Virus record (IMG/VR): IMGVR_UViG_3300021438_000011
Span: 1 to 64,000 of that record
Reading direction: 5' to 3' (one strand)
Length of the DNA stretch: 64,000 nucleotides
Source of the DNA: a virus
The stretch's first letter is position 1. Each line of letters begins with the position of its first letter. The notes under the pieces were generated by a model. That model made no database searches and was not told where the DNA came from. It saw only the letters and a list, made by a program, of their open reading frames with translations. This document shows, piece by piece, positions 1-64,000 of the stretch. Made by a program: the position numbers and the translations under genes.

Positions 1-4
1 CACC

Positions 5-202
5 ATGCGCCTGATTTCCACCATCCACAAAGCAGCAGCCGAAGCGACCGCCAAAGTCTACAAGGACACCGATTGGGGCGAATACCGGGTAAGATTCTAC
101 CTACAGGGCCAGCACCAAGCGAGTGCCGACTATCACACCGACGACAAGCAGGACGCTATCGACACCGCTCACGGCCAGCTTCAACGCTACGCCCAAGACT
201 AA
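5..202 (+). CDS. hypothetical small protein (65 aa), GC-rich left segment
   Basis: The reading frame is a 65-residue hydrophilic protein with no membrane segment and no motif I recognise. The ATG lies only 4 bases inside the window, so a ribosome binding site cannot be seen and the true start may be further upstream. Codons strongly favour C or G in third position, unlike the phage genes beyond about 1.3 kb. It is followed 27 bases later by the next gene on the same strand, suggesting one small operon (5-1126) that closes at a terminator near 1142. Function unknown. Confidence 0.6.
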   Translation: MRLISTIHKAAAEATAKVYKDTDWGEYRVRFYLQGQHQASADYHTDDKQDAIDTAHGQLQRYAQD

Positions 203-229
203 CCCAGCCACAACCAACGAAGGCAAACC

Positions 230-1003
230 ATGCAAACCAAGACCCGCACCCCCAAGGCCCAAAACAGCATCATCCACCGCGCCCCAAGCATGCTAGACGG
301 TGCCCCCATTGTCGTCGTTGCCATTGTCACCAGCGGCAATATCAAAACAGGGAACATGCTGCAGACGCACATTATCAGGGCCGACATGGACCCAATGAAG
401 GCCAGCAAGACCGGGCAGGACTACAGCATTTGCGGCAACTGTACCCACAGGGGCACACCCAGCACAGACCCAGCGAAAAAGACCGCACAGGGGCGCACTT
501 GCTATGTGAACCTTGGACAGGGACCGAACCAAGTCTTCAAGGCTTACAGCGCCGGAAAGTATCCCACAGCGACAACGCCCGAGCAGATCGCAGCATTGGG
601 CAGAGGGCGCATGATTCGATTAGGTACGTATGGCGACCCCGCAGCCGTACCCGCTGCAGTATGGGATGCACTACTAGCAGAGGCCAACGGTCACACCGGA
701 TACACCCACCAGCACGAACACGCCCCGGACTATTCCCGCATGATGTATTCCGCCGATAGCGCACAGGATGCACAGGCAGCGCATGCGAAGGGTTACAGGA
801 CGTTTCGGGTTATCCCGGTGCATGCATACACCCAGCAAGGAAAGGACGCACTACTCGCCAATGAAATCCTGTGCCCCGCCAGCAAGGAAAACGACCGGGG
901 GGTGACCTGCAGCACTTGCAAGCTTTGCACCGGCAGCACCAGCAACGGCAAGTCAATTGCAATTGTCGCTCATGGTACAGCCCGAAATCAATTCAAGGGT
1001 TAA
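230..1003 (+). CDS. hypothetical protein with two cysteine clusters (257 aa)
   Basis: The 257-residue protein has an N-terminal cluster reading CGNCTHRG at about residues 64-71 and a C-terminal stretch, about residues 211-235, holding CPASKE and CSTCKLC, followed by a segment ending in IVAHGT. The spacing suggests metal binding, perhaps zinc. From memory it resembles an uncharacterised phage family (DUF7227-like), but I could not check this. The ATG follows an AAGGCA-type site. Codon use is GC-ending throughout, with ACC, GCC and CCC common, in contrast to the AT-ending codons used from 1.7 kb onward. An overlapping frame at 73-759 is a shadow of this gene. Confidence 0.75.
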   Translation: MQTKTRTPKAQNSIIHRAPSMLDGAPIVVVAIVTSGNIKTGNMLQTHIIRADMDPMKASKTGQDYSICGNCTHRGTPSTDPAKKTAQGRTCYVNLGQGPNQVFKAYSAGKYPTATTPEQIAALGRGRMIRLGTYGDPAAVPAAVWDALLAEANGHTGYTHQHEHAPDYSRMMYSADSAQDAQAAHAKGYRTFRVIPVHAYTQQGKDALLANEILCPASKENDRGVTCSTCKLCTGSTSNGKSIAIVAHGTARNQFKG

Positions 1004-1006
1004 CGC

Positions 1007-1126
1007 ATGATCATCATTTATTGCATCATTGGACTGTATGCGGCACTGTGGGCGGTATGCTTTGCCGTATGCTTAACCGCTTACATCGTCGCCCGACTGA
1101 AGCGCCCATTCTATCGGCAAGGGTAA
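1007..1126 (+). CDS. single-pass small membrane protein (39 aa)
   Basis: A 39-residue frame starts 3 bases after the stop of the upstream gene. Residues 1-30 are almost all hydrophobic (IIIYCIIGLYAALWAV and on) and the tail ARLKRPFYRQG is basic, which gives one membrane helix with a positive cytoplasmic end. Tight spacing and a terminator just downstream support a real gene. Function is unknown; small phage membrane proteins of this size can be holin-like or inhibitors, but nothing specific points to that. Confidence 0.5.
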   Translation: MIIIYCIIGLYAALWAVCFAVCLTAYIVARLKRPFYRQG

Positions 1127-1141
1127 CCCACCAGAAGAAAC

Positions 1142-1168
1142 GCCCGGATTAAATGCCGGGCTTTTTTT
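1142..1168 (+). terminator. intrinsic terminator closing the left GC-rich operon
   Basis: The stem GCCCGG (1142-1147) pairs with CCGGGC (1156-1161) and is followed by seven T residues (1162-1168). It lies 16 bases after the stop of the 39-residue membrane protein and marks the end of the left operon. Confidence 0.85.
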
Positions 1169-1696
1169 CGTCTGGAATTGTCCAAGAGTCTCGCCCGATG
1201 CAGGATGGCAGGTAAGCGCACCGACCGATACAACCGCCGATTTTTATGACCCGATAGACCGTAAAAAAAATTTTCTCTCAGCCTTGCGTTTTAAATGAGT
1301 GGTTTATCATGGATTTTCTACGTCAAGATCAAACGGATATTTTAGAATCGTAGGGATAATCAAACATAGATGTAGCGCCTCCATCAAGCACCCCTGTCAA
1401 ACTGCTGACCTTACAACTGCTACCACTCCAGCTTCCCTCATCAATTGTCATCAAATGTCTAAACAAGCGACAAACAACTGCACTTTACCTTAACCTAGCA
1501 CTAGTATATAACCTTCAGAGGCTCACCAAGGTATCTAAAACAGGATATAAGCGGCTGTATTTAAGCTCACATACCTATCTAGTAGATAAACCCTTTATTG
1601 CATCCTAGGCCTTTTAAACCCTTTGATATTTACTAAAAGAAAAAGCCCCAAGGAGTTAACCAAGGGGCGAAATTATTTATATAAAATTTTTATTTT
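1169..1696. other. non-coding gap containing the composition break
   Basis: About 530 bases hold no supportable gene. The first 90 or so still look GC-rich; from roughly 1260 onward the sequence becomes AT-rich like the rest of the phage. A 64-codon frame at 1299-1493 lacks a ribosome binding site and shows no protein-like composition. The right end carries a leftward terminator. I saw no tRNA, direct repeat or att-like core here. The gap could be a genome end, a recombination junction or a contig join. Confidence 0.5.
1635..1668 (-). terminator. leftward terminator after clpP-like gene
   Basis: On the minus strand GCCCC pairs with GGGGC (plus coordinates 1645-1649 and 1664-1668), followed by a T-rich tract (A run at 1635-1644 on the plus strand). 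It lies just beyond the stop of the ClpP-like gene and ends the 3407-1697 leftward unit. Confidence 0.75.
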
Positions 1697-2365
1697 TTAT
1701 TTTTCAGCTTTAACGGCTTTCTTAGCTTCACGTTCCTCTTTCTTGTGACGAGCCATGATGATTTCTTGTCTGCGTTCTAAGCGTTCAACGATTTCATCTG
1801 AGTTAAACCACATCTCTTTACCCATGAATACATCGGCTAGTTCTTGCTCAGTTAGGAAATCCTTGTATACATCAGACATTAGACTCTTAACTTGCTTATC
1901 TACGAAAGAAGCGTGAGAGATAACGTCAGACTGTTTACCAAAAGCACCGAACGTAGCAGCATGGATCATCATACTAGCATAGGGACTTACGCTTACACTA
2001 GGAGAGGCTAAAGCGATTAAGCTACCTGCACTAGCTGCAATACCGTCAATAGAGCAGTGAACAGTAGCGTCTGTATTTTGCATAGAGTTGATTAGAGCAA
2101 TAGCACCGTCCAGATGACCACCATAGGTATTAATACTTAGTAGTAAGATATCTTCTTCACCTAGAGTATCAATTGCTTGAATCAATAGTCGGTAATACTT
2201 CGCTTCACGGACATTCTCATCGATAGCAGCTTTAATACATTGATTAGTCTTAGTACTACGAAAGAAAGCCAAGTGCTGATTAGGATTAGTAGGAGTATCT
2301 TCATCGTCATCATCGTTAGCTTTACCTACTCTAGTAAAATTTTTATAATTTTTAAGCTTTTCCAT
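1697..2365 (-). CDS. ClpP-like serine protease
   Basis: The 222-residue protein has the ClpP fold signature. The hydrophobic strand DILLLSINTYGG at about 72-83 is followed by the nucleophile elbow GIAASAGS with Ser112, and by MMIHAA with His135. A charged lysine- and glutamate-rich tail follows residue 200. Cellular ClpP uses a Ser-His-Asp triad; the third member is probably the Asp in DVYKDF near 165-170 (inference). Phage versions often serve as head-maturation proteases, but here a separate XkdF-type protease lies in the head operon, so a role in degrading host proteins is equally possible. The start overlaps the PhoH gene by 14 bases, indicating translational coupling. Confidence 0.85.
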   Translation of the reverse strand: MEKLKNYKNFTRVGKANDDDDEDTPTNPNQHLAFFRSTKTNQCIKAAIDENVREAKYYRLLIQAIDTLGEEDILLLSINTYGGHLDGAIALINSMQNTDATVHCSIDGIAASAGSLIALASPSVSVSPYASMMIHAATFGAFGKQSDVISHASFVDKQVKSLMSDVYKDFLTEQELADVFMGKEMWFNSDEIVERLERRQEIIMARHKKEEREAKKAVKAEK

Positions 2366-3122
2366 TTGGTACTCCTTTAGTTGTTTGAGTAATAGCCTTA
2401 CCTAGTACTTCTTGATCTAGCTCTTCTTCAAAAGCAATTACGAACTCTTTGGTTAGACCTGAACGAACTACGTGCTCACGATCAAAGGTAGTAAAGCTGC
2501 AGTCATCGATATTGTATTTAGAGCAAATCTTCTCTAAGTATGTAAGACCGTCCATTCCTTTTTTAACGTCTGTTTGAGGTCCAGTATTATCTCCACAGAA
2601 AACAATCTGAGAGTCATTACCTACACGAGTAGTCAAAGCTTGAATCTCGGGAACGAATAAGTTCTGACTTTCATCCACGATAATGATACTTTCATTCCAG
2701 CTTCTACCTCGGATAGTCTCTAAGCTACAAATCTCAATAGTTTTATTTTTGATATGAATCTCAGTAGTAGCTTTACCTAGATAGTCCTCAAAATAGTCAA
2801 TCATCTGTTGATAGAAAGGAAGTAGCTTCTCTTCGGCTGTACCGGGTAGGAAACCGATAGAGCGACCAGCTAAAGGCTGATATGCACGAATCAGTACAAC
2901 TTTCTTGATGTCACCATAATGCAGTTTCTTGGCTGCATGCCATACGGCTAGTAATGTTTTACCAGTACCTGCACTACCACGAGCTACTACAAGTGTATTG
3001 TACTTCAGAGCTTCTAGTAGTTCACCTTGCTTGTCATTCATAGGGAACAAGTTCGGGAATTGCTGGCGTTGGAACTTTTCTTTCTGTACCCGTTGTACTT
3101 GGGTTTTTTGTGATCTTTTCAT
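2352..3122 (-). CDS. phoH: PhoH-like P-loop ATPase
   Basis: This 256-residue protein has a Walker A motif GSAGTGKT at residues 49-56 and Walker B IIIVDESQ at 147-154, with the segment RGRSW typical of PhoH at about 138-142. PhoH proteins are RNA-helicase-like ATPases that are common in phages and have an unsettled role, proposed in phosphate stress or RNA handling. It is the second gene of the leftward unit between a small protein upstream and the ClpP-like protease downstream, which it overlaps. Confidence 0.9.
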   Translation of the reverse strand: MKRSQKTQVQRVQKEKFQRQQFPNLFPMNDKQGELLEALKYNTLVVARGSAGTGKTLLAVWHAAKKLHYGDIKKVVLIRAYQPLAGRSIGFLPGTAEEKLLPFYQQMIDYFEDYLGKATTEIHIKNKTIEICSLETIRGRSWNESIIIVDESQNLFVPEIQALTTRVGNDSQIVFCGDNTGPQTDVKKGMDGLTYLEKICSKYNIDDCSFTTFDREHVVRSGLTKEFVIAFEEELDQEVLGKAITQTTKGVPNGKA

Positions 3123-3152
3123 ACTACTCCTAATTTATACTACAATAGGGAT

Positions 3153-3407
3153 TTAAGCTACTTTTGGTTTGCGACCACGAGGTGAGTTTGCTGTTTCTTG
3201 GACAAGTTGAGCTTCAGAGGGTTCGTCAGGTAGTCCTTCAAATGGCTTACCAGTAGGAGCGACCATACCAGCTACCAAGAGAGAACCAAAGGCTGTAGGG
3301 AAATGATCATTGTTGTCAAAGTCGAATTTCCAACCTTCTAAAATGGCATTCTGTACTAGTTGACAGAATTCGAATAAGCTATAAGCTTCAATTTTTAAAG
3401 TACTCAT
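3153..3407 (-). CDS. hypothetical protein (84 aa), first gene of leftward unit
   Basis: The 84-residue protein starts about 20 nt downstream of a strong leftward promoter and has an AAGGAACC-type binding site just before its ATG. The middle is moderately hydrophobic and the C-terminus is basic (RGRKPKVA). No known domain is recognised. It is the promoter-proximal gene of the unit with phoH and clpP-like genes. Confidence 0.7.
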   Translation of the reverse strand: MSTLKIEAYSLFEFCQLVQNAILEGWKFDFDNNDHFPTAFGSLLVAGMVAPTGKPFEGLPDEPSEAQLVQETANSPRGRKPKVA

Positions 3408-3437
3408 GAGGTTCCTTTAGTTGTTGATGAAGTCTCA

Positions 3438-3466
3438 ATTATAGCACACATTTGACGAAACATCAA
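3438..3466 (-). promoter_or_regulatory. sigma70 promoter for the leftward PhoH/ClpP unit
   Basis: Read on the minus strand: -35 TTGATG (3466-3461), 17-base spacer, -10 TATAAT (3443-3438) with an extended TGC directly before the -10. It is divergent to the promoter at 3491-3518. Confidence 0.8.
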
Positions 3467-3490
3467 TAGTTTAAAAAATTTAGCTAAGTA

Positions 3491-3518
3491 TTGACTTTGT
3501 CTAAAACGATGCTAGAAT
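3491..3518 (+). promoter_or_regulatory. sigma70 promoter for the winged-helix gene
   Basis: TTGACT, 16-base spacer, TAGAAT, with TGC before the -10. The predicted start near 3525 lies about 20 bases before the GTG start of the downstream gene. Confidence 0.7.
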
Positions 3519-3545
3519 AATAGAGCTTAAACAAAAGGAGTTCAT

Positions 3546-3941
3546 GTGCAACCGCTTAACCAACAGGATAAACCATCTACATGGATGCGTCTATCCAACG
3601 ATCTCAAACGCAGGAAAGATTTAACTTCTAATGCTAAGTTAGTCTATACTCACATGCTAGACAAGTACGTATTCTTTAGTAGACAAGATAAAGAGTACTA
3701 TGAAAATATGCAAGATATTGGTGAAGAGCTAGGTATGGCTAGACGGACCGTTGCAGATTGCATTAAAAACCTCGAAACTGCAGAATTACTGCTTGTGTCC
3801 AAAAAGAAGGTACATAATTCGGACAGATCAATTGTATCTAACAGCTATATTGTAAAGGACATATACAACTTATATGTACCAGCTAAGGTACTGCAAATGA
3901 AACCTGCAAGTAAAGTCTATAACGAAGAGGAACCGTTTTAA
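3546..3941 (+). CDS. winged-helix replication-initiator-like or regulator protein
   Basis: The 131-residue protein starts with GTG at 3546, 5 bases after an AAAGGAG site; an overlapping ATG two bases earlier is out of frame. Residues 20-85 read as a helix-turn-helix of the HTH_36 type found in phage and plasmid replication proteins (LTSNAKLVYTHMLDKY, then IGEELGMARRTVADCIKNLE). Three 22-23 bp direct repeats begin immediately after its stop codon, the classic placement of binding sites for such a protein. It may initiate replication, regulate itself, or both; that choice is inference. Confidence 0.75.
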   Translation: MQPLNQQDKPSTWMRLSNDLKRRKDLTSNAKLVYTHMLDKYVFFSRQDKEYYENMQDIGEELGMARRTVADCIKNLETAELLLVSKKKVHNSDRSIVSNSYIVKDIYNLYVPAKVLQMKPASKVYNEEEPF

Positions 3942-4007
3942 CTATGGCGAAATTTGCACATACCTATGGCGAAAATTGCACATAGACTATGGCGAAATTT
4001 GCACACT
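3942..4007 (+). repeat. three iteron-like direct repeats
   Basis: Three copies of a 21-base unit, CTATGGCGAAATTTGCACAT plus one base, start at 3942, 3964 and 3987. Copy 2 differs in having AAAATT for AAATTT and copy 3 ends CACT. The period of 22-23 bases places each copy on the same helix face. They begin at the stop codon of the winged-helix gene and are likely its binding sites. Confidence 0.85.
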
Positions 4008-4250
4008 AACTAGACTGACTAAACTATACTGAGAAATAATACTGAGGTTATAACGTACGTTACAAAACTTGCGTTGTCTCTGCCGAGTCATTTAGGATTA
4101 GATTAGTTGGATTAGTATTTAAACTGCCATACTGTTGCGTAAATACAACACTACATGATACTACATGTAATACACGCTAAGACCTAGAATTAAACACATA
4201 ATATAACATGTATATGGTATTTACATATCAAGAACTGTACAAAGGAAACC
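4008..4250. other. candidate origin or operator region, AT-rich with palindrome
   Basis: This non-coding stretch follows the iterons. It holds a perfect 12-base palindrome TAACGTACGTTA (4051-4062), a repeated GGATTAG motif near 4095-4115, and a short direct repeat ACTACATG near 4150-4170, all in AT-rich sequence. Iterons next to an AT-rich region and an initiator-like gene suggest an origin, but no DnaA box was confirmed. Confidence 0.4.
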
Positions 4251-4730
4251 ATGCTTAAAGAACTTATAAACTATGATCCAATGCAAGGTGCATTCTTTCT
4301 CTTAAAAGACACTAAACCTTATAGGCAGATATTTCCTGATGATGAAGGGTATCTAATCTTTTATAAGAAAGGTAAGAAGTATAAAATTAAAGCTAACAAG
4401 CTTGCAGTAGAGCTAGGTAACAATCTTAGAGTACCTAAAGAGAAAGTGGTACTGCATAAAAACCTAGATACTTCTGATTACAGACTGCAGAATCTATCTC
4501 TAATCACTCGCAAGGCCTTTAATAGCGTTAAAGAAGCGCAAAGAAACCTTAGCTCTTACCTTAAACTTGTACCTCACAATCAAGATGTATTTTCTTATGT
4601 ATTAAATTGGAGAGAAGAAGGTAAAGATAGAGTATTAGTAGTACAAGATATAGTCATTGCAAGAAGAATGTTTAATAAATTGCAATTAAAGTACGCTAAA
4701 ATCTTAAGTAAGTACTGTGTATTTGACTAA
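4251..4730 (+). CDS. HNH_3-like endonuclease, degenerate
   Basis: The 159-residue protein contains VVLHKNLDTSDYRLQNL at about 66-82, which fits the HNH_3 pattern (V-x-H-K-N/D-L-D-x-x-D-x-R-x-x-N-L) of homing-type endonucleases. The usual second histidine is replaced (HKN rather than HHK), so activity is uncertain. A good AAAGGAAA site precedes the ATG. It is the first of several free-standing nuclease genes near the tRNA array, consistent with a mobile element that has lost its intron. Confidence 0.6.
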   Translation: MLKELINYDPMQGAFFLLKDTKPYRQIFPDDEGYLIFYKKGKKYKIKANKLAVELGNNLRVPKEKVVLHKNLDTSDYRLQNLSLITRKAFNSVKEAQRNLSSYLKLVPHNQDVFSYVLNWREEGKDRVLVVQDIVIARRMFNKLQLKYAKILSKYCVFD

Positions 4731-4755
4731 TTATTGTATATTTTGTTGATTTCCC

Positions 4756-4784
4756 TTGAAAATTACAATAATTCATGGTATAAT
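4756..4784 (+). promoter_or_regulatory. strong sigma70 promoter upstream of structured RNA and tRNA array
   Basis: TTGAAA (4756-4761), 17-base spacer, TATAAT (4779-4784), with an extended TGG before the -10. The predicted start near 4791 coincides with the 5' arm of the terminal stem of the RNA element below. Confidence 0.8.
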
Positions 4785-4789
4785 TAAGC

Positions 4790-4887
4790 TTATCTTGTAA
4801 ATAGAAGTATTAAGGCTAATGTAAATATTGGTTTTAAGCGCCAGTACCCTGCATTAGCAACAACCGTACTACTAACCTACAAGATAA
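4790..4887 (+). ncRNA. end-paired structured RNA element (98 nt), leader of tRNA array
   Basis: A 10-base perfect inverted repeat TTATCTTGTA (4790-4799) and TACAAGATAA (4878-4887) encloses a second stem, GCTAATGTA (4815-4823) with TGCATTAGC (4850-4858), which has one G-U pair. The 5' arm starts at the predicted transcription start of the promoter at 4756. Downstream lie two more small hairpins: CCTATC (4933-4938) with GATAGG (4946-4951), and CCC with GGG near 4967-4975. No protein frame fits. It is probably a small RNA or a processed leader; the family is not recognised. Confidence 0.5.
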
Positions 4888-4989
4888 CAACCGTCTATGA
4901 TTCGTAGTGTACTTTCCCTCCTTTCAACATTACCTATCGGTAGAAGATAGGAACCGTCACCTATTCCCGTAAGGGTAGTGTATCTCATA

Positions 4990-5247
4990 ATGGACAAACT
5001 ACTATATATTGACTATAATGAGATACAATTAGAACATATATTTGGGAACACTATGAAATGCATTATTTGCAATCAGTACTTTAAGCAAACCATCTTCAAT
5101 AATACATATGAATGCGATGAATGCAGAAGTATTGTACTGGACGAAATTGATTCAGAGACACAAGTAGAGTTTAGTCTACTGCGTAATCCTTCTGGTAGAA
5201 CACATGCTCATATCTATGATGAGAATGATACCGGGGATTCAATTTAA
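4990..5247 (+). CDS. small zinc-ribbon-like protein
   Basis: From ATG 4990 this is an 85-residue protein with CIIC and CDEC pairs 18 residues apart, which would bind one zinc ion. Start choice is weak: GTG 4978 sits 2 bases after AAGGG, ATG 4990 sits 14 bases after it, and ATG 5053 directly precedes the first cysteine pair but has no clear site. The acidic C-terminus (DENDTGDS) ends 8 bases before tRNA-Thr. Function unknown; perhaps nucleic-acid or protein binding. Confidence 0.5.
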   Translation: MDKLLYIDYNEIQLEHIFGNTMKCIICNQYFKQTIFNNTYECDECRSIVLDEIDSETQVEFSLLRNPSGRTHAHIYDENDTGDSI

Positions 5248-5254
5248 GAATATC

Positions 5255-5328
5255 GCTGGATTAGTTTAATGGTAAAACACTGGTTTTGTAGTCCAGTGAT
5301 GAGTGTTCGATTCATTCATTCAGCACCA
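5255..5328 (+). tRNA. tRNA-Thr (UGU)
   Basis: Acceptor GCTGGAT pairs with ATTCAGC and CCA is encoded (5326-5328). The D stem is GTTT/AAAC and the T arm GAGTG, TTCGATT, CATTC. The anticodon loop TTTGTAG gives UGU. The closing pair of the anticodon stem is a U-U mismatch, slightly odd. It reads ACA, a codon this AT-rich phage uses often. Confidence 0.85.
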
Positions 5329-5345
5329 ACATACTTTAGGATCAT

Positions 5346-5651
5346 ATGACAACAAAAGAGTATCACCGAGAATGGGCAATTAAAAATAGAGATAAAAGAA
5401 ATGCCCTGAACAAAGCTTGGAGAGATAAAAGACAGTCAGAATACCTAGAATTTAAGAAGACATTAAAATGTAATCGTTGTGGATTTTCACATCCAGCTGC
5501 ATTACAATTTCATCACACCGATCCATCTACAAAAGAAGCGTCTGTAAGTGCAGTAGCTAAATCTTGGTCATTAAAGAGGCTACAAGAAGAGATTGCTAAG
5601 TGTGAAGTCTTATGTGCAAATTGTCATGCAATTGAGCATTGTAAAGAGTAA
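5346..5651 (+). CDS. HNH endonuclease between tRNA genes
   Basis: The 101-residue protein has CNRCG at about residues 42-46, LQFHHTDP at 52-59 and CANCHA near 90-95. This is the compact HNH fold with a zinc site made by two CxxC pairs and a catalytic HH. The N-terminal 35 residues are very basic and likely bind DNA. It is inserted between tRNA-Thr and tRNA-Ile, a common place for free-standing homing endonucleases in phage tRNA arrays. Confidence 0.85.
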   Translation: MTTKEYHREWAIKNRDKRNALNKAWRDKRQSEYLEFKKTLKCNRCGFSHPAALQFHHTDPSTKEASVSAVAKSWSLKRLQEEIAKCEVLCANCHAIEHCKE

Positions 5652-5659
5652 GAAAACAC

Positions 5660-5735
5660 ACGGATATAGCTCAGTTGGTAGAGCATTCGCTTGATAAGCG
5701 ACAGGTCATTGGTTCAAGTCCAATTATCCGTACCA
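5660..5735 (+). tRNA. tRNA-Ile (GAU)
   Basis: Acceptor ACGGATA pairs with TATCCGT and CCA is encoded at 5733-5735. The D arm is GCTCAGTTGGTAGAGC, the anticodon loop TTGATAA gives GAU, and the T arm contains GGTTCAAGTCC. The outermost anticodon-stem position is a U-C mismatch. Confidence 0.88.
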
Positions 5736-5743
5736 AATAAATG

Positions 5744-5771
5744 TTGACAACGGCTAAAATGCTGTTACAAT
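5744..5771 (+). promoter_or_regulatory. sigma70 promoter within the tRNA array
   Basis: Consensus TTGACA (5744-5749), 16-base spacer, TACAAT (5766-5771). The predicted start near 5778 is only a few bases before tRNA-Glu, so this promoter probably drives the second half of the array and perhaps the terminase leader. Confidence 0.75.
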
Positions 5772-5781
5772 AAACTATATT

Positions 5782-5858
5782 GGCCCTGTCGTCTAGTAGG
5801 CTCAGGACATATGCCTTTCACGCATAAAAGTTGGGTTCGAATCCCAATGGGGCTACCA
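5782..5858 (+). tRNA. tRNA-Glu (UUC)
   Basis: Acceptor GGCCCTG pairs with TGGGGCT through several G-U pairs and CCA is encoded. The anticodon stem ATGC/GCAT and loop CTTTCAC give UUC. The T arm is TTGGG TTCGAAT CCCAA. The D loop matches bacterial tRNA-Glu (GTCTAG and AGGACA). Confidence 0.85.
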
Positions 5859-5867
5859 AATATTTAC

Positions 5868-5991
5868 TGCAGACAAGTCGGGTTAATACCTCCCCTGCAG
5901 CTTTATATACGTGTATTCCGCAACTACGTTAAAAGTTCGGCTGCTCAATCGCCAACGGAAAGAGAAAGTGTACACATCCTTCAGACACGTA
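5868..5991 (+). ncRNA. structured spacer RNA between tRNA-Glu and tRNA-Asn
   Basis: The 160-base spacer is not a recognisable tRNA but is highly foldable. CTGCAG occurs twice near 5868 and 5895 as complementary arms of one hairpin. A second domain is closed by TACGTGT (5908-5914) with ACACGTA (5985-5991), and inside it TTCCG (5916-5920) pairs with CGGAA (5956-5960). No encoded CCA, no D-loop GG and no T-loop consensus were found. It may be a decayed tRNA or a distinct small RNA released by tRNA processing. Confidence 0.4.
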
Positions 5992-6021
5992 CATCGTAAG
6001 GTAACAGTTGGAAGAATTTAT

Positions 6022-6097
6022 TCCATTATAGCTCAGTTGGTAGAGCAAACGCCTGTTAAGCGTTGGGTCGGAGGTTCAACCCCTTCTAATGGAGCCA
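6022..6097 (+). tRNA. tRNA-Asn (GUU)
   Basis: Acceptor TCCATTA pairs with TAATGGA, discriminator G, encoded CCA. The D arm is canonical, the anticodon stem AACGC/GCGTT with loop CTGTTAA gives GUU, and the T arm GGAGG TTCAACC CCTTC is paired. Typical of bacterial tRNA-Asn. Confidence 0.9.
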
Positions 6098-6101
6098 ATT
6101 T

Positions 6102-6191
6102 AGAAGTATGGTCGAGTGGCTTATGGCAATGGTTTGCTAAACCATCGGTGGCGAAAGCTGCCCACAGGTTCGAATCCTGTTACTTCTGCCA
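6102..6191 (+). tRNA. tRNA-Ser (GCU), long variable arm
   Basis: Acceptor AGAAGTA pairs with TACTTCT, discriminator G, encoded CCA. The anticodon stem ATGGT/ACCAT with loop TTGCTAA gives GCU. A long variable arm (CGGTGGCGAAAGCTGCC) marks it as class II. It reads AGC and AGU. It begins 5 bases after tRNA-Asn. Confidence 0.9.
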
Positions 6192-6193
6192 GT

Positions 6194-6243
6194 TTGAAAG
6201 TTTAAATGAAACGCCCAGAAGTGGTTCGAAGTTTCACTTTCAA
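6194..6243 (+). ncRNA. bulged hairpin in spacer after tRNA-Ser
   Basis: TTGAAAGT (6194-6201) pairs with ACTTTCAA (6236-6243), and GAAAC (6208-6212) pairs with GTTTC (6231-6235), giving a 13-bp hairpin with a 6-base one-sided bulge and an 18-base loop. No U tract follows, so it is unlikely to be a terminator. It may guide processing of the flanking tRNAs. Confidence 0.45.
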
Positions 6244-6251
6244 TTTAATAT

Positions 6252-6327
6252 CTCCGTAAAGTGTTATCAGGTTGCACTCGTGGTTTGGGGCCATGAGGTC
6301 TAGGTTCAAATCCTAGTATGGAGACCA
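6252..6327 (+). tRNA. tRNA-Pro (UGG)
   Basis: Acceptor CTCCGTA pairs with TATGGAG, discriminator A, encoded CCA. The anticodon stem CGTGG/CCATG with loop TTTGGGG gives UGG, and the T arm CTAGG TTCAAAT CCTAG is perfect. This tRNA could read CCC by wobble, relevant to the +1 slip site proposed at 26446. Confidence 0.88.
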
Positions 6328-6335
6328 AATATAAA

Positions 6336-6375
6336 GTTCCCTTTACTGATGGGCGGCGGAACAAATTATCAGTAA
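6336..6375 (+). ncRNA. candidate H-type pseudoknot in spacer after tRNA-Pro
   Basis: GTTCC (6336-6340) pairs with GGAAC (6357-6361), while TTACTGAT (6343-6350) pairs with ATCAGTAA (6368-6375). The order of arms is interleaved, which is H-type pseudoknot topology with a 2-base first loop and 6-base second and third loops. It lies between two tRNA genes and codes for nothing. Confidence 0.45.
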
Positions 6376-6381
6376 GAATAT

Positions 6382-6455
6382 AGCGGGTAAGGTGGTCACT
6401 ACTGCAGTCTCATAAGCTCGCAGCATCACTGGTTCGAATCCAGTACCCGCTTCCA
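6382..6455 (+). tRNA. tRNA-like, CAU anticodon (Met or Ile2), irregular
   Basis: Acceptor AGCGGGT pairs perfectly with ACCCGCT, the T arm ACTGG TTCGAAT CCAGT is perfect and CCA is encoded. The loop CTCATAA gives CAU. The anticodon stem GCAGT pairs with GCTGC only if one C is bulged out, the D arm is much shortened, and the discriminator is U, which is unusual for Met or Ile. It may be decaying or mitochondrial-like in shape. An intact CAU tRNA lies on the other strand at 47136-47211. Confidence 0.55.
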
Positions 6456-6513
6456 CTTATCGTTCTCCATTTCCGAATGGCGAATGCGCTATATTAGAAT
6501 AGCAAACAATTTA

Positions 6514-6600
6514 GGGTACGTATACCGTTAAGGAGACGGTCTGGTCTGTAAAACCAGCGCTACTACAGCTCGTATGGATCGTTACCATAAGTGCCCACCA
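6514..6600 (+). tRNA. tRNA-Tyr (GUA), long variable arm
   Basis: Acceptor GGGTACG pairs with AGTGCCC apart from the last position, discriminator A, encoded CCA. D stem ACCG/CGGT, anticodon stem CTGGT/ACCAG and loop CTGTAAA give GUA. The variable region is long, as expected for bacterial tRNA-Tyr. The T loop reads ATCGTTA, a departure from TTCGAAT. Confidence 0.8.
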
Positions 6601-6611
6601 AAGAACCCACC

Positions 6612-6789
6612 TTAGGGCCGTTGTCGCTAACGGTTATCTACTTTGTAGAAGGCGTCCCTTGTAGCTTGTCAGCAAGGTAACACGAGGACCATCAATCCTT
6701 GGGTAAGTACCGCCAAGTACTTATGCAAAAGACAACGTGAGTTGATGAGCCGTTAGAACGAAATGCTAACCCTGAATTCGGTACTCAGG
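6612..6789 (+). ncRNA. multi-hairpin RNA leader upstream of terminase
   Basis: The 208-base gap between tRNA-Tyr and the small terminase holds consecutive stems: CCGTT/AACGG (6618-6622, 6629-6633), CTAC/GTAG (6638-6648), CCTTG/CAAGG (6657-6661, 6673-6677), a perfect 7-bp TAAGTAC/GTACTTA (6704-6710, 6717-6723), GTTAG/CTAAC (6752-6756, 6766-6770) and CCTGA/TCAGG (6771-6775, 6785-6789). CTAACGG (6627-6633) could also pair with CCGTTAG (6750-6756) to fold the whole domain. No frame is coding. It could be a small RNA, a leader or part of the packaging site. Confidence 0.45.
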
Positions 6790-6809
6790 ACTAATACACA
6801 GGAGATAAT

Positions 6810-7163
6810 ATGGCTTTTGAAAAAGGCAAATCGGGCAATCCTAACGGTCGTCCAAAGCGCAGCAGCGTTATAGATAAACCAACTAATCGTGATCTAAAAG
6901 AACGTGAACTGATCATGCTATTACGCAAGATTAAGCCTCACGTTGCTGAAGCTATCTTACAAGCTGCCAAAATCATGAAGAATGAAGAAGCTAGTCATCA
7001 AAACCAATTGAAAGCTGCCACTATCCTATTGGATAACTATCGCAGACTTACTTTGGATGTATATGACGAAGAGCATTCTGATGAAGAAGGTACTGAAATC
7101 CAACAAGTCAACGCACCTTTGTTTTCTCTCAAGGTAATTGAGCAAGAAGAAAAAGCTGCATAA
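6810..7163 (+). CDS. terminase small subunit-like protein (DUF5681-type N-terminus)
   Basis: The 117-residue protein begins with KGKSGNPNGRPKR at residues 5-17, the signature of the DUF5681 family often found directly before large terminases. A helical middle and an acidic tail (DEEHSDEEG) follow. The ATG is preceded by AGGAG. Position, size and order (9 bases before the large terminase) support a DNA-recognition role in packaging. Confidence 0.75.
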   Translation: MAFEKGKSGNPNGRPKRSSVIDKPTNRDLKERELIMLLRKIKPHVAEAILQAAKIMKNEEASHQNQLKAATILLDNYRRLTLDVYDEEHSDEEGTEIQQVNAPLFSLKVIEQEEKAA

Positions 7164-7171
7164 GGAATTAA

Positions 7172-8644
7172 ATGCAAGAGAAACAAGTAGTAATCGGACC
7201 AGCATCTAAAAAGCAAGAGTTATTTTTGAATAGCGATTCAACTATTACACTAGCTGGTGGAGCGGCAGGTTCAGGAAAGACTTATACCTCGTTGCTAATT
7301 GCTTTAAAATTCATGCAGCATCCTAGAGCTACTGGAGTTATTTTCCGTAGGACTTCTAAGATGCTGACAGCGCCCGGATCAGTTTGGCAAGAAGCTTGTA
7401 ATCTTTACAGTGCTTTGTTTCCTAACTTGCGTATCCGTACAAGGGAATTAGAGATTATCTTCCCTAATGGTGCTTTACTTAAATTCAGTCACATGCAGCA
7501 CTCAAGTAACATGTACGATCACAAAGGTGGTCAGTACAGTTTAGTTATTTTTGATGAAGCAACGGACTTTGAGGAAGAGATGGTCGTGTACCTCTTATCT
7601 CGTATGCGAAATGCTTACGTAGATTATAAACCTCAGATGTTCTTGATGACTAACCCAGATTATAACAGCTTTTTGAGAGCTTGGTTAGAAGATTTCTACC
7701 TTGATCCACAAACTGGTATTCCACTTCCTGAAAAGACAGGATACAAGCGTTACTTCTTCCGTCAAGGAAATGCAATGCTTTGGTATAATAGCCTAGAAGA
7801 AGCTGAAGCTGTACACGGTGCTGGTAACGAATCCGGTATCAGTTCATTTACATTCATTGGTGCTACTTGCAGAGATAACCCTCCACTACTCAAAGCACAG
7901 CCCGACTATATTAGCCGTTTAATGTCCCTTCCTCGTGTTGAGAAAGAGCGACTATTAGACGGTTCTTGGTTTGCTCGTCAAGAGTCTGCTGGCTTGTTTA
8001 AACGAGAATGGGTAGGCTTAGTAGATCATGCCAATGGTAGAGCAAGACAAAGAATCCGAGCATGGGACTTTGCGTTTAGTCTTCCTTCTGAACAATACCC
8101 TAATCCTGACTGGACTCGTGGTGTATTAATGTCCAAAGATGAAGCCAAAGTTTATACAGTAGAAGACGTAGTGAGTATTCGTAATCGAGTGCATGAAGTT
8201 GAGAAACTTGTATTTCAAACTGCAATTCAAGATGGTCAAGATGTAATTATTTCAATTCCACTAGACCCTGCTGCAGCTGCTGGTGCTTATGCAAAAGACT
8301 TGCAAAGAAAACTAGCTGAGATGGGATTTAGTTGTAGATTAACTAAACCAGTTAAATCCAAGATTACTCGTTTTGCTCCTTTCTCTAGTATTGCTCAAGC
8401 TGGTTTTGTAAACGTAGTTAAAGCTAATTGGAATAAAGATTTCTTTGATGAATTGGAAGTGTTTGATGGCGACCCTAAGAAAAAAGACGACCAAGTGGAC
8501 TGCTGTTCAGATTGCATGCTTTTGCTCAACAGAGATACAACAATTCCTAATTTCACATTACCTGATTTTACAGGTTCTAATCCATTCGATAGTATGACAG
8601 GCTCAACGAGTAGTTTTCCTGCATTTTCAAGTATTATTAATTAA
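7172..8644 (+). CDS. terL: terminase large subunit
   Basis: This 490-residue protein is the packaging motor. The ATPase domain has Walker A GGAAGSGKT at 29-37 and Walker B LVIFDEA at 124-130 with the catalytic Glu129. The C-terminal RNase-H-like nuclease has its first acidic residue at Asp299 (RAWDFAF) and the last in KKDDQVDCCSD near 450. It cuts and pumps concatemeric DNA through the portal encoded just downstream. Confidence 0.95.
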   Translation: MQEKQVVIGPASKKQELFLNSDSTITLAGGAAGSGKTYTSLLIALKFMQHPRATGVIFRRTSKMLTAPGSVWQEACNLYSALFPNLRIRTRELEIIFPNGALLKFSHMQHSSNMYDHKGGQYSLVIFDEATDFEEEMVVYLLSRMRNAYVDYKPQMFLMTNPDYNSFLRAWLEDFYLDPQTGIPLPEKTGYKRYFFRQGNAMLWYNSLEEAEAVHGAGNESGISSFTFIGATCRDNPPLLKAQPDYISRLMSLPRVEKERLLDGSWFARQESAGLFKREWVGLVDHANGRARQRIRAWDFAFSLPSEQYPNPDWTRGVLMSKDEAKVYTVEDVVSIRNRVHEVEKLVFQTAIQDGQDVIISIPLDPAAAAGAYAKDLQRKLAEMGFSCRLTKPVKSKITRFAPFSSIAQAGFVNVVKANWNKDFFDELEVFDGDPKKKDDQVDCCSDCMLLLNRDTTIPNFTLPDFTGSNPFDSMTGSTSSFPAFSSIIN

Positions 8645-8655
8645 AGGAGCCTTGA

Positions 8656-10131
8656 ATGGCACGACAAAGACGAGAAACTGTTAATAAAGCCACAATGGGC
8701 GATACACCTGAACGATTTAAACTTTCTGAAAGTGGTTATCTAGGTCTAAATATCTATGCTGGTGTTACTGATACAGAATTAAAGAAGGAATTAAACTTTC
8801 CTCAGTCAATTCAGACATTCAAGCAAATGTCTTACCACAGTACGATCAATTCAGCACTGACTTTATTTGACAACTTGATCAGTAAAGTGGACTGGAAGTT
8901 TAAAGCTCCCGATAATGCTACTGCTGATGAACTAATGCAAGTTAAAGCTATTAATGAAATGATGCAAGATTTGCAAGACCAAACTTGGTCTGAATTCATT
9001 AGTGATGCCCTCAGTGCTAATACCTTTGGTTTCTCAGTTCATGAGAAAGTCTACCGTAAACGCACTAGAGCAAATGGCTCTAAATACAATGATGGTCTAA
9101 TCGGTTGGAAAAAGCTTCCAATTCGTAACCAAGAGACAATTGAGCGCTTTGTCTTCTCAGATGATGGTAATGACATTTTAGGTGTACGTCAAAATCTTTC
9201 TCAAGTTGCTGATCCTTACAATCGTTATGGTAATCGCAATATGAATGCTGTTGTACTTCCACGAAGCAAGATTATGCTATTTCGTGCAGGTAAACACAAA
9301 GGCGATCCATTCGGTAAGTCACCACTACGGGATGCATACTTAGCTTGGCGCTTCCTTACTGTAATCGAAGAGATTGAAGCTAACGGTGTAGCCAAGGATT
9401 TAGCTGGTCTTCCAGTTCTAAAGCTACCACCTCAGTATCTATCTAACGATGCATCTCCAGAGCAAAAAGCAATCCGAGCCTATTACGAAAACGTAATGCG
9501 AAACCTGCAGGTTAATCAGCAATCAGCTTTGATTTTACCACAAGCTTTTGATCAAGATACTCGCCAGCCTTTATTTAACTTAGAACTCCTAAGTCTTAAT
9601 GGCGGTAAGGCAATGGATACAACTAAGATTAAAGAATACTATAAGAATTTAATTCTTACTTCTTTATTCGCTGATCTATTAACGATGGGTCAAACAGGTG
9701 GTGGTTCTTTTGCCCTAGGTCAGATTAAGAGTACTCTTTCTGGTTCTGCAGCTGAATCGATGCTTAACAAAATTACTGAAGTTATCAACAATGACTTAGT
9801 ACGTCAGACCTATGAACTCAATGGTTGGGATACTTCCAGAATGGGTCGCATGGATTATGACAATATTCAGACCGAAGATTTAGAATCCTTTAGTAAGGCT
9901 ATTCAGCGTTTCGCTAGTACTTCTGTACTTGAAGTTGATCGTGCTGTACTTAACCGTATTCGTGAATCAGTTGGTATCGATAGTTTACCAGAAGATGAAG
10001 AACCTAATGCAGCTTTAATTCCAGCCAAAACTTCTAGAAGTGGTGATGGTATGAAGACGGCTGGTGAAGGTACTGCAACAAGTCCTTCAGGTAATGATAC
10101 AAGTTCAAACAATTTAGAAAACGCAGGTTAA
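8656..10131 (+). CDS. portal protein
   Basis: The 491-residue protein lies between the large terminase and head genes and has the features of a DUF935-like or gp6-like portal: an N-terminal lead with FKQMSYHSTINSAL at about 55-68, a central region with KGDPFGKSPLRDAYLAWRF, and a long C-terminal helical stem with QTGGGSFALGQ. The last 35 residues are polar and low complexity. It forms the dodecameric ring at the head vertex. Confidence 0.88.
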   Translation: MARQRRETVNKATMGDTPERFKLSESGYLGLNIYAGVTDTELKKELNFPQSIQTFKQMSYHSTINSALTLFDNLISKVDWKFKAPDNATADELMQVKAINEMMQDLQDQTWSEFISDALSANTFGFSVHEKVYRKRTRANGSKYNDGLIGWKKLPIRNQETIERFVFSDDGNDILGVRQNLSQVADPYNRYGNRNMNAVVLPRSKIMLFRAGKHKGDPFGKSPLRDAYLAWRFLTVIEEIEANGVAKDLAGLPVLKLPPQYLSNDASPEQKAIRAYYENVMRNLQVNQQSALILPQAFDQDTRQPLFNLELLSLNGGKAMDTTKIKEYYKNLILTSLFADLLTMGQTGGGSFALGQIKSTLSGSAAESMLNKITEVINNDLVRQTYELNGWDTSRMGRMDYDNIQTEDLESFSKAIQRFASTSVLEVDRAVLNRIRESVGIDSLPEDEEPNAALIPAKTSRSGDGMKTAGEGTATSPSGNDTSSNNLENAG

Positions 10132-10133
10132 TT

Positions 10134-10358
10134 ATGCCATATTCAAAATCAAATCCTCCACAGTGGGCCTCTAAGAAAAGTGACGCTGTACAAGAAGTAG
10201 CTATTCGTGTATTTAATCAGACGCTAAAAGATACAGGCTCTGAAGAGAAAGCTCGTATTGCTTCTTTAGCTGCTATGAAAAATGCAGAAGAGTCTTTCAA
10301 GAAGAAGGTTTCTAAAGCTGTTGAAGATATTATTAAAGGTAAATACAATTTATCTTGA
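10134..10358 (+). CDS. ChaB-like small protein
   Basis: The 74-residue helical protein resembles the ChaB-type domain: a proline-rich start (NPPQWASKK), then AVQEVAIRVFNQTL and EEKARIASLAAMKNAEE. The next gene, at 10441, starts with a related domain, so the two appear paralogous. It starts 2 bases after the portal stop. Role unknown; such domains are seen in phage head operons. The stop codon overlaps the -35 box of the promoter at 10355. Confidence 0.65.
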   Translation: MPYSKSNPPQWASKKSDAVQEVAIRVFNQTLKDTGSEEKARIASLAAMKNAEESFKKKVSKAVEDIIKGKYNLS

Positions 10359-10383
10359 ATTAATAGTAATTTTGTGATATAAT
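10355..10383 (+). promoter_or_regulatory. extended -10 sigma70 promoter with hairpin just downstream
   Basis: TTGAAT (10355-10360), 17-base spacer, TATAAT (10378-10383), with TGA directly before the -10. The stop codon of the upstream gene lies inside the -35 box. The predicted start near 10390 is about 6 bases before a terminator-like hairpin. Confidence 0.8.
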
Positions 10384-10395
10384 AGTTTACAAAAG

Positions 10396-10427
10396 CCCCG
10401 AGGTAACTCTCGGGGTTATTATTGTTT
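10396..10427 (+). terminator. terminator-like hairpin immediately after promoter
   Basis: CCCCGAG (10396-10402) pairs with CTCGGGG (10409-10415) around a 6-base loop, followed by TTATTATTGTTT. It lies between the 10355 promoter and the ATG at 10441. It either ends upstream transcription or controls read-through from the new start. Confidence 0.75.
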
Positions 10428-10440
10428 ATAAGGAGAGTTT

Positions 10441-11856
10441 ATGGCTTGGAGTGCAACTAACACTATTCCTGCTATGCAAGGAAAATCAAGTGCATTGAAA
10501 GAGTTGTTCGCTAAAGTAGCCAATGCTGCTCTTGATAAAGGACAAACAGAAGAGGAAGCTATTTTCTCAGGTTTGAGCGCAGTGAAGATTCAAGAGAAAA
10601 AGAATCAACCACCAAAACCAGTCAAACCTAAAGTACCAGCTCATCTTGCAGCAGTCAGGAGCATGTCTGGAAGCCCCTATGAGATGACTTCTAAGGCAGC
10701 TAACCCTCAGGTAGCCACCAACGTTTTACCACCGTCTATACAGGCTGTAGAGTTCGATAATGAAGGTCATCTGGTTGTATTAATGACAGATGGCAAAAGA
10801 ATTGTAACTAAAGGTACTGCAGGAAATCAGGTAATTGACCAAAAGATTGGTATTTCAGTTAATCCGGTTTTTGATCATGTCCAGATGAATACCACGGCTC
10901 ATTATACTTCTGAGGATTATGTTCCCGGAATGATTACATGGAATGAGTTTGAAGATTGTTTAGATGTAGTTCAAAATGATGGCTCTATTCTTCAAGTAGG
11001 TCTAGAAAATTATATTCAAGTTATTAATAATACTGGAGCAGTATTAGAAAATGGAACTATTGTAAAGTTCTCAGGTGTTGCCTTAGAAGAAGTGCCAGAA
11101 GTGAATCCTATGATTGCAGATGGTTCAGTAGAACCTCTATATATTGTAGGTGTGTTAACTAATACACTTATTCCCGGTCAAGTTGGTCGTGCGACAATCT
11201 TAGGTAAAGTTCGTCAGATTAATACCACTGGTTCAGATGTAGGAGAAACATGGCAACGAGGTGATCTACTTTGGGCACATCCTACTCAACCCGGAAAATT
11301 AACTAAATTTAGACCAACAGCTCCTGCAGTTTCTGTCTCAGTTGCAGCTGTTTTAAAAGCTGACGCTGCGCTTGGTATTTTATTAGTAAGACCAACTATC
11401 TTTCCTCGACTATTTTATGGAACTTTCTCAAGTTCAACTACACAATCTGCACCAACTATAAATACACCACATCAAGTTCATTTTGAAAATACTGAAATTA
11501 GTAGCGGAGTGAGGATTTCAAACGGCGGTCAAATTGTAACAGATCATGCTGGTCTTTATTCTTTTGATTTTAGGCTCCAGTTAACATCTTCAAATTCATC
11601 ATCTAAGAATATTTATATTTGGGCCAGAAAGAATGGAACTGATATTCAACGCAGTGCCTCTAAAATTACGATAGTAGGCAATGGTGTAGAACTTGTCCCT
11701 TCTTGGAGTTTTACAGTAAGTATGCAACCTTTAGATACATTTGAACTAATGTATGCTGTGGATGATACGGCTATTTTAATTAACGCTCCAGCTCCTACAG
11801 CTTTCTGTCCTGCTACACCATCGGCTACCATACGTGTTAGTCAAATTAATCTATAA
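10441..11856 (+). CDS. virion protein: ChaB-like head, C1q/TNF-like C-terminal domain
   Basis: The 471-residue protein starts with a ChaB-like helical segment (about 14-53), continues through a proline-rich linker (KPVKPKVP), a beta-rich middle, and ends in a C1q/TNF-like jelly roll from about 320 to 471 (HQVHFENTEIS, then GGQIVTDHAGLYSFDF). Such jelly rolls form trimers in phage fibres and head decorations. It has a good GGAG site and its own promoter at 10355. It may be a head fibre or part of the receptor-binding apparatus. Confidence 0.65.
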   Translation: MAWSATNTIPAMQGKSSALKELFAKVANAALDKGQTEEEAIFSGLSAVKIQEKKNQPPKPVKPKVPAHLAAVRSMSGSPYEMTSKAANPQVATNVLPPSIQAVEFDNEGHLVVLMTDGKRIVTKGTAGNQVIDQKIGISVNPVFDHVQMNTTAHYTSEDYVPGMITWNEFEDCLDVVQNDGSILQVGLENYIQVINNTGAVLENGTIVKFSGVALEEVPEVNPMIADGSVEPLYIVGVLTNTLIPGQVGRATILGKVRQINTTGSDVGETWQRGDLLWAHPTQPGKLTKFRPTAPAVSVSVAAVLKADAALGILLVRPTIFPRLFYGTFSSSTTQSAPTINTPHQVHFENTEISSGVRISNGGQIVTDHAGLYSFDFRLQLTSSNSSSKNIYIWARKNGTDIQRSASKITIVGNGVELVPSWSFTVSMQPLDTFELMYAVDDTAILINAPAPTAFCPATPSATIRVSQINL

Positions 11857-11865
11857 AAGGCACAT

Positions 11866-12225
11866 ATGAAACCAGCACACTTAGACTTAGAAGTATTTAA
11901 AGGTTCGACTTTCTTAAAACAAATTCAATGGAAAACTGGTACTCCAGCTATTCCGGTTAATCTTACAGGCTATAAAGCAAGAATGCAGATTCGTAAGTCT
12001 GTCAATGATAGCACAATCTTGGATTCACTTACAACAGAAAACTCTAGACTTTCTATTTATGCGCCTACAGAAGGAAGAGTAAGTATTAGCATTGCTGCTG
12101 ATATCTCTTCTGCATATACTTTCACAAGTGGAGTCTACGATTTAGAATTGGTCGCTCCAGATGAAGTCACAGTCTATCGAATCCTAGAAGGCTGTTTCTC
12201 AGCTAATCCAGAGGTGACTAGATGA
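11866..12225 (+). CDS. baseplate or fibre adaptor-like protein (119 aa)
   Basis: The 119-residue beta-rich protein opens LDLEVFKGSTFLKQIQW and continues with NLTGYKARMQIRKS, a pattern seen in small phage proteins of the BppU-like N-terminal type that link fibres. Its last bases overlap the next start (ATGA at 12222-12225), so the two are coupled. Confidence 0.55.
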   Translation: MKPAHLDLEVFKGSTFLKQIQWKTGTPAIPVNLTGYKARMQIRKSVNDSTILDSLTTENSRLSIYAPTEGRVSISIAADISSAYTFTSGVYDLELVAPDEVTVYRILEGCFSANPEVTR

Positions 12226-12524
12226 TTGAAACAACTGTAAGTGAAACAATTATTGAAACTATCGTAGTTTCAGAAGATACTGAACCTCAGGTAATTATTG
12301 TTACTATAGATGAACCTCAGGTAATTGTTGAAGTTAACGAACCCGGACCACAAGGTATTCAAGGTGTACAAGGCGAAGCAGGCTCTAGCTCAATTGAAAC
12401 TTTAACAGATGTTGATACGACTATCAAACTTAACGGTTCAATTTTAGTTTACTCAACTGTATCAGAAAAATGGGTTGCAACAACCCTTCTCGAAAACCAG
12501 AGTGTTGAATCTGGACATTATTAA
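12222..12524 (+). CDS. collagen-like fibre linker protein
   Basis: The 100-residue acidic protein has an N-terminal part with repeated EPQVI segments (about 24-28 and 34-38) and a collagen-like GPQGIQGVQGEAG at about 43-55. The last 40 residues read ETLTDVDTTIKLNGSILVY, a motif often found in phage fibres. Collagen repeats make thin trimeric rods. It sits between two fibre-type genes. Confidence 0.65.
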   Translation: MIETTVSETIIETIVVSEDTEPQVIIVTIDEPQVIVEVNEPGPQGIQGVQGEAGSSSIETLTDVDTTIKLNGSILVYSTVSEKWVATTLLENQSVESGHY

Positions 12525-12538
12525 ATCAAGGAAAAATT

Positions 12539-14122
12539 ATGGCTTCAATCGTAAGAATTAAACGCTCTGACGTATCAGGTAATCCCGCTACACTCGGTCA
12601 AGGTGAATTAGCCTATTCAGCTTTAGCTGATAATGGCTCAAACGGTGGTGATCGTCTATACATTGGTATGGGAACAGAGACAGCGGGTAATGCTGTCAAT
12701 CACATTGTAATCGGTGGTAAATTTTTCACTGATGCTATTACTGCTGCTACCAATGCCAATACTGCCTCTACGCTAGTTAAGCGAGATGCTTCTGGTAACT
12801 TCTCAGCTGGTACAATTACTGCAGCTTTGACTGGTAATGCCAGTACTGCTACAAAATGGGCTACTGCTCGTAATCTATCTCTTACTGGTGACGGTACAGC
12901 TACTCTATCTTCAGTGGATGGTTCTGCCAACGTTTCTGGTGCTTTGACTTTAGCTACTGTTAACTCAAACGTAGGTTCTTTTGGTGGCTCTACTGCTATT
13001 CCGGTCATTACAGTTAATGCTAAGGGTCTTGTAACTGGTGTAACCACTGCAAGTATCTCTTCAAGCTTGACAATTGGTACAACTACTATCGCACTAGGTG
13101 CTACACAGACAGCTCTTGCAGGTCTAACAGAGTTAACCGTAGATAATTTGAATTTCAATGGTAATTCTATCACAGCTACAAATGCCAATGGTGATATCGT
13201 TATTAGTCCTAATGGTACTGGTACTGTAGACGTTGCAGCCCACAGAATTACAGGTGTCTCATCCCCTGTCAATGCAACTGACGCTGCTAACAAAGCTTAC
13301 GTAGACAATGCTATTTCTGGTCTAGATTGGAAAGCCTCTGTAAACCTACTCGCTTCAACTAACATTGCTCTCACAGGTGCTACCAATTCATTAGTTATTG
13401 ATGGACATACTGCCTTAGATTCTACAGATAACGATTACCGTATTTTACTAACTGGTCAAACAGTTGCAGCAAATAATGGTATCTATGTTTATACTGATAA
13501 CGGAAGTACTTACACCTTAACCAGAGCTGTAGACGCAGATACTTATCAAGAGCTAATTGGTACTTCAGTGTTCGTACTTGAAGGTACAGTTTATGCTAAT
13601 ACTGGTTGGGTTCAGTCTAATCACTACTTAACAGATTTCTCTGGTCAAGTATGGACGCAATTCTCAGGCGCTGGCTCTTATGTTGCTGATGGTGGTTTAA
13701 CGCTTGTTGGTAACGTATTCGCTGTAGGTCAAGGTCTTGGTATTACAGTTAATGCTAATGATATTGCTCTTGCAAGTTCAGTAGCTGGTGCTGGTCTTAC
13801 ATACACAACAGGTGTTCTCGCAGTTGGCGGCACTGCAGATCGCATTACAGTTAATGCAGACTCTATTGATATTGCATCTACTTACGTAGGTCAATCAAGT
13901 ATTACTACACTTGGTACAATTACCACTGGTGTTTGGAGTGGTACTACTATTGCTACTACTAAAGGTGGTACAGGCTTGACAAGTTATGCAACTGGTGATA
14001 TACTATATGCTAGTGCTTCAAATACTCTAAGCAAGTTGACAATTGGAGCAAGTGGTCAAGTATTACAAGTTAATGGTTCAGGTATTCCTACTTGGGCGGA
14101 TATTGACGGCGGTACGTACTAA
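12539..14122 (+). CDS. tail fibre protein with tropism-determinant-like N-terminus
   Basis: The 527-residue protein begins IVRIKRSDVSGNPATLGQGE, the adaptor pattern (I-x-I-K-R-S, P-x-L, G-E-L-A-Y) shared by many fibres and related to the Mtd N-terminal domain. The rest is rich in Gly, Ser, Thr, Ala and Asn with beta-helix-like repeats, including two LGTITTGVWSGT-type motifs near the end. It lies in the fibre block and ends at a terminator. Confidence 0.8.
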   Translation: MASIVRIKRSDVSGNPATLGQGELAYSALADNGSNGGDRLYIGMGTETAGNAVNHIVIGGKFFTDAITAATNANTASTLVKRDASGNFSAGTITAALTGNASTATKWATARNLSLTGDGTATLSSVDGSANVSGALTLATVNSNVGSFGGSTAIPVITVNAKGLVTGVTTASISSSLTIGTTTIALGATQTALAGLTELTVDNLNFNGNSITATNANGDIVISPNGTGTVDVAAHRITGVSSPVNATDAANKAYVDNAISGLDWKASVNLLASTNIALTGATNSLVIDGHTALDSTDNDYRILLTGQTVAANNGIYVYTDNGSTYTLTRAVDADTYQELIGTSVFVLEGTVYANTGWVQSNHYLTDFSGQVWTQFSGAGSYVADGGLTLVGNVFAVGQGLGITVNANDIALASSVAGAGLTYTTGVLAVGGTADRITVNADSIDIASTYVGQSSITTLGTITTGVWSGTTIATTKGGTGLTSYATGDILYASASNTLSKLTIGASGQVLQVNGSGIPTWADIDGGTY

Positions 14123-14130
14123 TTAAACAA

Positions 14131-14157
14131 GGGCAGTTTTTACTGCCCTTTTCCTTT
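14131..14157 (+). terminator. intrinsic terminator after first fibre gene
   Basis: GGGCAGT (14131-14137) pairs with ACTGCCC (14142-14148), followed by TTTTCCTTT. Stem strength is good and the T tract moderate. Confidence 0.8.
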
Positions 14158-14170
14158 ATTAAGGGTCTAT

Positions 14171-14821
14171 ATGGCAAGCAAGATTATTCTTAAAAAGTCC
14201 GCTGTATCTGGTAAGGTTCCAGTTCTGGCTGATCTCGAATTTGGTGAAGTAGCTTTGAATTATGCAGATGGTGCATTATTCTATAAAAAAGCTGATAATA
14301 CTATTCAGAACTTAATTACCTCTGGAGGTGGAGGTGGGAGTAGTGTTTCTAGTTTTAATACCAGAACTGGAGCTGTGACACTTACCTCATTAGATGTAAC
14401 TACAGCTTTAGGTTTTACTCCGGGAGTTGGAGATGTAACATTAACTACAACACAGACGTTAACCAACAAGACAATTAATTCTGGTATTTATTCTGGAACT
14501 ATTGATTATTCAGGATCACAACGAGCGAATACAACTGCAATAGCAGCCCTAGATATTGATGCAACATTAGGTAATTTCTTCACTAAAACTATTACTACTA
14601 ATAGCACATTTACTTTTAGTAATGCACCTGCATCAAAAGTATATAGTTTTGTATTAGAGTTGACTCATACCAGTGGAACTATCACATGGCCTGCAAATGT
14701 AGTGTGGCCTGCAGATACAGCGCCAACTTTAACAACAGGAAAAGTTCATCTATTTGTATTTATTACAGACGATGGTGGAACAAAATGGCGGGGAGCTTCT
14801 CAAATTAACTATGGGACTTAA
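14171..14821 (+). CDS. tail fibre protein, second adaptor-type N-terminus
   Basis: The 216-residue protein begins KIILKKSAVSGKVPVLADLE followed by FGEVALNYADGALFYK, again the fibre adaptor pattern seen at 12539. A glycine linker (SGGGGGSS) and FNTRTGAVTLT lead to a short beta-rich C-terminal domain. It ends 3 bases before the giant repeat protein and probably forms part of the same fibre. Confidence 0.75.
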   Translation: MASKIILKKSAVSGKVPVLADLEFGEVALNYADGALFYKKADNTIQNLITSGGGGGSSVSSFNTRTGAVTLTSLDVTTALGFTPGVGDVTLTTTQTLTNKTINSGIYSGTIDYSGSQRANTTAIAALDIDATLGNFFTKTITTNSTFTFSNAPASKVYSFVLELTHTSGTITWPANVVWPADTAPTLTTGKVHLFVFITDDGGTKWRGASQINYGT

Positions 14822-14824
14822 TAT

Positions 14825-17800
14825 ATGAACAATGTTTCTAATAATTTATTAATGGCAGCAAGTTCTAGTACTACACCTGTGCCCTATCAGAATTGGGTTC
14901 GTAGAACCTATTCACCGTTCGGTGGTAGTGCAATTTCAAACTATTATTATGATTCTGTAACAAATATTAATTTCTTCCTAGGCGGTGCTGCTGTAAGAAC
15001 TACAAATCCTACTACATGGTTCGATTGGGGTAGCTCTAGTTTTGCAGGAACCTCAATTTATTCAATTGAAAAAATAAGCACAAAATATATTGGAGCGGGC
15101 TCTTATAGCCTAGAGGCAGCTATTTCTGAAAGTACCGATGGAATTACTTGGACAAATAGTGCTGCAAGTCCGTTCTACACAAAAACTGCAACAGCAGCTG
15201 CTTATTCTCCAGAGTTAAATTTACATATAACTGTTGGTATTAAAGGTGCAGTAAGAATTACTGGTGATTTTATCACATGGTCTGTAATTCCACTCCCTAT
15301 TAATCAAAATTTTTATGATATTGTATGGACAGGGACTCAGTTCGTTATAGTTGGAGCTTTAGGTAGTATTGCAACATCCCCTGATGGAATTAATTGGACA
15401 GCAAGAGCTTCAGGAATAACTAATGATCTTTATACTGTACAATACGGTAATTCTATTCTTGTTGCTGGATCTTCAAGTTCAGATTCCTTAGTTAGTTCTG
15501 ATGGTATAACTTGGGCTGCATATATGTTTCCTGTCGGAAGTATAGCAGTGAATTCAATTACGTGGTCAAGTACATTAAATAAATTTTTAGCCGCTACAAC
15601 ACGAAGCTCAGTTGGTGGATTGTACTCATCAATAGATGGTCAAACGTGGACTTCTGTTTATACCTTTGGTGTCGGTATTTCTTATATTCTATGGGCTAAT
15701 GGCCGATTTGTGGCGGTTGGATATGGGGCTATAAATTATAATATTTTAACAAGTACAGATGGTATAACATGGAGTGTTTATGGTGCCCCTACAGGTGCAA
15801 ATGCTGTAGGTTGGTCACCCCTATATAATACATGGGTTGTTGGAGGTAATACTGTTCTTTACACAAGTCCAGATGGTACAACTTGGACTACAGGTGCCAC
15901 TGTTAATTATCAAGCTGCAGATTTTAATTGGATAAATGGAAAATTCTACTTAATTTCCACTACTGGTTATATATTAAGTAGTCCTGATGTGTCTACTTGG
16001 ACTATTATTCATAGAACAAGCTACGGTGCTTTTAATGCTCTTGTAAAAAATAATACAGCATTGGTTATTACAGGTACAAACAGTCCATCTTTCGTATATG
16101 ACGCTGATACTGGAATATGGAGATATACTAATACATGGAGAAACATTAACTCTGTATGTTACTCTCCTTCAGGATATATTGGTGTTGGACCTGCAGGTGT
16201 AGTTTACTCTAGTTCAGATGGTCTAAATTGGACTCAAATTGCAAGTATAACAACTGATGATTTATACTCTATTATTTGGACGGGTGATCAATTTATTACT
16301 GTAACCTCTAATGGTAAAATTTTCACATCAACTAACTCTACTACATGGACTCAGAGAACTTCATTTACAACTTACTCCTTAAAATCAATTGCAAAATCAG
16401 ATTCAATGTACGTAGCTGTAGGACAACTTGGAGCACTTGGGTCAAGTCCTGACGGTATTACTTGGACAGCAAGATTCTCACCTATAACGTCTACTTTAAG
16501 TTCAGTAAAGTATAATTCAACTTTAGGTACATTTATAGTTGTAGGTGATAGTGGAGTAGTTTTACTAAGTTCAGACGGTATTGATTGGAATACTGTTGCA
16601 GGGAACTATACAATATCTGGTTTTAGTTCTGCTTATTCTCCGTCTTTAAATATGTATGTTGTAGTTGGAACTGCAGGTATGCTTCGTAGTTCCTACGATG
16701 GTATCAATTGGACTACAAGAAACTCTGGAACTACTACTGCATTTTCTAGCGTAACTTACGGTAATGGAATTTTTGTTGCTGTTGGAAGTGCAGGTATGGT
16801 TCGTACAAGTACAGATGGTATTACTTGGACAGCAAGAACTTCTGGTGTAGCTTCTGCTTTATCTACAGTAACATGGGATGGTAACTTATTCATTATTAAT
16901 GGAGCTTCTGGTATTACCCTGACTAGTTCAGACGGTATTAATTGGGCAAATAGTGTATTAAATCCTACACTGAGTGGACTAAGTTCAGCTTATTCTCCAT
17001 CTTTAAATATGCACGTATTAACTGGTACAAATAGCTCACTTCTTACAAGTACTGATGCAGTGAACTGGAGAGCTAGGCTTTTGTATAAATCTGCAGAAAC
17101 AATTTCAGGTAGTATTTGGGCCTCAACAAAATTTATAGCTCCTGTTGCTGCTACTGCAAGTACTTATTATAGTAGCACCGATGGTGTTACTTGGGTGAAT
17201 CATGCCGCAAATACTGCTTTATCTGGCAAGGCGGCATATTCTCCAACTTTGAATAGGACCGTAGCTATAGGGGCTTCTGGAACAATTATTGTAAGTTCAG
17301 ATGGTCTTCGTTGGAATAAGATTCCACCGTTAAATAGTCTTGCTTTTACACAGGTAATATGGGGTGGTAGTCAATTCATAGCTATTGCTCCATCTGGTAC
17401 AATTATTACTAGTAGTGATGGTTTGACTTGGACGGTAAGAACTTCAGGGACAGTTAGTACATTAAGTGCTATAGCATATAACGGAAGTAAATATGTAATT
17501 GTAGGCACAAGAACTCTTTTAACATCAACAGACGGAGTTACATGGACTGTTAATACACCCATGTCAACTGATTTTTTCACAATTGTTTGGAATGGCAGTC
17601 TGTTTATAGCTGCAGGACTTTCAGGAGCAATTCAAACATCGCCTGATGGAATTACTTGGACAGTTAGAACATCTGGTACAACTAACCAATTTTCAGGTAG
17701 TGCTTATGGTGTTGGATTATCTGTCCTTACAGGTTTAACTGGAACGATTAAAACATCTCCTGATGGCATTACTTGGACAACTAGAACATCTAATACTACA

Positions 17801-19069
17801 TCAACACTGAATGATGTAGTATTTTCTGGGAGTTTGTTTGTGGCTGTAGGTGCTGCAGGCGTAATTAGAATATCTAATGATGGACTTAATTGGACTACTG
17901 TTACATCGCCAACAACTCAAACTTTGAATACCGTGGTATATACTGCAGATATGTTTATAGCAACAGGTGCTGCAGGAACTATTATCACTTCAACCGATGG
18001 TTCTACATGGGTAATTCGTAGTTTACCGGGTAGCGTTACAGGTCAACTTAGTACAGCATGGAATGGAAGTTTAGCTGTAGTAGTTGGCAGTGGAGGCTCA
18101 ATTAGAACAACTACTGATGGAATCACAGCTATTGCAAGAACTTCAGGAACTTCTGCCGTTTTAAACTATGTGATATGGGGTGGCAGTCAATTTGTAGCTG
18201 TTGGAGCTTCTGGTACGATTCTTACATCACCTAATGGTGTTACTTGGACTGTACGAACTTCGGGTACAGCTAATGCTTTATATAGTGTGGCATGGACTGG
18301 AACTCAGTACATAGTAATGGGAGCGTCAGGAAGAGTTCTTTCCAGTGTAGATGGCATTACATGGACTGGTATAACTATTTCTGATACTAATACCTATTAT
18401 TCTGTTCAATGGGATGGTTCAAAATTCGTAGCAGTAGGTGGAACAACGTCTGCCAAAATTATTACCAGTACAGATGGCATAACATGGTCAGATGTCACCC
18501 CAAGCTCTATTTCAAGTTTGAACGGTTCTTTGTATAGTTTAACATATACAGGTACTAAATACGTTGCCGCAGGCAATTGGGGAATGATTCTAACCAGTAC
18601 GGATGGTACTAATTGGACAGTTCTTTCTAATGGTCTTCGAAATATCACTACTACTTTTTACGGTACAGCTAAAGGTATTAACCAATCCGTCACTGTTGGA
18701 GGTACTGGAACAGTCCTTCGAACTATAGATCAAGCTACAAGCTTAACTATACCATCTATTACTACTAGTGCACTTTATGATGTAGTTTGGAATGGAAGTA
18801 TCTATGTAACTGTTGGAGCGACAGGTGTAATCTTTACATCTCCAGATGGCATTACTTGGACATCAAGAGTGTCCGGTACTACCGGAACTTTTAATAGTAT
18901 TACATGGACAGGTTCAGAATTTATTGCAACAGGTACTTCGACAAGAAAAAGTACAGATGGTATAACTTGGACTGCAGGCCCCAATCTTAGTACTATGTAC
19001 AGTGTACGAACATATCCAAATTTGGTATTAGCTGCTGGTCTAAGTTACTCAATTTGGACTGCAATTTAA
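14825..19069 (+). CDS. giant Asp-box (BNR-like) repeat protein, probable receptor-binding fibre
   Basis: The 1414-residue protein consists almost wholly of about 30 copies of a repeat of roughly 40-45 residues. Each copy has a hydrophobic strand (FVAVGASG-like), a turn S-x-D-G-I-T-W-T and a linker such as RTSGTTN. The S-x-D-G-x-x-W core matches Asp-box or BNR repeats, which build beta-propellers in sialidases and PSII assembly factors. No catalytic arginines of sialidases are evident, so binding rather than cleavage is more likely. It is the largest fibre-block gene and the best candidate for surface recognition. Confidence 0.8.
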   Translation: MNNVSNNLLMAASSSTTPVPYQNWVRRTYSPFGGSAISNYYYDSVTNINFFLGGAAVRTTNPTTWFDWGSSSFAGTSIYSIEKISTKYIGAGSYSLEAAISESTDGITWTNSAASPFYTKTATAAAYSPELNLHITVGIKGAVRITGDFITWSVIPLPINQNFYDIVWTGTQFVIVGALGSIATSPDGINWTARASGITNDLYTVQYGNSILVAGSSSSDSLVSSDGITWAAYMFPVGSIAVNSITWSSTLNKFLAATTRSSVGGLYSSIDGQTWTSVYTFGVGISYILWANGRFVAVGYGAINYNILTSTDGITWSVYGAPTGANAVGWSPLYNTWVVGGNTVLYTSPDGTTWTTGATVNYQAADFNWINGKFYLISTTGYILSSPDVSTWTIIHRTSYGAFNALVKNNTALVITGTNSPSFVYDADTGIWRYTNTWRNINSVCYSPSGYIGVGPAGVVYSSSDGLNWTQIASITTDDLYSIIWTGDQFITVTSNGKIFTSTNSTTWTQRTSFTTYSLKSIAKSDSMYVAVGQLGALGSSPDGITWTARFSPITSTLSSVKYNSTLGTFIVVGDSGVVLLSSDGIDWNTVAGNYTISGFSSAYSPSLNMYVVVGTAGMLRSSYDGINWTTRNSGTTTAFSSVTYGNGIFVAVGSAGMVRTSTDGITWTARTSGVASALSTVTWDGNLFIINGASGITLTSSDGINWANSVLNPTLSGLSSAYSPSLNMHVLTGTNSSLLTSTDAVNWRARLLYKSAETISGSIWASTKFIAPVAATASTYYSSTDGVTWVNHAANTALSGKAAYSPTLNRTVAIGASGTIIVSSDGLRWNKIPPLNSLAFTQVIWGGSQFIAIAPSGTIITSSDGLTWTVRTSGTVSTLSAIAYNGSKYVIVGTRTLLTSTDGVTWTVNTPMSTDFFTIVWNGSLFIAAGLSGAIQTSPDGITWTVRTSGTTNQFSGSAYGVGLSVLTGLTGTIKTSPDGITWTTRTSNTTSTLNDVVFSGSLFVAVGAAGVIRISNDGLNWTTVTSPTTQTLNTVVYTADMFIATGAAGTIITSTDGSTWVIRSLPGSVTGQLSTAWNGSLAVVVGSGGSIRTTTDGITAIARTSGTSAVLNYVIWGGSQFVAVGASGTILTSPNGVTWTVRTSGTANALYSVAWTGTQYIVMGASGRVLSSVDGITWTGITISDTNTYYSVQWDGSKFVAVGGTTSAKIITSTDGITWSDVTPSSISSLNGSLYSLTYTGTKYVAAGNWGMILTSTDGTNWTVLSNGLRNITTTFYGTAKGINQSVTVGGTGTVLRTIDQATSLTIPSITTSALYDVVWNGSIYVTVGATGVIFTSPDGITWTSRVSGTTGTFNSITWTGSEFIATGTSTRKSTDGITWTAGPNLSTMYSVRTYPNLVLAAGLSYSIWTAI

Positions 19070-19078
19070 AAGGAACAT

Positions 19079-19519
19079 ATGTACGCATATATTGAAAACA
19101 ACAAGTTTATTCGATGGGTTGATTTGAAAAAAGATTACCCAAATATTTCATTTCCTTCTGTCATTACTTCATCTAATTTACCAGATGGTGTTGTGATGGT
19201 TGAAATGAACAACCCACCTCTCATTCCAAATATCGATGAAAATATTATTAGAAAAGATGAGCCTATTCTAGTAAATAATACTTGGAAATTGGACTATGAG
19301 TTTCAAAAGAAAAGTCCAGAAGAGTTTCAGATAATTATTCAGGAAGTATCTAATCAAGTAAGACAGACACGTAACGAATTACTCTCTGAAACCGATTGGA
19401 CTCAACTATCAGACTCACCTGTGGATAAAGAGGTTTGGGCTATCTATAGACAATCTCTTCGAGATATTAGCACTCAGGAAGGATTTCCTTTCAATATTTT
19501 ATGGCCTATTAAGCCTTAA
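19079..19519 (+). CDS. tail fibre assembly chaperone-like protein (Phage_tail_APC type)
   Basis: The 146-residue protein ends with RNELLSETDWTQLSDSPVD followed by YRQSLRDI and FPFNILWP. This is the well-known pattern of phage tail assembly chaperones encoded after fibre genes (R-x-x-L-L-x-x-x-D-W-T-Q, Y-R-x-x-L-R-D). The N-terminus (YAYIENNKFIRWVDL) is also typical. It closes the fibre block. Confidence 0.8.
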   Translation: MYAYIENNKFIRWVDLKKDYPNISFPSVITSSNLPDGVVMVEMNNPPLIPNIDENIIRKDEPILVNNTWKLDYEFQKKSPEEFQIIIQEVSNQVRQTRNELLSETDWTQLSDSPVDKEVWAIYRQSLRDISTQEGFPFNILWPIKP

Positions 19520-19553
19520 TAGTAAAGAAATCAGGTGGAACTAATAATTTCAC

Positions 19554-19582
19554 TTGATTTTCCTACAAAAATATGGTATAAT
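19554..19582 (+). promoter_or_regulatory. extended -10 sigma70 promoter for protease and capsid genes
   Basis: TTGATT (19554-19559), 17-base spacer, TATAAT (19577-19582), with TGG before the -10. The -35 box lies in the 3' arm of a hairpin, AAATCAGGTG near 19529 pairing with CACTTGATTT ending at 19560, which may end transcription of the fibre block. The start near 19589 leaves too little leader for ATG 19594. Confidence 0.75.
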
Positions 19583-19614
19583 TATGTTTAAATATGCATT
19601 TTAATGGAGAGCTA

Positions 19615-20409
19615 ATGGTACAATTAAATAAAGCTAATAGCTACGCTCCTACAGAAGCTATGCGTAACAATGCTCGTAGAGGTTTAGCCTTACGTGAGAA
19701 GTGGAATAGGGGTGGTTTAGATGCCTCCCAAGCTAAGTCTGAAGGTGTTGGTTCTGGTGTTGCCAGAGCAAGAGACATCATCAATGGTAGCCTTTCCCTA
19801 GATACAGTCAAACGCATGTATGCTTTCTTTAGCAGACACGAAAAGAACTATGCACCTAAAAAGAAGATGCCCGATGGTGGTCCGACTGCTGGTACTATCG
19901 CATGGTTACTTTGGGGTGGTTCTTCTGGTCTAGCATGGGCACGTAGTATTTTACGTGAACAGCAGATTCTGAAGTCTTACATTAAAGAGATTACAGAAGA
20001 TGAATTAAATTCTGAAGATAGTCTACTTGGTGTGAAAATGCCAATTACAAAAGCTACCGATGAAGAATTAAAGCAAGCTACGTTTATCGTAATGGCTCCT
20101 GATGAAGTTGATCTTCACGGTGATATTACTACAGAACAAGAAGTTCGTAAAGCTTGTCACAACTTTAATAAGTATAGTATGAAAGCTAATCTGTTTCACT
20201 TAGTTGAGACAAATACTTTTGAATTCTGTGAAAGTTATGTGTGCCCTTCCGATTTTGTCCTTGGTGATAAATTCGTCAAGAAAGGTACTTGGGTAGCTAC
20301 AGTACAATGTTTAGATGATAGTTTATGGGCACTGATTAAATCAGGAGATATTAACGGTCTAAGTATTGGAGCATTAGCTGCAGTAGAAACAATTGAAGAG
20401 GAAGATTAA
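19615..20409 (+). CDS. XkdF-like prohead protease with N-terminal DNA-binding-like segment
   Basis: ATG 19615 is chosen because GGAG lies 7 bases upstream and an in-frame ATG at 19594 sits nearly at the transcription start. The 264-residue protein has an N-terminal helical part containing ALREKWNRGGLDASQ and SGLAWARSILRE, then from about residue 130 an XkdF-type domain (DEVDLHGDITTEQEVRKACH, FHLVET and SIGALA). The family processes scaffold and capsid during head maturation. It sits directly before scaffold and capsid genes. Confidence 0.8.
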   Translation: MVQLNKANSYAPTEAMRNNARRGLALREKWNRGGLDASQAKSEGVGSGVARARDIINGSLSLDTVKRMYAFFSRHEKNYAPKKKMPDGGPTAGTIAWLLWGGSSGLAWARSILREQQILKSYIKEITEDELNSEDSLLGVKMPITKATDEELKQATFIVMAPDEVDLHGDITTEQEVRKACHNFNKYSMKANLFHLVETNTFEFCESYVCPSDFVLGDKFVKKGTWVATVQCLDDSLWALIKSGDINGLSIGALAAVETIEEED

Positions 20410-21383
20410 TGGCTACACGTAAAGCAAAAAGAAAACTCTCAGATATTTCATTTGAGAAAGAAGGCGCTCACGTAGCGTTAACATCTAAAGAACAAGGCGG
20501 TCCTGCTAATGGTCACGATTATGCCTTAGTTCTGAAGGCAAATAAGTTTAGTGAAGAATTTGTACAAAAAATGCAACAAGTTCGAGTCACTATGGAACTA
20601 CCGGACTTTCTATCTAAGTTCTTTGGTATGTGGTCTGAAGATGCTAAAGTACTAGCAACTATGATGGGTTATGTTGAACCTGCAGACACACAAGCAATGG
20701 AAAACGAAGAAGCTCAAGCTGAAGTTCAAGACTGGATTAAAGCTCGTATGGAAGCTTTTGAAATCCTCAAGTCTGCTCACGAAGCTGAAAGCCTAGCTGA
20801 AGTTCTTTCCGAATTAGATGAAACCGAATATCTAGCAATGCTAAATGACCAAGCTCTAATTGAGAAGGCATTTAATAAAGCTAACGAATCTACAACCGAT
20901 GCTACTGCACAGGTTGGCGATACCTCACCCGCATGCGAGGTTATTAAAGAAGAGGTATCCACCTCTGTTGTAAACGTAGAATTGGAGAAATCTAACATGG
21001 ATGAAGACCTAAAAGTCGAAACCGTTGAAAAAGCTCAATTCGAATTAGTACAAAAAGCTCTTGAAGAGCAAAAAGTACAGCTCGAAAAAGCTATGGAAAC
21101 AATTGCTCAGTTTGAAGCCGAGAAGAAAGCTGCTGTAGAAAAAGCCCGTAAGAGCGAACTAGTAGAAGCAATCAAAGACGAAGCTAAAGCTGAAACCCTA
21201 TTTAAAGCTGTTAAGGACGCTTCTGACGAAGACTTCCAAGCAGTTGTAAAGACTCTAGCTGACATTCAAAAGTCAGTTGAGGAATCTGCTCTATTTAACG
21301 AGCAAGGTGCTTCTACTCAAGAAGAACCTGTTATTCAAGAATCCGCTGTGGCAAAAGTATTAAAAGCCAAGCTCACTAAATAA
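20409..21383 (+). CDS. head scaffolding protein
   Basis: The 324-residue protein has a basic start (ATRKAKRKLSD), then a strongly charged coiled-coil region of about 120 residues near 200-300, rich in Lys, Glu and Ala. Position between protease and capsid, composition and size match scaffolding proteins, which are packed inside proheads and removed by the protease. It starts at the stop codon of the protease (ATGG overlap). Confidence 0.75.
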   Translation: MATRKAKRKLSDISFEKEGAHVALTSKEQGGPANGHDYALVLKANKFSEEFVQKMQQVRVTMELPDFLSKFFGMWSEDAKVLATMMGYVEPADTQAMENEEAQAEVQDWIKARMEAFEILKSAHEAESLAEVLSELDETEYLAMLNDQALIEKAFNKANESTTDATAQVGDTSPACEVIKEEVSTSVVNVELEKSNMDEDLKVETVEKAQFELVQKALEEQKVQLEKAMETIAQFEAEKKAAVEKARKSELVEAIKDEAKAETLFKAVKDASDEDFQAVVKTLADIQKSVEESALFNEQGASTQEEPVIQESAVAKVLKAKLTK

Positions 21384-21406
21384 TTTTATTAATTGGAGAA
21401 ATAATT

Positions 21407-21742
21407 ATGGCAAATCCATTTGCAACAGAAGCAAAACGTCTTTCTAACGTTGTTAAACAAGAACTATGGCCTGAAAGTGGCTATACCCGTGCAGTTCTAA
21501 CTGTTACAGGTACAGACATTGTTCCCGGTACTCTATTAGATGCTGATGGCGTTGCTGCTGTAGCTGCTGATGTAGTTGGTATCGCTATGCAAGAAGCAAG
21601 CGGCACTAACGTTAAAGTTCTAGCCCTCGTAAAAGGCCCAGCTATCGTATCTAAGGGCGGTATTGTTCTAGGTGCTTGCGTAGCTGCTGATGTATACGCT
21701 GCTCTAGAAGCCAAGGGTATCGCAGTTAACGATGCAGTCTAA
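21407..21742 (+). CDS. head decoration or stabilising protein
   Basis: The 111-residue protein is beta-rich and Ala/Val-rich (GTDIVPGTLLDADGVAAVA and KVLALVKGPAIVSKGGIVL), the pattern of lambda gpD-like decoration proteins. Its place directly before the major capsid gene and strong GGAGAA site fit a protein made in large amounts. Codon use is biased to C-ending forms, as in the capsid gene, suggesting high expression. Confidence 0.75.
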   Translation: MANPFATEAKRLSNVVKQELWPESGYTRAVLTVTGTDIVPGTLLDADGVAAVAADVVGIAMQEASGTNVKVLALVKGPAIVSKGGIVLGACVAADVYAALEAKGIAVNDAV

Positions 21743-21779
21743 TCTGCATTTATCTAACAACTTATAAGGAATATATAAC

Positions 21780-22796
21780 ATGGCACAAGTACGTAGCTTT
21801 GAAAAACCATTTGAACTCGTTGATTATACACAAGAACTACTTTTAGTTCCTAATAAATGGGGTCTAATCAATGAACTCGGCATCTTCCGTGACGAATCTG
21901 TATCCCAGCATTCTGTTACCGTTGAAGCCAGCGAAGGCACACTAGGTCTAGTAACTGACCAAGTTCGTGGCGCTCGTAACACTATGAACAAGGACGACAC
22001 ACGTAACCTACGTTCATTCGCTATCCCCCACTTCCCTCTAGATGACGCTATCAAGCCACAGGACATTCAAGGCAAACGTGCCTACGGTTCTGCTGACATG
22101 GCTGAAACTGAGGCTGCTGTTATCGCTCGTAAGCTAGAGCGTATCCGCATGAACCACGCTGTAACTCTAGAAGCTGCTCGTGCTTATGCCCTTACAACTG
22201 GCGCTATCTACGCTCCTAACGGCACTGTAGCTGGTAACTTCTACACTGACTTTGGCGTAACCCGCAAGTCTATCGACTTCGTTCTAGGCACCAGCACAAC
22301 TGACCTAACAGCTAAGTCTGAAGAAGGTATTGCTCACATTCAGGACAACATCCTAAGTGGCGAAGTAGTTAACGAAATCATCGTTCTCTGCTCACCAGCT
22401 TTCTTCGGCAAGCTAATCAGCCACGCATCTGTTAAAGAAGCTTACAAGTACTACACCAGTACCCAAGAGCCTCTACGTAACCGTCTAGGTTCAGGCGTAT
22501 ATCGTCGTTTCGTACACGGTGGTGTTACCTACATCGAATATCGTGGCAGCTACAACGGTACAGCTCTAATCCCTGCTGGCGAAGCTTACATGCTACCTAC
22601 AGGCACTAACGATATGTTCATCAGCTACTTCTCACCTGCTAACAAGTTCACACACGTTAACACTCTAGGTGAAACTGCTTATGCATTCACATACCGTGAT
22701 CCTAAGGATTCAGAAATCACTATTGAAACTGAGTCTAACTTCTTGAACCTAGTTCGTCGTCCCGGCGCTCTAGTCAAGCTAACAACTTCTAACTGA
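21780..22796 (+). CDS. major capsid protein (lambda gpE-like, HK97 fold)
   Basis: The 338-residue protein shows the Phage_cap_E pattern: N-terminal PFELVDYTQELLLVPNKWG at about 10-28, FAIPHFPLDDAI near 79-90, LERIRMNHAVTLEAAR and a C-terminal LVRRPGALVKL. It forms the icosahedral shell. Codon choice shifts to C-ending forms relative to neighbours, consistent with selection for high expression. Confidence 0.92.
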   Translation: MAQVRSFEKPFELVDYTQELLLVPNKWGLINELGIFRDESVSQHSVTVEASEGTLGLVTDQVRGARNTMNKDDTRNLRSFAIPHFPLDDAIKPQDIQGKRAYGSADMAETEAAVIARKLERIRMNHAVTLEAARAYALTTGAIYAPNGTVAGNFYTDFGVTRKSIDFVLGTSTTDLTAKSEEGIAHIQDNILSGEVVNEIIVLCSPAFFGKLISHASVKEAYKYYTSTQEPLRNRLGSGVYRRFVHGGVTYIEYRGSYNGTALIPAGEAYMLPTGTNDMFISYFSPANKFTHVNTLGETAYAFTYRDPKDSEITIETESNFLNLVRRPGALVKLTTSN

Positions 22797-22807
22797 TAGT
22801 TGAGATT

Positions 22808-22830
22808 GCCCCCCTCACGGGGGCTTTCTA
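22808..22830 (+). terminator. intrinsic terminator after major capsid gene
   Basis: GCCCCC (22808-22813) pairs with GGGGGC (22819-22824), followed by TTTCT. The short T tract suggests partial read-through to the connector genes. Confidence 0.75.
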
Positions 22831-22905
22831 ACATAAGCATTGCATTGTAACATACCGAATGTTAGATTCAGTTCTTATGTTAGGAATATAAACAAAGGAA
22901 ACATT

Positions 22906-23307
22906 ATGACAATTCACGCACTTCGTATGGAACTAGGTGACACTGATGTTACTTTGCCTATCATGTCAGATACAGAATATCGCTACTTCTTAGACAAAAA
23001 TGATTGGTCTATTCGTAGAGCTGCCTTAGATGCTGCTAAAAGTATTCTCCTAAAACTATCAATGCGTTCAGACGAATCAGTTGATATTTTTAGTGTAAAA
23101 GGAACTGGTACAGCAAAGCAATACATGCAAGCTTTACAGATGTACATTAAAAATCCTGATCTAAATCAGAACTTACAAAACCTGCAAGGTTATGCCGGTG
23201 GTGTCAGTATTAGTGACATGCGAGCAAATGATGCTGCAACAGATAATAACGTTATTGTACAACCTTCTACTTCCCCAAGTTTTCCAACTAGCTTTTTCGG
23301 AATTTGA
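22906..23307 (+). CDS. head-tail connector protein (gp6-like)
   Basis: ATG 22906 is preceded by AAAGGAAA, so the start is here rather than at upstream in-frame codons. The 133-residue protein is helical in the first 100 residues (SDTEYRYFLDKNDWSIRRAAL) and has a disordered tail rich in Ser, Pro and Thr. The YxYFL and RRAALDAAK patterns resemble the adaptor proteins that bind under the portal. Confidence 0.7.
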   Translation: MTIHALRMELGDTDVTLPIMSDTEYRYFLDKNDWSIRRAALDAAKSILLKLSMRSDESVDIFSVKGTGTAKQYMQALQMYIKNPDLNQNLQNLQGYAGGVSISDMRANDAATDNNVIVQPSTSPSFPTSFFGI

Positions 23308-23315
23308 GGTACTAG

Positions 23316-23672
23316 ATGAATCAATTCTTAATCTCAAGCAAACGATTGATTGAAGCTCACGGTGAGTCTATGGTTTACTCTGTAGTCACTGAAGGCGAGT
23401 ACGATGTAGAAACTGGTCAAACTATTAATACAGAAACTGCATATACAGTTAAGATGTACAAAAAGCATATTAATGCAACTCAGTATAACTATCCTAACTT
23501 GGTTGGCAGAACGTCTGCAATGTTCTATCTAGTTAACACTGATATCGCTTTTGTTCCCTCTGTCAACGACAAGATTACAGTTAACTCTGAGACATTCGTT
23601 ATCAACTCTATTGTAGAGCACAGAGCACAACACGAACTTGCATTGTATCGTATTATTGCAATTAAGGGTTAA
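23316..23672 (+). CDS. head closure (stopper) protein-like
   Basis: The 118-residue beta-rich protein lies between the connector and tail completion genes, where siphoviruses encode the stopper. It contains VNDKITVNSETFVINSI, similar to minor capsid or stopper proteins. Assigned mainly by gene order. Confidence 0.6.
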   Translation: MNQFLISSKRLIEAHGESMVYSVVTEGEYDVETGQTINTETAYTVKMYKKHINATQYNYPNLVGRTSAMFYLVNTDIAFVPSVNDKITVNSETFVINSIVEHRAQHELALYRIIAIKG

Positions 23673-23674
23673 TC

Positions 23675-24202
23675 ATGATCAAGTGCGATACTTCCAAATT
23701 AGAACAACAATTAAAGAAGTTCCACGAAGAGGCCATCAAGAAACTTGAAGGCATGGTAAAAAGATTTACGTTTTCAATAGTAAGCAAAGCAATCGATAAT
23801 ACTCCAATTGGTAGTTTAGAGGCTAATTTAGATTTGTATTTAAAACGTCAAACAGACTCACAATGGCAATCTTACGGATTACAGCCTATTCCCGGTTTTG
23901 CTAAAGGCTCTTGGCGTGTATCTCTCGATGGTACATTAGAGATGCAAGAATTATACGGAGTCGCTGCTGGAGAAACAGCCGGTGATTTATCCAGAGCTGA
24001 AATGAGTTCCTACAAGTTAGGTGATACTGTCATGATCAGTAACTTTGGCCCTTATATTCGTAATATCAATAATCCATCAGACAGAGCAAGTAAACAAACG
24101 CAAGGTCAAGGTGTACTGCCACCTACGTTGGATGCTATTATGAACATCTATCAGTATCGTTTGGACGACTACTATGTGATGAAACGTGCAGATGGTTTTT
24201 AA
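23675..24202 (+). CDS. tail completion protein (HK97 gp10-like)
   Basis: The 175-residue protein begins with a charged helix (KLEQQLKKFHEEAIKKLEGM) and includes AIDNTPIGS and PGFAKGSWRVSLDG near 40-90, the pattern of HK97 gp10-like tail-joining proteins. It starts 2 bases after the stopper gene. Confidence 0.7.
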   Translation: MIKCDTSKLEQQLKKFHEEAIKKLEGMVKRFTFSIVSKAIDNTPIGSLEANLDLYLKRQTDSQWQSYGLQPIPGFAKGSWRVSLDGTLEMQELYGVAAGETAGDLSRAEMSSYKLGDTVMISNFGPYIRNINNPSDRASKQTQGQGVLPPTLDAIMNIYQYRLDDYYVMKRADGF

Positions 24203-24214
24203 TAAGGCAAGCTA

Positions 24215-24622
24215 ATGGCAATTATAGAAGTTAAAAGAGCTGCTGAAAGGCACTTAAAGAATTTAACTCCTGTTGTATCTACAGCATGGGAAGGTGTTAG
24301 TTTTACGCCTCCATCTGATCTATACCAGAGAGTTCAGTTTATGATTCAAAGGCCCACTGATCCAGTATTAGGTAGAGGGTTTCATAGAGAAAATATTACA
24401 ATGCAAGTCTTTATTGTAGGAGCTACAAACAAAGGAACTGCAGAAGTAATTAATCGTGCAGAATTAATTCGAGAGCATTTTAGCAAAGGCTTTACGGCGC
24501 TAGAAGGTAACGTAAGAATTCATGTACTTAGCACACCTCAGATTGCTGGTAATTCAGTAGTTTCAGATCGGGTTATTTGCCCTGTGTTAATCGAATTAGT
24601 TGCAGAAGTTTATTCTAACTAA
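24215..24622 (+). CDS. tail terminator protein-like
   Basis: The 135-residue protein follows the tail completion gene and precedes the tail tube gene, the standard place for the terminator that stops tube growth. QRVQFMIQRPTDPVLG and FIVGATNKGTAEVINRAELI fit gpU-like or DUF4128-like proteins. Confidence 0.65.
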   Translation: MAIIEVKRAAERHLKNLTPVVSTAWEGVSFTPPSDLYQRVQFMIQRPTDPVLGRGFHRENITMQVFIVGATNKGTAEVINRAELIREHFSKGFTALEGNVRIHVLSTPQIAGNSVVSDRVICPVLIELVAEVYSN

Positions 24623-24653
24623 TCAACGGGTTTTCTGATACCTTTAAATCAGT

Positions 24654-24667
24654 CATTTTGCAAAATG
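24654..24667. promoter_or_regulatory. 14-base perfect palindrome upstream of tail tube gene
   Basis: CATTTTGCAAAATG at 24654-24667 is an exact palindrome 21 bases before the tail tube ATG, next to a small hairpin CTGAT/ATCAG near 24634-24652. It may be a binding site or an RNA hairpin that controls tube expression. No partner protein is known. Confidence 0.4.
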
Positions 24668-24687
24668 AATTAATTGGAGAAATATAT

Positions 24688-25896
24688 ATGGCAATCGCAA
24701 AAGGCACAGCTAAACAAGTTGGCTACAAAAAAGAAACTACTTGGGGTACTATTGCTGGTGCATCCGGTGGTAAATTACTTCGCAGAGTTACTGCTAGTTT
24801 CAACCTCAATAAAGAAACCTACGAATCAAATGAAATTCGTACAGACCGTCAAGTAGCGGACTTCCGTCACGGTGTACGTAGTGCAGCTGGTACTCTAAAT
24901 GGTGAACTATCTCCTGCAACCTACTCTGATTTCATGGGTTCTATCGTTGGTAAGGACTTCGCAACTGCACCTTCCGCTGTGACTGTTTCAGTAACTATCG
25001 CTGCTTCTGGTACATTATACACTGTAACTCGTGCTGCTGGTTCATACATTACTGACGGTTTCCAAGTTGGTATGGTTGTTCGTTTAAGCGTAGGTACTCT
25101 AAACGCTGCTAACATCAACAAAAACCTATTGATCGCTTCTATGACTGCCACTGTCCTAACAGTTGCTGTTGTAAACGGTTCTACAATGGTCGCTGAAGGC
25201 CCAATCGCTGGTTGCACTGTAACTGCTGTTGGTAAGTCTACTGCTGTTCCATTAACAGGTCACACAGACCAATCCTATTCTATCGAAGAATGGTATGCTG
25301 ATATCGCTCAGTCAGAAGTTTACACTGGTATGAAAGTTAATAGCGTAGCTGTTCAACTTCCTGCGACTGGTCTATCAACTATTGACATTGGCTTCATGGG
25401 TAAAGACCTTGGCCTAACTGGTACTACACAATACTACACATCACCTGCTGCTCAAAGTACTAACGGTATTTTTGCTGCTGTAAACGGTGTAATGCTTGTA
25501 CAAGGTAATCCAGTTGCTCTAGTAACTTCTGCAGACTTCACTATTGAACGTGCTTCTGAGAATGCTACTGCTGTTGGTTCTAACTCTGTTGCTGACATTT
25601 TCACTGGTCGTATCCGTGTTACTGGTAATATGAGTGTTTACTTCCAAGATGCTACTTTCCGTGGCTACTTTGATACAGAAACTCCAGTATCTCTAGTACT
25701 TGCTTTGACTTCAAACTCAACTGCAACCTCTGAGTTCGTTACATTCACCCTACCAAAAGTTAAGCTATCTAGCTTCAACGTAGATGATGGTGAACTAGGT
25801 GCTGTAGCTTCTACTAGCTTCCAAGCTCTATTGAACGATGTAACAACTGCCGGTCTACCAGCAACTACAATTCAAATCCAAGATTCTCTAGCTTAA
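24688..25896 (+). CDS. major tail tube protein
   Basis: ATG 24688 has GGAGA 9 bases upstream. The 402-residue protein starts KGTAKQVGYKKETTWGT, typical of tail tube proteins, and has EIRTDRQVADFRHG near 49-62. Residues about 105-190 form an inserted Thr/Val-rich domain, perhaps Ig-like. No sheath gene follows, so the tail is non-contractile. A strong terminator closes the gene. Confidence 0.85.
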   Translation: MAIAKGTAKQVGYKKETTWGTIAGASGGKLLRRVTASFNLNKETYESNEIRTDRQVADFRHGVRSAAGTLNGELSPATYSDFMGSIVGKDFATAPSAVTVSVTIAASGTLYTVTRAAGSYITDGFQVGMVVRLSVGTLNAANINKNLLIASMTATVLTVAVVNGSTMVAEGPIAGCTVTAVGKSTAVPLTGHTDQSYSIEEWYADIAQSEVYTGMKVNSVAVQLPATGLSTIDIGFMGKDLGLTGTTQYYTSPAAQSTNGIFAAVNGVMLVQGNPVALVTSADFTIERASENATAVGSNSVADIFTGRIRVTGNMSVYFQDATFRGYFDTETPVSLVLALTSNSTATSEFVTFTLPKVKLSSFNVDDGELGAVASTSFQALLNDVTTAGLPATTIQIQDSLA

Positions 25897-25913
25897 TAGT
25901 TATTGAAGATAAG

Positions 25914-25942
25914 GCCTCCAGTTAACGCTGGGGGCTTTTTTA
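25914..25942 (+). terminator. strong terminator after tail tube gene
   Basis: GCCTCCAG (25914-25921) pairs with CTGGGGGC (25928-25935) with one G-U pair, followed by a T run. Confidence 0.85.
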
Positions 25943-25957
25943 TTTGTATTTAACATC

Positions 25958-25986
25958 TTGATTTTCTTAGAATAATATGCTATAAT
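25958..25986 (+). promoter_or_regulatory. extended -10 sigma70 promoter for tail chaperone and tape measure
   Basis: TTGATT (25958-25963), 17-base spacer, TATAAT (25981-25986), with TGC before the -10. A short hairpin GGGA/TCCC (26001-26012) followed by ATTTTT lies about 8 bases after the predicted start near 25993. Confidence 0.8.
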
Positions 25987-26040
25987 TGTAATTCAATAGC
26001 GGGATAAATCCCATTTTTCATAACATTGAAAGGAAATATT

Positions 26041-26454
26041 ATGTCATTTGACCTAAGTAAAAACAATTTTGCAGAGTCTGCAGAAGCCGGTTACGAATTC
26101 GAACTAAAGCTTCCCGGTACTGGCGAAGGCACTGGTGCTTTTATTACCATCCGTGGTGATCAATCTAAGACCGTTAAAGCCTATGCTCGTAAGAAGTATG
26201 CAGAGTTTAAACTAAAAGAACAACAAGCGAAACGCCGTGGTAAAGAAGCCGAGGACATGACGCTAGACGAAGCCGAAGAATTAGCGATTGAATCAGCTAT
26301 CGTTCGTGTTATCGATTGGAAAGGTATTGCCGAGAACGGTAAAGATGTGCCTTTCAGTAAAGAAAATGCAGAACGTATCTTCAAAGAACACCCTTGGATT
26401 CGTGAAGCGGTAACGGAGGAATCTGGTCAACTCTTGAATTTTCGCCCCAAGTGA
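26041..26454 (+). CDS. tail assembly chaperone, short form (G-like)
   Basis: ATG 26041 has an AAAGGAAA site. The 137-residue acidic protein ends LLNFRPK before TGA 26452. It sits between the tail tube and tape measure genes, where lambda gpG and homologues lie. The next frame continues the same kind of protein and lacks its own start, so this is probably the unshifted product of a frameshift pair. Confidence 0.8.
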   Translation: MSFDLSKNNFAESAEAGYEFELKLPGTGEGTGAFITIRGDQSKTVKAYARKKYAEFKLKEQQAKRRGKEAEDMTLDEAEELAIESAIVRVIDWKGIAENGKDVPFSKENAERIFKEHPWIREAVTEESGQLLNFRPK

Positions 26455-26836
26455 ACTAGATGAAGCAGTTGCTTATGCAAAACAAGAGTTCAACTTTGGT
26501 AGGAAATCTAAAGATGGGTCAACATTGCGTGATCAACTGCAGTCTGTATGGAGGCAAACAGGGCATAAGCCTAAAGAATTAGAAGACTTATTAGAACTAC
26601 CTGAGAGTTGTGTTTACGTGTGGAAATGGTTTATTGACCTACATAATGCACGAGGTTCGAGTGGTTTTGGTATTAATCCGATTTCTTATGTAGAAATAAA
26701 AGCTTATTTTGATTTAATCGATACCCAACCAGAAGAGTGGGAAGTTAATATCATAAAGCGTTTTGACAACGAGGCTTTACTGGCTTATGCTAAAGAAGCT
26801 AAAGAGGCCGAAAAAAGAAATCAGCAACAGAAGTAA
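26041..26836 (+). CDS. tail assembly chaperone, frameshifted long form (GT-like)
   Basis: The downstream frame is open from 26438 to 26836 and encodes FAPSELDEAVAYAKQEF onward to a charged tail. It has no ribosome binding site and no in-frame ATG near its start. A +1 shift between 26438 and 26452 joins both frames. The best slip is Pro codon CCC (26446-26448) to CCA (26447-26449) just before AAG TGA; TTT to TTC at 26440 is the alternative. In lambda the equivalent G-T shift is -1; +1 shifts on CCC are known in phage PSA. Confidence 0.65.
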
Positions 26837-26921
26837 TAAGTAAATTGGCTAGGGTAGCTCCCGAAAAGTTCATTATCCACTGAACCTGCCTATTTATGTT
26901 AGTGGATATGTTAGGGATAAC

Positions 26922-27410
26922 ATGGAAAAAGTTTGTTCTAATTGTAATCAAATAAAATTGTTCTCGGAGTTTCATAGACGTAATGATAGTTCAGATGGCT
27001 ATGCTGGAAGATGTAAGCAATGTAAGAAAAAGCAAGATTCATTCCAGTATTTAAAGACAAGGGATAGACGTCTAAGATATCAAAAGACTTACACTGAAAC
27101 TAATATTAACTCTGTAACTGCATATCAAAAATCTTGGTATAAAAATAATAAAAGTAAGGCAGTAGCCTTATCAAATAAAAGAAGAGCAAGAAAATTACAT
27201 GCAACTCCAAGATGGCTAACTAAACAAGATTTACTTAGCATTGAAATAGAGTATGAACTTGCACGTTGGTGCTCTACAGTAATGGGTATACCCTATGAGG
27301 TAGACCATATCGTTCCACTACAGGGTAAGACTGTTTGCGGACTGCATGTTCCTTGGAATCTACAAGTATTACCTAAAACATTAAATCGGCTGAAAAGCAA
27401 CAAATTCTAA
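26922..27410 (+). CDS. HNH endonuclease between chaperone and tape measure
   Basis: The 162-residue protein has an N-terminal zinc-ribbon-like part (CSNCNQIKLFSEFHRR, then CKQCKK) and a C-terminal HNH core with VDHIVPLQGK at about 126-135 and WNLQVLPKTLNRLKSNK. The N-terminal part resembles that of the endonuclease at 38124, suggesting shared modules. It interrupts the usual chaperone to tape measure order, as expected of an inserted mobile gene. An 8-bp hairpin (26874-26881 with 26901-26908) precedes it. Confidence 0.85.
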   Translation: MEKVCSNCNQIKLFSEFHRRNDSSDGYAGRCKQCKKKQDSFQYLKTRDRRLRYQKTYTETNINSVTAYQKSWYKNNKSKAVALSNKRRARKLHATPRWLTKQDLLSIEIEYELARWCSTVMGIPYEVDHIVPLQGKTVCGLHVPWNLQVLPKTLNRLKSNKF

Positions 27411-27416
27411 CAGTAA

Positions 27417-27440
27417 GCCTCCTAACCGGAGGCTTTCTTA
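27417..27440 (+). terminator. terminator before tape measure gene
   Basis: GCCTCC (27417-27422) pairs with GGAGGC (27428-27433), followed by TTTCTTA. No convincing promoter was found between it and the ATG at 27506, so read-through is likely needed. Confidence 0.7.
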
Positions 27441-27505
27441 TATGTATTATTCGTAGTAGATATAAGAAAGATTTATACTGTATAAATACAAAACTGGAGC
27501 ATAAT

Positions 27506-30500
27506 ATGGCACTAAATTTAGAAGAACTACGTTTTGTTGTTGATACAACAGAATTAGATGCTGCCGCTAAGAAGATCAGTGCATTAGGTGATGCACTTAA
27601 TAAAGTTAATAAACCTGTAAAAGAATCTGCGATTAATGCAGAGAAACTGGCACAAGCTCAAGCTAATACGGCAGAAGCTACAGCCAAAGCAGAACTAGCT
27701 GCAACTAAGGCTGCTCTAGCCGCTGAGAAGCTAGGTAAGGCTCAGGATACTGCTACAGACTCTTCTAAGAAGGGTATGACCATTCTAGAACGCCAAGTTA
27801 CAATCTTAGAGAACATGGCTAAAGGTTATTCTAGAGGTGATGCTTCTATTTTAGCTACAGCTAAGGCTATGGGTGTAGCTAATGAAGAACTAGCAAAGAT
27901 TGGTGAAACTCGTCAAGCTCAACGAGCACTAACAGGTGCTGACCCATTCGATAAAAGTCAAGGTGCTATTGAAGCATGGACTAATAAACTAAAAATTGCA
28001 GCTGAGATGGATAGTCTTTATGCTCAAGGATTAGGTTTAACAAAAACACAACTTAAAGAACTTGCCATTGAAAAGCAACGCTTAATTACGTTAGCTGATA
28101 TGGAAGGCAAGACACTTAAAGATGCAGAGACTGAGTATAGAAAATTAATTGGTATTGCAGCTAATCTTGCTCAACAAGAAAATGCCTTAACAACCTCTTT
28201 ACGCCAGAAAGATAAGGCATTAACAGATTCTGCAAAAGCTGCAGCTTATGTTGCAGATGCTGACGCTCGTTTAGCTGCAGCTTTGGACGTATCTAATGCA
28301 AAACTTGATAAAGCTGGCAGTGATGCTCTCGTTAAATATGAGAAGAATTTACGTTTAATGGGCCTAAGCTCAGATGAAGCCGCTGCTAAATTGGCGCATG
28401 CTAAGACTCAATTTGATGCTATCGCAGATAAGAAACAAGCTGATAAACTCCAATACCTTGCTCGTGCTATCTCTGTGCAAATGGGCGACGTTGGTATCTC
28501 CTTAGCTTCTGGTATGAATCCGTTGTTGGTTATGATCCAACAGGGTGATCAGATTCGTGGTGCTATTCAACAAGCCGGTGCTTCAGGTAAAGAACTTGAG
28601 AAAGCCATGAGTGGTGCTGCAACTCAGATTGCTACATCATTTATGCAGACTGCTCAAGCAATGGGTGGTTTCTTTGTTAGTGCAATTAAAAGTGCAGGGT
28701 CTGCTGTTATTGATGGTCTGGTAGCACCTTTTAAAAGACTAGGAGAGTCTAGAGAAGCTTTGAAACAACTAGATGAAGGCATAATTTCTACTCTTAGATA
28801 TTCCAGATTAATGGAAGTATCTGGAGGACGAATGCTTCAGTCTTTTATAGCTTTGGGCACAGTTATTGCAGTTGTGGCTGTCGCAGGTTTAGTTGCATAT
28901 GGTATGGCTTTAAAGGAAGTAATCAAACAAGAAGCAGATCTAAGCAAAGCTGCTAATCTTTCCGGTGGTAGTTTAGGTTTAACAACTAATAAAGCACAAG
29001 AGCTTGCTAATGCTTTTGCCGGTGTAAAAGGCAATGTGGGAGACTACATGGGAGCTATTACTGAGGCTGCTAAAGCTGGTAATATTACCTCTGACAATTT
29101 ACAAACAGTTACCTCTGCAGCTATTAATTTGAATAAAGCTGCGGGAGTCAGTATTGAATCTACAGTTAAAGAGTTTAGTAAATTAGCTGATAAACCTACA
29201 ACAGCCCTTATTGATCTAGCTAAAACTACTGGTCTAATCGACCCAGAGATTTTAAAAGTAGTAGACAGTTTAGAAAGACAAGGTAAAAAAGCTGAAGCTG
29301 CAGCAATTGCTACACGAGCTTATGCTGATGCACTAAATAAAGCATCCGGTACTATTCAAAACGACATGGGATATTTAGAAGGATTCTTTAAAGGTATTGC
29401 AGAAGCTGCTACTTCTATGTGGAATGCTATTCTTAATGTAGGTAGAAAAGGTACGCTTACTAGTCAACTAGAGACTGCTAAGAAAGAACTTGAAGGTCTA
29501 AAAAGTGGTGCATGGTTTGAAGGTGGTATAGCTGGTACTGGTATCATGACAGAGCAATACCGTAAAAACTCTATACAAGTCCAAGAAGCTGTTATTGCTG
29601 GTATTGAAAAAGAGATTGCAGCTCAGAAAAAATTAGCTGACGAAAAAGAAGCAAATAATAAAGCTGCAAAAAAGATAGAAGAAGATATTGCTAAAAGACA
29701 AGCAATGGGTGGTTTTACTGCACCAAAAGATTTAAAACTTGAAGAATTAAAAACTAATTATTCTAATACTCTTAAAGAGATTGACGCAGATACTAACAAA
29801 CTTCTTACCGAAAGTAAGAACCGTTATGCTTTAGGGTTAACAGATACTGGCGATTTTCTTTCAGAAGAACTAACTTTAATTCGTGATCAGAACAATAAAA
29901 AATTATCTGAAAATGATAAATATATTGCAGCCTTAGAAAAAGCTCGTTCTGATCAAGAAGCTAAGATTAAAGCAGAAGGTGCTAGAGCTATCTTTGTGGG
30001 TGGTGTAGCAAAGTCTGATGCTGAAACAAAGAAAATGAAAGATGCACTAGATCAGTTAAATGCTATTTATAAAAACTTAATAGAGACAGTAAAAACTAGT
30101 AATTCTGTTATTGCAGATAAATCTGTAGAGCAGCAAACTAAAGCATTAGATAATCTTGGTCAATATACTAAAAAAGTTATTGAAGGTTCTAAAGAATTTG
30201 CAAGAACTTTAGAAGATACTGCAACTAAGCGTAAATTGCAGATTGATCTTGAGAATCAGTTAGCTGGTTTATCAGGTGGAGAACTTGCTAGAGTTAAGGC
30301 ACAGATTGAAGCTGAACAAAGTCATGTAGCAAAATTATCTGAATTGCAAGATGCTGCTTTAAAAGCTGGTGTTGCAATGTCTAAATTGACATTATCAGGT
30401 CTTGATCCTTCTAGCTCAAGATATAAAGATGCTGAACAAGCAGTTAAAAATGCTAATACAGCGTTGGAAGAAGCTAAGGGTAAATCTCGACAAGAAATTG

Positions 30501-32215
30501 TTCAAGCTGGTATTGATGCAGAGATGCTATATTATGCTCAAGAATATAATAAGCTAAAAGCTAATATTTCTGATGCTTTAGTAACTGCTCTTATCGATGG
30601 TGGTGAAGCCGGTGGTAAAAAATTAAGAGATATTATTATTGCTGAATTAAAGAAGCCTATTACTATTGTAGTAAATGCAGTTGTTAATTCCCTATCTGGT
30701 ATGGTTAGCTCAGGTCTTAACAGCATGTTAGGTGGCACTGCTGGTAGTTCACTCGGTAGTACAATTGGCAATCTATCTATTGGCGGTACAACTCTCGCAG
30801 CTATTGGTGCTCAAGCTCAAGCTTTTGGTGCTGGTATTGTAAGTGGCTTTGGACCTCTTGCAGGAATGCAGTCAGGTGGTTTAGCTACTTCAGGTGCTTA
30901 TAATATGGGGGCTGCTGCAGCTCCTGCTGCTGGTGCTGTTGGTGGTGTAATGCTTAATAAAGGTATTAGCAGTGGCTATGAGATTAATAAGACACTCACT
31001 GACTTACAAAATGTAGCAACTGTTGCTGCAGCGTTTATTCCGGGTTTAGGTCCACTAGTATCTTTAGGTATTGGTGCAGTAAGTGGTTTAGCTAATCGTG
31101 CCTTTGGTATGAAAGCTAAAGAGATTACTGGAGAAGGTATTGTAGGTACTTTAAAAACACAAGGTGCTGATGTACAAGCTTTCGAAGACTGGTTCCAAAA
31201 AGGTGGTTGGTTTAGAAGTAATAAGTCAGGTAGAAACTTATCTAAAATTTCAGATTCGCTCCAAGAATATTTAGATACTTCTTTACTTGGTTTGAATGTT
31301 ACAACTAAAAAATACGCTGATGCATTAGGTATTGACGCTTCTGGTTTAGGCGATGTTACAAAAGCTATCGAATTAAATCTAAAAGGTTTATCTGCTGATG
31401 AACGCAAGAAAAAAGTGGATGAAGCTCTAGGTGGTTTTGGTGATGAACTCGCTAAAAAGTTAGGTTTAGAGTCATACGATGCTTTACAGAAACTTGGTGA
31501 ACAAGTTCTACAACAGCGCTACGATCTTGAAACACAGCTTCTAACACTACAAGGTGATACAGTAGCTTTACGTGAAAGAGAACGTGCTAAGATTTACGAG
31601 ACTAATCAAGCCTTGTACGATCAGATCAAAGCTCTTGAAGATAAGAAAGCTGCTGATGAAGAAGCTGCTAAAGCTCTTGAGAAATTAACTTCTATTACAA
31701 CAACGATTGTAACAGAGATTAATCGCCTACGTGGTGTCAACACTTCACAGACAGGCTTAGAGTCTCAGTTTGCAATTATCACTGCTCAGGCTCGTTCTGG
31801 TGACTTAGAAGCACTAGCTAAACTACCTTCTATCACGCAAGGTCTAGAACAGATCGCTGGAGCTACTGCAGTTAATGCAACTGATATTGTCATGGCTCGT
31901 GCCCGTTTAGCTCAGTCCTTGCAAGATACTTTAGGCTATGTAGGAGCAAGTGGCTTTACAGCTTCACCAAGCGCAACATCTGCAGTTAGTTTAGCTTCTG
32001 TATCTGCTATGGGTACAGGTGCTACAGCTACTGTTAGTGCTACCTCAAGCAATCAAGAATTATTATCTGCGTTAGTTACTGAAGTTCAAGGTCTACGTGC
32101 CGAAGTAAGAGCTGATGTTTCTCACAATGCTAAGACAGCTAAGATTCTAGAACGTGCTAACCAAGATGGTGAAACACTAAGTGTATCAGCTACTATTGAT
32201 GGAGGTGTCGTTTGA
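27506..32215 (+). CDS. tail tape measure protein
   Basis: At 1569 residues this is the longest gene. It starts with a helical Ala-rich region (about 1-330), then SIQ-type tape measure motif VQMGDVGISLASGMNPLLV near 320-338, predicted membrane-active hydrophobic stretches near 440-470 and 1080-1180, and long coiled-coil regions. It sets tail length and may help DNA pass into the cell. Family tape length scaling (about 1.5 angstrom per residue) would imply a tail of roughly 200 nm or more, an inference only. Confidence 0.92.
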   Translation: MALNLEELRFVVDTTELDAAAKKISALGDALNKVNKPVKESAINAEKLAQAQANTAEATAKAELAATKAALAAEKLGKAQDTATDSSKKGMTILERQVTILENMAKGYSRGDASILATAKAMGVANEELAKIGETRQAQRALTGADPFDKSQGAIEAWTNKLKIAAEMDSLYAQGLGLTKTQLKELAIEKQRLITLADMEGKTLKDAETEYRKLIGIAANLAQQENALTTSLRQKDKALTDSAKAAAYVADADARLAAALDVSNAKLDKAGSDALVKYEKNLRLMGLSSDEAAAKLAHAKTQFDAIADKKQADKLQYLARAISVQMGDVGISLASGMNPLLVMIQQGDQIRGAIQQAGASGKELEKAMSGAATQIATSFMQTAQAMGGFFVSAIKSAGSAVIDGLVAPFKRLGESREALKQLDEGIISTLRYSRLMEVSGGRMLQSFIALGTVIAVVAVAGLVAYGMALKEVIKQEADLSKAANLSGGSLGLTTNKAQELANAFAGVKGNVGDYMGAITEAAKAGNITSDNLQTVTSAAINLNKAAGVSIESTVKEFSKLADKPTTALIDLAKTTGLIDPEILKVVDSLERQGKKAEAAAIATRAYADALNKASGTIQNDMGYLEGFFKGIAEAATSMWNAILNVGRKGTLTSQLETAKKELEGLKSGAWFEGGIAGTGIMTEQYRKNSIQVQEAVIAGIEKEIAAQKKLADEKEANNKAAKKIEEDIAKRQAMGGFTAPKDLKLEELKTNYSNTLKEIDADTNKLLTESKNRYALGLTDTGDFLSEELTLIRDQNNKKLSENDKYIAALEKARSDQEAKIKAEGARAIFVGGVAKSDAETKKMKDALDQLNAIYKNLIETVKTSNSVIADKSVEQQTKALDNLGQYTKKVIEGSKEFARTLEDTATKRKLQIDLENQLAGLSGGELARVKAQIEAEQSHVAKLSELQDAALKAGVAMSKLTLSGLDPSSSRYKDAEQAVKNANTALEEAKGKSRQEIVQAGIDAEMLYYAQEYNKLKANISDALVTALIDGGEAGGKKLRDIIIAELKKPITIVVNAVVNSLSGMVSSGLNSMLGGTAGSSLGSTIGNLSIGGTTLAAIGAQAQAFGAGIVSGFGPLAGMQSGGLATSGAYNMGAAAAPAAGAVGGVMLNKGISSGYEINKTLTDLQNVATVAAAFIPGLGPLVSLGIGAVSGLANRAFGMKAKEITGEGIVGTLKTQGADVQAFEDWFQKGGWFRSNKSGRNLSKISDSLQEYLDTSLLGLNVTTKKYADALGIDASGLGDVTKAIELNLKGLSADERKKKVDEALGGFGDELAKKLGLESYDALQKLGEQVLQQRYDLETQLLTLQGDTVALRERERAKIYETNQALYDQIKALEDKKAADEEAAKALEKLTSITTTIVTEINRLRGVNTSQTGLESQFAIITAQARSGDLEALAKLPSITQGLEQIAGATAVNATDIVMARARLAQSLQDTLGYVGASGFTASPSATSAVSLASVSAMGTGATATVSATSSNQELLSALVTEVQGLRAEVRADVSHNAKTAKILERANQDGETLSVSATIDGGVV

Positions 32216-32784
32216 CAACTACTTTACAATTAAAACGAGGTACTAGGGCTAAGATAGATGCTCTAGCCTCTTCAGGGGGTTTACTGGAAGGTGAACCCCT
32301 TTTTATTACCGACGAAAATAGGATTGCTATAGCCAGTTCTGCATCTACCTATAGTGCAAAAACTTTAGGCGGGGAGTGGGCAGCTAAGATCGGTCAAACA
32401 AGTTGGGTATCTGATTATAAGTTTAGATATAATCGAGGTCAAGGTAACGGCTCAAGTTTAGATTGGGTATCCTCTACAGATGGCATCTACGTTTTAAAAA
32501 CTGGTCTTTATATTTGTAGAGCTACTGCTAGAGGTACAGGCGGTGGTGATACTTTCATTGGCCTTGCTGTTAACGGAGGCCGAAGCTTTCTTGAAGACAG
32601 GACTGCAGGAGCATGGGAACATAATCACACAGGCTACAATGCAGGTTATACTGAATCAAGCTATTGGGGTTATTTATACGCAGGAGAATTAATTACTGCT
32701 GGTGCTCCAGCGGGTAATCAAACTAATATAACTTATTCAACGGCTGGGTTTGCAGGTTGTTTGAGAATTATGAGGATTGATTAA
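32212..32784 (+). CDS. fibre-type tail protein with adaptor N-terminus, TTG start
   Basis: The start is TTG 32212, overlapping the tape measure stop (TTTGA), with GGAGG 6 bases upstream deciding it. The 190-residue protein begins LQLKRGTRAKIDALASSGGL and LEGEPLFITDENRI, the fibre adaptor pattern also seen at 12539 and 14171, and ends in a C1q-like beta domain. It may attach to the tail tip. Confidence 0.7.
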   Translation: MTTTLQLKRGTRAKIDALASSGGLLEGEPLFITDENRIAIASSASTYSAKTLGGEWAAKIGQTSWVSDYKFRYNRGQGNGSSLDWVSSTDGIYVLKTGLYICRATARGTGGGDTFIGLAVNGGRSFLEDRTAGAWEHNHTGYNAGYTESSYWGYLYAGELITAGAPAGNQTNITYSTAGFAGCLRIMRID

Positions 32785-33116
32785 TGCCTAAATATTATTT
32801 AAAAGACAAACAACGCTTTGCAATTCCTCTTGTAGATACTCTTGAAAATTATGTAACTATTTCAGACATTGAATACTCTAAGTTAATTGAAGGTGTTCAA
32901 AATGGAAATAGGGTTGAATGCATAGAAGATAGTTTGGTTTTATTACCTAATGAAATTCCAGATAATTCGGCAACAGAGTATCAATTATTACGTGCTCAAG
33001 AGTATCCGCCTATTACAGACTATATTGATGGTCTTGTAAAAGGCGATCAACAACAGATAAGTGATTATATTGCTAAGTGCTTAGCAGTTAAAGCAAAATA
33101 TCCCAAACCAGAATAA
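32784..33116 (+). CDS. fibre assembly-like protein (110 aa)
   Basis: The C-terminal half, RAQEYPPITDYIDGLVKGD and LAVKAKYPKP, matches the XkdW-like pattern of tail fibre assembly proteins (YPPI-x-D-x-I-D). The start overlaps the previous stop by one base. It probably helps fold the preceding or following fibre. Confidence 0.65.
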   Translation: MPKYYLKDKQRFAIPLVDTLENYVTISDIEYSKLIEGVQNGNRVECIEDSLVLLPNEIPDNSATEYQLLRAQEYPPITDYIDGLVKGDQQQISDYIAKCLAVKAKYPKPE

Positions 33117-33128
33117 GAAAGATAAACT

Positions 33129-34745
33129 ATGAACTTAGTAAAACCAGAGAGTATTACAACTACTGGTGCTATTACTAGAAGTACTATCGGTACTTATTTT
33201 GATAGCACAGGTATTATGCAGACAGCTGCTATCGATGCTGTACGTGTTAATTATGATCCATATACGAAAGAATTTTTAGGTGTATTAATTGAAAACGCCG
33301 CCACTAATCTAGTATTTCAATCTCAAGATTTTGATAACGCTTCTTGGTCTAAAACAAGGACAACTGTAACAGCAAATGCTACTACGGCTCCTGATAGTAC
33401 AGCTACCGCTGAAAAATTGATTGAAGATACTTCCGTTACAACTTCTCACTTTATTTCTCAAAACCAAACATTAACTGCTAATTTGTTCTATACAATGTCT
33501 GTTTATGCTAAGGCATCCGAACGATCTAGAATTGTCCTCAGAGTAGGTAATAGTGCTAATTGGACTACTGGTACCCCTTCTGTCGGTTTTAATCTTTCTA
33601 CTGGTACTTTATTTAGTGTATCAGGTGATAGCACAAGCTCAGGTACAATCCAACCTATTGGCAATGGATGGTATCGATGTTCTATCACTGCACAATTCGG
33701 TACAACAACTGCATCGGGGGGTTTAGTAATTAATCTGGATAATTCTACATCTATTAACTATACTGGAGATGGAACTTCAGGTGTTTATATTTGGGGTGCT
33801 CAGATTGAAACTGGTTCTCTTGCTAGTAGTTATATTAAAACTACTACTGCTGCTGTAACTCGTGCTGCAGATGTTATCACAGGTTCAGGTCTAGTCTATA
33901 CTAATGTTACAAACGCCTATGCAGAATGGTCTTCTGGTACAACATATGCACTAGGTACGTCTGTTTCATATGGTATTTATGGTACATATGTAAGCTTACA
34001 AAATAGTAACCTAAATCAAAATCCATTGACTGCTACAACGTATTGGGTTCGCTCAGGGCCAACTAATAAGATGGCAGCTTTTGATGATCAAATTAGTAGT
34101 GTATCCTCATCAGCCACTGACATTATTTTTGCAGTTACAGCGTCATCAATTGATACTGTGGCACTCTTAAATGTAAATGGTAGTCGGACTGCTATAGCTG
34201 TGGCAGATGCAAGCTTAAAAACTCCGATCTATCATAATACTCAACAACTTACCGGTGGTGATTCTGTTGACTGGTACGGTTATTTCTTCTATGATGCAGA
34301 TACTGTTAGAACTACAAGTATTTATCTAGATATTCCTACAGCATCTAATGTATTAATTTCAGTAAAAGTATCCGGTGTTGGTACAACTAGTATTGGTACA
34401 TTTGTAACAGGTGTGTTAAAGAATCTAGGTAATACTCAATACGGTGTTAGTGCAGGTATTATTGACTATTCAAGAAAAGATACGGATGAATTTGGTAATG
34501 TAACTTTCATTAAACGAAATTACAGCAAGCGTATTAATGCCAGTGTTACTCTGACCAATGCTAACTTAAATAAAGTACAACGTATTTTATATCAATTAAG
34601 AGCTACACCTGTTCTTTGGCTTGCAAGTACAGACATTCAATTTGAAGAGCCATTAATTACTTATGGTTTCTATCGTGATTTCTCAACTGAGATATCTTAC
34701 CCAACGCACTCTATCTGTAATCTACAGATCGAAGGTCTAATTTAA
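33129..34745 (+). CDS. tail structural protein with carbohydrate-binding-like domains
   Basis: The 538-residue protein carries a jelly-roll region at about 50-240 (LVFQSQDFDNASWSKTRTTV and YRCSITAQFG, IWGAQIETGS), a pattern common in phage tail proteins that bind carbohydrate. A segment WSSGTTYALGTSVSYG near 265-280 recurs at 34758 as WVSGTTYANGAVVW, a small adaptor or binding module. The C-terminal 200 residues form another beta domain. Probably part of the distal tail or a side fibre. Confidence 0.65.
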   Translation: MNLVKPESITTTGAITRSTIGTYFDSTGIMQTAAIDAVRVNYDPYTKEFLGVLIENAATNLVFQSQDFDNASWSKTRTTVTANATTAPDSTATAEKLIEDTSVTTSHFISQNQTLTANLFYTMSVYAKASERSRIVLRVGNSANWTTGTPSVGFNLSTGTLFSVSGDSTSSGTIQPIGNGWYRCSITAQFGTTTASGGLVINLDNSTSINYTGDGTSGVYIWGAQIETGSLASSYIKTTTAAVTRAADVITGSGLVYTNVTNAYAEWSSGTTYALGTSVSYGIYGTYVSLQNSNLNQNPLTATTYWVRSGPTNKMAAFDDQISSVSSSATDIIFAVTASSIDTVALLNVNGSRTAIAVADASLKTPIYHNTQQLTGGDSVDWYGYFFYDADTVRTTSIYLDIPTASNVLISVKVSGVGTTSIGTFVTGVLKNLGNTQYGVSAGIIDYSRKDTDEFGNVTFIKRNYSKRINASVTLTNANLNKVQRILYQLRATPVLWLASTDIQFEEPLITYGFYRDFSTEISYPTHSICNLQIEGLI

Positions 34746-34757
34746 TAAGGAAATATT

Positions 34758-35756
34758 ATGGCTATTACAGCTTTACCAACGCCACCAAGTCGGCAAGACC
34801 CTACGAACTTTAATGATAGGGCTGATGCGTTTCTAGGTGCGTTACCAGTTTTTGCAACAGAAGCAAACACTCTTCAAACCAATGTAAATACAAGCGAAAG
34901 TAATGCAGTTGCTGCTGCTGCCGCTGTTTTTGCTGCAACTAATATCGTAAAATGGGTTAGTGGAACAACCTACGCAAACGGTGCTGTTGTTTGGAGTCCC
35001 ATCAATGGTCTATCTTATCGTAGAATTACAGCCTCTGGTTCTGGTACGACCGATCCTAGTTTAGATACTACAAATTATTTACAAATTAATGGCACAGGTA
35101 ATGTTTCTACAGTAGGTGATCAATCTATCGCAGGAACAAAAACTTTTACAAGTACGATTGTAGGAAATATCTCTGGAAATTCTGGTACAACAACCCTTGC
35201 AGTAAAGGCATCTACAGTTTCTTCTGGCGGTGGTAATGGAACAGCAATTCAATTCACTTGGTCAGGTCTTGGTGGACAACCTACATGGCTTTTTGGTGGC
35301 GATACCCCCGGTAATGTTAATGTATATAATCCAAGTAATTTCAGCGTAAATTATGCAAACTCATCAGGGGAATTAGTTCAAAACCAATATGCAGGGCCTT
35401 ACTACTACACACTTGCGAATACTAATGGCAGTAAAGTTGTTGGAACCGGTTTTACAAAAGTTGGTGGTCGAATTAGAGTATCTATCGCTGGCTCCGTTAG
35501 AATTAAACTAGTAGGTGGTTTTGATCCTTATGGTTGGTCTGGTTATTTCAAAATCTATCGAAACGGTGTTGCTATAACTGGTGACTTATATTCAAATCCG
35601 GAGCTTACTTGGGAGGGAGACTTTTCTTGCGGTATTGGAGACACATTTGAGGTTTATGCTAGGACCACTAACTATACAAACACGGTTAATGTGATTCTTA
35701 GTCCGGGGTTTAGTGATGTGCATTACAGAGCACCAGCTGTCAGTTGGATCTATTAA
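34758..35756 (+). CDS. tail fibre protein
   Basis: The 332-residue protein opens ALPTPPSRQDPTNFNDRADA and FLGALP, a well-known N-terminal pattern of phage fibres. A segment WVSGTTYANGAVVW follows, then fibre motifs STVGDQSIAGTKTFTS, and a C-terminal beta-rich tip from about 200. Likely receptor-contacting. Confidence 0.75.
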   Translation: MAITALPTPPSRQDPTNFNDRADAFLGALPVFATEANTLQTNVNTSESNAVAAAAAVFAATNIVKWVSGTTYANGAVVWSPINGLSYRRITASGSGTTDPSLDTTNYLQINGTGNVSTVGDQSIAGTKTFTSTIVGNISGNSGTTTLAVKASTVSSGGGNGTAIQFTWSGLGGQPTWLFGGDTPGNVNVYNPSNFSVNYANSSGELVQNQYAGPYYYTLANTNGSKVVGTGFTKVGGRIRVSIAGSVRIKLVGGFDPYGWSGYFKIYRNGVAITGDLYSNPELTWEGDFSCGIGDTFEVYARTTNYTNTVNVILSPGFSDVHYRAPAVSWIY

Positions 35757-35768
35757 TAAGGAATATTA

Positions 35769-35999
35769 ATGTATAAAGTAAGTATTAATGCGGACAATGA
35801 GATTGTCTGTTTATATGATGACGCTATTTATTTAGATGAGGGCGTAGAAGTATATCCAATATCTAATGAAGATTTCGATAAAATTTGGAAGAGTGGTTAT
35901 AATTCCGATTGGGTTTATTCTAACGGTTCAGTAGAATATAAACCAAAAGTTAAGATTCCAGTTAAAGTAAAACAACAACTACCGGTGGAGATTCTATGA
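35769..35999 (+). CDS. hypothetical fibre-associated protein (76 aa)
   Basis: The 76-residue acidic protein (DEGVEVYPISNEDFDKIWKS) resembles the N-terminal half of small fibre chaperones. It is followed with a 4-base overlap by the cupin-like gene. No firm family. Confidence 0.55.
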   Translation: MYKVSINADNEIVCLYDDAIYLDEGVEVYPISNEDFDKIWKSGYNSDWVYSNGSVEYKPKVKIPVKVKQQLPVEIL

Positions 36000-36346
36000 A
36001 CCAACCAAATATTTCTGTAGGATGTGTTGCTAATCTATACTCAAGAATGATGCATTTTGAAAAAGAAGGCGATATTGAAATAGGGCACACTCATCAGTTT
36101 GATCATTTAACGCTCTTAGCTAAAGGACGTTTAAAAGTCACAGTAGAGGGTAAAGAGACTATTTTTACCGCACCACAGATGATTTATATTAAAGCAGATA
36201 AAGTTCACGAGCTTGTTGCTCTAGTTGATCAAACTGTTGCATATTGTATCCACGCATTAAGAGATAAAAATGACGATATTCTCGATCCAACTATGATTCC
36301 TGATGGAGTTGATCCACTAACTTTAGCAGGGCCAATCTGTAATTAA
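35996..36346 (+). CDS. cupin-fold protein
   Basis: The 116-residue protein has GHTHQFDHLTLLAKGRLKV at about 28-46 and YIKADKVHELVAL near 67-79, which are the two cupin motifs with His, His and His metal ligands. Single-domain cupins in fibre operons may modify or bind sugars, or stabilise a fibre. The substrate is not predictable. ATGA overlaps the previous stop. Confidence 0.75.
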   Translation: MNQPNISVGCVANLYSRMMHFEKEGDIEIGHTHQFDHLTLLAKGRLKVTVEGKETIFTAPQMIYIKADKVHELVALVDQTVAYCIHALRDKNDDILDPTMIPDGVDPLTLAGPICN

Positions 36347-36349
36347 ACC

Positions 36350-36378
36350 TTGATTTCTATCGAAGTTAATGATATAAT
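36350..36378 (+). promoter_or_regulatory. extended -10 sigma70 promoter for lysis genes
   Basis: TTGATT (36350-36355), 17-base spacer, TATAAT (36373-36378), with TGA before the -10. The predicted start near 36385 is about 11 bases before a strong hairpin. Confidence 0.8.
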
Positions 36379-36395
36379 AGTAGTTATCGCAATAG

Positions 36396-36424
36396 GCCAC
36401 CTTCGGGTGGCTTATTTTTATTTG
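36396..36424 (+). terminator. terminator-like hairpin immediately after lysis promoter
   Basis: GCCACC (36396-36401) pairs with GGTGGC (36406-36411) around a UUCG loop, followed by TTATTTTTATTT. It separates the 36350 promoter from the lysis genes. The near-identical hairpin GCCAC-UUCG-GTGGC occurs on the other strand at 39552-39565. Confidence 0.8.
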
Positions 36425-36449
36425 TAATTTAGAGAGTGGAAGACGTAGT

Positions 36450-36677
36450 ATGCCAGAACAGATTGAACACCGTGTTATTAAACTTGAATTAAAAGTTGAA
36501 GATCATGCAGAAGAATTGAAGAAACTTCAGGATATCTCTACTGACCTTCGCAATTCTCTCACAGGTATAGAAAAGACATTAAACCAGATTAAGTATCTAG
36601 CAATGGGTGCGGTATTAGTAGTACTAACTCAGTCAATGGGTATTACTAATGTATTAAAAATGATTGTAGGCTTGTAA
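36450..36677 (+). CDS. XhlA-like coiled-coil membrane protein, lysis cassette
   Basis: The 75-residue protein has a charged coiled coil (about 5-48) and one C-terminal membrane helix (YLAMGAVLVVLTQSMG). This is the layout of hemolysin XhlA-type phage proteins that act with holins. It is the first gene of the lysis cassette and touches the next gene. Confidence 0.7.
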   Translation: MPEQIEHRVIKLELKVEDHAEELKKLQDISTDLRNSLTGIEKTLNQIKYLAMGAVLVVLTQSMGITNVLKMIVGL

Positions 36678-36883
36678 TGAAACTCTACAGTAACTGGAAA
36701 GATATCGTTAAGAAAGCATGGAGTATCAAGTTCATTATTCTAGCAGGTATTCTATCTGCATCAGAGGTTGTTCTTCCACTATACTTTGATTATTTCGATA
36801 GAGGTACATTTGCAGCCTTAACTTTCGTATCAGTTACTGCTGCTTTTATTGCTCGTATCGTGGCTCAGAAAGACATAGAATGA
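36677..36883 (+). CDS. holin
   Basis: The 68-residue protein has two membrane helices (about 16-36 and 45-62) joined by a short turn, typical of class II holins. The N-terminus is basic and the C-terminus ends AQKDIE. It overlaps the endolysin gene by 4 bases and would time membrane opening. Confidence 0.75.
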   Translation: MKLYSNWKDIVKKAWSIKFIILAGILSASEVVLPLYFDYFDRGTFAALTFVSVTAAFIARIVAQKDIE

Positions 36884-37359
36884 AAATTAAAATTAGAACA
36901 TTAGCTGCCGGTTTAGTACTATCTTCTGGTGGTCTAATTACAATTGCTACAAATGAGGGATACCGAGATAATGCTTACATTCCAGTACCCGGAGATGTGG
37001 CTACAATCGGTTTTGGAGAGACAATTAACCCTGATGGTACTCGGGTACTACTAGGTCAAAGAACAACGCCAGAAAAGGCTTTAAAGCGCCTTGGTGAGCA
37101 TGTCGAAGTATACGAGGAAGCTGTGAGAACTTGCGCTCCTGTTCCTATGTACCAATATGAGTTTGATGCCTACGTATCTCTTAGTTATAATATTGGAACA
37201 AATGCATTCTGCAAATCAACTATAATTACAAAGTTAAAACTTTATGATTATGCTGCAGCTTGTAAAGAGATTCTAAAGTGGGATAAATTCAAAGGCAGGG
37301 CATTACCCGGACTGACTAAACGCAGAACAGAAGAATACAAAATCTGCATAGGAGAGTAA
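36880..37359 (+). CDS. SAR endolysin, lysozyme (GH24 type)
   Basis: The 159-residue protein has an N-terminal weakly hydrophobic segment (LAAGLVLSSGGLITIAT, about 8-24) that fits a signal-arrest-release anchor. The lysozyme core follows with Glu26 (NEGYRDNAYIPVPGDVATIG), Asp39 and Thr42 in the GD-x-x-T-I-G-F-G pattern. It cleaves peptidoglycan after release from the membrane. Several Cys residues (96, 117, 149 area) may form disulfides. Confidence 0.88.
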   Translation: MKIKIRTLAAGLVLSSGGLITIATNEGYRDNAYIPVPGDVATIGFGETINPDGTRVLLGQRTTPEKALKRLGEHVEVYEEAVRTCAPVPMYQYEFDAYVSLSYNIGTNAFCKSTIITKLKLYDYAAACKEILKWDKFKGRALPGLTKRRTEEYKICIGE

Positions 37360-37360
37360 G

Positions 37361-37855
37361 ATGCAAACAATGCTATCTGTACGTTGGATTGTCATTATCA
37401 GTATCATTATTGGTGCTTTCTTTTGGCATAAGTATGAAGTTAAAGTAGCTGTCAATGAATATGCCGTTACTCAACAAATAAAGTACAATAAAGAATTAAC
37501 AAAATTAACTGAAGCTAATCTAAAAGTTCAAAGTGCATTAGAAACTAAAGTTAAAGTACTACAGGAGAATAAGGATGCTGAAATCAAAACTATTAATGCT
37601 CGTTATGCTTCTATCATTGCAAGCTTGCAGTACCGTCCAAGCCGACAAGAGTCTCAAGGTAATAGCTCCAACAGTACCAGCAATCCAGAAAGCCCCAAAG
37701 GAACTACTGGAGCAGGACTATATAAAGAAGATGGAACTTTTCTTGCAGGGTACGCTCGTGATACCGAAAGACTTAAAACAGAACTAATCCAGTGCTATAA
37801 GCAATACGATGATGTTCAAACTACCGTTAATAACTTTGTTCTAAAATACAAATAA
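37361..37855 (+). CDS. i-spanin (Rz-like)
   Basis: The 164-residue protein has one N-terminal membrane helix (RWIVIISIIIGAFFW, about 8-22) followed by a periplasmic coiled coil. An o-spanin gene is nested inside it in another frame. Spanins fuse inner and outer membranes, which implies a Gram-negative host. Confidence 0.85.
   Translation: MQTMLSVRWIVIISIIIGAFFWHKYEVKVAVNEYAVTQQIKYNKELTKLTEANLKVQSALETKVKVLQENKDAEIKTINARYASIIASLQYRPSRQESQGNSSNSTSNPESPKGTTGAGLYKEDGTFLAGYARDTERLKTELIQCYKQYDDVQTTVNNFVLKYK
37575..37787 (+). CDS. o-spanin lipoprotein (Rz1-like), nested in Rz-like gene
   Basis: The 70-residue frame lies wholly inside the i-spanin gene in another frame. It has a signal peptide ending in a lipobox LQAC with Cys18, then a Pro-rich stretch. 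AGGAG precedes the ATG by 5 bases. Nested Rz1 genes are typical of coliphage-like lysis cassettes. Confidence 0.85.
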   Translation: MLKSKLLMLVMLLSLQACSTVQADKSLKVIAPTVPAIQKAPKELLEQDYIKKMELFLQGTLVIPKDLKQN

Positions 37856-37896
37856 GAAAACCGGGATATCCTTTACAGGACTCCCGGCTTTTTTAC
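37855..37896. terminator. bidirectional terminator between convergent operons
   Basis: CCGGGA (37861-37866) pairs with TCCCGG (37882-37887), with a T run after it on the plus strand (37889-37894) and an A-rich tract before it that gives a U run on the minus strand. It separates the rightward lysis genes from the leftward metabolism genes. Confidence 0.85.
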
Positions 37897-37903
37897 GTCT
37901 GTA

Positions 37904-38146
37904 TTATTTTACAAACTCTTCTAATTGTTTAGCTGTCATAGAACCAGTGTGGCGTTTTACCACCTGCATATCTTCCATGAGCAATACCGTAGGTACACCT
38001 CGAATTGCATACTCTGCAGCAGATAGTGGATCGCTGTCAATATCAATTGTACTGATAGGAATACCAAGATCAGTAACTGATAGTACTTTTTTCAACTGTT
38101 GGCAAGGATTACACCATGTGGCGCTATAGATTACTAGATTTTTCAT
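37904..38146 (-). CDS. thioredoxin/glutaredoxin-like protein
   Basis: The 80-residue protein has the redox motif WCNPC at residues 11-15 and the cis-proline RGVPTVLL near 48-56. It probably reduces the phage ribonucleotide reductase encoded upstream in the same operon. The start overlaps the endonuclease gene by 23 bases, and AAAGGAAC precedes it. Confidence 0.88.
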   Translation of the reverse strand: MKNLVIYSATWCNPCQQLKKVLSVTDLGIPISTIDIDSDPLSAAEYAIRGVPTVLLMEDMQVVKRHTGSMTAKQLEEFVK

Positions 38147-38573
38147 TTTGTTCCTTTAAATATTTAATTGCATTTGTTAATATATCTATATCATCTTTTG
38201 CCATACCTAACATCGAATTGCACGATCTACATAAAAGACCTCGAACTATGTTTGTGGTATGACAATGATCTACATACAAATATCCGTGAGTATTTTCATC
38301 TTGGTGTGTATGGCAAATTTTGCAACAAAAGTTTTGCTCTGTAAGCATTGCCAAATACTGTTCTTTCGTTAGGTTATATTTATTGCCAATCATCCACCAT
38401 CGATTCGAATCTGCCTTTTTATCTTTATTAGCAAGATGCCACTTATCGTTGTAGAGTTTTTGACAAGCTTTACATCCAGCTTTCTTTCCGTCTTTTGAGT
38501 GTTTGTAGTTTGAAAATTCACTGAGTGGTTTTATCTCGCTACACCTACTGCACTTCTTACTTAGCCCACACAT
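38124..38573 (-). CDS. endonuclease VII-type HNH nuclease after nrdB
   Basis: From ATG 38573 the protein is 149 residues with two N-terminal CxxC pairs (CSRCSE, CKACQK) and the core CKICHTHQ, YVDHCHTTNIVRGLLCRSCN near 85-120, typical of recombination endonuclease VII-like HNH proteins. A GTG at 38585 is also possible. It overlaps the nrdB 3' end by 17 bases and thioredoxin by 23, consistent with a free-standing homing endonuclease inserted between them. Confidence 0.8.
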   Translation of the reverse strand: MCGLSKKCSRCSEIKPLSEFSNYKHSKDGKKAGCKACQKLYNDKWHLANKDKKADSNRWWMIGNKYNLTKEQYLAMLTEQNFCCKICHTHQDENTHGYLYVDHCHTTNIVRGLLCRSCNSMLGMAKDDIDILTNAIKYLKEQNEKSSNL

Positions 38574-39528
38574 CTTGCCAGTCACCCGTTAAAGCGCCTT
38601 TAGCGTAATCAGTAACTCGTTGCTCAAAGAAATTACTGTGTGTAGTCCCAAGCATTCCATCAACCCAAGGTAACGGATTCTTTTTGATCTTAAAAATACC
38701 CTTTAGTCCTAATGCAATTAATCTGCGATCTGCAATATACCGAATGTATTCTTTGACTTCTTCTTTAGTCAAACCTTGCATTTCATTTACACCGAAAGCT
38801 AAGTCAATAAATTTATCTTCAAGATCAACCATTGTTTGAGCAATAGTATACAACTGAGACTTTAATTCGTCATTCCAGATATGTTTATTCTCTTTAACAA
38901 ACTCTCTGAATAGCTTAATCATGCTTTCTGTATGTAGTGATTCATCCACTTGACTCCAAGCAATGATCTGACCCATGCCTTTCATTTTACCAAAGCGGGT
39001 AAAGTTTAGTAGCATTACGAATGAACTAAACAGTTGCATACCTTCTGTGAAAGCGCTGAATACAGCAACTTGTTGAGCCACTGAGTTTTCATCTTGAACA
39101 ATGAAAGATTCGATATAGTCGTGTTTAGCTTTCATTTCTTCATACTGCAGGAACTCGTTGTAGGTTGTTTCAGGCATACCTAGCGTTTCAATCAAGTGCG
39201 AATAAGCAGCTACGTGAATAGCTTCTCGTGCAGCAAAACTTGAAAGCATCATCCGCACTTCTGGAGCTGGAAAATTTGGCAAATAGTTATTAACATAAGC
39301 CCCTGCCACATCAATATCCCCTTGAGTAAAGAAACGAAAGATATGCGTCAGAAACTGTTTTTCACCCTCTGTTAACTTATTCTTCCAATCGTTAATATCT
39401 TCAATCATTGGAACTTCGGTGTGCAACCAATGCATCTTTTCAGACATTAGAAATGCATCATAAGCCCAAGGATAGCTAAATGGTTTAAAATAATTACGTT
39501 GATCTGTCAGTTTTAATTTTGTTTTCAT
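38557..39528 (-). CDS. nrdB: ribonucleotide reductase small subunit, class Ia-like
   Basis: The 323-residue ferritin-like protein holds iron-ligand segments EKQFLTHIFRFF, REAIHVAAYSHLIE near 96-110 and ESLHTESMIKLF near 195-206. It makes the tyrosyl or metal cofactor for reduction of ribonucleotides to deoxyribonucleotides with NrdA encoded upstream. AAAGGACA precedes the ATG. Its promoter overlaps the nrdA stop. Confidence 0.92.
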   Translation of the reverse strand: MKTKLKLTDQRNYFKPFSYPWAYDAFLMSEKMHWLHTEVPMIEDINDWKNKLTEGEKQFLTHIFRFFTQGDIDVAGAYVNNYLPNFPAPEVRMMLSSFAAREAIHVAAYSHLIETLGMPETTYNEFLQYEEMKAKHDYIESFIVQDENSVAQQVAVFSAFTEGMQLFSSFVMLLNFTRFGKMKGMGQIIAWSQVDESLHTESMIKLFREFVKENKHIWNDELKSQLYTIAQTMVDLEDKFIDLAFGVNEMQGLTKEEVKEYIRYIADRRLIALGLKGIFKIKKNPLPWVDGMLGTTHSNFFEQRVTDYAKGALTGDWQDVWAK

Positions 39529-39537
39529 TTTGTCCTT

Positions 39538-39565
39538 TAAATAAATAAGAAGCCACCGAAGTGGC
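39538..39565 (-). terminator. terminator-like hairpin between nrdA and nrdB, just after promoter
   Basis: On the minus strand GCCAC pairs with GTGGC around a UUCG loop (plus coordinates 39552-39565), followed by TTCTTATTTATTT. It lies between the promoter at 39570-39599 and nrdB, the same arrangement as at 36350-36424. Confidence 0.75.
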
Positions 39566-39569
39566 CTCT

Positions 39570-39599
39570 ATTATACATCAACCTTCACAAGCAATGCAA
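39570..39599 (-). promoter_or_regulatory. sigma70 promoter for nrdB inside the nrdA 3' end
   Basis: On the minus strand: TTGCAT (39599-39594), 18-base spacer, TATAAT (39575-39570). The -35 box lies within the last codons of nrdA. The start near 39563 is at the foot of the downstream hairpin. Confidence 0.65.
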
Positions 39600-41368
39600 G
39601 TTTCGTTGTTAACTAGTGCAATCATATCAATTTCATCTTCAATACGCTTACGTTCAACTTTTTGACCTACTTTATCAGCTTTTCTTAACTTCGCACTTCG
39701 GACATAGTACAAAGATTTTAAACCTTGCTTCCAAGCTTGAAAGTGAACGGCATGTAGATATTTAATATTTACATCCGGTCTGAAGAACAAATTAGTACTA
39801 ATCGCCTGATCTACAAATTGTTGTCTATCTGAACAGTGCTCAATAACCCAACGTTGATCAATTTCTGGTGCAGTTTTGAACACATCTTTAGTGTGATCTT
39901 CCATCCACTCTAAATGTTGTACAGAACCATCATTAGCAATAATACTTGCCCATGTATCATCATACCATGATTCATCCTTACCAATTGCAGTTTCTTTAAT
40001 GATCTTATCTAAAAATCTATTCTTATTTAGAAAAGCTCCAGAACTAGTGTCTTGTCTGTAAGCATTTGCAGAATATGGTTCAATACTTGGACTTGTATTG
40101 CCCATAATAATTGAACTTGATGCATTAGGAGCTACAGCCATCACATGACTACATCTCTTCATAATATTAAATTCTGCAGCATCAGGACATGCCCCACGCT
40201 CTGTAGCTAATTTAAAATTAGCAAAATCTAGTTCAGTACGAATGTGTTTAAACATCTGTTTGTTCAAGCTTTTAGCGATTGGACCTTCGAATGCAATATT
40301 CTTTTTCTGCAAGTAAGCATGAAAACCTAAAGCGCCTACACCTACACTTCTTTCACGTTGTGCGCTGTACTTTGCTCGTTTAATTTCATCTGGTGCATTT
40401 TGAATGAAATATTCGACAACATTGTCAAGCATTTCAAGAACATCTTGAAGGAATAATTTATCATTTTTCCATTCATCATAGTATTCCAAATTCACAGAAG
40501 ATAAGCAACAAACTGCAGTACGTTCTGCTGAAGTGGCTAATGAAATTTCACTGCATAAGTTGCTGCCATGATTTTTTAATCCAAGTGCTTTCTGATAATC
40601 AGGTAATCCTTCATTTGCACGATCAATAAACCAAAGATATGGTTCGCCAGTTTGCATGCGCAATTCTAATAGTTTCATCCATAAGGCTTTTGCAGATACA
40701 ACTTCAGTTACTTTACCACTGTGGGGTTGAATAAGTTCCCATGAATCGTCAAAGGTCGGATCAACCATGCATTTCTCAATAATCTGCATAAATTTATCAG
40801 GAATATTTACACCATGATTTAGATTCAATGTTCGCATATTCTGATCACCAGTTGGTTTACGCATTTCTAAGAACTGGATGATATCTGGATGACTAATGTC
40901 TAGATAGGCAGCGTAAGAACCCCTACGAGTAGTTCCTTGTTTATAAGCTAAACTAGAAGAATCATAGACTTTTAAATGCGGCATAACACCTGCAGATTTT
41001 TCATCGCAGCCACGAATTCCTACATGAACCCCTACACCACCGCCCATCATGGATAACCAATTAGTTTCTGATAGATTATTAACTAAGCCTTCGGATGTAT
41101 CATCCAGATAGTTTAGATAACAACTAATAGGTAATCCACGTTTATTTCGACCGAATGAAAGGATAGGCGTAGAATATGAAAGCCAGTGACCGGATGCATA
41201 GCCATATAATCGTTGGGCGTGTCCTTCGTTAGAAGCAAAAGATTTAGATACAAAAGCAAAGCGATCTTGAGGCGACACTTCATCCTCTTTCATATAAGAC
41301 TCTTTAAGACGTTTTAAACCTAACTCGTCAAATAGTGTATCTTTTGTGTAATCTTTTTTAATCTTCAT
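39578..41368 (-). CDS. nrdA: ribonucleotide reductase large subunit, no ATP cone
   Basis: At 596 residues it is shorter than cellular NrdA (about 760) because the N-terminal ATP cone is absent. The catalytic N-L-C-S-E is present with Asn270, Cys272 and Glu274; Cys83 and Cys287/288 fit the redox pair. The C-terminus ends CIACEG, the swinging CxxC reduced by thioredoxin. Loss of the cone should make the enzyme insensitive to dATP inhibition. TAATG overlaps the upstream gene. Confidence 0.92.
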   Translation of the reverse strand: MKIKKDYTKDTLFDELGLKRLKESYMKEDEVSPQDRFAFVSKSFASNEGHAQRLYGYASGHWLSYSTPILSFGRNKRGLPISCYLNYLDDTSEGLVNNLSETNWLSMMGGGVGVHVGIRGCDEKSAGVMPHLKVYDSSSLAYKQGTTRRGSYAAYLDISHPDIIQFLEMRKPTGDQNMRTLNLNHGVNIPDKFMQIIEKCMVDPTFDDSWELIQPHSGKVTEVVSAKALWMKLLELRMQTGEPYLWFIDRANEGLPDYQKALGLKNHGSNLCSEISLATSAERTAVCCLSSVNLEYYDEWKNDKLFLQDVLEMLDNVVEYFIQNAPDEIKRAKYSAQRERSVGVGALGFHAYLQKKNIAFEGPIAKSLNKQMFKHIRTELDFANFKLATERGACPDAAEFNIMKRCSHVMAVAPNASSSIIMGNTSPSIEPYSANAYRQDTSSGAFLNKNRFLDKIIKETAIGKDESWYDDTWASIIANDGSVQHLEWMEDHTKDVFKTAPEIDQRWVIEHCSDRQQFVDQAISTNLFFRPDVNIKYLHAVHFQAWKQGLKSLYYVRSAKLRKADKVGQKVERKRIEDEIDMIALVNNETCIACEG

Positions 41369-41787
41369 TATTCATCCTCTGTGATTGTATTGTATCGATC
41401 TCTAGCTTCCAAGATAGCTTGTGCATCTTCTGTTTCGTATCTTGCTCGATAGAGGTCTTCTGTTAATTTACTGCCACTTGCTTTATCAATTGCTGGTTTA
41501 CTTGCGTAACCACCATAAATCCAAGCTTCATCAATTCTCTCTTCACCTACCCATCGACTGCATACAACGATTTCATTTAAACGGTTTCTGTGCTGTAGAC
41601 CATCTTGGCGCTGATATGGTTTGCTGATATCCATACCTAGTGAATACAGAAAGCTTTTAAACTTAATCTCTTCGTTTTCAAACTCTGCTGAATAGTTTGG
41701 CATTACTTTAATGATTTCTGATTCAGAGATAATGCATAGTGCAACAATAGCACTTGGTCGAGGTGGGAACTTTAATTTTTTGTTCAT
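41368..41787 (-). CDS. hypothetical protein upstream of nrdA (139 aa)
   Basis: The 139-residue protein has no domain I recognise; it contains WVGEERIDEAWIYGGYAS near 80-97 and an acidic end. It is translationally coupled to nrdA (TAATG) and preceded by its own promoter, so it may relate to nucleotide metabolism. Confidence 0.7.
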   Translation of the reverse strand: MNKKLKFPPRPSAIVALCIISESEIIKVMPNYSAEFENEEIKFKSFLYSLGMDISKPYQRQDGLQHRNRLNEIVVCSRWVGEERIDEAWIYGGYASKPAIDKASGSKLTEDLYRARYETEDAQAILEARDRYNTITEDE

Positions 41788-41817
41788 ATACTACCTTTAA
41801 AAATTAAGAGAATAGTG

Positions 41818-41846
41818 ATTATATCACAGGGATTTCGGTAAAGCAA
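41818..41846 (-). promoter_or_regulatory. sigma70 promoter whose extended -10 contains a stop codon
   Basis: On the minus strand: TTGCTT (41846-41841), 17-base spacer, TATAAT (41823-41818) preceded by TGA. That TGA (41826-41824) is the stop codon of the DUF5664-like gene. It drives the 139-residue gene and nrdA. Confidence 0.65.
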
Positions 41847-42405
41847 GGTCTTTCTGCAGCTCAGGGTTATACATAAACTCTAGCAAGAACATCGCATTAA
41901 CGGCTACAGCAGACATATGACTGATAGTTGGGTCACTGCTATCTACGTCATAGATTTCACCCCTTCTAATGGCCTCAAAATGCCTCATAAGGGCATCCAT
42001 ATAACGTTGCTCTGCACCTTCTACTTTCTGCCAGTTGTTTCGCTCTTTATATTTTTTCAAACCTTCTGTTAAATTACGTGCAACTTGCTGTAATGCATAC
42101 GGAGGTACTAATGTATATTGCAACTTACCTTGGTCGTATTTAGTACCCGGAACTTGAGTATTAATTTCTCCGTTTTCCCACTCTTTGATTTCTTGTGTAA
42201 TTGATTTCATATCTTCCTTTCTTAACCAGAATATTTTATTCTCAAAACAATAATATTCTTCTTGCATACGCTCACAATCTGAACCATTAAAAGCACATGT
42301 ATTATTTCCACAACTATGATCTGGGTCTTTGAATGCTTCGTACTTTACATTCTCATCGATGGTAATATCGTGTACGATACTCTTAATATGTGTCAAAACC
42401 ATTCT
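41824..42405 (-). CDS. dATP/dGTP diphosphohydrolase N-terminal-like (DUF5664) with Cys-rich N-terminal module
   Basis: From ATG 42405 the protein has 193 residues. Residues about 30-60 carry a Cys-rich segment (CGNNTC, CERMQEEYYC) of the kind found as separate small phage proteins. From about 80 a DUF5664-like domain runs: VPGTKYDQGKLQYTLVPPYA, then ALMRHFEAIRRGE and ISHMSAVAVNAMFLLEF. A second in-frame ATG at 42210 with AAAGGAAG could make the second domain alone. A role in purine dNTP hydrolysis is suggested by the family name, not shown here. Confidence 0.7.
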   Translation of the reverse strand, partial: RMVLTHIKSIVHDITIDENVKYEAFKDPDHSCGNNTCAFNGSDCERMQEEYYCFENKIFWLRKEDMKSITQEIKEWENGEINTQVPGTKYDQGKLQYTLVPPYALQQVARNLTEGLKKYKERNNWQKVEGAEQRYMDALMRHFEAIRRGEIYDVDSSDPTISHMSAVAVNAMFLLEFMYNPELQKDLALPKSL

Positions 42406-42886
42406 CCAATAGTTCCTTAGGAATGCAATTAGATAGATCGTTGGATTCAAAATCAATCGGTTTCATAACCTTATCGTGCATATTCTTAATGACAAATAAG
42501 TCATATAAAGAATTATATTCTACCATAACCATAATACCATCTGCTTCGTACATTTGAGCAGTTTGAATTGCAGTCAGTTCTTTAGCAGGGAATTTGGTCA
42601 GGTTATTATAAGCAGTGTCTCGCATTGCTTTGTTCATATCTACTCCAAGATGTTCAAGCTTTTGAGCCAATCCTAATGCAGTGACTAAAACATCAACTAC
42701 ACCGTCCACAACTTCTTTAGCGTTGTTCTTATCGATACCTTTTTCTTTAATCTCTTTGGTTTCTTCATAGATTAACTTATACTGAAAGTCGATATCTTTC
42801 AAAGTAGTTAGATCGTGCTTACCTGCGATCTCATTGAAGGCATAGCAATCCATTTGAAAATCTGAAATATTGTAGGTACTAATCAT
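42383..42886 (-). CDS. MazG-like nucleotide pyrophosphohydrolase
   Basis: The 167-residue protein has the all-alpha NTP pyrophosphatase motifs: YEETKEIKE near 39-47 (E-E-x-x-E) and EVVDGVVDVLV near 58-68 (E-x-x-D). These coordinate magnesium to hydrolyse dNTPs or signalling nucleotides. It overlaps the next gene by 23 bases and the upstream gene by an ATGA. Confidence 0.82.
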   Translation of the reverse strand: MISTYNISDFQMDCYAFNEIAGKHDLTTLKDIDFQYKLIYEETKEIKEKGIDKNNAKEVVDGVVDVLVTALGLAQKLEHLGVDMNKAMRDTAYNNLTKFPAKELTAIQTAQMYEADGIMVMVEYNSLYDLFVIKNMHDKVMKPIDFESNDLSNCIPKELLENGFDTY

Positions 42887-43050
42887 AGGTCTTCCTTTTT
42901 AATGTCTTTAATTGAGATGATATCAGAAATTGCATCTTCCATTGATTGTTTCAGATAGACCAACCAATACAACGGCAAGGCTAGTAGCCAAACAAGATAC
43001 ACGATGAATTTTAGATTACGACTAACCAGCCATTTAACCCAAGGTTGCAT
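42883..43050 (-). CDS. small membrane protein (55 aa)
   Basis: The 55-residue frame starts at ATG 43050 with AAGGAG upstream and ends in an ATGA overlap with the MazG-like gene. Residues 13-33 form one membrane helix (LKFIVYLVWLLALPLYWLV) after a basic N-terminus; the tail is charged (EDAISDIISIKDIKKEDL). Function unknown. It lies directly after a promoter and hairpin pair. Confidence 0.7.
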   Translation of the reverse strand: MQPWVKWLVSRNLKFIVYLVWLLALPLYWLVYLKQSMEDAISDIISIKDIKKEDL

Positions 43051-43071
43051 AAGAAGCTCCTTTCAAGAGAC

Positions 43072-43097
43072 AAAAAATCCCCGGTTATTAGCCGGGG
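43072..43097 (-). terminator. terminator-like hairpin between promoter and small membrane gene
   Basis: On the minus strand CCCCGG pairs with CCGGGG (plus 43079-43084 and 43092-43097) with a 7-base loop, followed by ATTTTTTG. It lies about 35 nt downstream of the promoter at 43137 and 22 nt upstream of the next ATG. Confidence 0.8.
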
Positions 43098-43136
43098 TGT
43101 TAATTTAAATTGTTATTAACGAAGTGCTGTTACGCT

Positions 43137-43166
43137 ATTATAACACAGATTGCATTATGCAAGCAA
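43137..43166 (-). promoter_or_regulatory. extended -10 sigma70 promoter at 3' end of exonuclease gene
   Basis: On the minus strand: TTGCTT (43166-43161), 18-base spacer, TATAAT (43142-43137) preceded by TGT. The -35 box lies in the last codons of the exonuclease. It drives the small membrane, MazG-like and DUF5664-like genes past the hairpin at 43072-43097. Confidence 0.7.
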
Positions 43167-44102
43167 GCTATTTCGCTTTTCTTTACTGGTAATTGACTTG
43201 CGATGACGATGAACTGCACCGCACTCATTACAGCGAACTTCTTCAAATACGTTCAAAGAAGTCTCAGTAGTTCGACCAGTGAATTCTACATCAGAACTAC
43301 CGCATACACGGCATCGAGTCAAATTATCGTCAAAATAAAGAGCAGCATTGAAGTCTGAACCAGCACGACCTAGTTGTCGAGTACGCAAGTATACATCATA
43401 CAGTAGATCAACGTCTTGTTCACAGTACGTTACCATGTCTTCCATAGCTTGTACATCACCTTCTTGCACTCTACGCCATAGTGAGATACCTCCAGTTGAA
43501 ATCTTACGACCTAAGCCGAAGAACTCCCCAATAGCATCTAAACGATTGCTAGGCAGCTTTAAGTATTTCTTGACGAGTTGTAGTGTGTCTAGTACTTTAA
43601 CCTGAGGCAGTGGAGGGAAACCACTGGCAATAGCACGAGTCTGTACAACTTTATGATCAAATCCTTGAGAGTTATGAGCTAGTACAGCGTCAGCTTCTTC
43701 ATAGAGTTCAAACAGTTTAGCTACAATGCGACTATCGTCTTTCTCAGCTACTTCAGTTGGTGTCAAGAAGATACGATGTGTTTCATATTCTCCTAACCAG
43801 CGCCAGCAAGCACAAAGAATCCAACCACCATTATCTAAGATGTTATCTTGAGATAGGTTAACTTTGAATCGACCGAACGTTAAAGCTGTAGCTGCTGCAG
43901 TCTCTGTATCGAACACTAAAATCTTTGGTCCAGTCTTCTTAAAAGCTACGTCACGAGGATCGTATTGTAACTGTCGATCACGTTGCAAGAGGTCATTGAC
44001 ACCTGATTTACTGATGTTCAAAGCATTTGCAATAGCTCTGGAAGAGAAACCTTCAAACTTCATTTGTAGGATTTTATCAATTGTCTCATCTGTATATTTC
44101 AT
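43155..44102 (-). CDS. DnaQ-like 3'-5' exonuclease fused to HTH and zinc ribbon
   Basis: The 315-residue protein has an N-terminal helix-turn-helix (about 15-42, FSSRAIANALNISKSGVNDL), a DnaQ-like RNase H exonuclease with FDTET at 64-68 (DxE), HNSQGFDHKVV (D) and YCEQDVDLLYDVY (D), then a C-terminal four-cysteine zinc ribbon (CRVCGSS, CNECGAV). DEDD exonucleases degrade DNA or RNA from the 3' end. The added HTH and ribbon suggest a sequence- or structure-guided nuclease rather than simple proofreading; the DNA polymerase already has its own exonuclease. Confidence 0.82.
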   Translation of the reverse strand: MKYTDETIDKILQMKFEGFSSRAIANALNISKSGVNDLLQRDRQLQYDPRDVAFKKTGPKILVFDTETAAATALTFGRFKVNLSQDNILDNGGWILCACWRWLGEYETHRIFLTPTEVAEKDDSRIVAKLFELYEEADAVLAHNSQGFDHKVVQTRAIASGFPPLPQVKVLDTLQLVKKYLKLPSNRLDAIGEFFGLGRKISTGGISLWRRVQEGDVQAMEDMVTYCEQDVDLLYDVYLRTRQLGRAGSDFNAALYFDDNLTRCRVCGSSDVEFTGRTTETSLNVFEEVRCNECGAVHRHRKSITSKEKRNSLLA

Positions 44103-44281
44103 AGGTTTCCTTCTGTTACTGTTGCATCTTCTTTAGCAATCCAATTTAAACAATTGAACTGACCATCACGTTCTCTACTCCAATAAGCTTTATCGTCAAT
44201 GAACTCTACATTGAATTCTTCACCGACATGCTTAGAGTACCAGAGAATTGGATTGTGGCATTTAATTACTTTAATTTTCAT
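44099..44281 (-). CDS. hypothetical protein (60 aa)
   Basis: The 60-residue protein starts at ATG 44281 (TGATG with the upstream gene) and ends in an ATGA overlap with the exonuclease. It has WYSKHVGEEFNVEFIDDKAY and an aromatic SH3-like pattern, common in small phage proteins of this type. Function unknown. Confidence 0.65.
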   Translation of the reverse strand: MKIKVIKCHNPILWYSKHVGEEFNVEFIDDKAYWSRERDGQFNCLNWIAKEDATVTEGNL

Positions 44282-44781
44282 CAAGCATCCTTTGCTGAGT
44301 TGATAAGAAAGCAGATTGTATCATAACTGTACTTGCGTGTCAATATAGCTTTCTGAAATGCTTTCTTGCGTTCTGTTCCATTCTTACAACTATGTTGATC
44401 TAAAGCTACTAGTACAAAATCTTTTTGTGATTCTTTTAGCTTATTAAACATAGTGTTAACTTTTTTAATCCAACCGGGATGTCGCCAACGCCGATCTGGT
44501 TGTCTTTCGATGTACTCAGCGCACTTACGTAAGAACTCAGGTAAACCATCTGGATACCAATACAGGTATCTTACCGCTAAGTTCTCTAACTTACCTAAGG
44601 CTGCGTTTGCTTGCTTATGTGCTGCACCTCGTACAAGCTGTTCATCGTCGTGCTTGTGATCTAGTGCAAAATTATTACTAGCAGTTGGTATTCCTGTAAT
44701 TGCACATAAGCCTTGCTGTTCTTTGATAAGTTGTTCACGCACTGTCTTTACATCAGCTGTATTGTATAGATCAATTGTCAT
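44281..44781 (-). CDS. recombination endonuclease VII-like
   Basis: The 166-residue protein has LIKEQQGLCAITGIP and NFALDHKHDDEQLVRGAAHK near 20-57, the endonuclease VII core (DHxHxxxxVRG) without the usual second CxxC pair, followed by ANAALGKLENL. Endonuclease VII resolves branched DNA before packaging. It sits in the replication operon between the 5'-3' exonuclease and DnaQ-like gene, so it is likely a core phage gene rather than a homing insert. Confidence 0.8.
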   Translation of the reverse strand: MTIDLYNTADVKTVREQLIKEQQGLCAITGIPTASNNFALDHKHDDEQLVRGAAHKQANAALGKLENLAVRYLYWYPDGLPEFLRKCAEYIERQPDRRWRHPGWIKKVNTMFNKLKESQKDFVLVALDQHSCKNGTERKKAFQKAILTRKYSYDTICFLINSAKDA

Positions 44782-45751
44782 ATAAATTCACACCTCTTTC
44801 CATTGCAAACTGCATAAAGCTGCTAGGATCATCCCAACTGCGTTTCATGTAAGCACAATCCCAATACAACTGCAATAGATCGTCCCACTCGGATTCATGC
44901 TCTGTGCCATGAACATCTGTATAAACTACAGGATTGGGGTATAGACGCTTGTATTCGCTGATGAGCACCTCCAGTACTGCCTTCTCTGTATTAGCCTCTT
45001 CTAGCGCCTTTACAGCCTTCATAGGCCCGTACTTGAGTTCAGACAGATGGTAGCCACAATAAGTATCGGCTGTATCTCCTACAAGAGTTTGATAAGCTAG
45101 GAACTTTAAACCATCACCTTTTACAGTAGTCTTTTCTTTCCAGAGAGTACCAACGTCAGGGATAAGCTTAGATTCCCAAGGGTCTTTATCCCAATTGAGT
45201 ACTTCGATACCTTGCGACTGTTGAGCATCTTTATCCACTGATACCAAGATAGGATAATTACCTTTGGCTTTCTCTTCGTAGGCTCTGATCGTTACAACAT
45301 CATCTACTTCTAGTTCTTTTACCAATTGAGCTTTGTACTTTGTCATTAAGTACTTTCTAGCTTCTTGTAATTGTAGTGGCTTTAGTAGATCATCTCGTTT
45401 GTCTTTATATGGAGTAGGTAATGCTAACTTATGTCTGAATGTCTTACCTGTACCTAAATACAATTCTACTCTATCTGCCCATGTATGCTCTTTTAAACCC
45501 TCTAAGATACCTTTTATGTTCTTTAAAGCAATCTCTACAGATGCTGCAGTCTGTACGTCTTCAATCTCGTAGTCTTCTGCTTTAAATTCAATATCCTTTT
45601 CTTTTAGGAAAGTCTTTAGTTCTGTCCTTGTCTTGAAGATTTTCTCTTTACTTGATTTTATATGCTTGGCAATGATAGTTCGTTTCTCATTCGCAGCTGC
45701 ATATCTGTACGCAATCAAATCAGCGTCAATGATTAGCACTCGTTCATTCAT
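44771..45751 (-). CDS. 5'-3' exonuclease (T7 gp6-like)
   Basis: The 326-residue protein begins VLIIDADLIAYRYA with the first catalytic Asp, and has ELEVDDVVTIRAYE near 145-158 and VSVDKDAQQSQGIEVLNWD near 168-186 with further metal-binding Asp residues, then LVGDTADTYCG. This is the PIN/FEN-type exonuclease used by T7-like phages to remove primers and degrade host DNA. The hairpin at 45771-45794 lies in front of it. Confidence 0.85.
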   Translation of the reverse strand: MNERVLIIDADLIAYRYAAANEKRTIIAKHIKSSKEKIFKTRTELKTFLKEKDIEFKAEDYEIEDVQTAASVEIALKNIKGILEGLKEHTWADRVELYLGTGKTFRHKLALPTPYKDKRDDLLKPLQLQEARKYLMTKYKAQLVKELEVDDVVTIRAYEEKAKGNYPILVSVDKDAQQSQGIEVLNWDKDPWESKLIPDVGTLWKEKTTVKGDGLKFLAYQTLVGDTADTYCGYHLSELKYGPMKAVKALEEANTEKAVLEVLISEYKRLYPNPVVYTDVHGTEHESEWDDLLQLYWDCAYMKRSWDDPSSFMQFAMERGVNLYDN

Positions 45752-45761
45752 AGTGTCCCTT

Positions 45762-45794
45762 AAAAGAAAAACCCGTAAGCTTTCACCTACGGGT
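45762..45794 (-). terminator. leftward terminator-like hairpin before exonuclease gene
   Basis: On the minus strand ACCCGTA pairs with TACGGGT (plus 45771-45777 and 45788-45794), followed by TTTTTCTTTT. No clear promoter lies between it and ATG 45751, so it probably lowers expression of the downstream genes. Confidence 0.75.
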
Positions 45795-45804
45795 CTTATT
45801 TTGA

Positions 45805-46023
45805 TTAGCTACGTGCGATTTGGATAGCTTCTAGAGTAGATTCTGATTTTTCGATTAGTTCATCTACTTGACCTTTAACTACTGCTTTTGCTACAGCACT
45901 GAGAATCGCAGGGTTTAGACCAGAAGCTTTAGCCTCGTCTTTTACCTCTTTGATTTCTTCAGCAAGTGATTGCTCTTGTGTGTATAGTTTTACCAGTTTT
46001 GAAATTGCTTCTTTACTTTGCAT
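45805..46023 (-). CDS. hypothetical helical protein (72 aa)
   Basis: The 72-residue protein is helical and charged (KLYTQEQSLAEEIKEVKDEA) with no known domain. It follows the 69-residue membrane protein within one base and lies before a terminator-like hairpin. Confidence 0.65.
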   Translation of the reverse strand: MQSKEAISKLVKLYTQEQSLAEEIKEVKDEAKASGLNPAILSAVAKAVVKGQVDELIEKSESTLEAIQIARS

Positions 46024-46233
46024 TTAGCTTCCTTTTGTTAGATTGGGTTTGTACATCCATGTTAGGTTCATTACGACTACAGCTAACCAGCTATAGAAAG
46101 TGTAAGGAATACTTAGCACAGGAAACAATGTGTTGAGTGACCAGATAATTGCCAATGGACCGAAAGCGATCAACAGACCTGCAAAAGTCAGTACAAAAAG
46201 AACGGTAAGAATGTCTTTTGTGGTTTTTGTCAT
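46024..46233 (-). CDS. small membrane protein (69 aa)
   Basis: The 69-residue protein has two membrane helices, about 8-30 (ILTVLFVLTFAGLLIAFGPL) and 40-60. A TAAATTC gap and hairpin separate it from the SSB gene. Function unknown; possibly superinfection exclusion or membrane attachment. Confidence 0.65.
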   Translation of the reverse strand: MTKTTKDILTVLFVLTFAGLLIAFGPLAIIWSLNTLFPVLSIPYTFYSWLAVVVMNLTWMYKPNLTKGS

Positions 46234-46257
46234 TAAATTCTCCTAGGGGTTAAAGGA

Positions 46258-46271
46258 GGGGCCGAAGCCCC
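46258..46271 (-). terminator. UUCG hairpin after SSB gene
   Basis: On the minus strand GGGGC pairs with GCCCC around a UUCG loop (plus 46258-46271). Only a weak U tract follows, so it may be an RNA 3'-end stabiliser or partial terminator. Confidence 0.5.
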
Positions 46272-46276
46272 TATGA

Positions 46277-46912
46277 TTAAAATGGCGAGTCTTCTTCAGC
46301 TTCGTCTTTGGCAGGAGCAGCCTTAGCTTTTGGCTTTGCTTTTTCCTTTGGAGCATCTTCTGCTTGAGCTTCTGCACCATCACCGAATTCGTCACCGGGA
46401 ACGTATGCAGCACTTTCGTCAGCTACGTACTCGATCATATCGGTAACAAGGACGTTCTTTAGATATAAAGAACTATTGCCGTTAGTACGAGTGAACACAT
46501 CAATACTGATTGAACCCATAGAACCATTTGCAGGTAGCTTAGTGCGAGTAACATCTACCAAGGTATTCTTGACTTTCTCAAATACTTTAGGTTGATACAG
46601 TTCTGGAACTGGCTTGCCAGTTTTACCAAGTTGAGTTGACTTACGCAAGGTAACAACCCAAATATTCTTACCGGCATCTTCTGGAGGTGCTACTTTGTAG
46701 ACTTCTTCGAAATCATCTTTCTTGACTTTCTTCAAAGAAACTTTAGCATCGATCTTCTTAGCATAAGCTTCGAACTCGTCTACTGTGTCTTCATCAGTTA
46801 GTGCAATAGACGCTTTCCATTCGTCTGGTTTAGGGTCTTCACCAGCTTTAACATAAGCCTTGACTGGCTTGTTAAGTTGGACATATAGAAGCATACCTGT
46901 TAATTTATTCAT
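46277..46912 (-). CDS. single-stranded DNA-binding protein (T7 gp2.5-like)
   Basis: The 211-residue protein has an OB-like beta core over residues 1-150 and a long linker rich in Ala, Lys and Pro followed by the acidic tip EAEEDSPF, the tail used by SSBs to contact polymerase and helicase. Its own consensus promoter lies at 47001-47029. It belongs to the replication operon. Confidence 0.8.
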   Translation of the reverse strand: MNKLTGMLLYVQLNKPVKAYVKAGEDPKPDEWKASIALTDEDTVDEFEAYAKKIDAKVSLKKVKKDDFEEVYKVAPPEDAGKNIWVVTLRKSTQLGKTGKPVPELYQPKVFEKVKNTLVDVTRTKLPANGSMGSISIDVFTRTNGNSSLYLKNVLVTDMIEYVADESAAYVPGDEFGDGAEAQAEDAPKEKAKPKAKAAPAKDEAEEDSPF

Positions 46913-47000
46913 ATCTTTTCCTTTCTAGGACTGATTTACTTACGGACTAAAATGTGCGATTATTGAAATGCACGACTATGTAACTTTCGCTACAATTGCT

Positions 47001-47029
47001 ATTATATCAAAAAGGATTCACCTTGTCAA
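47001..47029 (-). promoter_or_regulatory. near-perfect sigma70 promoter for SSB operon
   Basis: On the minus strand: TTGACA (47029-47024), 17-base spacer, TATAAT (47006-47001) preceded by TGA. Both boxes are consensus. The leader contains TGTAGC-GAAA-GTTACA, a stem with GAAA tetraloop, before the SSB start at 46912. Confidence 0.9.
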
Positions 47030-47039
47030 TATAATTCTT

Positions 47040-47130
47040 TGGTGGACAACAATGGGAATCTAACCCACTTCTCCCTCCTATGCTATTAGGAAGTTTCATA
47101 CCAGCATCAGGTAATTGACACATCATGTCC
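47040..47130 (-). tRNA. class II tRNA-like sequence, identity uncertain
   Basis: On the minus strand GGACA pairs with TGTCC before A and an encoded CCA (47042-47040), and the T arm GTGGG TTAGATT CCCAT is paired. Length (91) fits a class II tRNA. The D arm lacks the usual GG and I could not place a 7-base anticodon loop with U33; acceptor pairs 6 and 7 mismatch. It lies 5 bases after tRNA-Met. It is probably a decayed tRNA. Confidence 0.35.
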
Positions 47131-47135
47131 ATGTC

Positions 47136-47211
47136 TGGTGCGACAGGAGGGAGTCGAACCCCCGACCAAGGCATTATGAGTACCCTGCTCTAACCGTTGA
47201 GCTACTGTCGC
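47136..47211 (-). tRNA. tRNA-Met (CAU), or Ile2 if lysidine-modified
   Basis: On the minus strand acceptor GCGACAG pairs with CTGTCGC, discriminator A, encoded CCA. The D arm GCTC AACGGTTA GAGC, the anticodon stem GGGTA/TGCCT with loop CTCATAA, and the T arm GGGGG TTCGACT CCCTC are all standard. The stop codon of the upstream protein gene lies inside its 5' end. Confidence 0.88.
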
Positions 47212-47714
47212 AAATCTATTTCGGTTGCGCTTGTCACCGGAACTTGTCTTACGTATTCGTTATCAGCTTTTCTATTTGCCCAAAGCTTTAACTCATGTTG
47301 TAAGATAATTGAATCCCTGATGATTACTGCACGATTGCATTGCTTATTTAGTTGTACATAGTAAGCAACGCAGTTATTGGAAACTTGAAATGGAATTTTA
47401 TCATAAAACTCCTGATCGTGCCGCCATTGGTAATCTTTTCTTTCGATGCAGTTGATTTCTTTGAACGGAAACGCTGTATCTTCTTTCCAGTTACCATGCC
47501 TTACCTCAAGTTCCCAACAAAAGTGAACCTTATTATTTTCATCCAGAGTCAGCAAATCGATGCCATACTTATTCGGATTCTCAATAGTTTTATACTTTTG
47601 TATCTTCTTGTTGAGGTAAGTTAACATAGCAGTTTTACCTGCTACGTCATAGATAGCATGTTCGGATGCATCGAACTGTTTTAAAGTTCCCTGCATCTTA
47701 CGACTATTACTCAT
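47202..47714 (-). CDS. PD-(D/E)XK nuclease-like protein ending inside tRNA-Met
   Basis: ATG 47714 overlaps the stop of the upstream gene; upstream in-frame codons lie inside that gene and look non-coding. The 170-residue protein has GIDLLTLDENN (Asp53) and CWELEVRHGNW (Glu68, Glu70, then V-R) as in PD-(D/E)XK nucleases, with Arg replacing the usual Lys. Its stop TAG is formed by bases 8-10 of tRNA-Met. Nuclease function is inference. Confidence 0.65.
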   Translation of the reverse strand: MSNSRKMQGTLKQFDASEHAIYDVAGKTAMLTYLNKKIQKYKTIENPNKYGIDLLTLDENNKVHFCWELEVRHGNWKEDTAFPFKEINCIERKDYQWRHDQEFYDKIPFQVSNNCVAYYVQLNKQCNRAVIIRDSIILQHELKLWANRKADNEYVRQVPVTSATEIDLRQ

Positions 47715-48021
47715 AAACAGTAATTGTCCTTTCTTGTGGAGATACGATTTTAAATCCTTGATATTCTGAACCGTAATGCGATGCATACCAACCAAAGAAT
47801 TTAACATAAACAATGTCAGAATCTTTAGTAAATTTCCATACATACCAGTACTCTGATCCTTGATCTTCACCACCATATTCCTCAACAGTATTAGTTGAGA
47901 TTCCTTCCTTCTCGAATACGTCTTTGCACTGGAATGGAACATAACCTTCCATCATACCTTCTGGAATACTAGCATCTGAATTCAGAATACTAGTAATTTT
48001 AGTTTGCAATTCAATTGACAT
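47707..48021 (-). CDS. paralogous family protein 1 (104 aa)
   Basis: The 104-residue protein contains YGGEDQGSEYW at about 49-59 and FGWYASHYGSEYQGF with an ITVYE end. The same pattern recurs in the next two upstream genes (48031 and 48386), so three tandem paralogs are present. Many aromatic residues suggest a small beta-barrel. Function unknown. Confidence 0.8.
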   Translation of the reverse strand: MSIELQTKITSILNSDASIPEGMMEGYVPFQCKDVFEKEGISTNTVEEYGGEDQGSEYWYVWKFTKDSDIVYVKFFGWYASHYGSEYQGFKIVSPQERTITVYE

Positions 48022-48030
48022 ATTAACTCC

Positions 48031-48375
48031 TTATTTCTTTTCAAATACAGTAACTGTTTTCTCTACAGCTTTTACTTCAAAGAACTCTTCAAACGTAGAG
48101 CCATCATAAGAAGCATACCATCCATCAAACTGGATGAATACTACTTCAGAGCCATCTGAGAATGAATACACAGACCAATAATCACTACCTTGATCTTCAC
48201 CACCATAACGGTCTACAAGTTTAAAAGTAATGCCAGCTTCAGTCAACTGTTTACGAAAATCTGTGATCTTTTCTGAATCCCAACGAGTGTCTTCATCAAG
48301 TTCACCATGAAACATTTCATTGATGATATCTTTGTCATTAGTGTGCAATAGTTCAAAAACTTTATTTTTAAGCAT
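48031..48375 (-). CDS. paralogous family protein 2 (114 aa)
   Basis: The 114-residue protein contains YGGEDQGSDYWSVYSF at about 59-74 and FDGWYASYDGSTFEEF, ending TVTVFEKK. It is closest to the 104-residue neighbour, and the two are 9 bases apart. No known domain. Confidence 0.8.
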   Translation of the reverse strand: MLKNKVFELLHTNDKDIINEMFHGELDEDTRWDSEKITDFRKQLTEAGITFKLVDRYGGEDQGSDYWSVYSFSDGSEVVFIQFDGWYASYDGSTFEEFFEVKAVEKTVTVFEKK

Positions 48376-48385
48376 GTTATTCCTT

Positions 48386-48877
48386 TCAAGGGTTATATGC
48401 AGTAAACACTGTGCAAATAATTTCTTTTGGTTTTACAAAAGTCCAGCCACTGTATTCATTACCATTATAAGATGAATAGGTGCAGTTGACTTGCACATAT
48501 CCTTTCACTTCTGTACCTTCAAGAACTGCAAATACAGTAGATACAGGATATTCACTCAGATCAAAATCATCAATATTATTTGATGTATTTCGGTACAGCT
48601 CATTATCAAAGGTGGCAGAATTATAAACTAAAGATAAATTCTGATCTTTAAGAAAATCATTGATAGAACTTAGATATGAACTGTCTACTTGATAACCACT
48701 CATACCTTCTGCAATTTTATGTGTACGCCCATTCACATAAGCAGCAAAGCTTGTTTTAAAGCGTTGGTTCCAAGGTAGTTTACTACGCAGTTCTTTGATC
48801 TTATCTTGAGCTTCTTTCTGAATTTGAGCAATCTGCTGCTCTACTGTCAGCTCTGTTATAGCTTTAGTTCGTGCCAT
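48386..48877 (-). CDS. paralogous family protein 3 with coiled-coil N-terminus (163 aa)
   Basis: ATG 48877 is used because AAAGGAAC lies just upstream; earlier in-frame codons overlap the previous gene. Residues 10-35 form a charged coiled coil (EQQIAQIQKEAQDKIKELRS). The C-terminus VNCTYSSYNGNEYSGW and TVFTAYN repeats the motif of the two downstream paralogs, but the YGGEDQGS motif is missing. It is probably a diverged member. Confidence 0.75.
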   Translation of the reverse strand: MARTKAITELTVEQQIAQIQKEAQDKIKELRSKLPWNQRFKTSFAAYVNGRTHKIAEGMSGYQVDSSYLSSINDFLKDQNLSLVYNSATFDNELYRNTSNNIDDFDLSEYPVSTVFAVLEGTEVKGYVQVNCTYSSYNGNEYSGWTFVKPKEIICTVFTAYNP

Positions 48878-49682
48878 TTTCCAGTTCCTTTCTAATGTTG
48901 TCAAACCTTATTGTATCACACAAATTGAAGATTTCAGAATAATTGTCAATCGCAAAATCTCTGAACCATCCACTACAAAGCGTAGTACAAACTTTATCGA
49001 GAGCTTTAAGGTACGCATGTCGAACAGGGTATTCCCAATTTCTAGGTACAAGAAAACGCTCGATTGCAATAACTTGTGTCTCTTCAGCTACGCACTTGAG
49101 TTTATCATCAAATGCAAGCTTATCCCACAAATCTTTGTCACACCATGCACTGCTTGGATCACGCTGCAGTTGAGTATACAACGGTTTATCGTGATACGCA
49201 ACAAGTTCGTGCAAATAATCATGATTGTATTTCTTTTCTACGTAGTCATCAAAGAAGTCTTCTACGGATTTCTTCAAACTAGGATGACCTTGTGGATAAG
49301 CAGCCATAGTAAACTTAGTCCTTTTATTGAGAATGATCTCATCAAGATTAGTGAACATCTTACGATAATTTACCAAATGCTTATGATAGTGCGTAATGTG
49401 CTTTTGAAAGCTTAGATCACGCCACAGATGACTGCGTTTAATAATCGCTAGTCCAATCGGATTAACGATGTATATACGCTGACCTGCAATCTCAACAAAC
49501 TGTTCAGAAGCATAATGTAAAATATCGTAGTTAGCTACTGTATCAAACGTATGCCACTCGATTCTTTTTGTGCTATCAACAATTTTATGTTCACTAATAA
49601 TGTCCCAATCAGCATTAGGTTTGCACTTGAAGTCTGGACTCCAGTACTCCAATGCACGAGAACCAATCAGTAGGTTTTTCAT
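48864..49682 (-). CDS. nucleotidyltransferase-like protein
   Basis: The 272-residue protein begins LLIGSRALEYW (GS-x-A-L-x-x-W) followed by NADWDII near 23-29 (D-x-D), the minimal nucleotidyltransferase pattern. This resembles DUF7275-type phage proteins often found near tRNA genes. Substrate unknown; tRNA or protein nucleotidylation are possible. The rest is helical with many His and aromatic residues. An ATP-binding role is inferred from motif only. Confidence 0.65.
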   Translation of the reverse strand: MKNLLIGSRALEYWSPDFKCKPNADWDIISEHKIVDSTKRIEWHTFDTVANYDILHYASEQFVEIAGQRIYIVNPIGLAIIKRSHLWRDLSFQKHITHYHKHLVNYRKMFTNLDEIILNKRTKFTMAAYPQGHPSLKKSVEDFFDDYVEKKYNHDYLHELVAYHDKPLYTQLQRDPSSAWCDKDLWDKLAFDDKLKCVAEETQVIAIERFLVPRNWEYPVRHAYLKALDKVCTTLCSGWFRDFAIDNYSEIFNLCDTIRFDNIRKELENGTN

Positions 49683-49693
49683 ATTACTCCTTA

Positions 49694-49813
49694 GTTATAG
49701 TTCAGTATATTCCGTATCTTAGAACCGCCCATTGCCTTTAGCTCAGCTAGGTAAAAGTTCCCAAATAGTAAACCACGTTCGTTTACCCAACCTGAAATAT
49801 ACTGAACTATAAC
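49694..49813 (-). ncRNA. RNA element closed by an 18-bp perfect stem
   Basis: GTTATAGTTCAGTATATT (49694-49711) and its exact reverse complement (49796-49813) enclose 84 bases. Inside is a 6-bp hairpin GTAAAC/GTTTAC (49768-49773, 49781-49786). A further stem ACCAG/CTGGT (49815-49819, 49828-49832) and a TATAAT-like box on the minus strand at 49838-49833 adjoin it. The element lies 12 bases before the nucleotidyltransferase gene. It is not a tRNA; on the plus strand one stretch (TAGCTCAGCTAGGTA) resembles a tRNA D arm. Confidence 0.6.
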
Positions 49814-50030
49814 CACCAGCCCCTACACTGGTATTATAGTGTCTTTTTGCTCCCGTAGAAGTTTTCACTCCTATTATTCGTTACGCTTTTTGGACGACAA
49901 TCCGCAGGTCTAGAAATCCATAGTGTACCACACCATCAGTACATCTATTTTAATGATAGGACTTTCACCTATCTCGCATCGTACATTGTTTCTAGGGATT
50001 TGAAACTCTGCAGAGGATCGGGACTAAATT
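49814..50030 (-). other. non-coding spacer downstream of tRNA-Arg
   Basis: No gene fits here. On the minus strand the transcript from tRNA-Arg would pass a 10-base palindrome CTCTGCAGAG near 50007-50016, a hairpin GATAGG/CCTATC (49955-49960, 49968-49973), and a TTCTACGGGA segment near 49855-49865 that also occurs in the RNA element at 61861. Probably more structured RNA. Confidence 0.4.
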
Positions 50031-50105
50031 TGGTACGGCGTAGTGGAATCGAACCACTATTGAATGCTTAGAAGGCACTTGTACTATCCGTTGTACTAAC
50101 GCCGT
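50031..50105 (-). tRNA. tRNA-Arg (UCU)
   Basis: On the minus strand acceptor ACGGCGT pairs with ACGCCGT, discriminator A, encoded CCA. The anticodon stem AGTGC/GCATT with loop CTTCTAA gives UCU, and the T arm AGTGG TTCGATT CCACT is perfect. It reads AGA, a codon rare in many hosts but used by this phage. Confidence 0.9.
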
Positions 50106-50116
50106 GTAATATCTCA

Positions 50117-50146
50117 ATTATACATCAGATTCTAACTCCAAGTCAA
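50117..50146 (-). promoter_or_regulatory. sigma70 promoter for tRNA-Arg containing a stop codon
   Basis: On the minus strand: TTGACT (50146-50141), 18-base spacer, TATAAT (50122-50117). The stop codon TAA of the upstream 57-residue gene is part of the -10 box. The predicted start near 50110 is about 5 bases before tRNA-Arg. Confidence 0.8.
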
Positions 50147-50291
50147 CATTTCGTAAAATATTTTCTTTGATGTTCAACTGAGCTAATTTATTTAGATCAA
50201 TCTGAGGCATAGACATGCTGGATCGCAACATGCCTTTCTCATCATATTGTTGAAGAGTTTGGTACTCTTTGTTGTATTCGTATCGATTCAT
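50118..50291 (-). CDS. hypothetical small protein (57 aa)
   Basis: The 57-residue frame starts at ATG 50291 in an ATGA overlap with the stop of the endonuclease gene and ends inside the tRNA-Arg promoter. It is acidic at its C-terminus (NVDLELESDV). No domain. Translational coupling supports expression. Confidence 0.6.
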   Translation of the reverse strand: MNRYEYNKEYQTLQQYDEKGMLRSSMSMPQIDLNKLAQLNIKENILRNVDLELESDV

Positions 50292-50719
50292 ACTGCCTCC
50301 AAATAGTCTAAAGCCCTGACAAGATTTGCCTTGTTATCCTTGAGCAAACCTAAAGCTCTGTTGCAATTATGACACAAAAGTCCACGAACTTTTCCAGTTG
50401 CGTGACAATGATCTACAACCAACAGATTTTTAGAAGCTGGGTCCAATTTAAAACCAACTTGATTACAGATGGCACAGAGTGAATTTTGTTTGTCAAACAT
50501 AGCACACCATTCTTCAAGAGTAATACCATATTTCCTTTTTAAATAAGCTCTTGTAAACGCAGAATCTTGACACGTTTGTGAACAGTACATGTGCGAAGGT
50601 GCATTTGGTTGAAAGACCGTGTTGCACTCTTTACAAGCCTTCATTTTAAAGAATCCTTGAGGATACTTAGCTGCAGTTGCTGTCATATCCTCCTGCTTAG
50701 TATTGTTATTTACATACAT
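50288..50719 (-). CDS. endonuclease VII-type HNH nuclease after DNA polymerase
   Basis: ATG 50719 overlaps the DNA polymerase stop (TAATG). The 143-residue protein has an N-terminal zinc ribbon (CKECNTVF, YCSQTCQ) and the core CAICNQVGF, VVDHCHATGKVRGLLCHNCN and LGLLKDN, as in recombination endonuclease VII-like HNH proteins. It is very similar in plan to the genes at 38124 and 55839. Placement at the 3' end of the polymerase gene suggests a free-standing homing endonuclease. Confidence 0.85.
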   Translation of the reverse strand: MYVNNNTKQEDMTATAAKYPQGFFKMKACKECNTVFQPNAPSHMYCSQTCQDSAFTRAYLKRKYGITLEEWCAMFDKQNSLCAICNQVGFKLDPASKNLLVVDHCHATGKVRGLLCHNCNRALGLLKDNKANLVRALDYLEAV

Positions 50720-53010
50720 TAGTGGCAATCCCTCCAAGATAGGCCAGAGATGTACTCAAAACCTAAGTTAACCCGTAATTTTAATTCTTGACATGCTTGA
50801 GCAATGCCAGTACCAATGCAATCTACTGGTGTAGTTCTACTTGTTACATAGTAACCTTTAGCTCCATGTCCAATAGCTCCAGCTTTATCTTCTCTTGCTA
50901 GTTTAGCTTCTTCCTCTGTTGAGTAATTCGTTACTTTTAACAGCGAAGGGTGCATAGCGAACTGGCACTCATCATGGTACGCAATCATGAGCCACAGTTT
51001 AACATCTTTTTTAGTGTGCAGAAACGGATCGCCTAGCAAGCCAAGTCTCTCAGCTTCTTGAGCAATCAAAACAGTAGCCCACTTTGCACTAATAGCTCCA
51101 CCGGATTGAAATAACACATTCAACAGACTGTGTTTGCTTCTAGTGTTTAAGAGGCGACCATCAAGACCGGGAATAGTCCTCTTACCAGAGGCCTCCCACG
51201 CTCTTTCTACTCGTTCTTTTAACTCCTTTAGTGCAGGTACAGCTTCCCAATATTCATTGAACAAGCGTTGACCCTCTGTTTCAGATACACCTAGCATTTT
51301 AGAGAGTTTCTTAGCTTGAGCACCATATAAAACAGCATATCCAAACGACTTTGCAGAACTACGGTCAATACCTAGTTTCTTAGCGTTAAGACTGTGCAGA
51401 TCATTTGGTTTCTCAGCTACCATAGCTTCTGCAAGTGCTTCACCATCTGTGTATGGTAAGACATAATGCCCCATGATACGTGCTTCAAGTGATGCAAAGT
51501 CAAAGCCAAGTTGCCACAGTCCTTTACCACCTTTAAATAATGCTCGCATTTGTTCACCATATAGTGAAGTCACACGAGGTACATTACACACGATCTTATG
51601 ACGATAGCGACCTGTATTAGCTCCTAGAGTGTCTGCAGGTGTAGGGATACGTCCATCCTCTCGCACAGCACTAATAAAGCCTGTCATTGGCTCACCATCT
51701 TCATCCAATACTCCACCAGCAATAGAGTTCTTGCGGTGACGGTATGTGTAGTAATGCACAACGTCTTTTACGAACTCAGCTTTTTGACCAAGAGCAATTA
51801 GGTTAGGACAGATTTCTTTTTCAACACCTACTGTCAACTTTGGAGTAGTTGGCAAATAGATTGGTTTGGAACCGTTGATTTTCTTGAGCAAGAATGCACG
51901 AAGATTCTCCATCTTTACATCCAGCAATTCCAAGCGCAAGTCTCTGAACACCGATGTTTCAGTCTGCTTAACATAGCGGTCAATCGATTCAATAATACCG
52001 TTGTAATCTCGGACGCTCTTATCAGTCTTCTTGACAATATCACGCTCTTTAACTTCGGACGGAACCCAACCAAGGGAAATCAAGTACCCCTTAACTACAT
52101 CAATATCTTCAATGCATGCGTCCTCTTCAGTCTTCAAAGGCTCTTGAGTAGTAATAGGAAATTCCTTACCTTCAAAAGTAATTGTCTTGAGGTCTTCTGA
52201 CAGTACAGCACCAGTTTTCTCACAGAACTTCATGAGGTTAGCAGAAACTTCACCATTCTTTTTAAAACGGATTTTAGGCAGCTCATAAAAACCTGCAGTA
52301 GCTTGTGTCATGCGCTTCTTTGGCAGCAATGGATCGACAGATTTAGCAATGCCTTCCATCATAACCGTAAGCTCTTGCAGGTTCTTATGTGCAAGGTTAA
52401 GATCAAAATCAAAACCGAAAAGTTCTTGACGCAAAGTAAGATCGGTTAGTTTAATCTCCATGCTGTACGCACGAGTCCAGTCATGCTTGCCTTGCTCTTT
52501 GATTAGTTCATCCAAAATAGAAGCGTTAACGCTAGTATCTTGAATACAGTAGTCCAGCATTTCCTGAGAATAACGGTCCCACTCTTCAAAGTGCGTTTTA
52601 TTATTGCCAAGGCGCTTACCCCATGCATCTAGGCTGTGTCCACCAAGACGATCAGCATTGAGCAATTTTGACCATAATAGCGTATCTGTGATGGTAACAG
52701 GCTTGCCAAACAAAGTAGATGGCTGACCGGGATATCCAATACGGTAATCCAGCACTCCATACAGCATAAGGACTGGCAAGTCAAAAGAGATGATGTTGTG
52801 ACCGATCAACTCAGTGCAATCACTAAGGATACGGCTTAGATTCTTATGAGTAATTTCTTCTTTTACAAGATGCACGACAGCTTTGGTATCAAGATTACGC
52901 ACAACTACGCACCAGACTTTGTAATCTGGTTTCAACTTGTATGGCATCGCAGAGTAGTCTAGACCGTTCTGCAAAAGATTTGTTGATTCAATATCAATGA
53001 TGTACCGCAT
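50719..53010 (-). CDS. DNA polymerase, family A (T7-like) with 3'-5' exonuclease
   Basis: The 763-residue protein has an N-terminal exonuclease with DIEST at residues 6-10 and NIISFDLPVL, and a C-terminal polymerase with motif A DFASLEARIMG, motif B RSSAKSFGYAVLYG and motif C YHDECQF. The size is near that of T7 gp5. It replicates the phage DNA with the helicase-primase encoded upstream. Confidence 0.95.
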   Translation of the reverse strand: MRYIIDIESTNLLQNGLDYSAMPYKLKPDYKVWCVVVRNLDTKAVVHLVKEEITHKNLSRILSDCTELIGHNIISFDLPVLMLYGVLDYRIGYPGQPSTLFGKPVTITDTLLWSKLLNADRLGGHSLDAWGKRLGNNKTHFEEWDRYSQEMLDYCIQDTSVNASILDELIKEQGKHDWTRAYSMEIKLTDLTLRQELFGFDFDLNLAHKNLQELTVMMEGIAKSVDPLLPKKRMTQATAGFYELPKIRFKKNGEVSANLMKFCEKTGAVLSEDLKTITFEGKEFPITTQEPLKTEEDACIEDIDVVKGYLISLGWVPSEVKERDIVKKTDKSVRDYNGIIESIDRYVKQTETSVFRDLRLELLDVKMENLRAFLLKKINGSKPIYLPTTPKLTVGVEKEICPNLIALGQKAEFVKDVVHYYTYRHRKNSIAGGVLDEDGEPMTGFISAVREDGRIPTPADTLGANTGRYRHKIVCNVPRVTSLYGEQMRALFKGGKGLWQLGFDFASLEARIMGHYVLPYTDGEALAEAMVAEKPNDLHSLNAKKLGIDRSSAKSFGYAVLYGAQAKKLSKMLGVSETEGQRLFNEYWEAVPALKELKERVERAWEASGKRTIPGLDGRLLNTRSKHSLLNVLFQSGGAISAKWATVLIAQEAERLGLLGDPFLHTKKDVKLWLMIAYHDECQFAMHPSLLKVTNYSTEEEAKLAREDKAGAIGHGAKGYYVTSRTTPVDCIGTGIAQACQELKLRVNLGFEYISGLSWRDCH

Positions 53011-53021
53011 GTCTTCCTTCC

Positions 53022-53058
53022 AAATAAATAAGCCCCAAGTCTATCACAACTTGAGGCT
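53022..53058 (-). terminator. leftward terminator between helicase and polymerase genes
   Basis: On the minus strand AGCCTCAAGT pairs with ACTTGGGGCT (plus 53031-53040 and 53049-53058, one G-U pair), followed by TATTTATTTG. No promoter was found between it and the polymerase, so polymerase is probably expressed by read-through. Confidence 0.75.
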
Positions 53059-53069
53059 TACGTCAACTA

Positions 53070-54794
53070 TCAATGATTGTTTAACCAGTCTTCTAAGTTG
53101 AATAAAGTATGTGTAGCATTATCGTAGTAGATAAAGCCAGCTGGACCTGTTAGACCGCATACTCGATTCTTAGTAACTGTAATTTCTGTACTATTTCGTG
53201 TTAGCTCACTCTCTGCCATCTTGTCCCGTTTGAGCAAAATGTTAGCTGAAGCTGACTTGATAATAGTACTAGAACCCATAATGTTCTGTTCACTATCTGC
53301 ACCGCTTTGACCTGCTGGAGTCTTTCGCATGTGGTTGATAAAGATGAACGTTACACCGTGGCTCTTAATAAAGCCTTTGGCCCATTTCATGAACTCTGCT
53401 TGCTCTTCATTACTCAGACCATCTAGAATGTCTTGCAAGGGGTCTAAAACGATCACCTTAGCGCCACATGCAGCAACTAGCTCTTCTACTGTGTCTTGAA
53501 TCTCTTCGATAGTACCGTCACGGTTATCTAGGAGATAGAAACGAGAATCACCATCTTCGGTAGTCATCAAGTTCTTGGCTTGATCACGAACCTTATCTGA
53601 GTTCAAATACTCAAGCTTCTGATCTGTATCTTCAATCAGAGCTAACTTCTTGGACAAATGACGAGACAGTAAAACTTCACCGTACTGACCAGCATCAAGT
53701 TCCATCGAGACAATGCCAACTGTATGAGGTGAGTTGAAAATCCAGTAATAGATCAGCTCGTTAACCAGTGTTGTTTTACCAATGCCAGTATCAGCTGCAA
53801 TATTCACGATATGCCCAAGAGGCATACCACCAACAAATAACTCGTTCAACTTCTGCATGAAAGGTGGGAATGGAATCTTAGCTACTGCAGTTTGACCTAG
53901 AATACGATCATACAGATTACTTGAAGGTAGAACACCTACAGGCACTTGTTTCTTCGCATTGTAGAAATCGCTTAGGAAAGCTTTTGATTCACCTTTTTGC
54001 AGGTACTCGTTGGCATCTTTAAAGCGCATTGGCATGATCTTAACCTTACCCTTAGGCAGTACCTTAATCAAGGCTTCAGTGGCTGTTTGACCAGCTTTAT
54101 CGTTGTCATACGAAATGATGATCCAATCGAACGAGTCAAAGAACTTAAACTGAGCTGCTACTTGCTTATGTGAGTTGGCTCCAGTAGTAGGACTGACTAC
54201 AGCTGTCTCAATCTCACCACCTTTACTTTTGTTGTATTCATCCAGCATTTGATACGCAGATAGAGCATCAACTTCGCCTTCGGTGATTACAACGTACTTA
54301 CCACCACGATTAAACTTGAACTGCATGAACAATTCACAGTCAGCACCAGTGCGACCCTTAGAATAGAAATCCTTAGGTACTTCACGCACTTTATAACCGA
54401 CAAGCTCACCGTCTTGAGTACAAGGATAGTATTGCTCAATAACTTCTCTAGTCTCAGCTGAGAATGCATGTCGCACTCCAAACCGAGAGTAGATGTGGTC
54501 TTCGATGCCACGAAAGCCATTACCCTTATTGGAAGTCTCTGCTTTTAATGCAGCATTTTCCTCTGGTGTCATAGCTGGCTTTGTATTCGTCTTCACTTCC
54601 ATATCTTCTATTTCCTTCGGTTTAGTTTTTGTCTTCTTACCAGTATTTAAACGAGCTTTGAGTTCTGCTTTAGCATCTTCACTAAGGACAGTCTTTTCGC
54701 AAGAGAAACAATGAGTATTTCCATTACTATAGACTGCCTTAGCATCTGAGCTACCGCATTTTTCGCAAGCTTCGTGTCTTACGAAACGATCCAA
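53070..54794 (-). CDS. bifunctional primase-helicase (T7 gp4-like)
   Basis: The 574-residue protein has a zinc-binding domain (Cys10, Cys13, Cys29, Cys32), a TOPRIM primase core with TEGEVDAL at 171-178 and SYDNDKAG at 228-235, and a RecA-like hexameric helicase with Walker A ADTGIGKTT at 334-342 and a VIVLDPLQDI Walker B. It primes the lagging strand and unwinds the fork with the polymerase. Confidence 0.95.
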   Translation of the reverse strand: MDRFVRHEACEKCGSSDAKAVYSNGNTHCFSCEKTVLSEDAKAELKARLNTGKKTKTKPKEIEDMEVKTNTKPAMTPEENAALKAETSNKGNGFRGIEDHIYSRFGVRHAFSAETREVIEQYYPCTQDGELVGYKVREVPKDFYSKGRTGADCELFMQFKFNRGGKYVVITEGEVDALSAYQMLDEYNKSKGGEIETAVVSPTTGANSHKQVAAQFKFFDSFDWIIISYDNDKAGQTATEALIKVLPKGKVKIMPMRFKDANEYLQKGESKAFLSDFYNAKKQVPVGVLPSSNLYDRILGQTAVAKIPFPPFMQKLNELFVGGMPLGHIVNIAADTGIGKTTLVNELIYYWIFNSPHTVGIVSMELDAGQYGEVLLSRHLSKKLALIEDTDQKLEYLNSDKVRDQAKNLMTTEDGDSRFYLLDNRDGTIEEIQDTVEELVAACGAKVIVLDPLQDILDGLSNEEQAEFMKWAKGFIKSHGVTFIFINHMRKTPAGQSGADSEQNIMGSSTIIKSASANILLKRDKMAESELTRNSTEITVTKNRVCGLTGPAGFIYYDNATHTLFNLEDWLNNH

Positions 54795-54796
54795 AA

Positions 54797-55846
54797 TTAA
54801 TCTCCTGTCTTAATCAACCATTTGTTACTAATTGACTTAAAACTGCGATCATGTACAGTATTGCTCTTAAACACAACACCTTCTCGTTCACTACCATTTA
54901 ATACAGACTTACCCTCAGCAAAATCAATAATGCTTTGGATAGTTTGCTCTTTAATTTCAGTAGCTTCGACCAAGATAGGTACGTGCTTTAGACCAAGACG
55001 TTCACATGCAGCTTTAAGCTGTACAGGCAAGATGTATTGCCCTGTTCGTGTATTGTACATGTCATAGACGTAGAAGTCAAGCTGTGTTTTGTACTGGTTG
55101 CCTTGGATGCCTTCACCGATCATTTCACCTTGAATAGCCATGCCAAGCATAAAATTACGCCGCATAATATCTTCAATTTGAAACTTACGTGCTACTTTCC
55201 AGAATGAATTTGCTTCGTCTTCTTTCAGATCAAGGTTGCGTGAGCATACGTGAAATACGTCTTCATCATCAAGATAGAAAGTAGCAGAAGAACCATCAAG
55301 TTTTTCAGTGATAGACCAAGTATCTTCTTGGAATATACCATTGAATTCTTTTACAAGATTTTGTACACGCTCTTGGTCAGTCTTTGGTACTAGTGAAGGG
55401 AAGTTACCACGAACTTGACCAGCAAGTTGAGCAGGAATTGGTTTCTCCCATTTTAGAATACCGAGTAGTTCGGTTACATCAAAATCTGGACACAAATCAA
55501 AACTATCGTCTTCACCAGAACTTAGAGTTTTAAATGCATCAATAGATTTAATTGGTAGCAATAGTCCTTGTGAAATTTGACCACGTAGTTTAATTGTACG
55601 CAGACGTTCACCCTCTACACCTTCAAATACCTTTGGAAAGTGTCCGGGTTTAGTTAGGAATGGTGCAAGTTCTGTTGGCACAAAACTGTCAATTTCCAAG
55701 AATACGACCAACTGATCTACTTCATATTTACCAATAGAGTCCACTACAATCCAACCACCGACCTCATAACCGCAGATGCTCTCAGCACCGGGAATTTCTT
55801 TGATTGCTGTAATCTTATGAATCGTTGCAAGTTTTCTCTCACTCAT
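54797..55846 (-). CDS. RNA ligase, DRB0094 family
   Basis: The 349-residue protein has an N-terminal OB-like domain (about 1-100) followed by a nucleotidyltransferase with motif I TEKLDGSS, Lys182 as the adenylated residue, then CSRNLDL, IQGEMIGEGIQ and EGVVFKS motifs. The OB domain before the catalytic domain is typical of DRB0094-type RNA ligases. It may seal RNA or nicked duplexes during tRNA repair. ATGA-type overlap joins it to the upstream HNH gene. Confidence 0.85.
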   Translation of the reverse strand: MSERKLATIHKITAIKEIPGAESICGYEVGGWIVVDSIGKYEVDQLVVFLEIDSFVPTELAPFLTKPGHFPKVFEGVEGERLRTIKLRGQISQGLLLPIKSIDAFKTLSSGEDDSFDLCPDFDVTELLGILKWEKPIPAQLAGQVRGNFPSLVPKTDQERVQNLVKEFNGIFQEDTWSITEKLDGSSATFYLDDEDVFHVCSRNLDLKEDEANSFWKVARKFQIEDIMRRNFMLGMAIQGEMIGEGIQGNQYKTQLDFYVYDMYNTRTGQYILPVQLKAACERLGLKHVPILVEATEIKEQTIQSIIDFAEGKSVLNGSEREGVVFKSNTVHDRSFKSISNKWLIKTGD

Positions 55847-56258
55847 GTTTTCCTCCTAACCAATTTAAAGCTTTACTACATATTTCAAAACTATCTTGAA
55901 AAAGACCAAGAGCCTTATTACAAGAATTGCACAACAAACCTCTTATATTACCTGTCCGATGATCATGATCGACACAAGCTGAAGACGGTCCTTGTCCTTG
56001 TGTACTTTCTGGAAGAATTAACTCTCGTTCACAGATACCACACTTACCTTTAAAAGCATACCACAAAACATCAAAACCTTGCGAGTCAATATTATATTTC
56101 TTTCGCAATGTCCAATCTCTTGCATATTCTCTACGTGTTTTAAACTTTGCATTTAGTGCTTTGTGTTTAACTGTACATACTCTACATCGTGGTTGAGTTG
56201 TTTCATATTTTGGATAGCATTTTCCAGTGCAATCAATACACACACGTCTTAATGGCAT
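55839..56258 (-). CDS. endonuclease VII-type HNH nuclease after DNA ligase
   Basis: ATG 56258 follows the DNA ligase stop with TAATATG and an AAGGATG site; upstream in-frame codons lie within the ligase. The 139-residue protein has a zinc ribbon (CIDCTGKC, CRVCTVK) and core CGICERELI, CVDHDHRTGNIRGLLCNSCN and LGLFQDS. It is the third endonuclease of this plan located at a conserved gene's stop codon. Confidence 0.85.
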   Translation of the reverse strand: MPLRRVCIDCTGKCYPKYETTQPRCRVCTVKHKALNAKFKTRREYARDWTLRKKYNIDSQGFDVLWYAFKGKCGICERELILPESTQGQGPSSACVDHDHRTGNIRGLLCNSCNKALGLFQDSFEICSKALNWLGGKHE

Positions 56259-56259
56259 A

Positions 56260-57156
56260 TTAAATATCATCCTTATGTCGAATGCCAACCAACACCGGGA
56301 ATCTAGGCACGGAGTAACCTGTTCCAACGTCAAAATATTTAACTTTTGCAAGTTGACCAATCAATGTTTCTCTGCGTTCCCACAAGTCTTCTCGGATTGC
56401 ATCAGTCATACCACTGCCACAACTGAATGTATCGCCTTTAGAGGTGCGTAGAATCAACGATCCCATCGTGTCTAATGCTACCATACCTTCCTTAGCTGTA
56501 GAGCGTTCTGTACGTCCTAATTCATTAGTCTTTGCAGCATTAGTGTTGGTGTACTTAGGCTCCCAACCAATGATTTCAAATTCATTGTCAACAAAGCGTT
56601 TTACTTTTTGTAGTTCAGGATTCTTTGTACCAGATCGACCGCATTTGTATTTAGCGTCAGAATCTCGCAGCATGATACCTTCAGCACCCTGCGCCAGCAT
56701 ATCACGTTCAAATTCATCAATGTTAAACATATCTTCTACTGGATAGTGAACCAAAAGTGCTACACGATTAGGTAGTCTACTATGATTCACCAAACGTGCA
56801 TAACGCTCAAGCCAATTAGCTGTAGGATGAAACTGATCAAACACCCAAAAGGTAAAGTCAGGTTCACCTTCAATACGCATCACTCCAGAAGTACTTTGGT
56901 TAAATACATCAGATGCATTCTTATCACCTACGATAAGTTCACCATCCATACCTTCCATCGCTTCTGCATGATGGTTAACATAAGCTTGAATACTCAGGTT
57001 AGGGATGCGCTTGAGGCTCCGGCTATAAGCTACACCACCAAAGATGATACAGCGAATGCCATCAAGCTTTTCAGACATGTACATATTGCTAGGTTGTGTC
57101 TTAACTTTTGTGTGCTCGATAGCAAGTTGTGGTTTGAAACCTTCAGGGATTGTCAT
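56260..57156 (-). CDS. ATP-dependent DNA ligase (T7-like)
   Basis: The 298-residue protein has motif I SEKLDGIR with Lys30, GMDGELIVG (III), DFTFWVFDQF, EGIMLRD (IV) and QKVKRF (V), then an OB domain with SGMTDAIRE. The short length matches viral ligases. It joins nicks made during replication and recombination. Confidence 0.92.
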   Translation of the reverse strand: MTIPEGFKPQLAIEHTKVKTQPSNMYMSEKLDGIRCIIFGGVAYSRSLKRIPNLSIQAYVNHHAEAMEGMDGELIVGDKNASDVFNQSTSGVMRIEGEPDFTFWVFDQFHPTANWLERYARLVNHSRLPNRVALLVHYPVEDMFNIDEFERDMLAQGAEGIMLRDSDAKYKCGRSGTKNPELQKVKRFVDNEFEIIGWEPKYTNTNAAKTNELGRTERSTAKEGMVALDTMGSLILRTSKGDTFSCGSGMTDAIREDLWERRETLIGQLAKVKYFDVGTGYSVPRFPVLVGIRHKDDI

Positions 57157-57266
57157 CAGTGTTCTCCTACTTTAAAAATGCGATAGCGTTTGTTGCCAAG
57201 CTTCAAGTATACACCAGCATAGTAGAAAAGCTTAGGTGATTGCCAAATTAATTTTGGAAATGTCAT
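57156..57266 (-). CDS. small basic protein (36 aa), coupled
   Basis: The 36-residue frame is linked to both neighbours by stop/start overlaps (ATGA upstream, TGATG to the ligase). It is basic and aromatic (FYYAGVYLKLGNKRYRIFKV). Such coupling suggests translation. No function is known. Confidence 0.5.
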   Translation of the reverse strand: MTFPKLIWQSPKLFYYAGVYLKLGNKRYRIFKVGEH

Positions 57267-57484
57267 ACTTCAACTTCCTTTACTACTGTAGTTTTAATAT
57301 TCTTTAAATAACTAGTTTTTTGACGATGTACTTCACGTTCAAGCGTTTCTTCTGCTGCACCTTCAGTTAAATGTCTACCGATAGTTTTCCACCAAAAGAA
57401 TTCTTTGAGTTGTACTTTATACACAATTTCCCAATGATCCCAAAACCAACTGTATTCTGATTTTCGAATAATGCGTAATTTCAT
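57263..57484 (-). CDS. hypothetical basic protein (73 aa)
   Basis: ATG 57484 is in an ATGA overlap with the upstream gene. The 73-residue protein is rich in Trp, Lys and Glu (SEYSWFWDHWEIVYKVQLKE) in its first half. No domain recognised. Confidence 0.55.
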   Translation of the reverse strand: MKLRIIRKSEYSWFWDHWEIVYKVQLKEFFWWKTIGRHLTEGAAEETLEREVHRQKTSYLKNIKTTVVKEVEV

Positions 57485-57627
57485 TCTTGACTCCATTCGT
57501 GAAAAAGTTCTAGAGCTATATCATGACCTTCCCAATTATCAACGCCAGCACATTCTAATGCATCTAGCCACATAGATCGTTCGAGAAGTTCATCATATTC
57601 TTCTTGAGAAATAGTTACTGTACTCAT
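57481..57627 (-). CDS. hypothetical acidic protein (48 aa)
   Basis: The 48-residue frame starts at ATG 57627 (ATGA overlap upstream) and ends in another ATGA overlap. It is acidic (EEYDELLERS and CAGVDNWEGHD). No domain is recognised; small acidic phage proteins can act as host inhibitors, which is only a possibility here. Confidence 0.5.
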   Translation of the reverse strand: MSTVTISQEEYDELLERSMWLDALECAGVDNWEGHDIALELFHEWSQE

Positions 57628-57761
57628 TGATGTGCCACCTGCAAAATCATATTGATGCCTTGGATAACCATTTGTTGTTCCATTGGGTTCAACTCATGCC
57701 AAGTGCGTTTGCTACCAAACTGTGCAGCTACTTTAGTCCAAAATTTTTCAACGTCCGACAT
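57624..57761 (-). CDS. hypothetical small protein (45 aa)
   Basis: The 45-residue frame starts at ATG 57761 overlapping the end of the next upstream gene by 14 bases and ends in an ATGA overlap. It has WHELNPMEQQMVIQGINMIL, which reads like an amphipathic helix. No function known. Confidence 0.5.
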   Translation of the reverse strand: MSDVEKFWTKVAAQFGSKRTWHELNPMEQQMVIQGINMILQVAHQ

Positions 57762-57942
57762 TCTTCTCTCCTTCTGCCTTACCTGCATTATATGCTTCTT
57801 CAAGAACTACACATAGTTCATCGTATTTATTTCCATCGTGGCTAGAAAAATGATACAACATCACAGTGCACAGAGGAAGAGGTTTCCCTTGCAAAGAATA
57901 CTTCTTAGAGCTAGTAGTAAATAGCCAATTTTCAAATGTCAT
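57748..57942 (-). CDS. hypothetical protein (64 aa)
   Basis: The 64-residue protein has a mixed aromatic N-terminus and a charged tail (YNAGKAEGEKN). It is coupled to both neighbours by short overlaps (11 and 14 bases). No domain recognised. Confidence 0.55.
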   Translation of the reverse strand: MTFENWLFTTSSKKYSLQGKPLPLCTVMLYHFSSHDGNKYDELCVVLEEAYNAGKAEGEKNVGR

Positions 57943-58129
57943 TTTGTTCCTTTAAGTTACCAAATTCATTGTAATACTCTTTAGCTTCATGACAAGCTAG
58001 TAGAATGCTTTGTAAGCGGTTAGCTAAATGCAGATCACGATCTGACATATGATAACCACCGTTGATCAATATAGATTTGACTGCAGCAATACGGCTCATT
58101 GCATCTACGAAATTATCTGGCTGTTTCAT
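57932..58129 (-). CDS. hypothetical helical protein (65 aa)
   Basis: The 65-residue protein is helical (AMSRIAAVKSILINGGY, DRDLHLANRLQSILLACHEA). It overlaps the upstream gene by 4 bases. No domain recognised. Confidence 0.55.
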   Translation of the reverse strand: MKQPDNFVDAMSRIAAVKSILINGGYHMSDRDLHLANRLQSILLACHEAKEYYNEFGNLKEQNDI

Positions 58130-58527
58130 AAACGCTCCTTTCGATAAGCCAGTTCTTTAACCATCAGTTCTTCGACATACGTACCTTTGATCTGATGCTG
58201 AGTGTCAAGTATAGCATGAATATGGTCGGTATCCATAGCATGCAATGTTAAATAAATACCATGAGGTATATGTTCTCCATTCTTACCGTAAGATTTCCAT
58301 ACGAAAGCTTGACGAATCTTCTCAAAAGAATCACTTAGATATACATCCATAATAGTAGCAGGTGTTGTATTTATACTACGGCGAATGTAAGCTGTACCAC
58401 CATCTACCATGTAAGTTTCACCAGATACTTTATCTACGTGTTCTTTGTAATCATGTCGATGGTAACTACGCAAGTAAGTACCGTCAGGAGTCATAATTGC
58501 ATTGCAAATAATTTGATCAGAATTCAT
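58126..58527 (-). CDS. hypothetical protein (133 aa)
   Basis: ATG 58527 overlaps the preceding gene's 3' end by 11 bases. The protein has TPDGTYLRSYHRHDYKEHVD and YMVDGGTAYIRRSI near 12-52, a pattern of beta strands, and ends in a basic helix. No domain recognised. Confidence 0.6.
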   Translation of the reverse strand: MNSDQIICNAIMTPDGTYLRSYHRHDYKEHVDKVSGETYMVDGGTAYIRRSINTTPATIMDVYLSDSFEKIRQAFVWKSYGKNGEHIPHGIYLTLHAMDTDHIHAILDTQHQIKGTYVEELMVKELAYRKERL

Positions 58528-58681
58528 GGTAATCCTCTTCTTCGTCAGACCATACTTCAACCAACGTAGGACCATCACTAGTTGGATCAAACATGAGTTG
58601 AGCTTTAAAGATTGCTGCACTTTCATCGGCAGCTTCGACTTCAATAGTCTCTTCGTATTTCAATGTTACAAAATATTTCAT
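58517..58681 (-). CDS. hypothetical acidic small protein (54 aa)
   Basis: ATG 58681 is chosen over an in-frame ATG at 58732 inside the neighbour. The 54-residue protein has a beta strand pair (KYFVTLKYEETIEVEA) then ADESAAIFKAQLMF and an acidic end (SDEEEDYHEF), a layout common in small phage proteins. Function unknown. Confidence 0.55.
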   Translation of the reverse strand: MKYFVTLKYEETIEVEAADESAAIFKAQLMFDPTSDGPTLVEVWSDEEEDYHEF

Positions 58682-58682
58682 A

Positions 58683-58979
58683 TTACTCCCAATCTTTAAG
58701 TTTAAGCATGAATTCTTTGCGTTGATATCCACTCATGTTATACCACTCTGGATTTTCATCTACTTTTAGAAACGATGGCATATTGTCTCGGACAAGATCG
58801 TCAATTTTATCGATGATCCACTTTGGGATTACAACAAAAATAAATAAAGTAGGCAGAACTACTGTAAAAGCAAAGATTAGCTTTAGAGTATTTTTCCAAG
58901 AATAGAAATACTGGAACTTGGTAATACGCCAGTTGGCTCGTTTGATTAGCCAATATTTCTTAGTAAAAATTTGTTTCAT
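58683..58979 (-). CDS. single-pass membrane protein (98 aa)
   Basis: The 98-residue protein has a basic N-terminus (about 1-32), one strong membrane helix (LIFAFTVVLPTLFIFVVI, about 33-52) and a polar C-terminal half. It is coupled to the upstream gene by ATGA. Function unknown. Confidence 0.6.
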   Translation of the reverse strand: MKQIFTKKYWLIKRANWRITKFQYFYSWKNTLKLIFAFTVVLPTLFIFVVIPKWIIDKIDDLVRDNMPSFLKVDENPEWYNMSGYQRKEFMLKLKDWE

Positions 58980-59215
58980 AGTTCCTCCTTTGTTAGATAT
59001 TTATTAGCAAAATATTTATAAGCCTCAAATGCAATTCTATCCATCCAAATAGTTACATTTGCAGTACTATTTATGTTATCAATCCAACGTCTAGTTATAA
59101 CTCTAAGAGTGCAGTCACCGATAAAACCATCATTAGAAAATTTTTCATGATCTAGAATTATTGCTCTAAACTCATCTTCAGTTATAGAAGACAAGAACTC
59201 GTTCCAGCTAATCAT
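58976..59215 (-). CDS. hypothetical protein (79 aa)
   Basis: The 79-residue protein has acidic SSITEDEFRAIILDHEKF at its start and aromatic AFEAYKYFANKYL at its end. ATGA overlaps couple it to both neighbours. No domain recognised. Confidence 0.6.
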   Translation of the reverse strand: MISWNEFLSSITEDEFRAIILDHEKFSNDGFIGDCTLRVITRRWIDNINSTANVTIWMDRIAFEAYKYFANKYLTKEEL

Positions 59216-59385
59216 AGTTTCTCCATTTTAATATCACGCAAAGAAGGACTCTTACGCATTTGCATCAGATGCCAGATTGCACTTTTATCATCACAAGCAT
59301 AAGTACGATTTGAGATTGTACCATCACTTTTGATTTCTTGCCAAGTTAGACGAACATTTTTAACGTCTGTTTTCTTAATCTTCAT
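59212..59385 (-). CDS. hypothetical small basic protein (57 aa)
   Basis: The 57-residue frame starts at ATG 59385 in an ATGA overlap with the upstream gene and ends in an ATGA overlap with the next. It is basic (MKIKKTDVKNVRLTWQEIKS). It may bind nucleic acid, but nothing shows this. Confidence 0.55.
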   Translation of the reverse strand: MKIKKTDVKNVRLTWQEIKSDGTISNRTYACDDKSAIWHLMQMRKSPSLRDIKMEKL

Positions 59386-59678
59386 GATCCCATTAACTCC
59401 TGTGCTACTGGTTTGTAAATCGTGTTCATAGTCTCGATTGTACCATCAAAATACTTATGCAACACAATAGAAGTGCGAACATTCAAACATTTACCTAACC
59501 TTGGATGATCTAAGACTAGCGGTAGACTTGCTACAGGTTGTGTAGGGTTTTCATTCCAGTTCCAAAACTCCGGTGTACCTACGTAATGCACGACTGGCTT
59601 CTGTGGTACTTTAGGAATGCAACCATTTTTCATACAATGCGCTACTGTCTCGCATTCATTACAAATTACTGTATTCAT
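59382..59678 (-). CDS. zinc-binding-like protein, first gene of the leftward unit (98 aa)
   Basis: ATG 59678 has AAAGGAG 8 bases upstream and lies after the leader of the 59853 promoter, so earlier in-frame codons are rejected. The protein has CNEC and CMKNGC near residues 6-19 (four cysteines), probably one zinc site, and a proline-rich middle. It is the promoter-proximal gene of a chain of small coupled genes, typical of early phage regulators or host takeover proteins. Confidence 0.6.
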   Translation of the reverse strand: MNTVICNECETVAHCMKNGCIPKVPQKPVVHYVGTPEFWNWNENPTQPVASLPLVLDHPRLGKCLNVRTSIVLHKYFDGTIETMNTIYKPVAQELMGS

Positions 59679-59713
59679 TTCATTACTCCTTTTAGTGTTA
59701 AAAACTTGCATTA

Positions 59714-59773
59714 AACTTCAGTTATAACGTTAGTTAATACATAAGTTATATTCTGAAGTTAGATTCTGAAGTT
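59714..59773 (-). repeat. inverted and direct repeats in the early leader
   Basis: CTGAAGTT occurs at 59753-59760 and again at 59766-59773 (period 13), and its complement AACTTCAG at 59714-59721. In the leftward transcript either copy can pair with the inverted arm, giving two alternative hairpins between promoter and first gene. Confidence 0.6.
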
Positions 59774-59825
59774 GAGTTCCTTGTCGAGTTCCCTGCCGAT
59801 CCCTCCGTCCCTCGTCCCGTTTTGG

Positions 59826-59853
59826 ATTGTACTCCTAAAAAATTTCTTGTCAA
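59826..59853 (-). promoter_or_regulatory. consensus sigma70 promoter for the leftward early and replication unit
   Basis: On the minus strand: TTGACA (59853-59848), 16-base spacer, TACAAT (59831-59826). It is divergent to the promoter at 59858, with the -35 boxes 4 bases apart. The leader to ATG 59678 is about 140 bases and carries the repeats at 59714-59773. Confidence 0.85.
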
Positions 59854-59857
59854 GTAC

Positions 59858-59886
59858 TTGTTTTGAAAAATTTTCTGTGCTATGAT
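59858..59886 (+). promoter_or_regulatory. extended -10 sigma70 promoter for the rightward early unit
   Basis: TTGTTT (59858-59863), 17-base spacer, TATGAT (59881-59886), with TGC before the -10. The start near 59893 is followed by GAAAGGAAC and ATG 59918. Confidence 0.65.
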
Positions 59887-59917
59887 CGAGGCTTCAACAA
59901 CTTTGAAAGGAACTGAA

Positions 59918-60340
59918 ATGATCTTGAAACCTGAATTTGCTAACATGGTTGACCGCATGGGTCTTGAAGACGGTGAACTAAGTCTAGCTGAGATTGTATG
60001 GGAGAAAGCTGAACGAGCCATGCAAGGTAAACCTACGCAAGAAGCTTTGTTGCTAAAGAGCGCACATTATAACCCAACTAGTCCTTACGCTCTTACGCAA
60101 GATGAAATCCAATCGTTGACTACAGGACTTGCTGCAGTGCTTCGTAATGATGAAGAAGTACTATCTATCTTGAAGCGAGACATTGACACTCTCTGGCGTT
60201 ATTCTGACCCTGACAATGCAGATACAGCTACTGTATTTGAACGCATGAATTTCTTGCGAGATACACAACGCAAAGTAAAGAAAGATCATGCTAAACTTGC
60301 ACGTATCCAACACAAACTGAAGAAACAAAAGAGTAAATGA
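59918..60340 (+). CDS. hypothetical helical protein (140 aa)
   Basis: ATG 59918 has an AAAGGAAC site; an in-frame ATG at 59882 lies within the promoter. The protein is charged and helical and ends in a lysine-rich segment (KKDHAKLARIQHKLKKQKSK). No domain recognised. It overlaps the deaminase-like gene by 4 bases. Confidence 0.65.
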   Translation: MILKPEFANMVDRMGLEDGELSLAEIVWEKAERAMQGKPTQEALLLKSAHYNPTSPYALTQDEIQSLTTGLAAVLRNDEEVLSILKRDIDTLWRYSDPDNADTATVFERMNFLRDTQRKVKKDHAKLARIQHKLKKQKSK

Positions 60341-60681
60341 CCCGTAAACGCTATGAAATTGTTGCAACCTGCTTTGATCGTAAAGGTAAAGTGCTAGGTA
60401 CAGGGGTCAATGACTACAATCGCAGTCACCCTTTGATGAAACACTTTGCTGTTAAAGCTGGTGAATCAGAACAGAAGGATAAATTGCATGCTGAACTAGC
60501 TGCTGTACTTGCGTCAGGTCGTAAGAATATTCATAGCGTTTTTGTTCAACGCTTTCATGGAGATGGTACAATGGCTACTGCTAAACCATGTCCAACTTGT
60601 CAAGCTATGCTAAAAGGATTTGGCGTAAAGCTTGTGCGTTATACATCTGAAATAGGAGTGCAAGAGTATGAAATTTTATAA
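60337..60681 (+). CDS. cytidine-deaminase-like protein
   Basis: The 114-residue protein has the zinc-dependent deaminase motif HAE at 51-53 and PCPTC at 84-88 (His51, Glu53, Cys85, Cys88). It is shorter than cellular enzymes. Substrate unknown; it may act on a free nucleoside or on RNA. A true dCMP deaminase lies two genes downstream. Confidence 0.75.
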   Translation: MTRKRYEIVATCFDRKGKVLGTGVNDYNRSHPLMKHFAVKAGESEQKDKLHAELAAVLASGRKNIHSVFVQRFHGDGTMATAKPCPTCQAMLKGFGVKLVRYTSEIGVQEYEIL

Positions 60682-60907
60682 TCCATTTAAATGGCATATT
60701 GTTCAATTTGAGAATGGTAAATATGGTCTTCGAAAATATAGCATGTTCTCATGGGACTACAAAGAACTACCTGAGTATGGTCAATGGACTTGGTTCTTAC
60801 CTGAGCATGTAATTAAATATTGCATGTTTGATTCATTAACAGAAGTTCTACAGTTAAAAGAAGAATTAACACCTAAGAAGATTAAGGTTCAAAAAGTACA
60901 TGGCTAA
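60668..60907 (+). CDS. hypothetical protein (79 aa)
   Basis: The 79-residue protein is rich in Trp, Tyr and Lys (FENGKYGLRKYSMFSWDYKE). It overlaps the previous gene by 14 bases and the next by 8. It resembles no family I know, though the pattern is seen in small phage proteins. Confidence 0.6.
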   Translation: MKFYNPFKWHIVQFENGKYGLRKYSMFSWDYKELPEYGQWTWFLPEHVIKYCMFDSLTEVLQLKEELTPKKIKVQKVHG

Positions 60908-61355
60908 TCAAAAAGACCTTGATGCAACCTACATGGGAACCGCTATATTGCACAGTAAGCTCTCCAAGGCCCGTAGAGCACAAGTAGGAGCGATTCTAGT
61001 GACTAGGCAAGGTGTTACCCTTACTGGCTACAATGGGACTGCTGTAGGCCGTCCTAACGAATGCGAAGAGCACTTTACAATGATTGATAACTTCGGTGAA
61101 CGCTTTATTGAAAGTAAAACTAAACCAGAAGTTATCCACGCTGAGTTAAACTGCATCATGAAAGCTGCTCGTGAAGGTGTAAGTTGTGTAGATGCTACTG
61201 TTTATGTAACTCTTGCACCTTGTGTACAATGCGCTGCTATGATGCTTCAAGCTGGTGTTAAGCGAGTTGTATATCTGCAACAGTACCGAGATGATTCTGG
61301 TGTTAAACTGCTGCAAGAATCAAATGTAATGGTACAATTGTACGATCAACTTTAA
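60900..61355 (+). CDS. dCMP deaminase
   Basis: The 151-residue protein has HAELN (His80, Glu82) and APCVQCA (Cys108, Cys111), the zinc site of dCMP deaminases, and the KARRAQVGAILV and NGTAVGRP motifs of the family. It makes dUMP for thymidylate synthesis. A thymidylate synthase is not in the window. Confidence 0.9.
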   Translation: MANQKDLDATYMGTAILHSKLSKARRAQVGAILVTRQGVTLTGYNGTAVGRPNECEEHFTMIDNFGERFIESKTKPEVIHAELNCIMKAAREGVSCVDATVYVTLAPCVQCAAMMLQAGVKRVVYLQQYRDDSGVKLLQESNVMVQLYDQL

Positions 61356-61362
61356 GGAACTT

Positions 61363-61647
61363 ATGAAAACATATAAAACAGCTGTAGTTGTAGAGTCAGA
61401 AGTAACAATCAAGATTAATCCTAATGCAAATACTGCAGAACTGATCAAAGAATTCAGCGAATGCATCTTTGGGGTAGATAGTATTGAAGAACTTGTAGAA
61501 TTCGCTTCTGCTTGTCTTACAAGAGATGAGCGTAATTTTATTGAAGGTATTGGTCCTGTAGCGTATGATTACGGTCAAGAATGGGAAGATCATGTTATTA
61601 TACACTACACAATTAGTACTGAAGTATCTACAGAGATTGTAGACTAA
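61363..61647 (+). CDS. hypothetical acidic protein (94 aa)
   Basis: The 94-residue protein is acidic with a beta-alpha pattern (VVVESEVTIKINPNANTAEL, then CIFGVDSIEELVEFA). It touches the next gene by one base. No domain recognised. Confidence 0.6.
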   Translation: MKTYKTAVVVESEVTIKINPNANTAELIKEFSECIFGVDSIEELVEFASACLTRDERNFIEGIGPVAYDYGQEWEDHVIIHYTISTEVSTEIVD

Positions 61648-61856
61648 TGCTGCGCTGGTCTGGTACAATCTTCTATATGATCGGTATGCTGCTGACTTCT
61701 CTAAATATTTTTCCTTTGAATCTAATATTTGGTTCAATCGGTGGTATACTCTGGTGCATCGTAGGCTTTAACTACAAAGACAAAGCTTTGATTCTAGTGG
61801 AGGCTGCTTCTGCAGCTATCTATTTATTTGGCCTACTTCATTGGTGGTTCAAATAA
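61647..61856 (+). CDS. three-helix small membrane protein (69 aa)
   Basis: The 69-residue protein has three membrane segments, roughly 4-20, 26-41 and 49-67 (ALILVEAASAAIYLFGLLHWWF). It resembles short phage proteins annotated as membrane proteins of unknown role. It precedes the structured RNA at 61861. Confidence 0.65.
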   Translation: MLRWSGTIFYMIGMLLTSLNIFPLNLIFGSIGGILWCIVGFNYKDKALILVEAASAAIYLFGLLHWWFK

Positions 61857-61860
61857 TTTC

Positions 61861-61931
61861 GACTCTCGCCTTTCTACGGGAACATCCACCTGTTTAAAAA
61901 GCTGTAATGCCATCGAAACTTGTTGAGAGTC
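61861..61931 (+). ncRNA. end-paired RNA element between membrane gene and next gene
   Basis: GACTCTC (61861-61867) pairs with GAGAGTC (61925-61931). A rival stem TTTCG (61857-61861) with CGAAA (61914-61918) cannot form at the same time as the full outer stem, hinting at a switch. The segment CTTTCTACGGGAACATCC inside shares TTCTACGGGA with the spacer after tRNA-Arg. No known riboswitch was recognised. Confidence 0.4.
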
Positions 61932-61984
61932 TTAAATAAAGAGACAGGGACGAATTACAGAACGGACACTTGAAAGGAAATAAA

Positions 61985-62509
61985 ATGAAAGGAAATGATG
62001 TGACTAAAATTATTGCTGAACTTGAGACTAGGCTTGCAAATAAACGCAAAAAGTACGAGAAAGTTACACAACTGGTGGAACAACTGCCAATGTTTAAAGA
62101 TCGCATTATCAGTAATGAAATCACTGGCGAGCATTTTGAAGAATTAGCTTCACATTACAAAGGTGTATACTTCGCATGGGGTATTAATCTATGTACAAAT
62201 GAACCTACAAATTATGAAGGCCATTATAAAAATCAAATTACAGTTAATGTATACTGTAATTGCATTAGCATGTTCGGTGAAGACTTGTACAATTATGCCA
62301 ATAGAACGCTGCATATCAGTATGCAGGATGTACCTATGTTTCATAACGATGCTCTGAACAGTACATTTTATTTTGAACCGCATCAAGTTGAACTTGGTCT
62401 AGATACTATTGTTGCATGGTACAATGAAGTTAAAGCTAAGGGTGATATCATCTTGAAGCAAAAACGCAAAGAAGAACTTGAGCGTCAACTTAAAGCACTG
62501 GAAGAGTAA
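61985..62509 (+). CDS. hypothetical protein with coiled-coil ends (174 aa)
   Basis: ATG 61985 has AAAGGAAA upstream. The protein has a coiled-coil start (IIAELETRLANKRKKYEKV), an aromatic middle with CTNEP and CNCISMF, and a charged C-terminal helix (KQKRKEELERQLKALEE). TAATG links it to the next gene. Function unknown. Confidence 0.65.
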   Translation: MKGNDVTKIIAELETRLANKRKKYEKVTQLVEQLPMFKDRIISNEITGEHFEELASHYKGVYFAWGINLCTNEPTNYEGHYKNQITVNVYCNCISMFGEDLYNYANRTLHISMQDVPMFHNDALNSTFYFEPHQVELGLDTIVAWYNEVKAKGDIILKQKRKEELERQLKALEE

Positions 62510-62679
62510 TGAAACAAATTGTCTACAAAGGTTTAGTCCTTATGAAAGGTTCCACTGCTCTTGAGCTATGGGAGGCATGGCAGAAAGAAACCAAAGATCG
62601 TCCAGCTGCTCAAAAGAAACTAGACTCGCATATGAAAGATATTTTCACTCGTTATAAAGAACTATTGGAGAAATATTAA
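62509..62679 (+). CDS. hypothetical small protein (56 aa)
   Basis: The 56-residue frame starts and ends in overlaps with its neighbours (TAATG at both ends). It is basic and helical (EAWQKETKDRPAAQKKLDSH). It may be a cofactor of the kinase that follows, but no evidence shows this. Confidence 0.6.
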   Translation: MKQIVYKGLVLMKGSTALELWEAWQKETKDRPAAQKKLDSHMKDIFTRYKELLEKY

Positions 62680-63095
62680 TGAAACCAACTCTCTACCTAA
62701 TCAGAGGCGTTCCCGGTTCTGGCAAATCAACGTTTGCTGAAGCTATGAACATGCAAGCAATGACACTGATCAATCTTGAAGCTGACGATTATTTCAAGAC
62801 TTATAATAAAGAGACAAACTCTTTCGATTATAATTTTGATCCAACTAAGCTACAAGCTGCTCATAAATATTGTCAGACTGCAGCTAAAATCTTTCTAAAA
62901 GATGGCTTTAATGTTTCAGTATCCAATACCAGCGTAACTGATTGGGAAGTACAGACATACAAAGATATTGCTGATGAATGCGGCGCTAAGTTTGTAAGCT
63001 TAATCGTAGAGAATTACCACGATGGTAAGAACGTACACGGTTGCCCTGATGAAAAAGTCGAACAAATGAAAAGGAAATTTCATGTTAAGCTATGA
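62679..63095 (+). CDS. polynucleotide-kinase-like P-loop kinase
   Basis: The 138-residue protein has Walker A GVPGSGKS at residues 10-17, LEADDYF with a DD pair near 35-40 and SNTSVTDWEV, the pattern of AAA-type RNA or DNA 5' kinases without the phosphatase domain of T4 Pnkp. It overlaps the RNA ligase by 14 bases. Kinase plus ligase is the classic tRNA-repair pair. Confidence 0.85.
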   Translation: MKPTLYLIRGVPGSGKSTFAEAMNMQAMTLINLEADDYFKTYNKETNSFDYNFDPTKLQAAHKYCQTAAKIFLKDGFNVSVSNTSVTDWEVQTYKDIADECGAKFVSLIVENYHDGKNVHGCPDEKVEQMKRKFHVKL

Positions 63096-63957
63096 ACAAC
63101 AAATGCGGCTAGTTAATCGTGGTCTTGCCGTTATGAGAAACGATGGCAAGTACACTACGTTTAAATACGCTCGTAAGGCAATGTACGATTATCTCTGGTA
63201 TAAAGTACCTGAGTTATTGAATTGCCGTGGACATGTTTATTGCAATGAAACTCATGAATTAGTACAAGCTGCTCCAAAGAAGAGTTTTAATTATCTTGAG
63301 CGAGGATATTGGAAAGATGTGCCATTAGATACTCCAGTTGAAATGTATAAGAAAATCAACGGCTTTATGGCGTGTGTTACTTTACACAACGATGAAATTC
63401 TTGTATCCACTACTGGTACAACTACCAGTGAGTATGCAAAGTGGGCTAAAGAATTAATTCTTCAGGATTGGCACTACTATGATCTAGTCATTGATCCTGA
63501 AGTAAGCACATTATTTGAAGTTGTAGTACCACAAGACCCTCATATTGTACAAGAACGTGAAGGTTTACATCTATTAGGTGTACGAGAAAAAGATGGTGGC
63601 TATTTTCATCCTATGGGTGCTCGTACTTATTGTACATTAGAACAAGCACTAGAGATTGCAAAGCATGATCGTGGTGAAGGTTTTATGCTATACCCTATGT
63701 TAAACGATGGTACATATGATCATAACTATTGCTGTAAACTAAAGACTGATTATTACGTAGGTAAGAAAAAGTTGATGCGTATGACAGCTAAATTTATTGA
63801 AGTAATGTACAATAATCCTGATGCTATTGCTACGCAGTTGCCAGAAATGTGGTATGATGCACCTGAGTACATTGTACGAAAGATCAGTAAAGAAGCTTGG
63901 TTAGCCTCTTCTGATCAAGAACGCAGATTAATTCTTGAAGATTTAAAAGGAGTTTAA
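63082..63957 (+). CDS. RNA ligase (T4 Rnl1-like)
   Basis: The 291-residue protein has motif I KKINGFM with Lys91 as the likely adenylated residue, preceded by SFNYLERGYWKDVP, the typical lead-in of Rnl1-type ligases, followed by DEILVSTTGTTTSEYAKWA and EGFMLYP (motif IV). The end is short for Rnl1. Rnl1 with the kinase repairs tRNAs cut by host anticodon nucleases. Confidence 0.82.
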   Translation: MLSYEQQMRLVNRGLAVMRNDGKYTTFKYARKAMYDYLWYKVPELLNCRGHVYCNETHELVQAAPKKSFNYLERGYWKDVPLDTPVEMYKKINGFMACVTLHNDEILVSTTGTTTSEYAKWAKELILQDWHYYDLVIDPEVSTLFEVVVPQDPHIVQEREGLHLLGVREKDGGYFHPMGARTYCTLEQALEIAKHDRGEGFMLYPMLNDGTYDHNYCCKLKTDYYVGKKKLMRMTAKFIEVMYNNPDAIATQLPEMWYDAPEYIVRKISKEAWLASSDQERRLILEDLKGV

Positions 63958-63960
63958 AGA

Positions 63961-64000
63961 TGCAAGGCCATAATTTCAATCGTAATTTGCATGCTAAAGG
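63961..64000 (+). CDS. partial gene running off the right edge
   Basis: ATG 63961 has AAAGGAG 7-8 bases upstream and lies 3 bases after the ligase stop. Only 13 codons are visible (MQGHNFNRNLHAK). No domain can be judged. Confidence 0.6.

Follow-up and report, generated by a model that had tools for sequence, protein, structure and literature searches.

Small stable RNAs encoded between the tRNA genes of phages form a recognised kind of transcript, with rnaC and rnaD of T4 and seven RNAs of T5 as the described examples. The T4 products RNAC and RNAD (species 1 and 2) are small, stable non-tRNA RNAs of a phage tRNA cluster, as is proposed below for the element X1; they have been described as late RNAs of unknown function (PMC9697503), and they differ from X1 in their length of 119-139 nt and in that both lie at the 3' end of the cluster. 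In T5, seven stable non-tRNA RNAs whose function is likewise unknown (RNA1, RNA2, RNA2H, RNA3, RNAI, RNAIII and RNAIV) alternate with the tRNA genes, like the spacers of the locus considered here. Similar in setting are GOLLD and ROOL, structured phage and prophage RNAs of unknown function found near tRNA islands (PMC12286853), which differ from the elements X1 and R1 described here in being far larger and cage-forming, and which gave no Rfam match in this locus. Like X1, ToxI and the pseudo-ToxI of phage PhiTE are compact pseudoknots of the H type, and some phages carry them (PMC5086642; PMC3475682), whereas ToxI differs from X1 in consisting of repeat arrays of one unit, followed in bacteria by toxN.

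The stretch of DNA analysed here (the window) comprises bases 1-64,000 of the 79,223-base virus record of a freshwater phage, whose large terminase subunit (TerL) shares 87% identity with its counterpart in Limnohabitans phage DC31, and it was compared with a set of 79 related contigs. Its tRNA cluster runs in the order Thr, HNH ORF, Ile, Glu, [X1], Asn, Ser, [X2], Pro, [X3], Met, [X4], Tyr, [R1], terS, terL, where the bracketed segments are not tRNAs, and the located features from the promoter-like site described below to terS are on the plus strand. The genes that flank X1 are tRNA-Glu(TTC) at 5782-5858 and tRNA-Asn(GTT) at 6022-6097, the latter beginning 10 nt past X1, while the small terminase subunit gene terS (6810-7163) lies downstream of R1 and is followed by terL (7172-8644). 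Two tRNA genes of the cluster were overlooked by ARAGORN: tRNA-Met(CAT) at 6382-6455, which has an enlarged anticodon arm with the loop CTCATAA, and tRNA-Tyr(GTA) at 6515-6600, in which the T loop ATCGTTA replaces TTCGAAT. The former scores 25.8 bits against the Rfam tRNA model (RF00005) over 6382-6452 and has homologues that ARAGORN calls in L023, L031 and L063, and the latter is 93-97% identical in L020, L034, L055 and L063; since both are kept in relatives, they are real tRNA genes and not spacers. The T loop ATCGTTA is also seen in tRNAs of L110 (9824-9899) and L073 (about 3450-3520), and ARAGORN calls such tRNAs inconsistently. Further tRNA genes lie far from the cluster on the minus strand (Met 47136-47211, Arg 50031-50105). 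A separate intergenic stretch at 4740-4990, upstream of a small zinc-finger-like ORF, contains hairpins and is conserved (86% identity in L003; partial in L020, L024 and L035), and in Curvibacter phage P26059A a GCTGGAACCGTAACCAGC hairpin resembling the last hairpin of R1 is found upstream of what appears to be the same zinc-finger-like gene.

When the region was compared with its relatives by BLAST, the order of tRNA genes was found to differ, and certain spacers were seen to move as modules. An HNH endonuclease-like ORF (5346-5651) is located between tRNA-Thr and tRNA-Ile and is a likely agent of this shuffling. A promoter-like site, TTGACA-16-TACAAT (11/12), was found by scanning at 5744-5771, between tRNA-Ile and tRNA-Glu, in a region where the number of such sites is at the chance level; the stretch 5744-5772 is 93% conserved in L015, L018 and L075. 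From this site a transcript could extend over Glu-X1-Asn-Ser-X2-Pro-X3-Met-X4-Tyr-R1-terS.

A first-pass annotation of this DNA had placed four foldable non-tRNA segments between the tRNA genes, and all four are present where it put them. Their folding energies, in order, give z-scores of +1.0, -1.4, -1.3 and -1.1 against shuffled sequence, so that most spacers are indistinguishable from shuffles as single sequences, and for this reason the matter was decided by comparison with relatives. The covariation analysis that the annotation had proposed revealed conserved pairing for X1 and R1, and these two of the four segments are thus proved by compensatory base changes, in comparative terms, to be conserved structured RNAs. 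The annotation had also suggested that the spacers could be decayed tRNAs. Although the segments occupy gaps between tRNAs and have ordinary folding energies, they show no match to RF00005 even at E 10, none to Rfam 15 at the gathering score (the weak matches being at chance level), and the covarying structures are a double pseudoknot and a multi-helix domain and not a cloverleaf; the idea that the spacers are decayed tRNA genes or chance folds is scarcely credible overall, is already refuted for X1 and R1 by the covariation between relatives, and may yet hold for X2. The best explanation is that the spacers of this array serve as genes for RNAs, or as RNA elements in their own right, and are not filler. 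Repeated placement had been taken as a sign of function, which is borne out for X1 and R1, where pairing is kept in relatives, but lacks such support at 6194-6243.

X1 (5908-6012), identified from covariation, a covariance model and its relatives, is a tandem double H-type pseudoknot of about 70-75 nt when a 30-nt hairpin insert (5965-5994, where 5968-5973 pairs with 5989-5994) found only in the window phage is left aside. In the first pseudoknot, the loop of hairpin S1 (5909-5912/5926-5929) pairs downstream to form S2 (5918-5920/5938-5940); in the second, hairpin S3 (5943-5946/5962-5964+5995 and 5949-5950/5958-5959) presents the loop GCYAACG, which pairs with a downstream GUURG to form S4 (5952-5956/6007-6011). 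This loop and the linker GCRUAAGRUNACAGUU are invariant. The 7-bp closing stem previously assigned to 5868-5991 does fold (TACGTGT 5908-5914/ACACGTA 5985-5991) but is not the conserved structure: its 3' side falls within the insert, which has no counterpart in relatives, and it is therefore private to the window phage. In many relatives the Glu-Asn stretch containing X1 is 95-98% identical, the insert excepted.

Pattern scans of viral contigs yielded 37 distinct copies of X1, with matches that had neither the fold nor the context (L112, L115, L116, L124, L125, L129, L131 and L135) left out, and the subtypes differ precisely at the pairing positions. In an alignment of 28 distinct sequences (A1), 89.3% of cells in helices S1-S4 are paired as opposed to 76.9+-1.0 in shuffles, and the covariation score is 0.249 as opposed to 0.073; double compensatory cells number 54 against 16.4+-2.9, a value reached in 0/500 shuffles, which ignore kinship and so give no strict probability. 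Pairing falls to 26-40% when the partners are slid by 1-3 columns, a comparison that favours the structure because it was derived from the tested sequences, whereas the shuffle controls and the pair types are independent of that. MAFFT misaligns S1/S2 of L111, L127 and L132, which would lower the score if anything. In S2, eight pair types occur (CCG/CGG, CUGC/GCAG, CGG/CCG, CCCA/UGGG, CCCG/CGGG, CCU/AGG, CCAG/CUGG and CCAA/UUGG), and S4 changes from CCAAC/GUUGG to CUAAC/GUUAG in L111, L122 and L132. One-base indels and frame-breaking inserts among relatives rule out a protein-coding X1; a tmRNA-like role, with a short in-frame tag followed by a stop, was rejected as the frame differs between subtypes; and Pistol ribozyme, tmRNA and ToxI were set aside as identities, these resemblances having no Rfam match.

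With E 1e-6 as the upper limit, the covariance model of X1 (R2) recovers 48 loci, the E-values of models built here being rough and all counts referring to distinct sequences, as viral contigs are fragments and non-independent. With this model, whole records contain exactly one copy of X1 in 21/24 cases and none in 3/24. The TerL of the window finds no match among 19 X1-bearing records outside its own group; among these records, the TerL of the L118 record is 51% identical to those of T5-like Vibrio phages, and that of the L138 record is 54% identical to that of Pseudomonas phage PA5oct. Judged by these terminases, X1 is common to three unrelated phage lineages (the window's group, T5-like and PA5oct-like), for which horizontal spread is the simplest reading. 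No copy was found in isolated phages by blastn, and neither X1 nor R1 was found in bacterial genomes by pattern search. With respect to placement, a tRNA starts 3-10 nt downstream of X1 in 31/39 distinct contexts, and in 4 further contexts an unusual tRNA-Asn, uncalled by ARAGORN, lies 8 nt past it; the copies in L010, L111, L122 and L132 have no tRNA directly after them. The tRNAs that follow X1 are Thr, Val, Asn, Asp, Ser, Ala and Leu, and in many copies at most a few bases lie between the start of X1 and the CCA that ends the tRNA before it. L136, a 104,246-base record, carries a single X1 amid 39 tRNA genes in 14.4 kb. A pseudoknot-like element, AGTCYNGNACACNCGGACTTTAAA...GTGG..GTAGGTGNAAGCCC, occurs right after X1 in L111 and L132 and also in L146 (the record of L109), and is a candidate for a further RNA family of tRNA-rich phages.

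The pseudoknot topology noted earlier at 6336-6375 (X3) is exact in both stems, S1 (6336-6340/6358-6362, GTTCC/GGAAC) and S2 (6343-6350/6368-6375, TTACTGAT/ATCAGTAA), and in the 64 kb there is one pseudoknot of this size on the plus strand and three on the minus strand. X3 is known from four nearly identical sequences, which differ in the core at 6362 alone, where the window has C and the others T and the pairing survives as G-C or G-U. In the window it comes after tRNA-Pro and 7 nt ahead of tRNA-Met; its near-identical copies in L015, L063 and L106 come after tRNA-Glu, which is the slot of X1 in other relatives, and in L015 and L106 it fills the Glu-Asn gap with tRNA-Asn at about the distance that separates X3 from Met in the window. 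The remaining spacers are less well defined. The hairpin described at 6194-6243 does fold (z -1.43) but has its own fold as its one support, BLAST of the region against relatives having returned none, so that X2, a putative bulged hairpin filling the Ser-Pro gap at 6194-6245, is unproved as an RNA element. A fifth spacer, X4 (6457-6505), was absent from the first-pass annotation; it consists of two hairpins upstream of tRNA-Tyr, its fold is more stable than those of shuffled sequence (z -2.74), and it is seen again in L010, L034, L037 and L062 with a few changes that preserve pairing, hairpin 1 being variable in L010/L034.

As a non-tRNA RNA of conserved structure lying between phage tRNA genes, X1 falls within the general kind of phage tRNA-array ncRNA, and by analogy with T4 RNAC/RNAD and the T5 stable RNAs it is most likely a small stable RNA cut out by tRNA processing. 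Release by tRNA-processing enzymes fits both X1 and X3, given the fixed spacing from CCA end to tRNA 5' end and the T4/T5 precedent, and it follows general tRNA biology as regards RNase P. X1 and X3 would be transcribed together with the tRNAs, and cleavage by RNase P at the 5' end of the next tRNA, with trimming of the trailer of the previous one, would release them; the product would be a compact, stable X1 RNA of about 70-75 nt, whose invariant loop and linker may allow it to act in trans, with a protein as its most likely binding partner. We favour, with moderate confidence, a joint explanation in which X1 (and X3) would be freed in this way, with X1 acting in trans, and R1 would be a cis-acting leader. 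It is possible but unlikely that X1 and X3 instead work in cis, as pseudoknots that shape the processing, folding or protection of the precursor of the next tRNA and are never free RNAs. The fixed distance of 3-10 nt from X1 to the next tRNA would suit such a role, as would the 7-8 nt spacing that X3 holds despite a different next tRNA (Met in the window; Asn in L015 and L106); on the other hand, a single X1 is present per genome though arrays reach 39 tRNAs, the identity of the tRNA after it varies, four copies adjoin no tRNA, and its invariant unpaired bases exceed the needs of a spacer.

The other alternative for X1, which we regard as rather improbable, is a phage decoy or antitoxin-like pseudoknot RNA directed against a host defence nuclease, as in type III antitoxins or PhiTE pseudo-ToxI. 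The order of elements in its first pseudoknot (a hairpin, then a linker rich in U and A, then a strand that pairs with the loop of that hairpin) is presumably ToxI-like, a likeness that serves as no more than a lead. Type III antitoxins belong to the H-type pseudoknots (PMC5086642) and phage use of such an RNA has been described (PMC3475682), and passage of X1 between lineages at one copy per genome would be in keeping with this role, whereas it has no Rfam ToxI match and is built of two unlike units and not one unit repeated. The PF13958 (toxN) profile matched none of 23 records, in a search whose control likewise matched nowhere. Equally doubtful is the fuller version, in which X1 would be a horizontally shared counter-defence double-pseudoknot decoy, freed by host tRNA processing and neutralising a nuclease or other defence protein; if true, phage tRNA arrays would hold such an RNA in the form of a tRNA-like cassette.

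R1 (6602-6794) is a conserved multi-helix RNA of about 180 nt between the last tRNA and terS, with a domain at 6612-6794 closed by the stem UUAG/CUAA and ending 15 nt upstream of the terS ATG. The multi-hairpin segment previously drawn at 6612-6789 matches this domain almost exactly, and the domain has 29 covarying pairs. In an alignment of 28 distinct sequences (A3) with an eight-helix structure, 94.7% of cells are paired as opposed to 80.2+-0.7 in shuffles, 29/41 pairs show double changes against 17.0+-1.9, and double-change cells number 147 against 41+-6. Outside its training set, the R1 covariance model finds the distant TerL relatives L045, L047, L072 and L073, as well as P26059A (83354-83547, E 5.5e-22); R1 is also present in Limnohabitans phage DC31 (12520-12707, minus strand), whose record annotates no feature there. 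A match in PA5oct (E 0.0045) falls within a coding gene of the opposite strand and was taken as chance. It was also observed that the first hairpin of T4 rnaD (L140 1554-1672), CCGGGTCGCTACCGG, resembles the R1 hairpin CCGTTGTCGCTAACGG, a likeness that is no more than a lead, the models giving no significant match.

With its conserved structure in the 5' UTR directly upstream of a coding gene, R1 is most likely a cis-acting leader, which as the leader of a late packaging mRNA may set its 5' end, stability or translation. Release by tRNA-processing enzymes does not fit R1 well, because it lies about 15 nt upstream of a start codon and is retained in loci that have no tRNA genes (L038 and L039). 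In other phages (L110, L122 and the record of L109), shortened relatives of R1 are embedded within tRNA arrays, so that R1 may be a free RNA and not a leader; the idea that it is an independent ncRNA whose site before terS is a mere habit of genome order is a serious contender, though we judge it the less probable reading. Such independence would also be consistent with the HNH gene, accompanied by its own small RNA, that separates R1 from terS in L010 and L017, and with the GC-rich hairpin and TTTT between R1 and terS in L045 and L047, which the L047 terminator scan did not count. Against it, the terS ATG comes 11-18 nt after the end of R1 in most loci, and R1 keeps such a distance even where the gene is not terS, as in L031/L032, where 14 nt separate it from another gene and terS is 1.2 kb beyond. 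The small RNA before the HNH ORF of L017 (4995-5062) scores 34.0 bits against Rfam int-alpA (RF02996; cut-off 35.8, E 1.5e-5), and similar small RNAs precede HNH endonuclease ORFs in L010 (~2620-2690) and L063 (from 1027).

Over the T4 tRNA cluster the best scores of the models are 6.5 bits for R1 and 6.8 bits for R2, which are no match, and over the T5 cluster R2 gives none at E<=2 and R1 6.8 bits, again no match; no description of X1 or R1 was found in the open-access literature. As X1 and R1 match nothing in T4, T5 or Rfam 15, they are, as far as searched, new families within a known kind. The stable RNAs of T4 and T5 are on record but without wide homologues that would reveal which parts matter, whereas X1 is a family whose secondary structure has been tested, which has invariant bases and whose phylogenetic spread is clear, and its function is thereby approachable by compensatory mutants. 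R1, in turn, is a candidate structured leader of a packaging operon, found in two isolated phages of known host. Taken together, these elements suggest that structured RNAs form an unannotated layer of phage tRNA arrays and spread between lineages as tRNA genes do.
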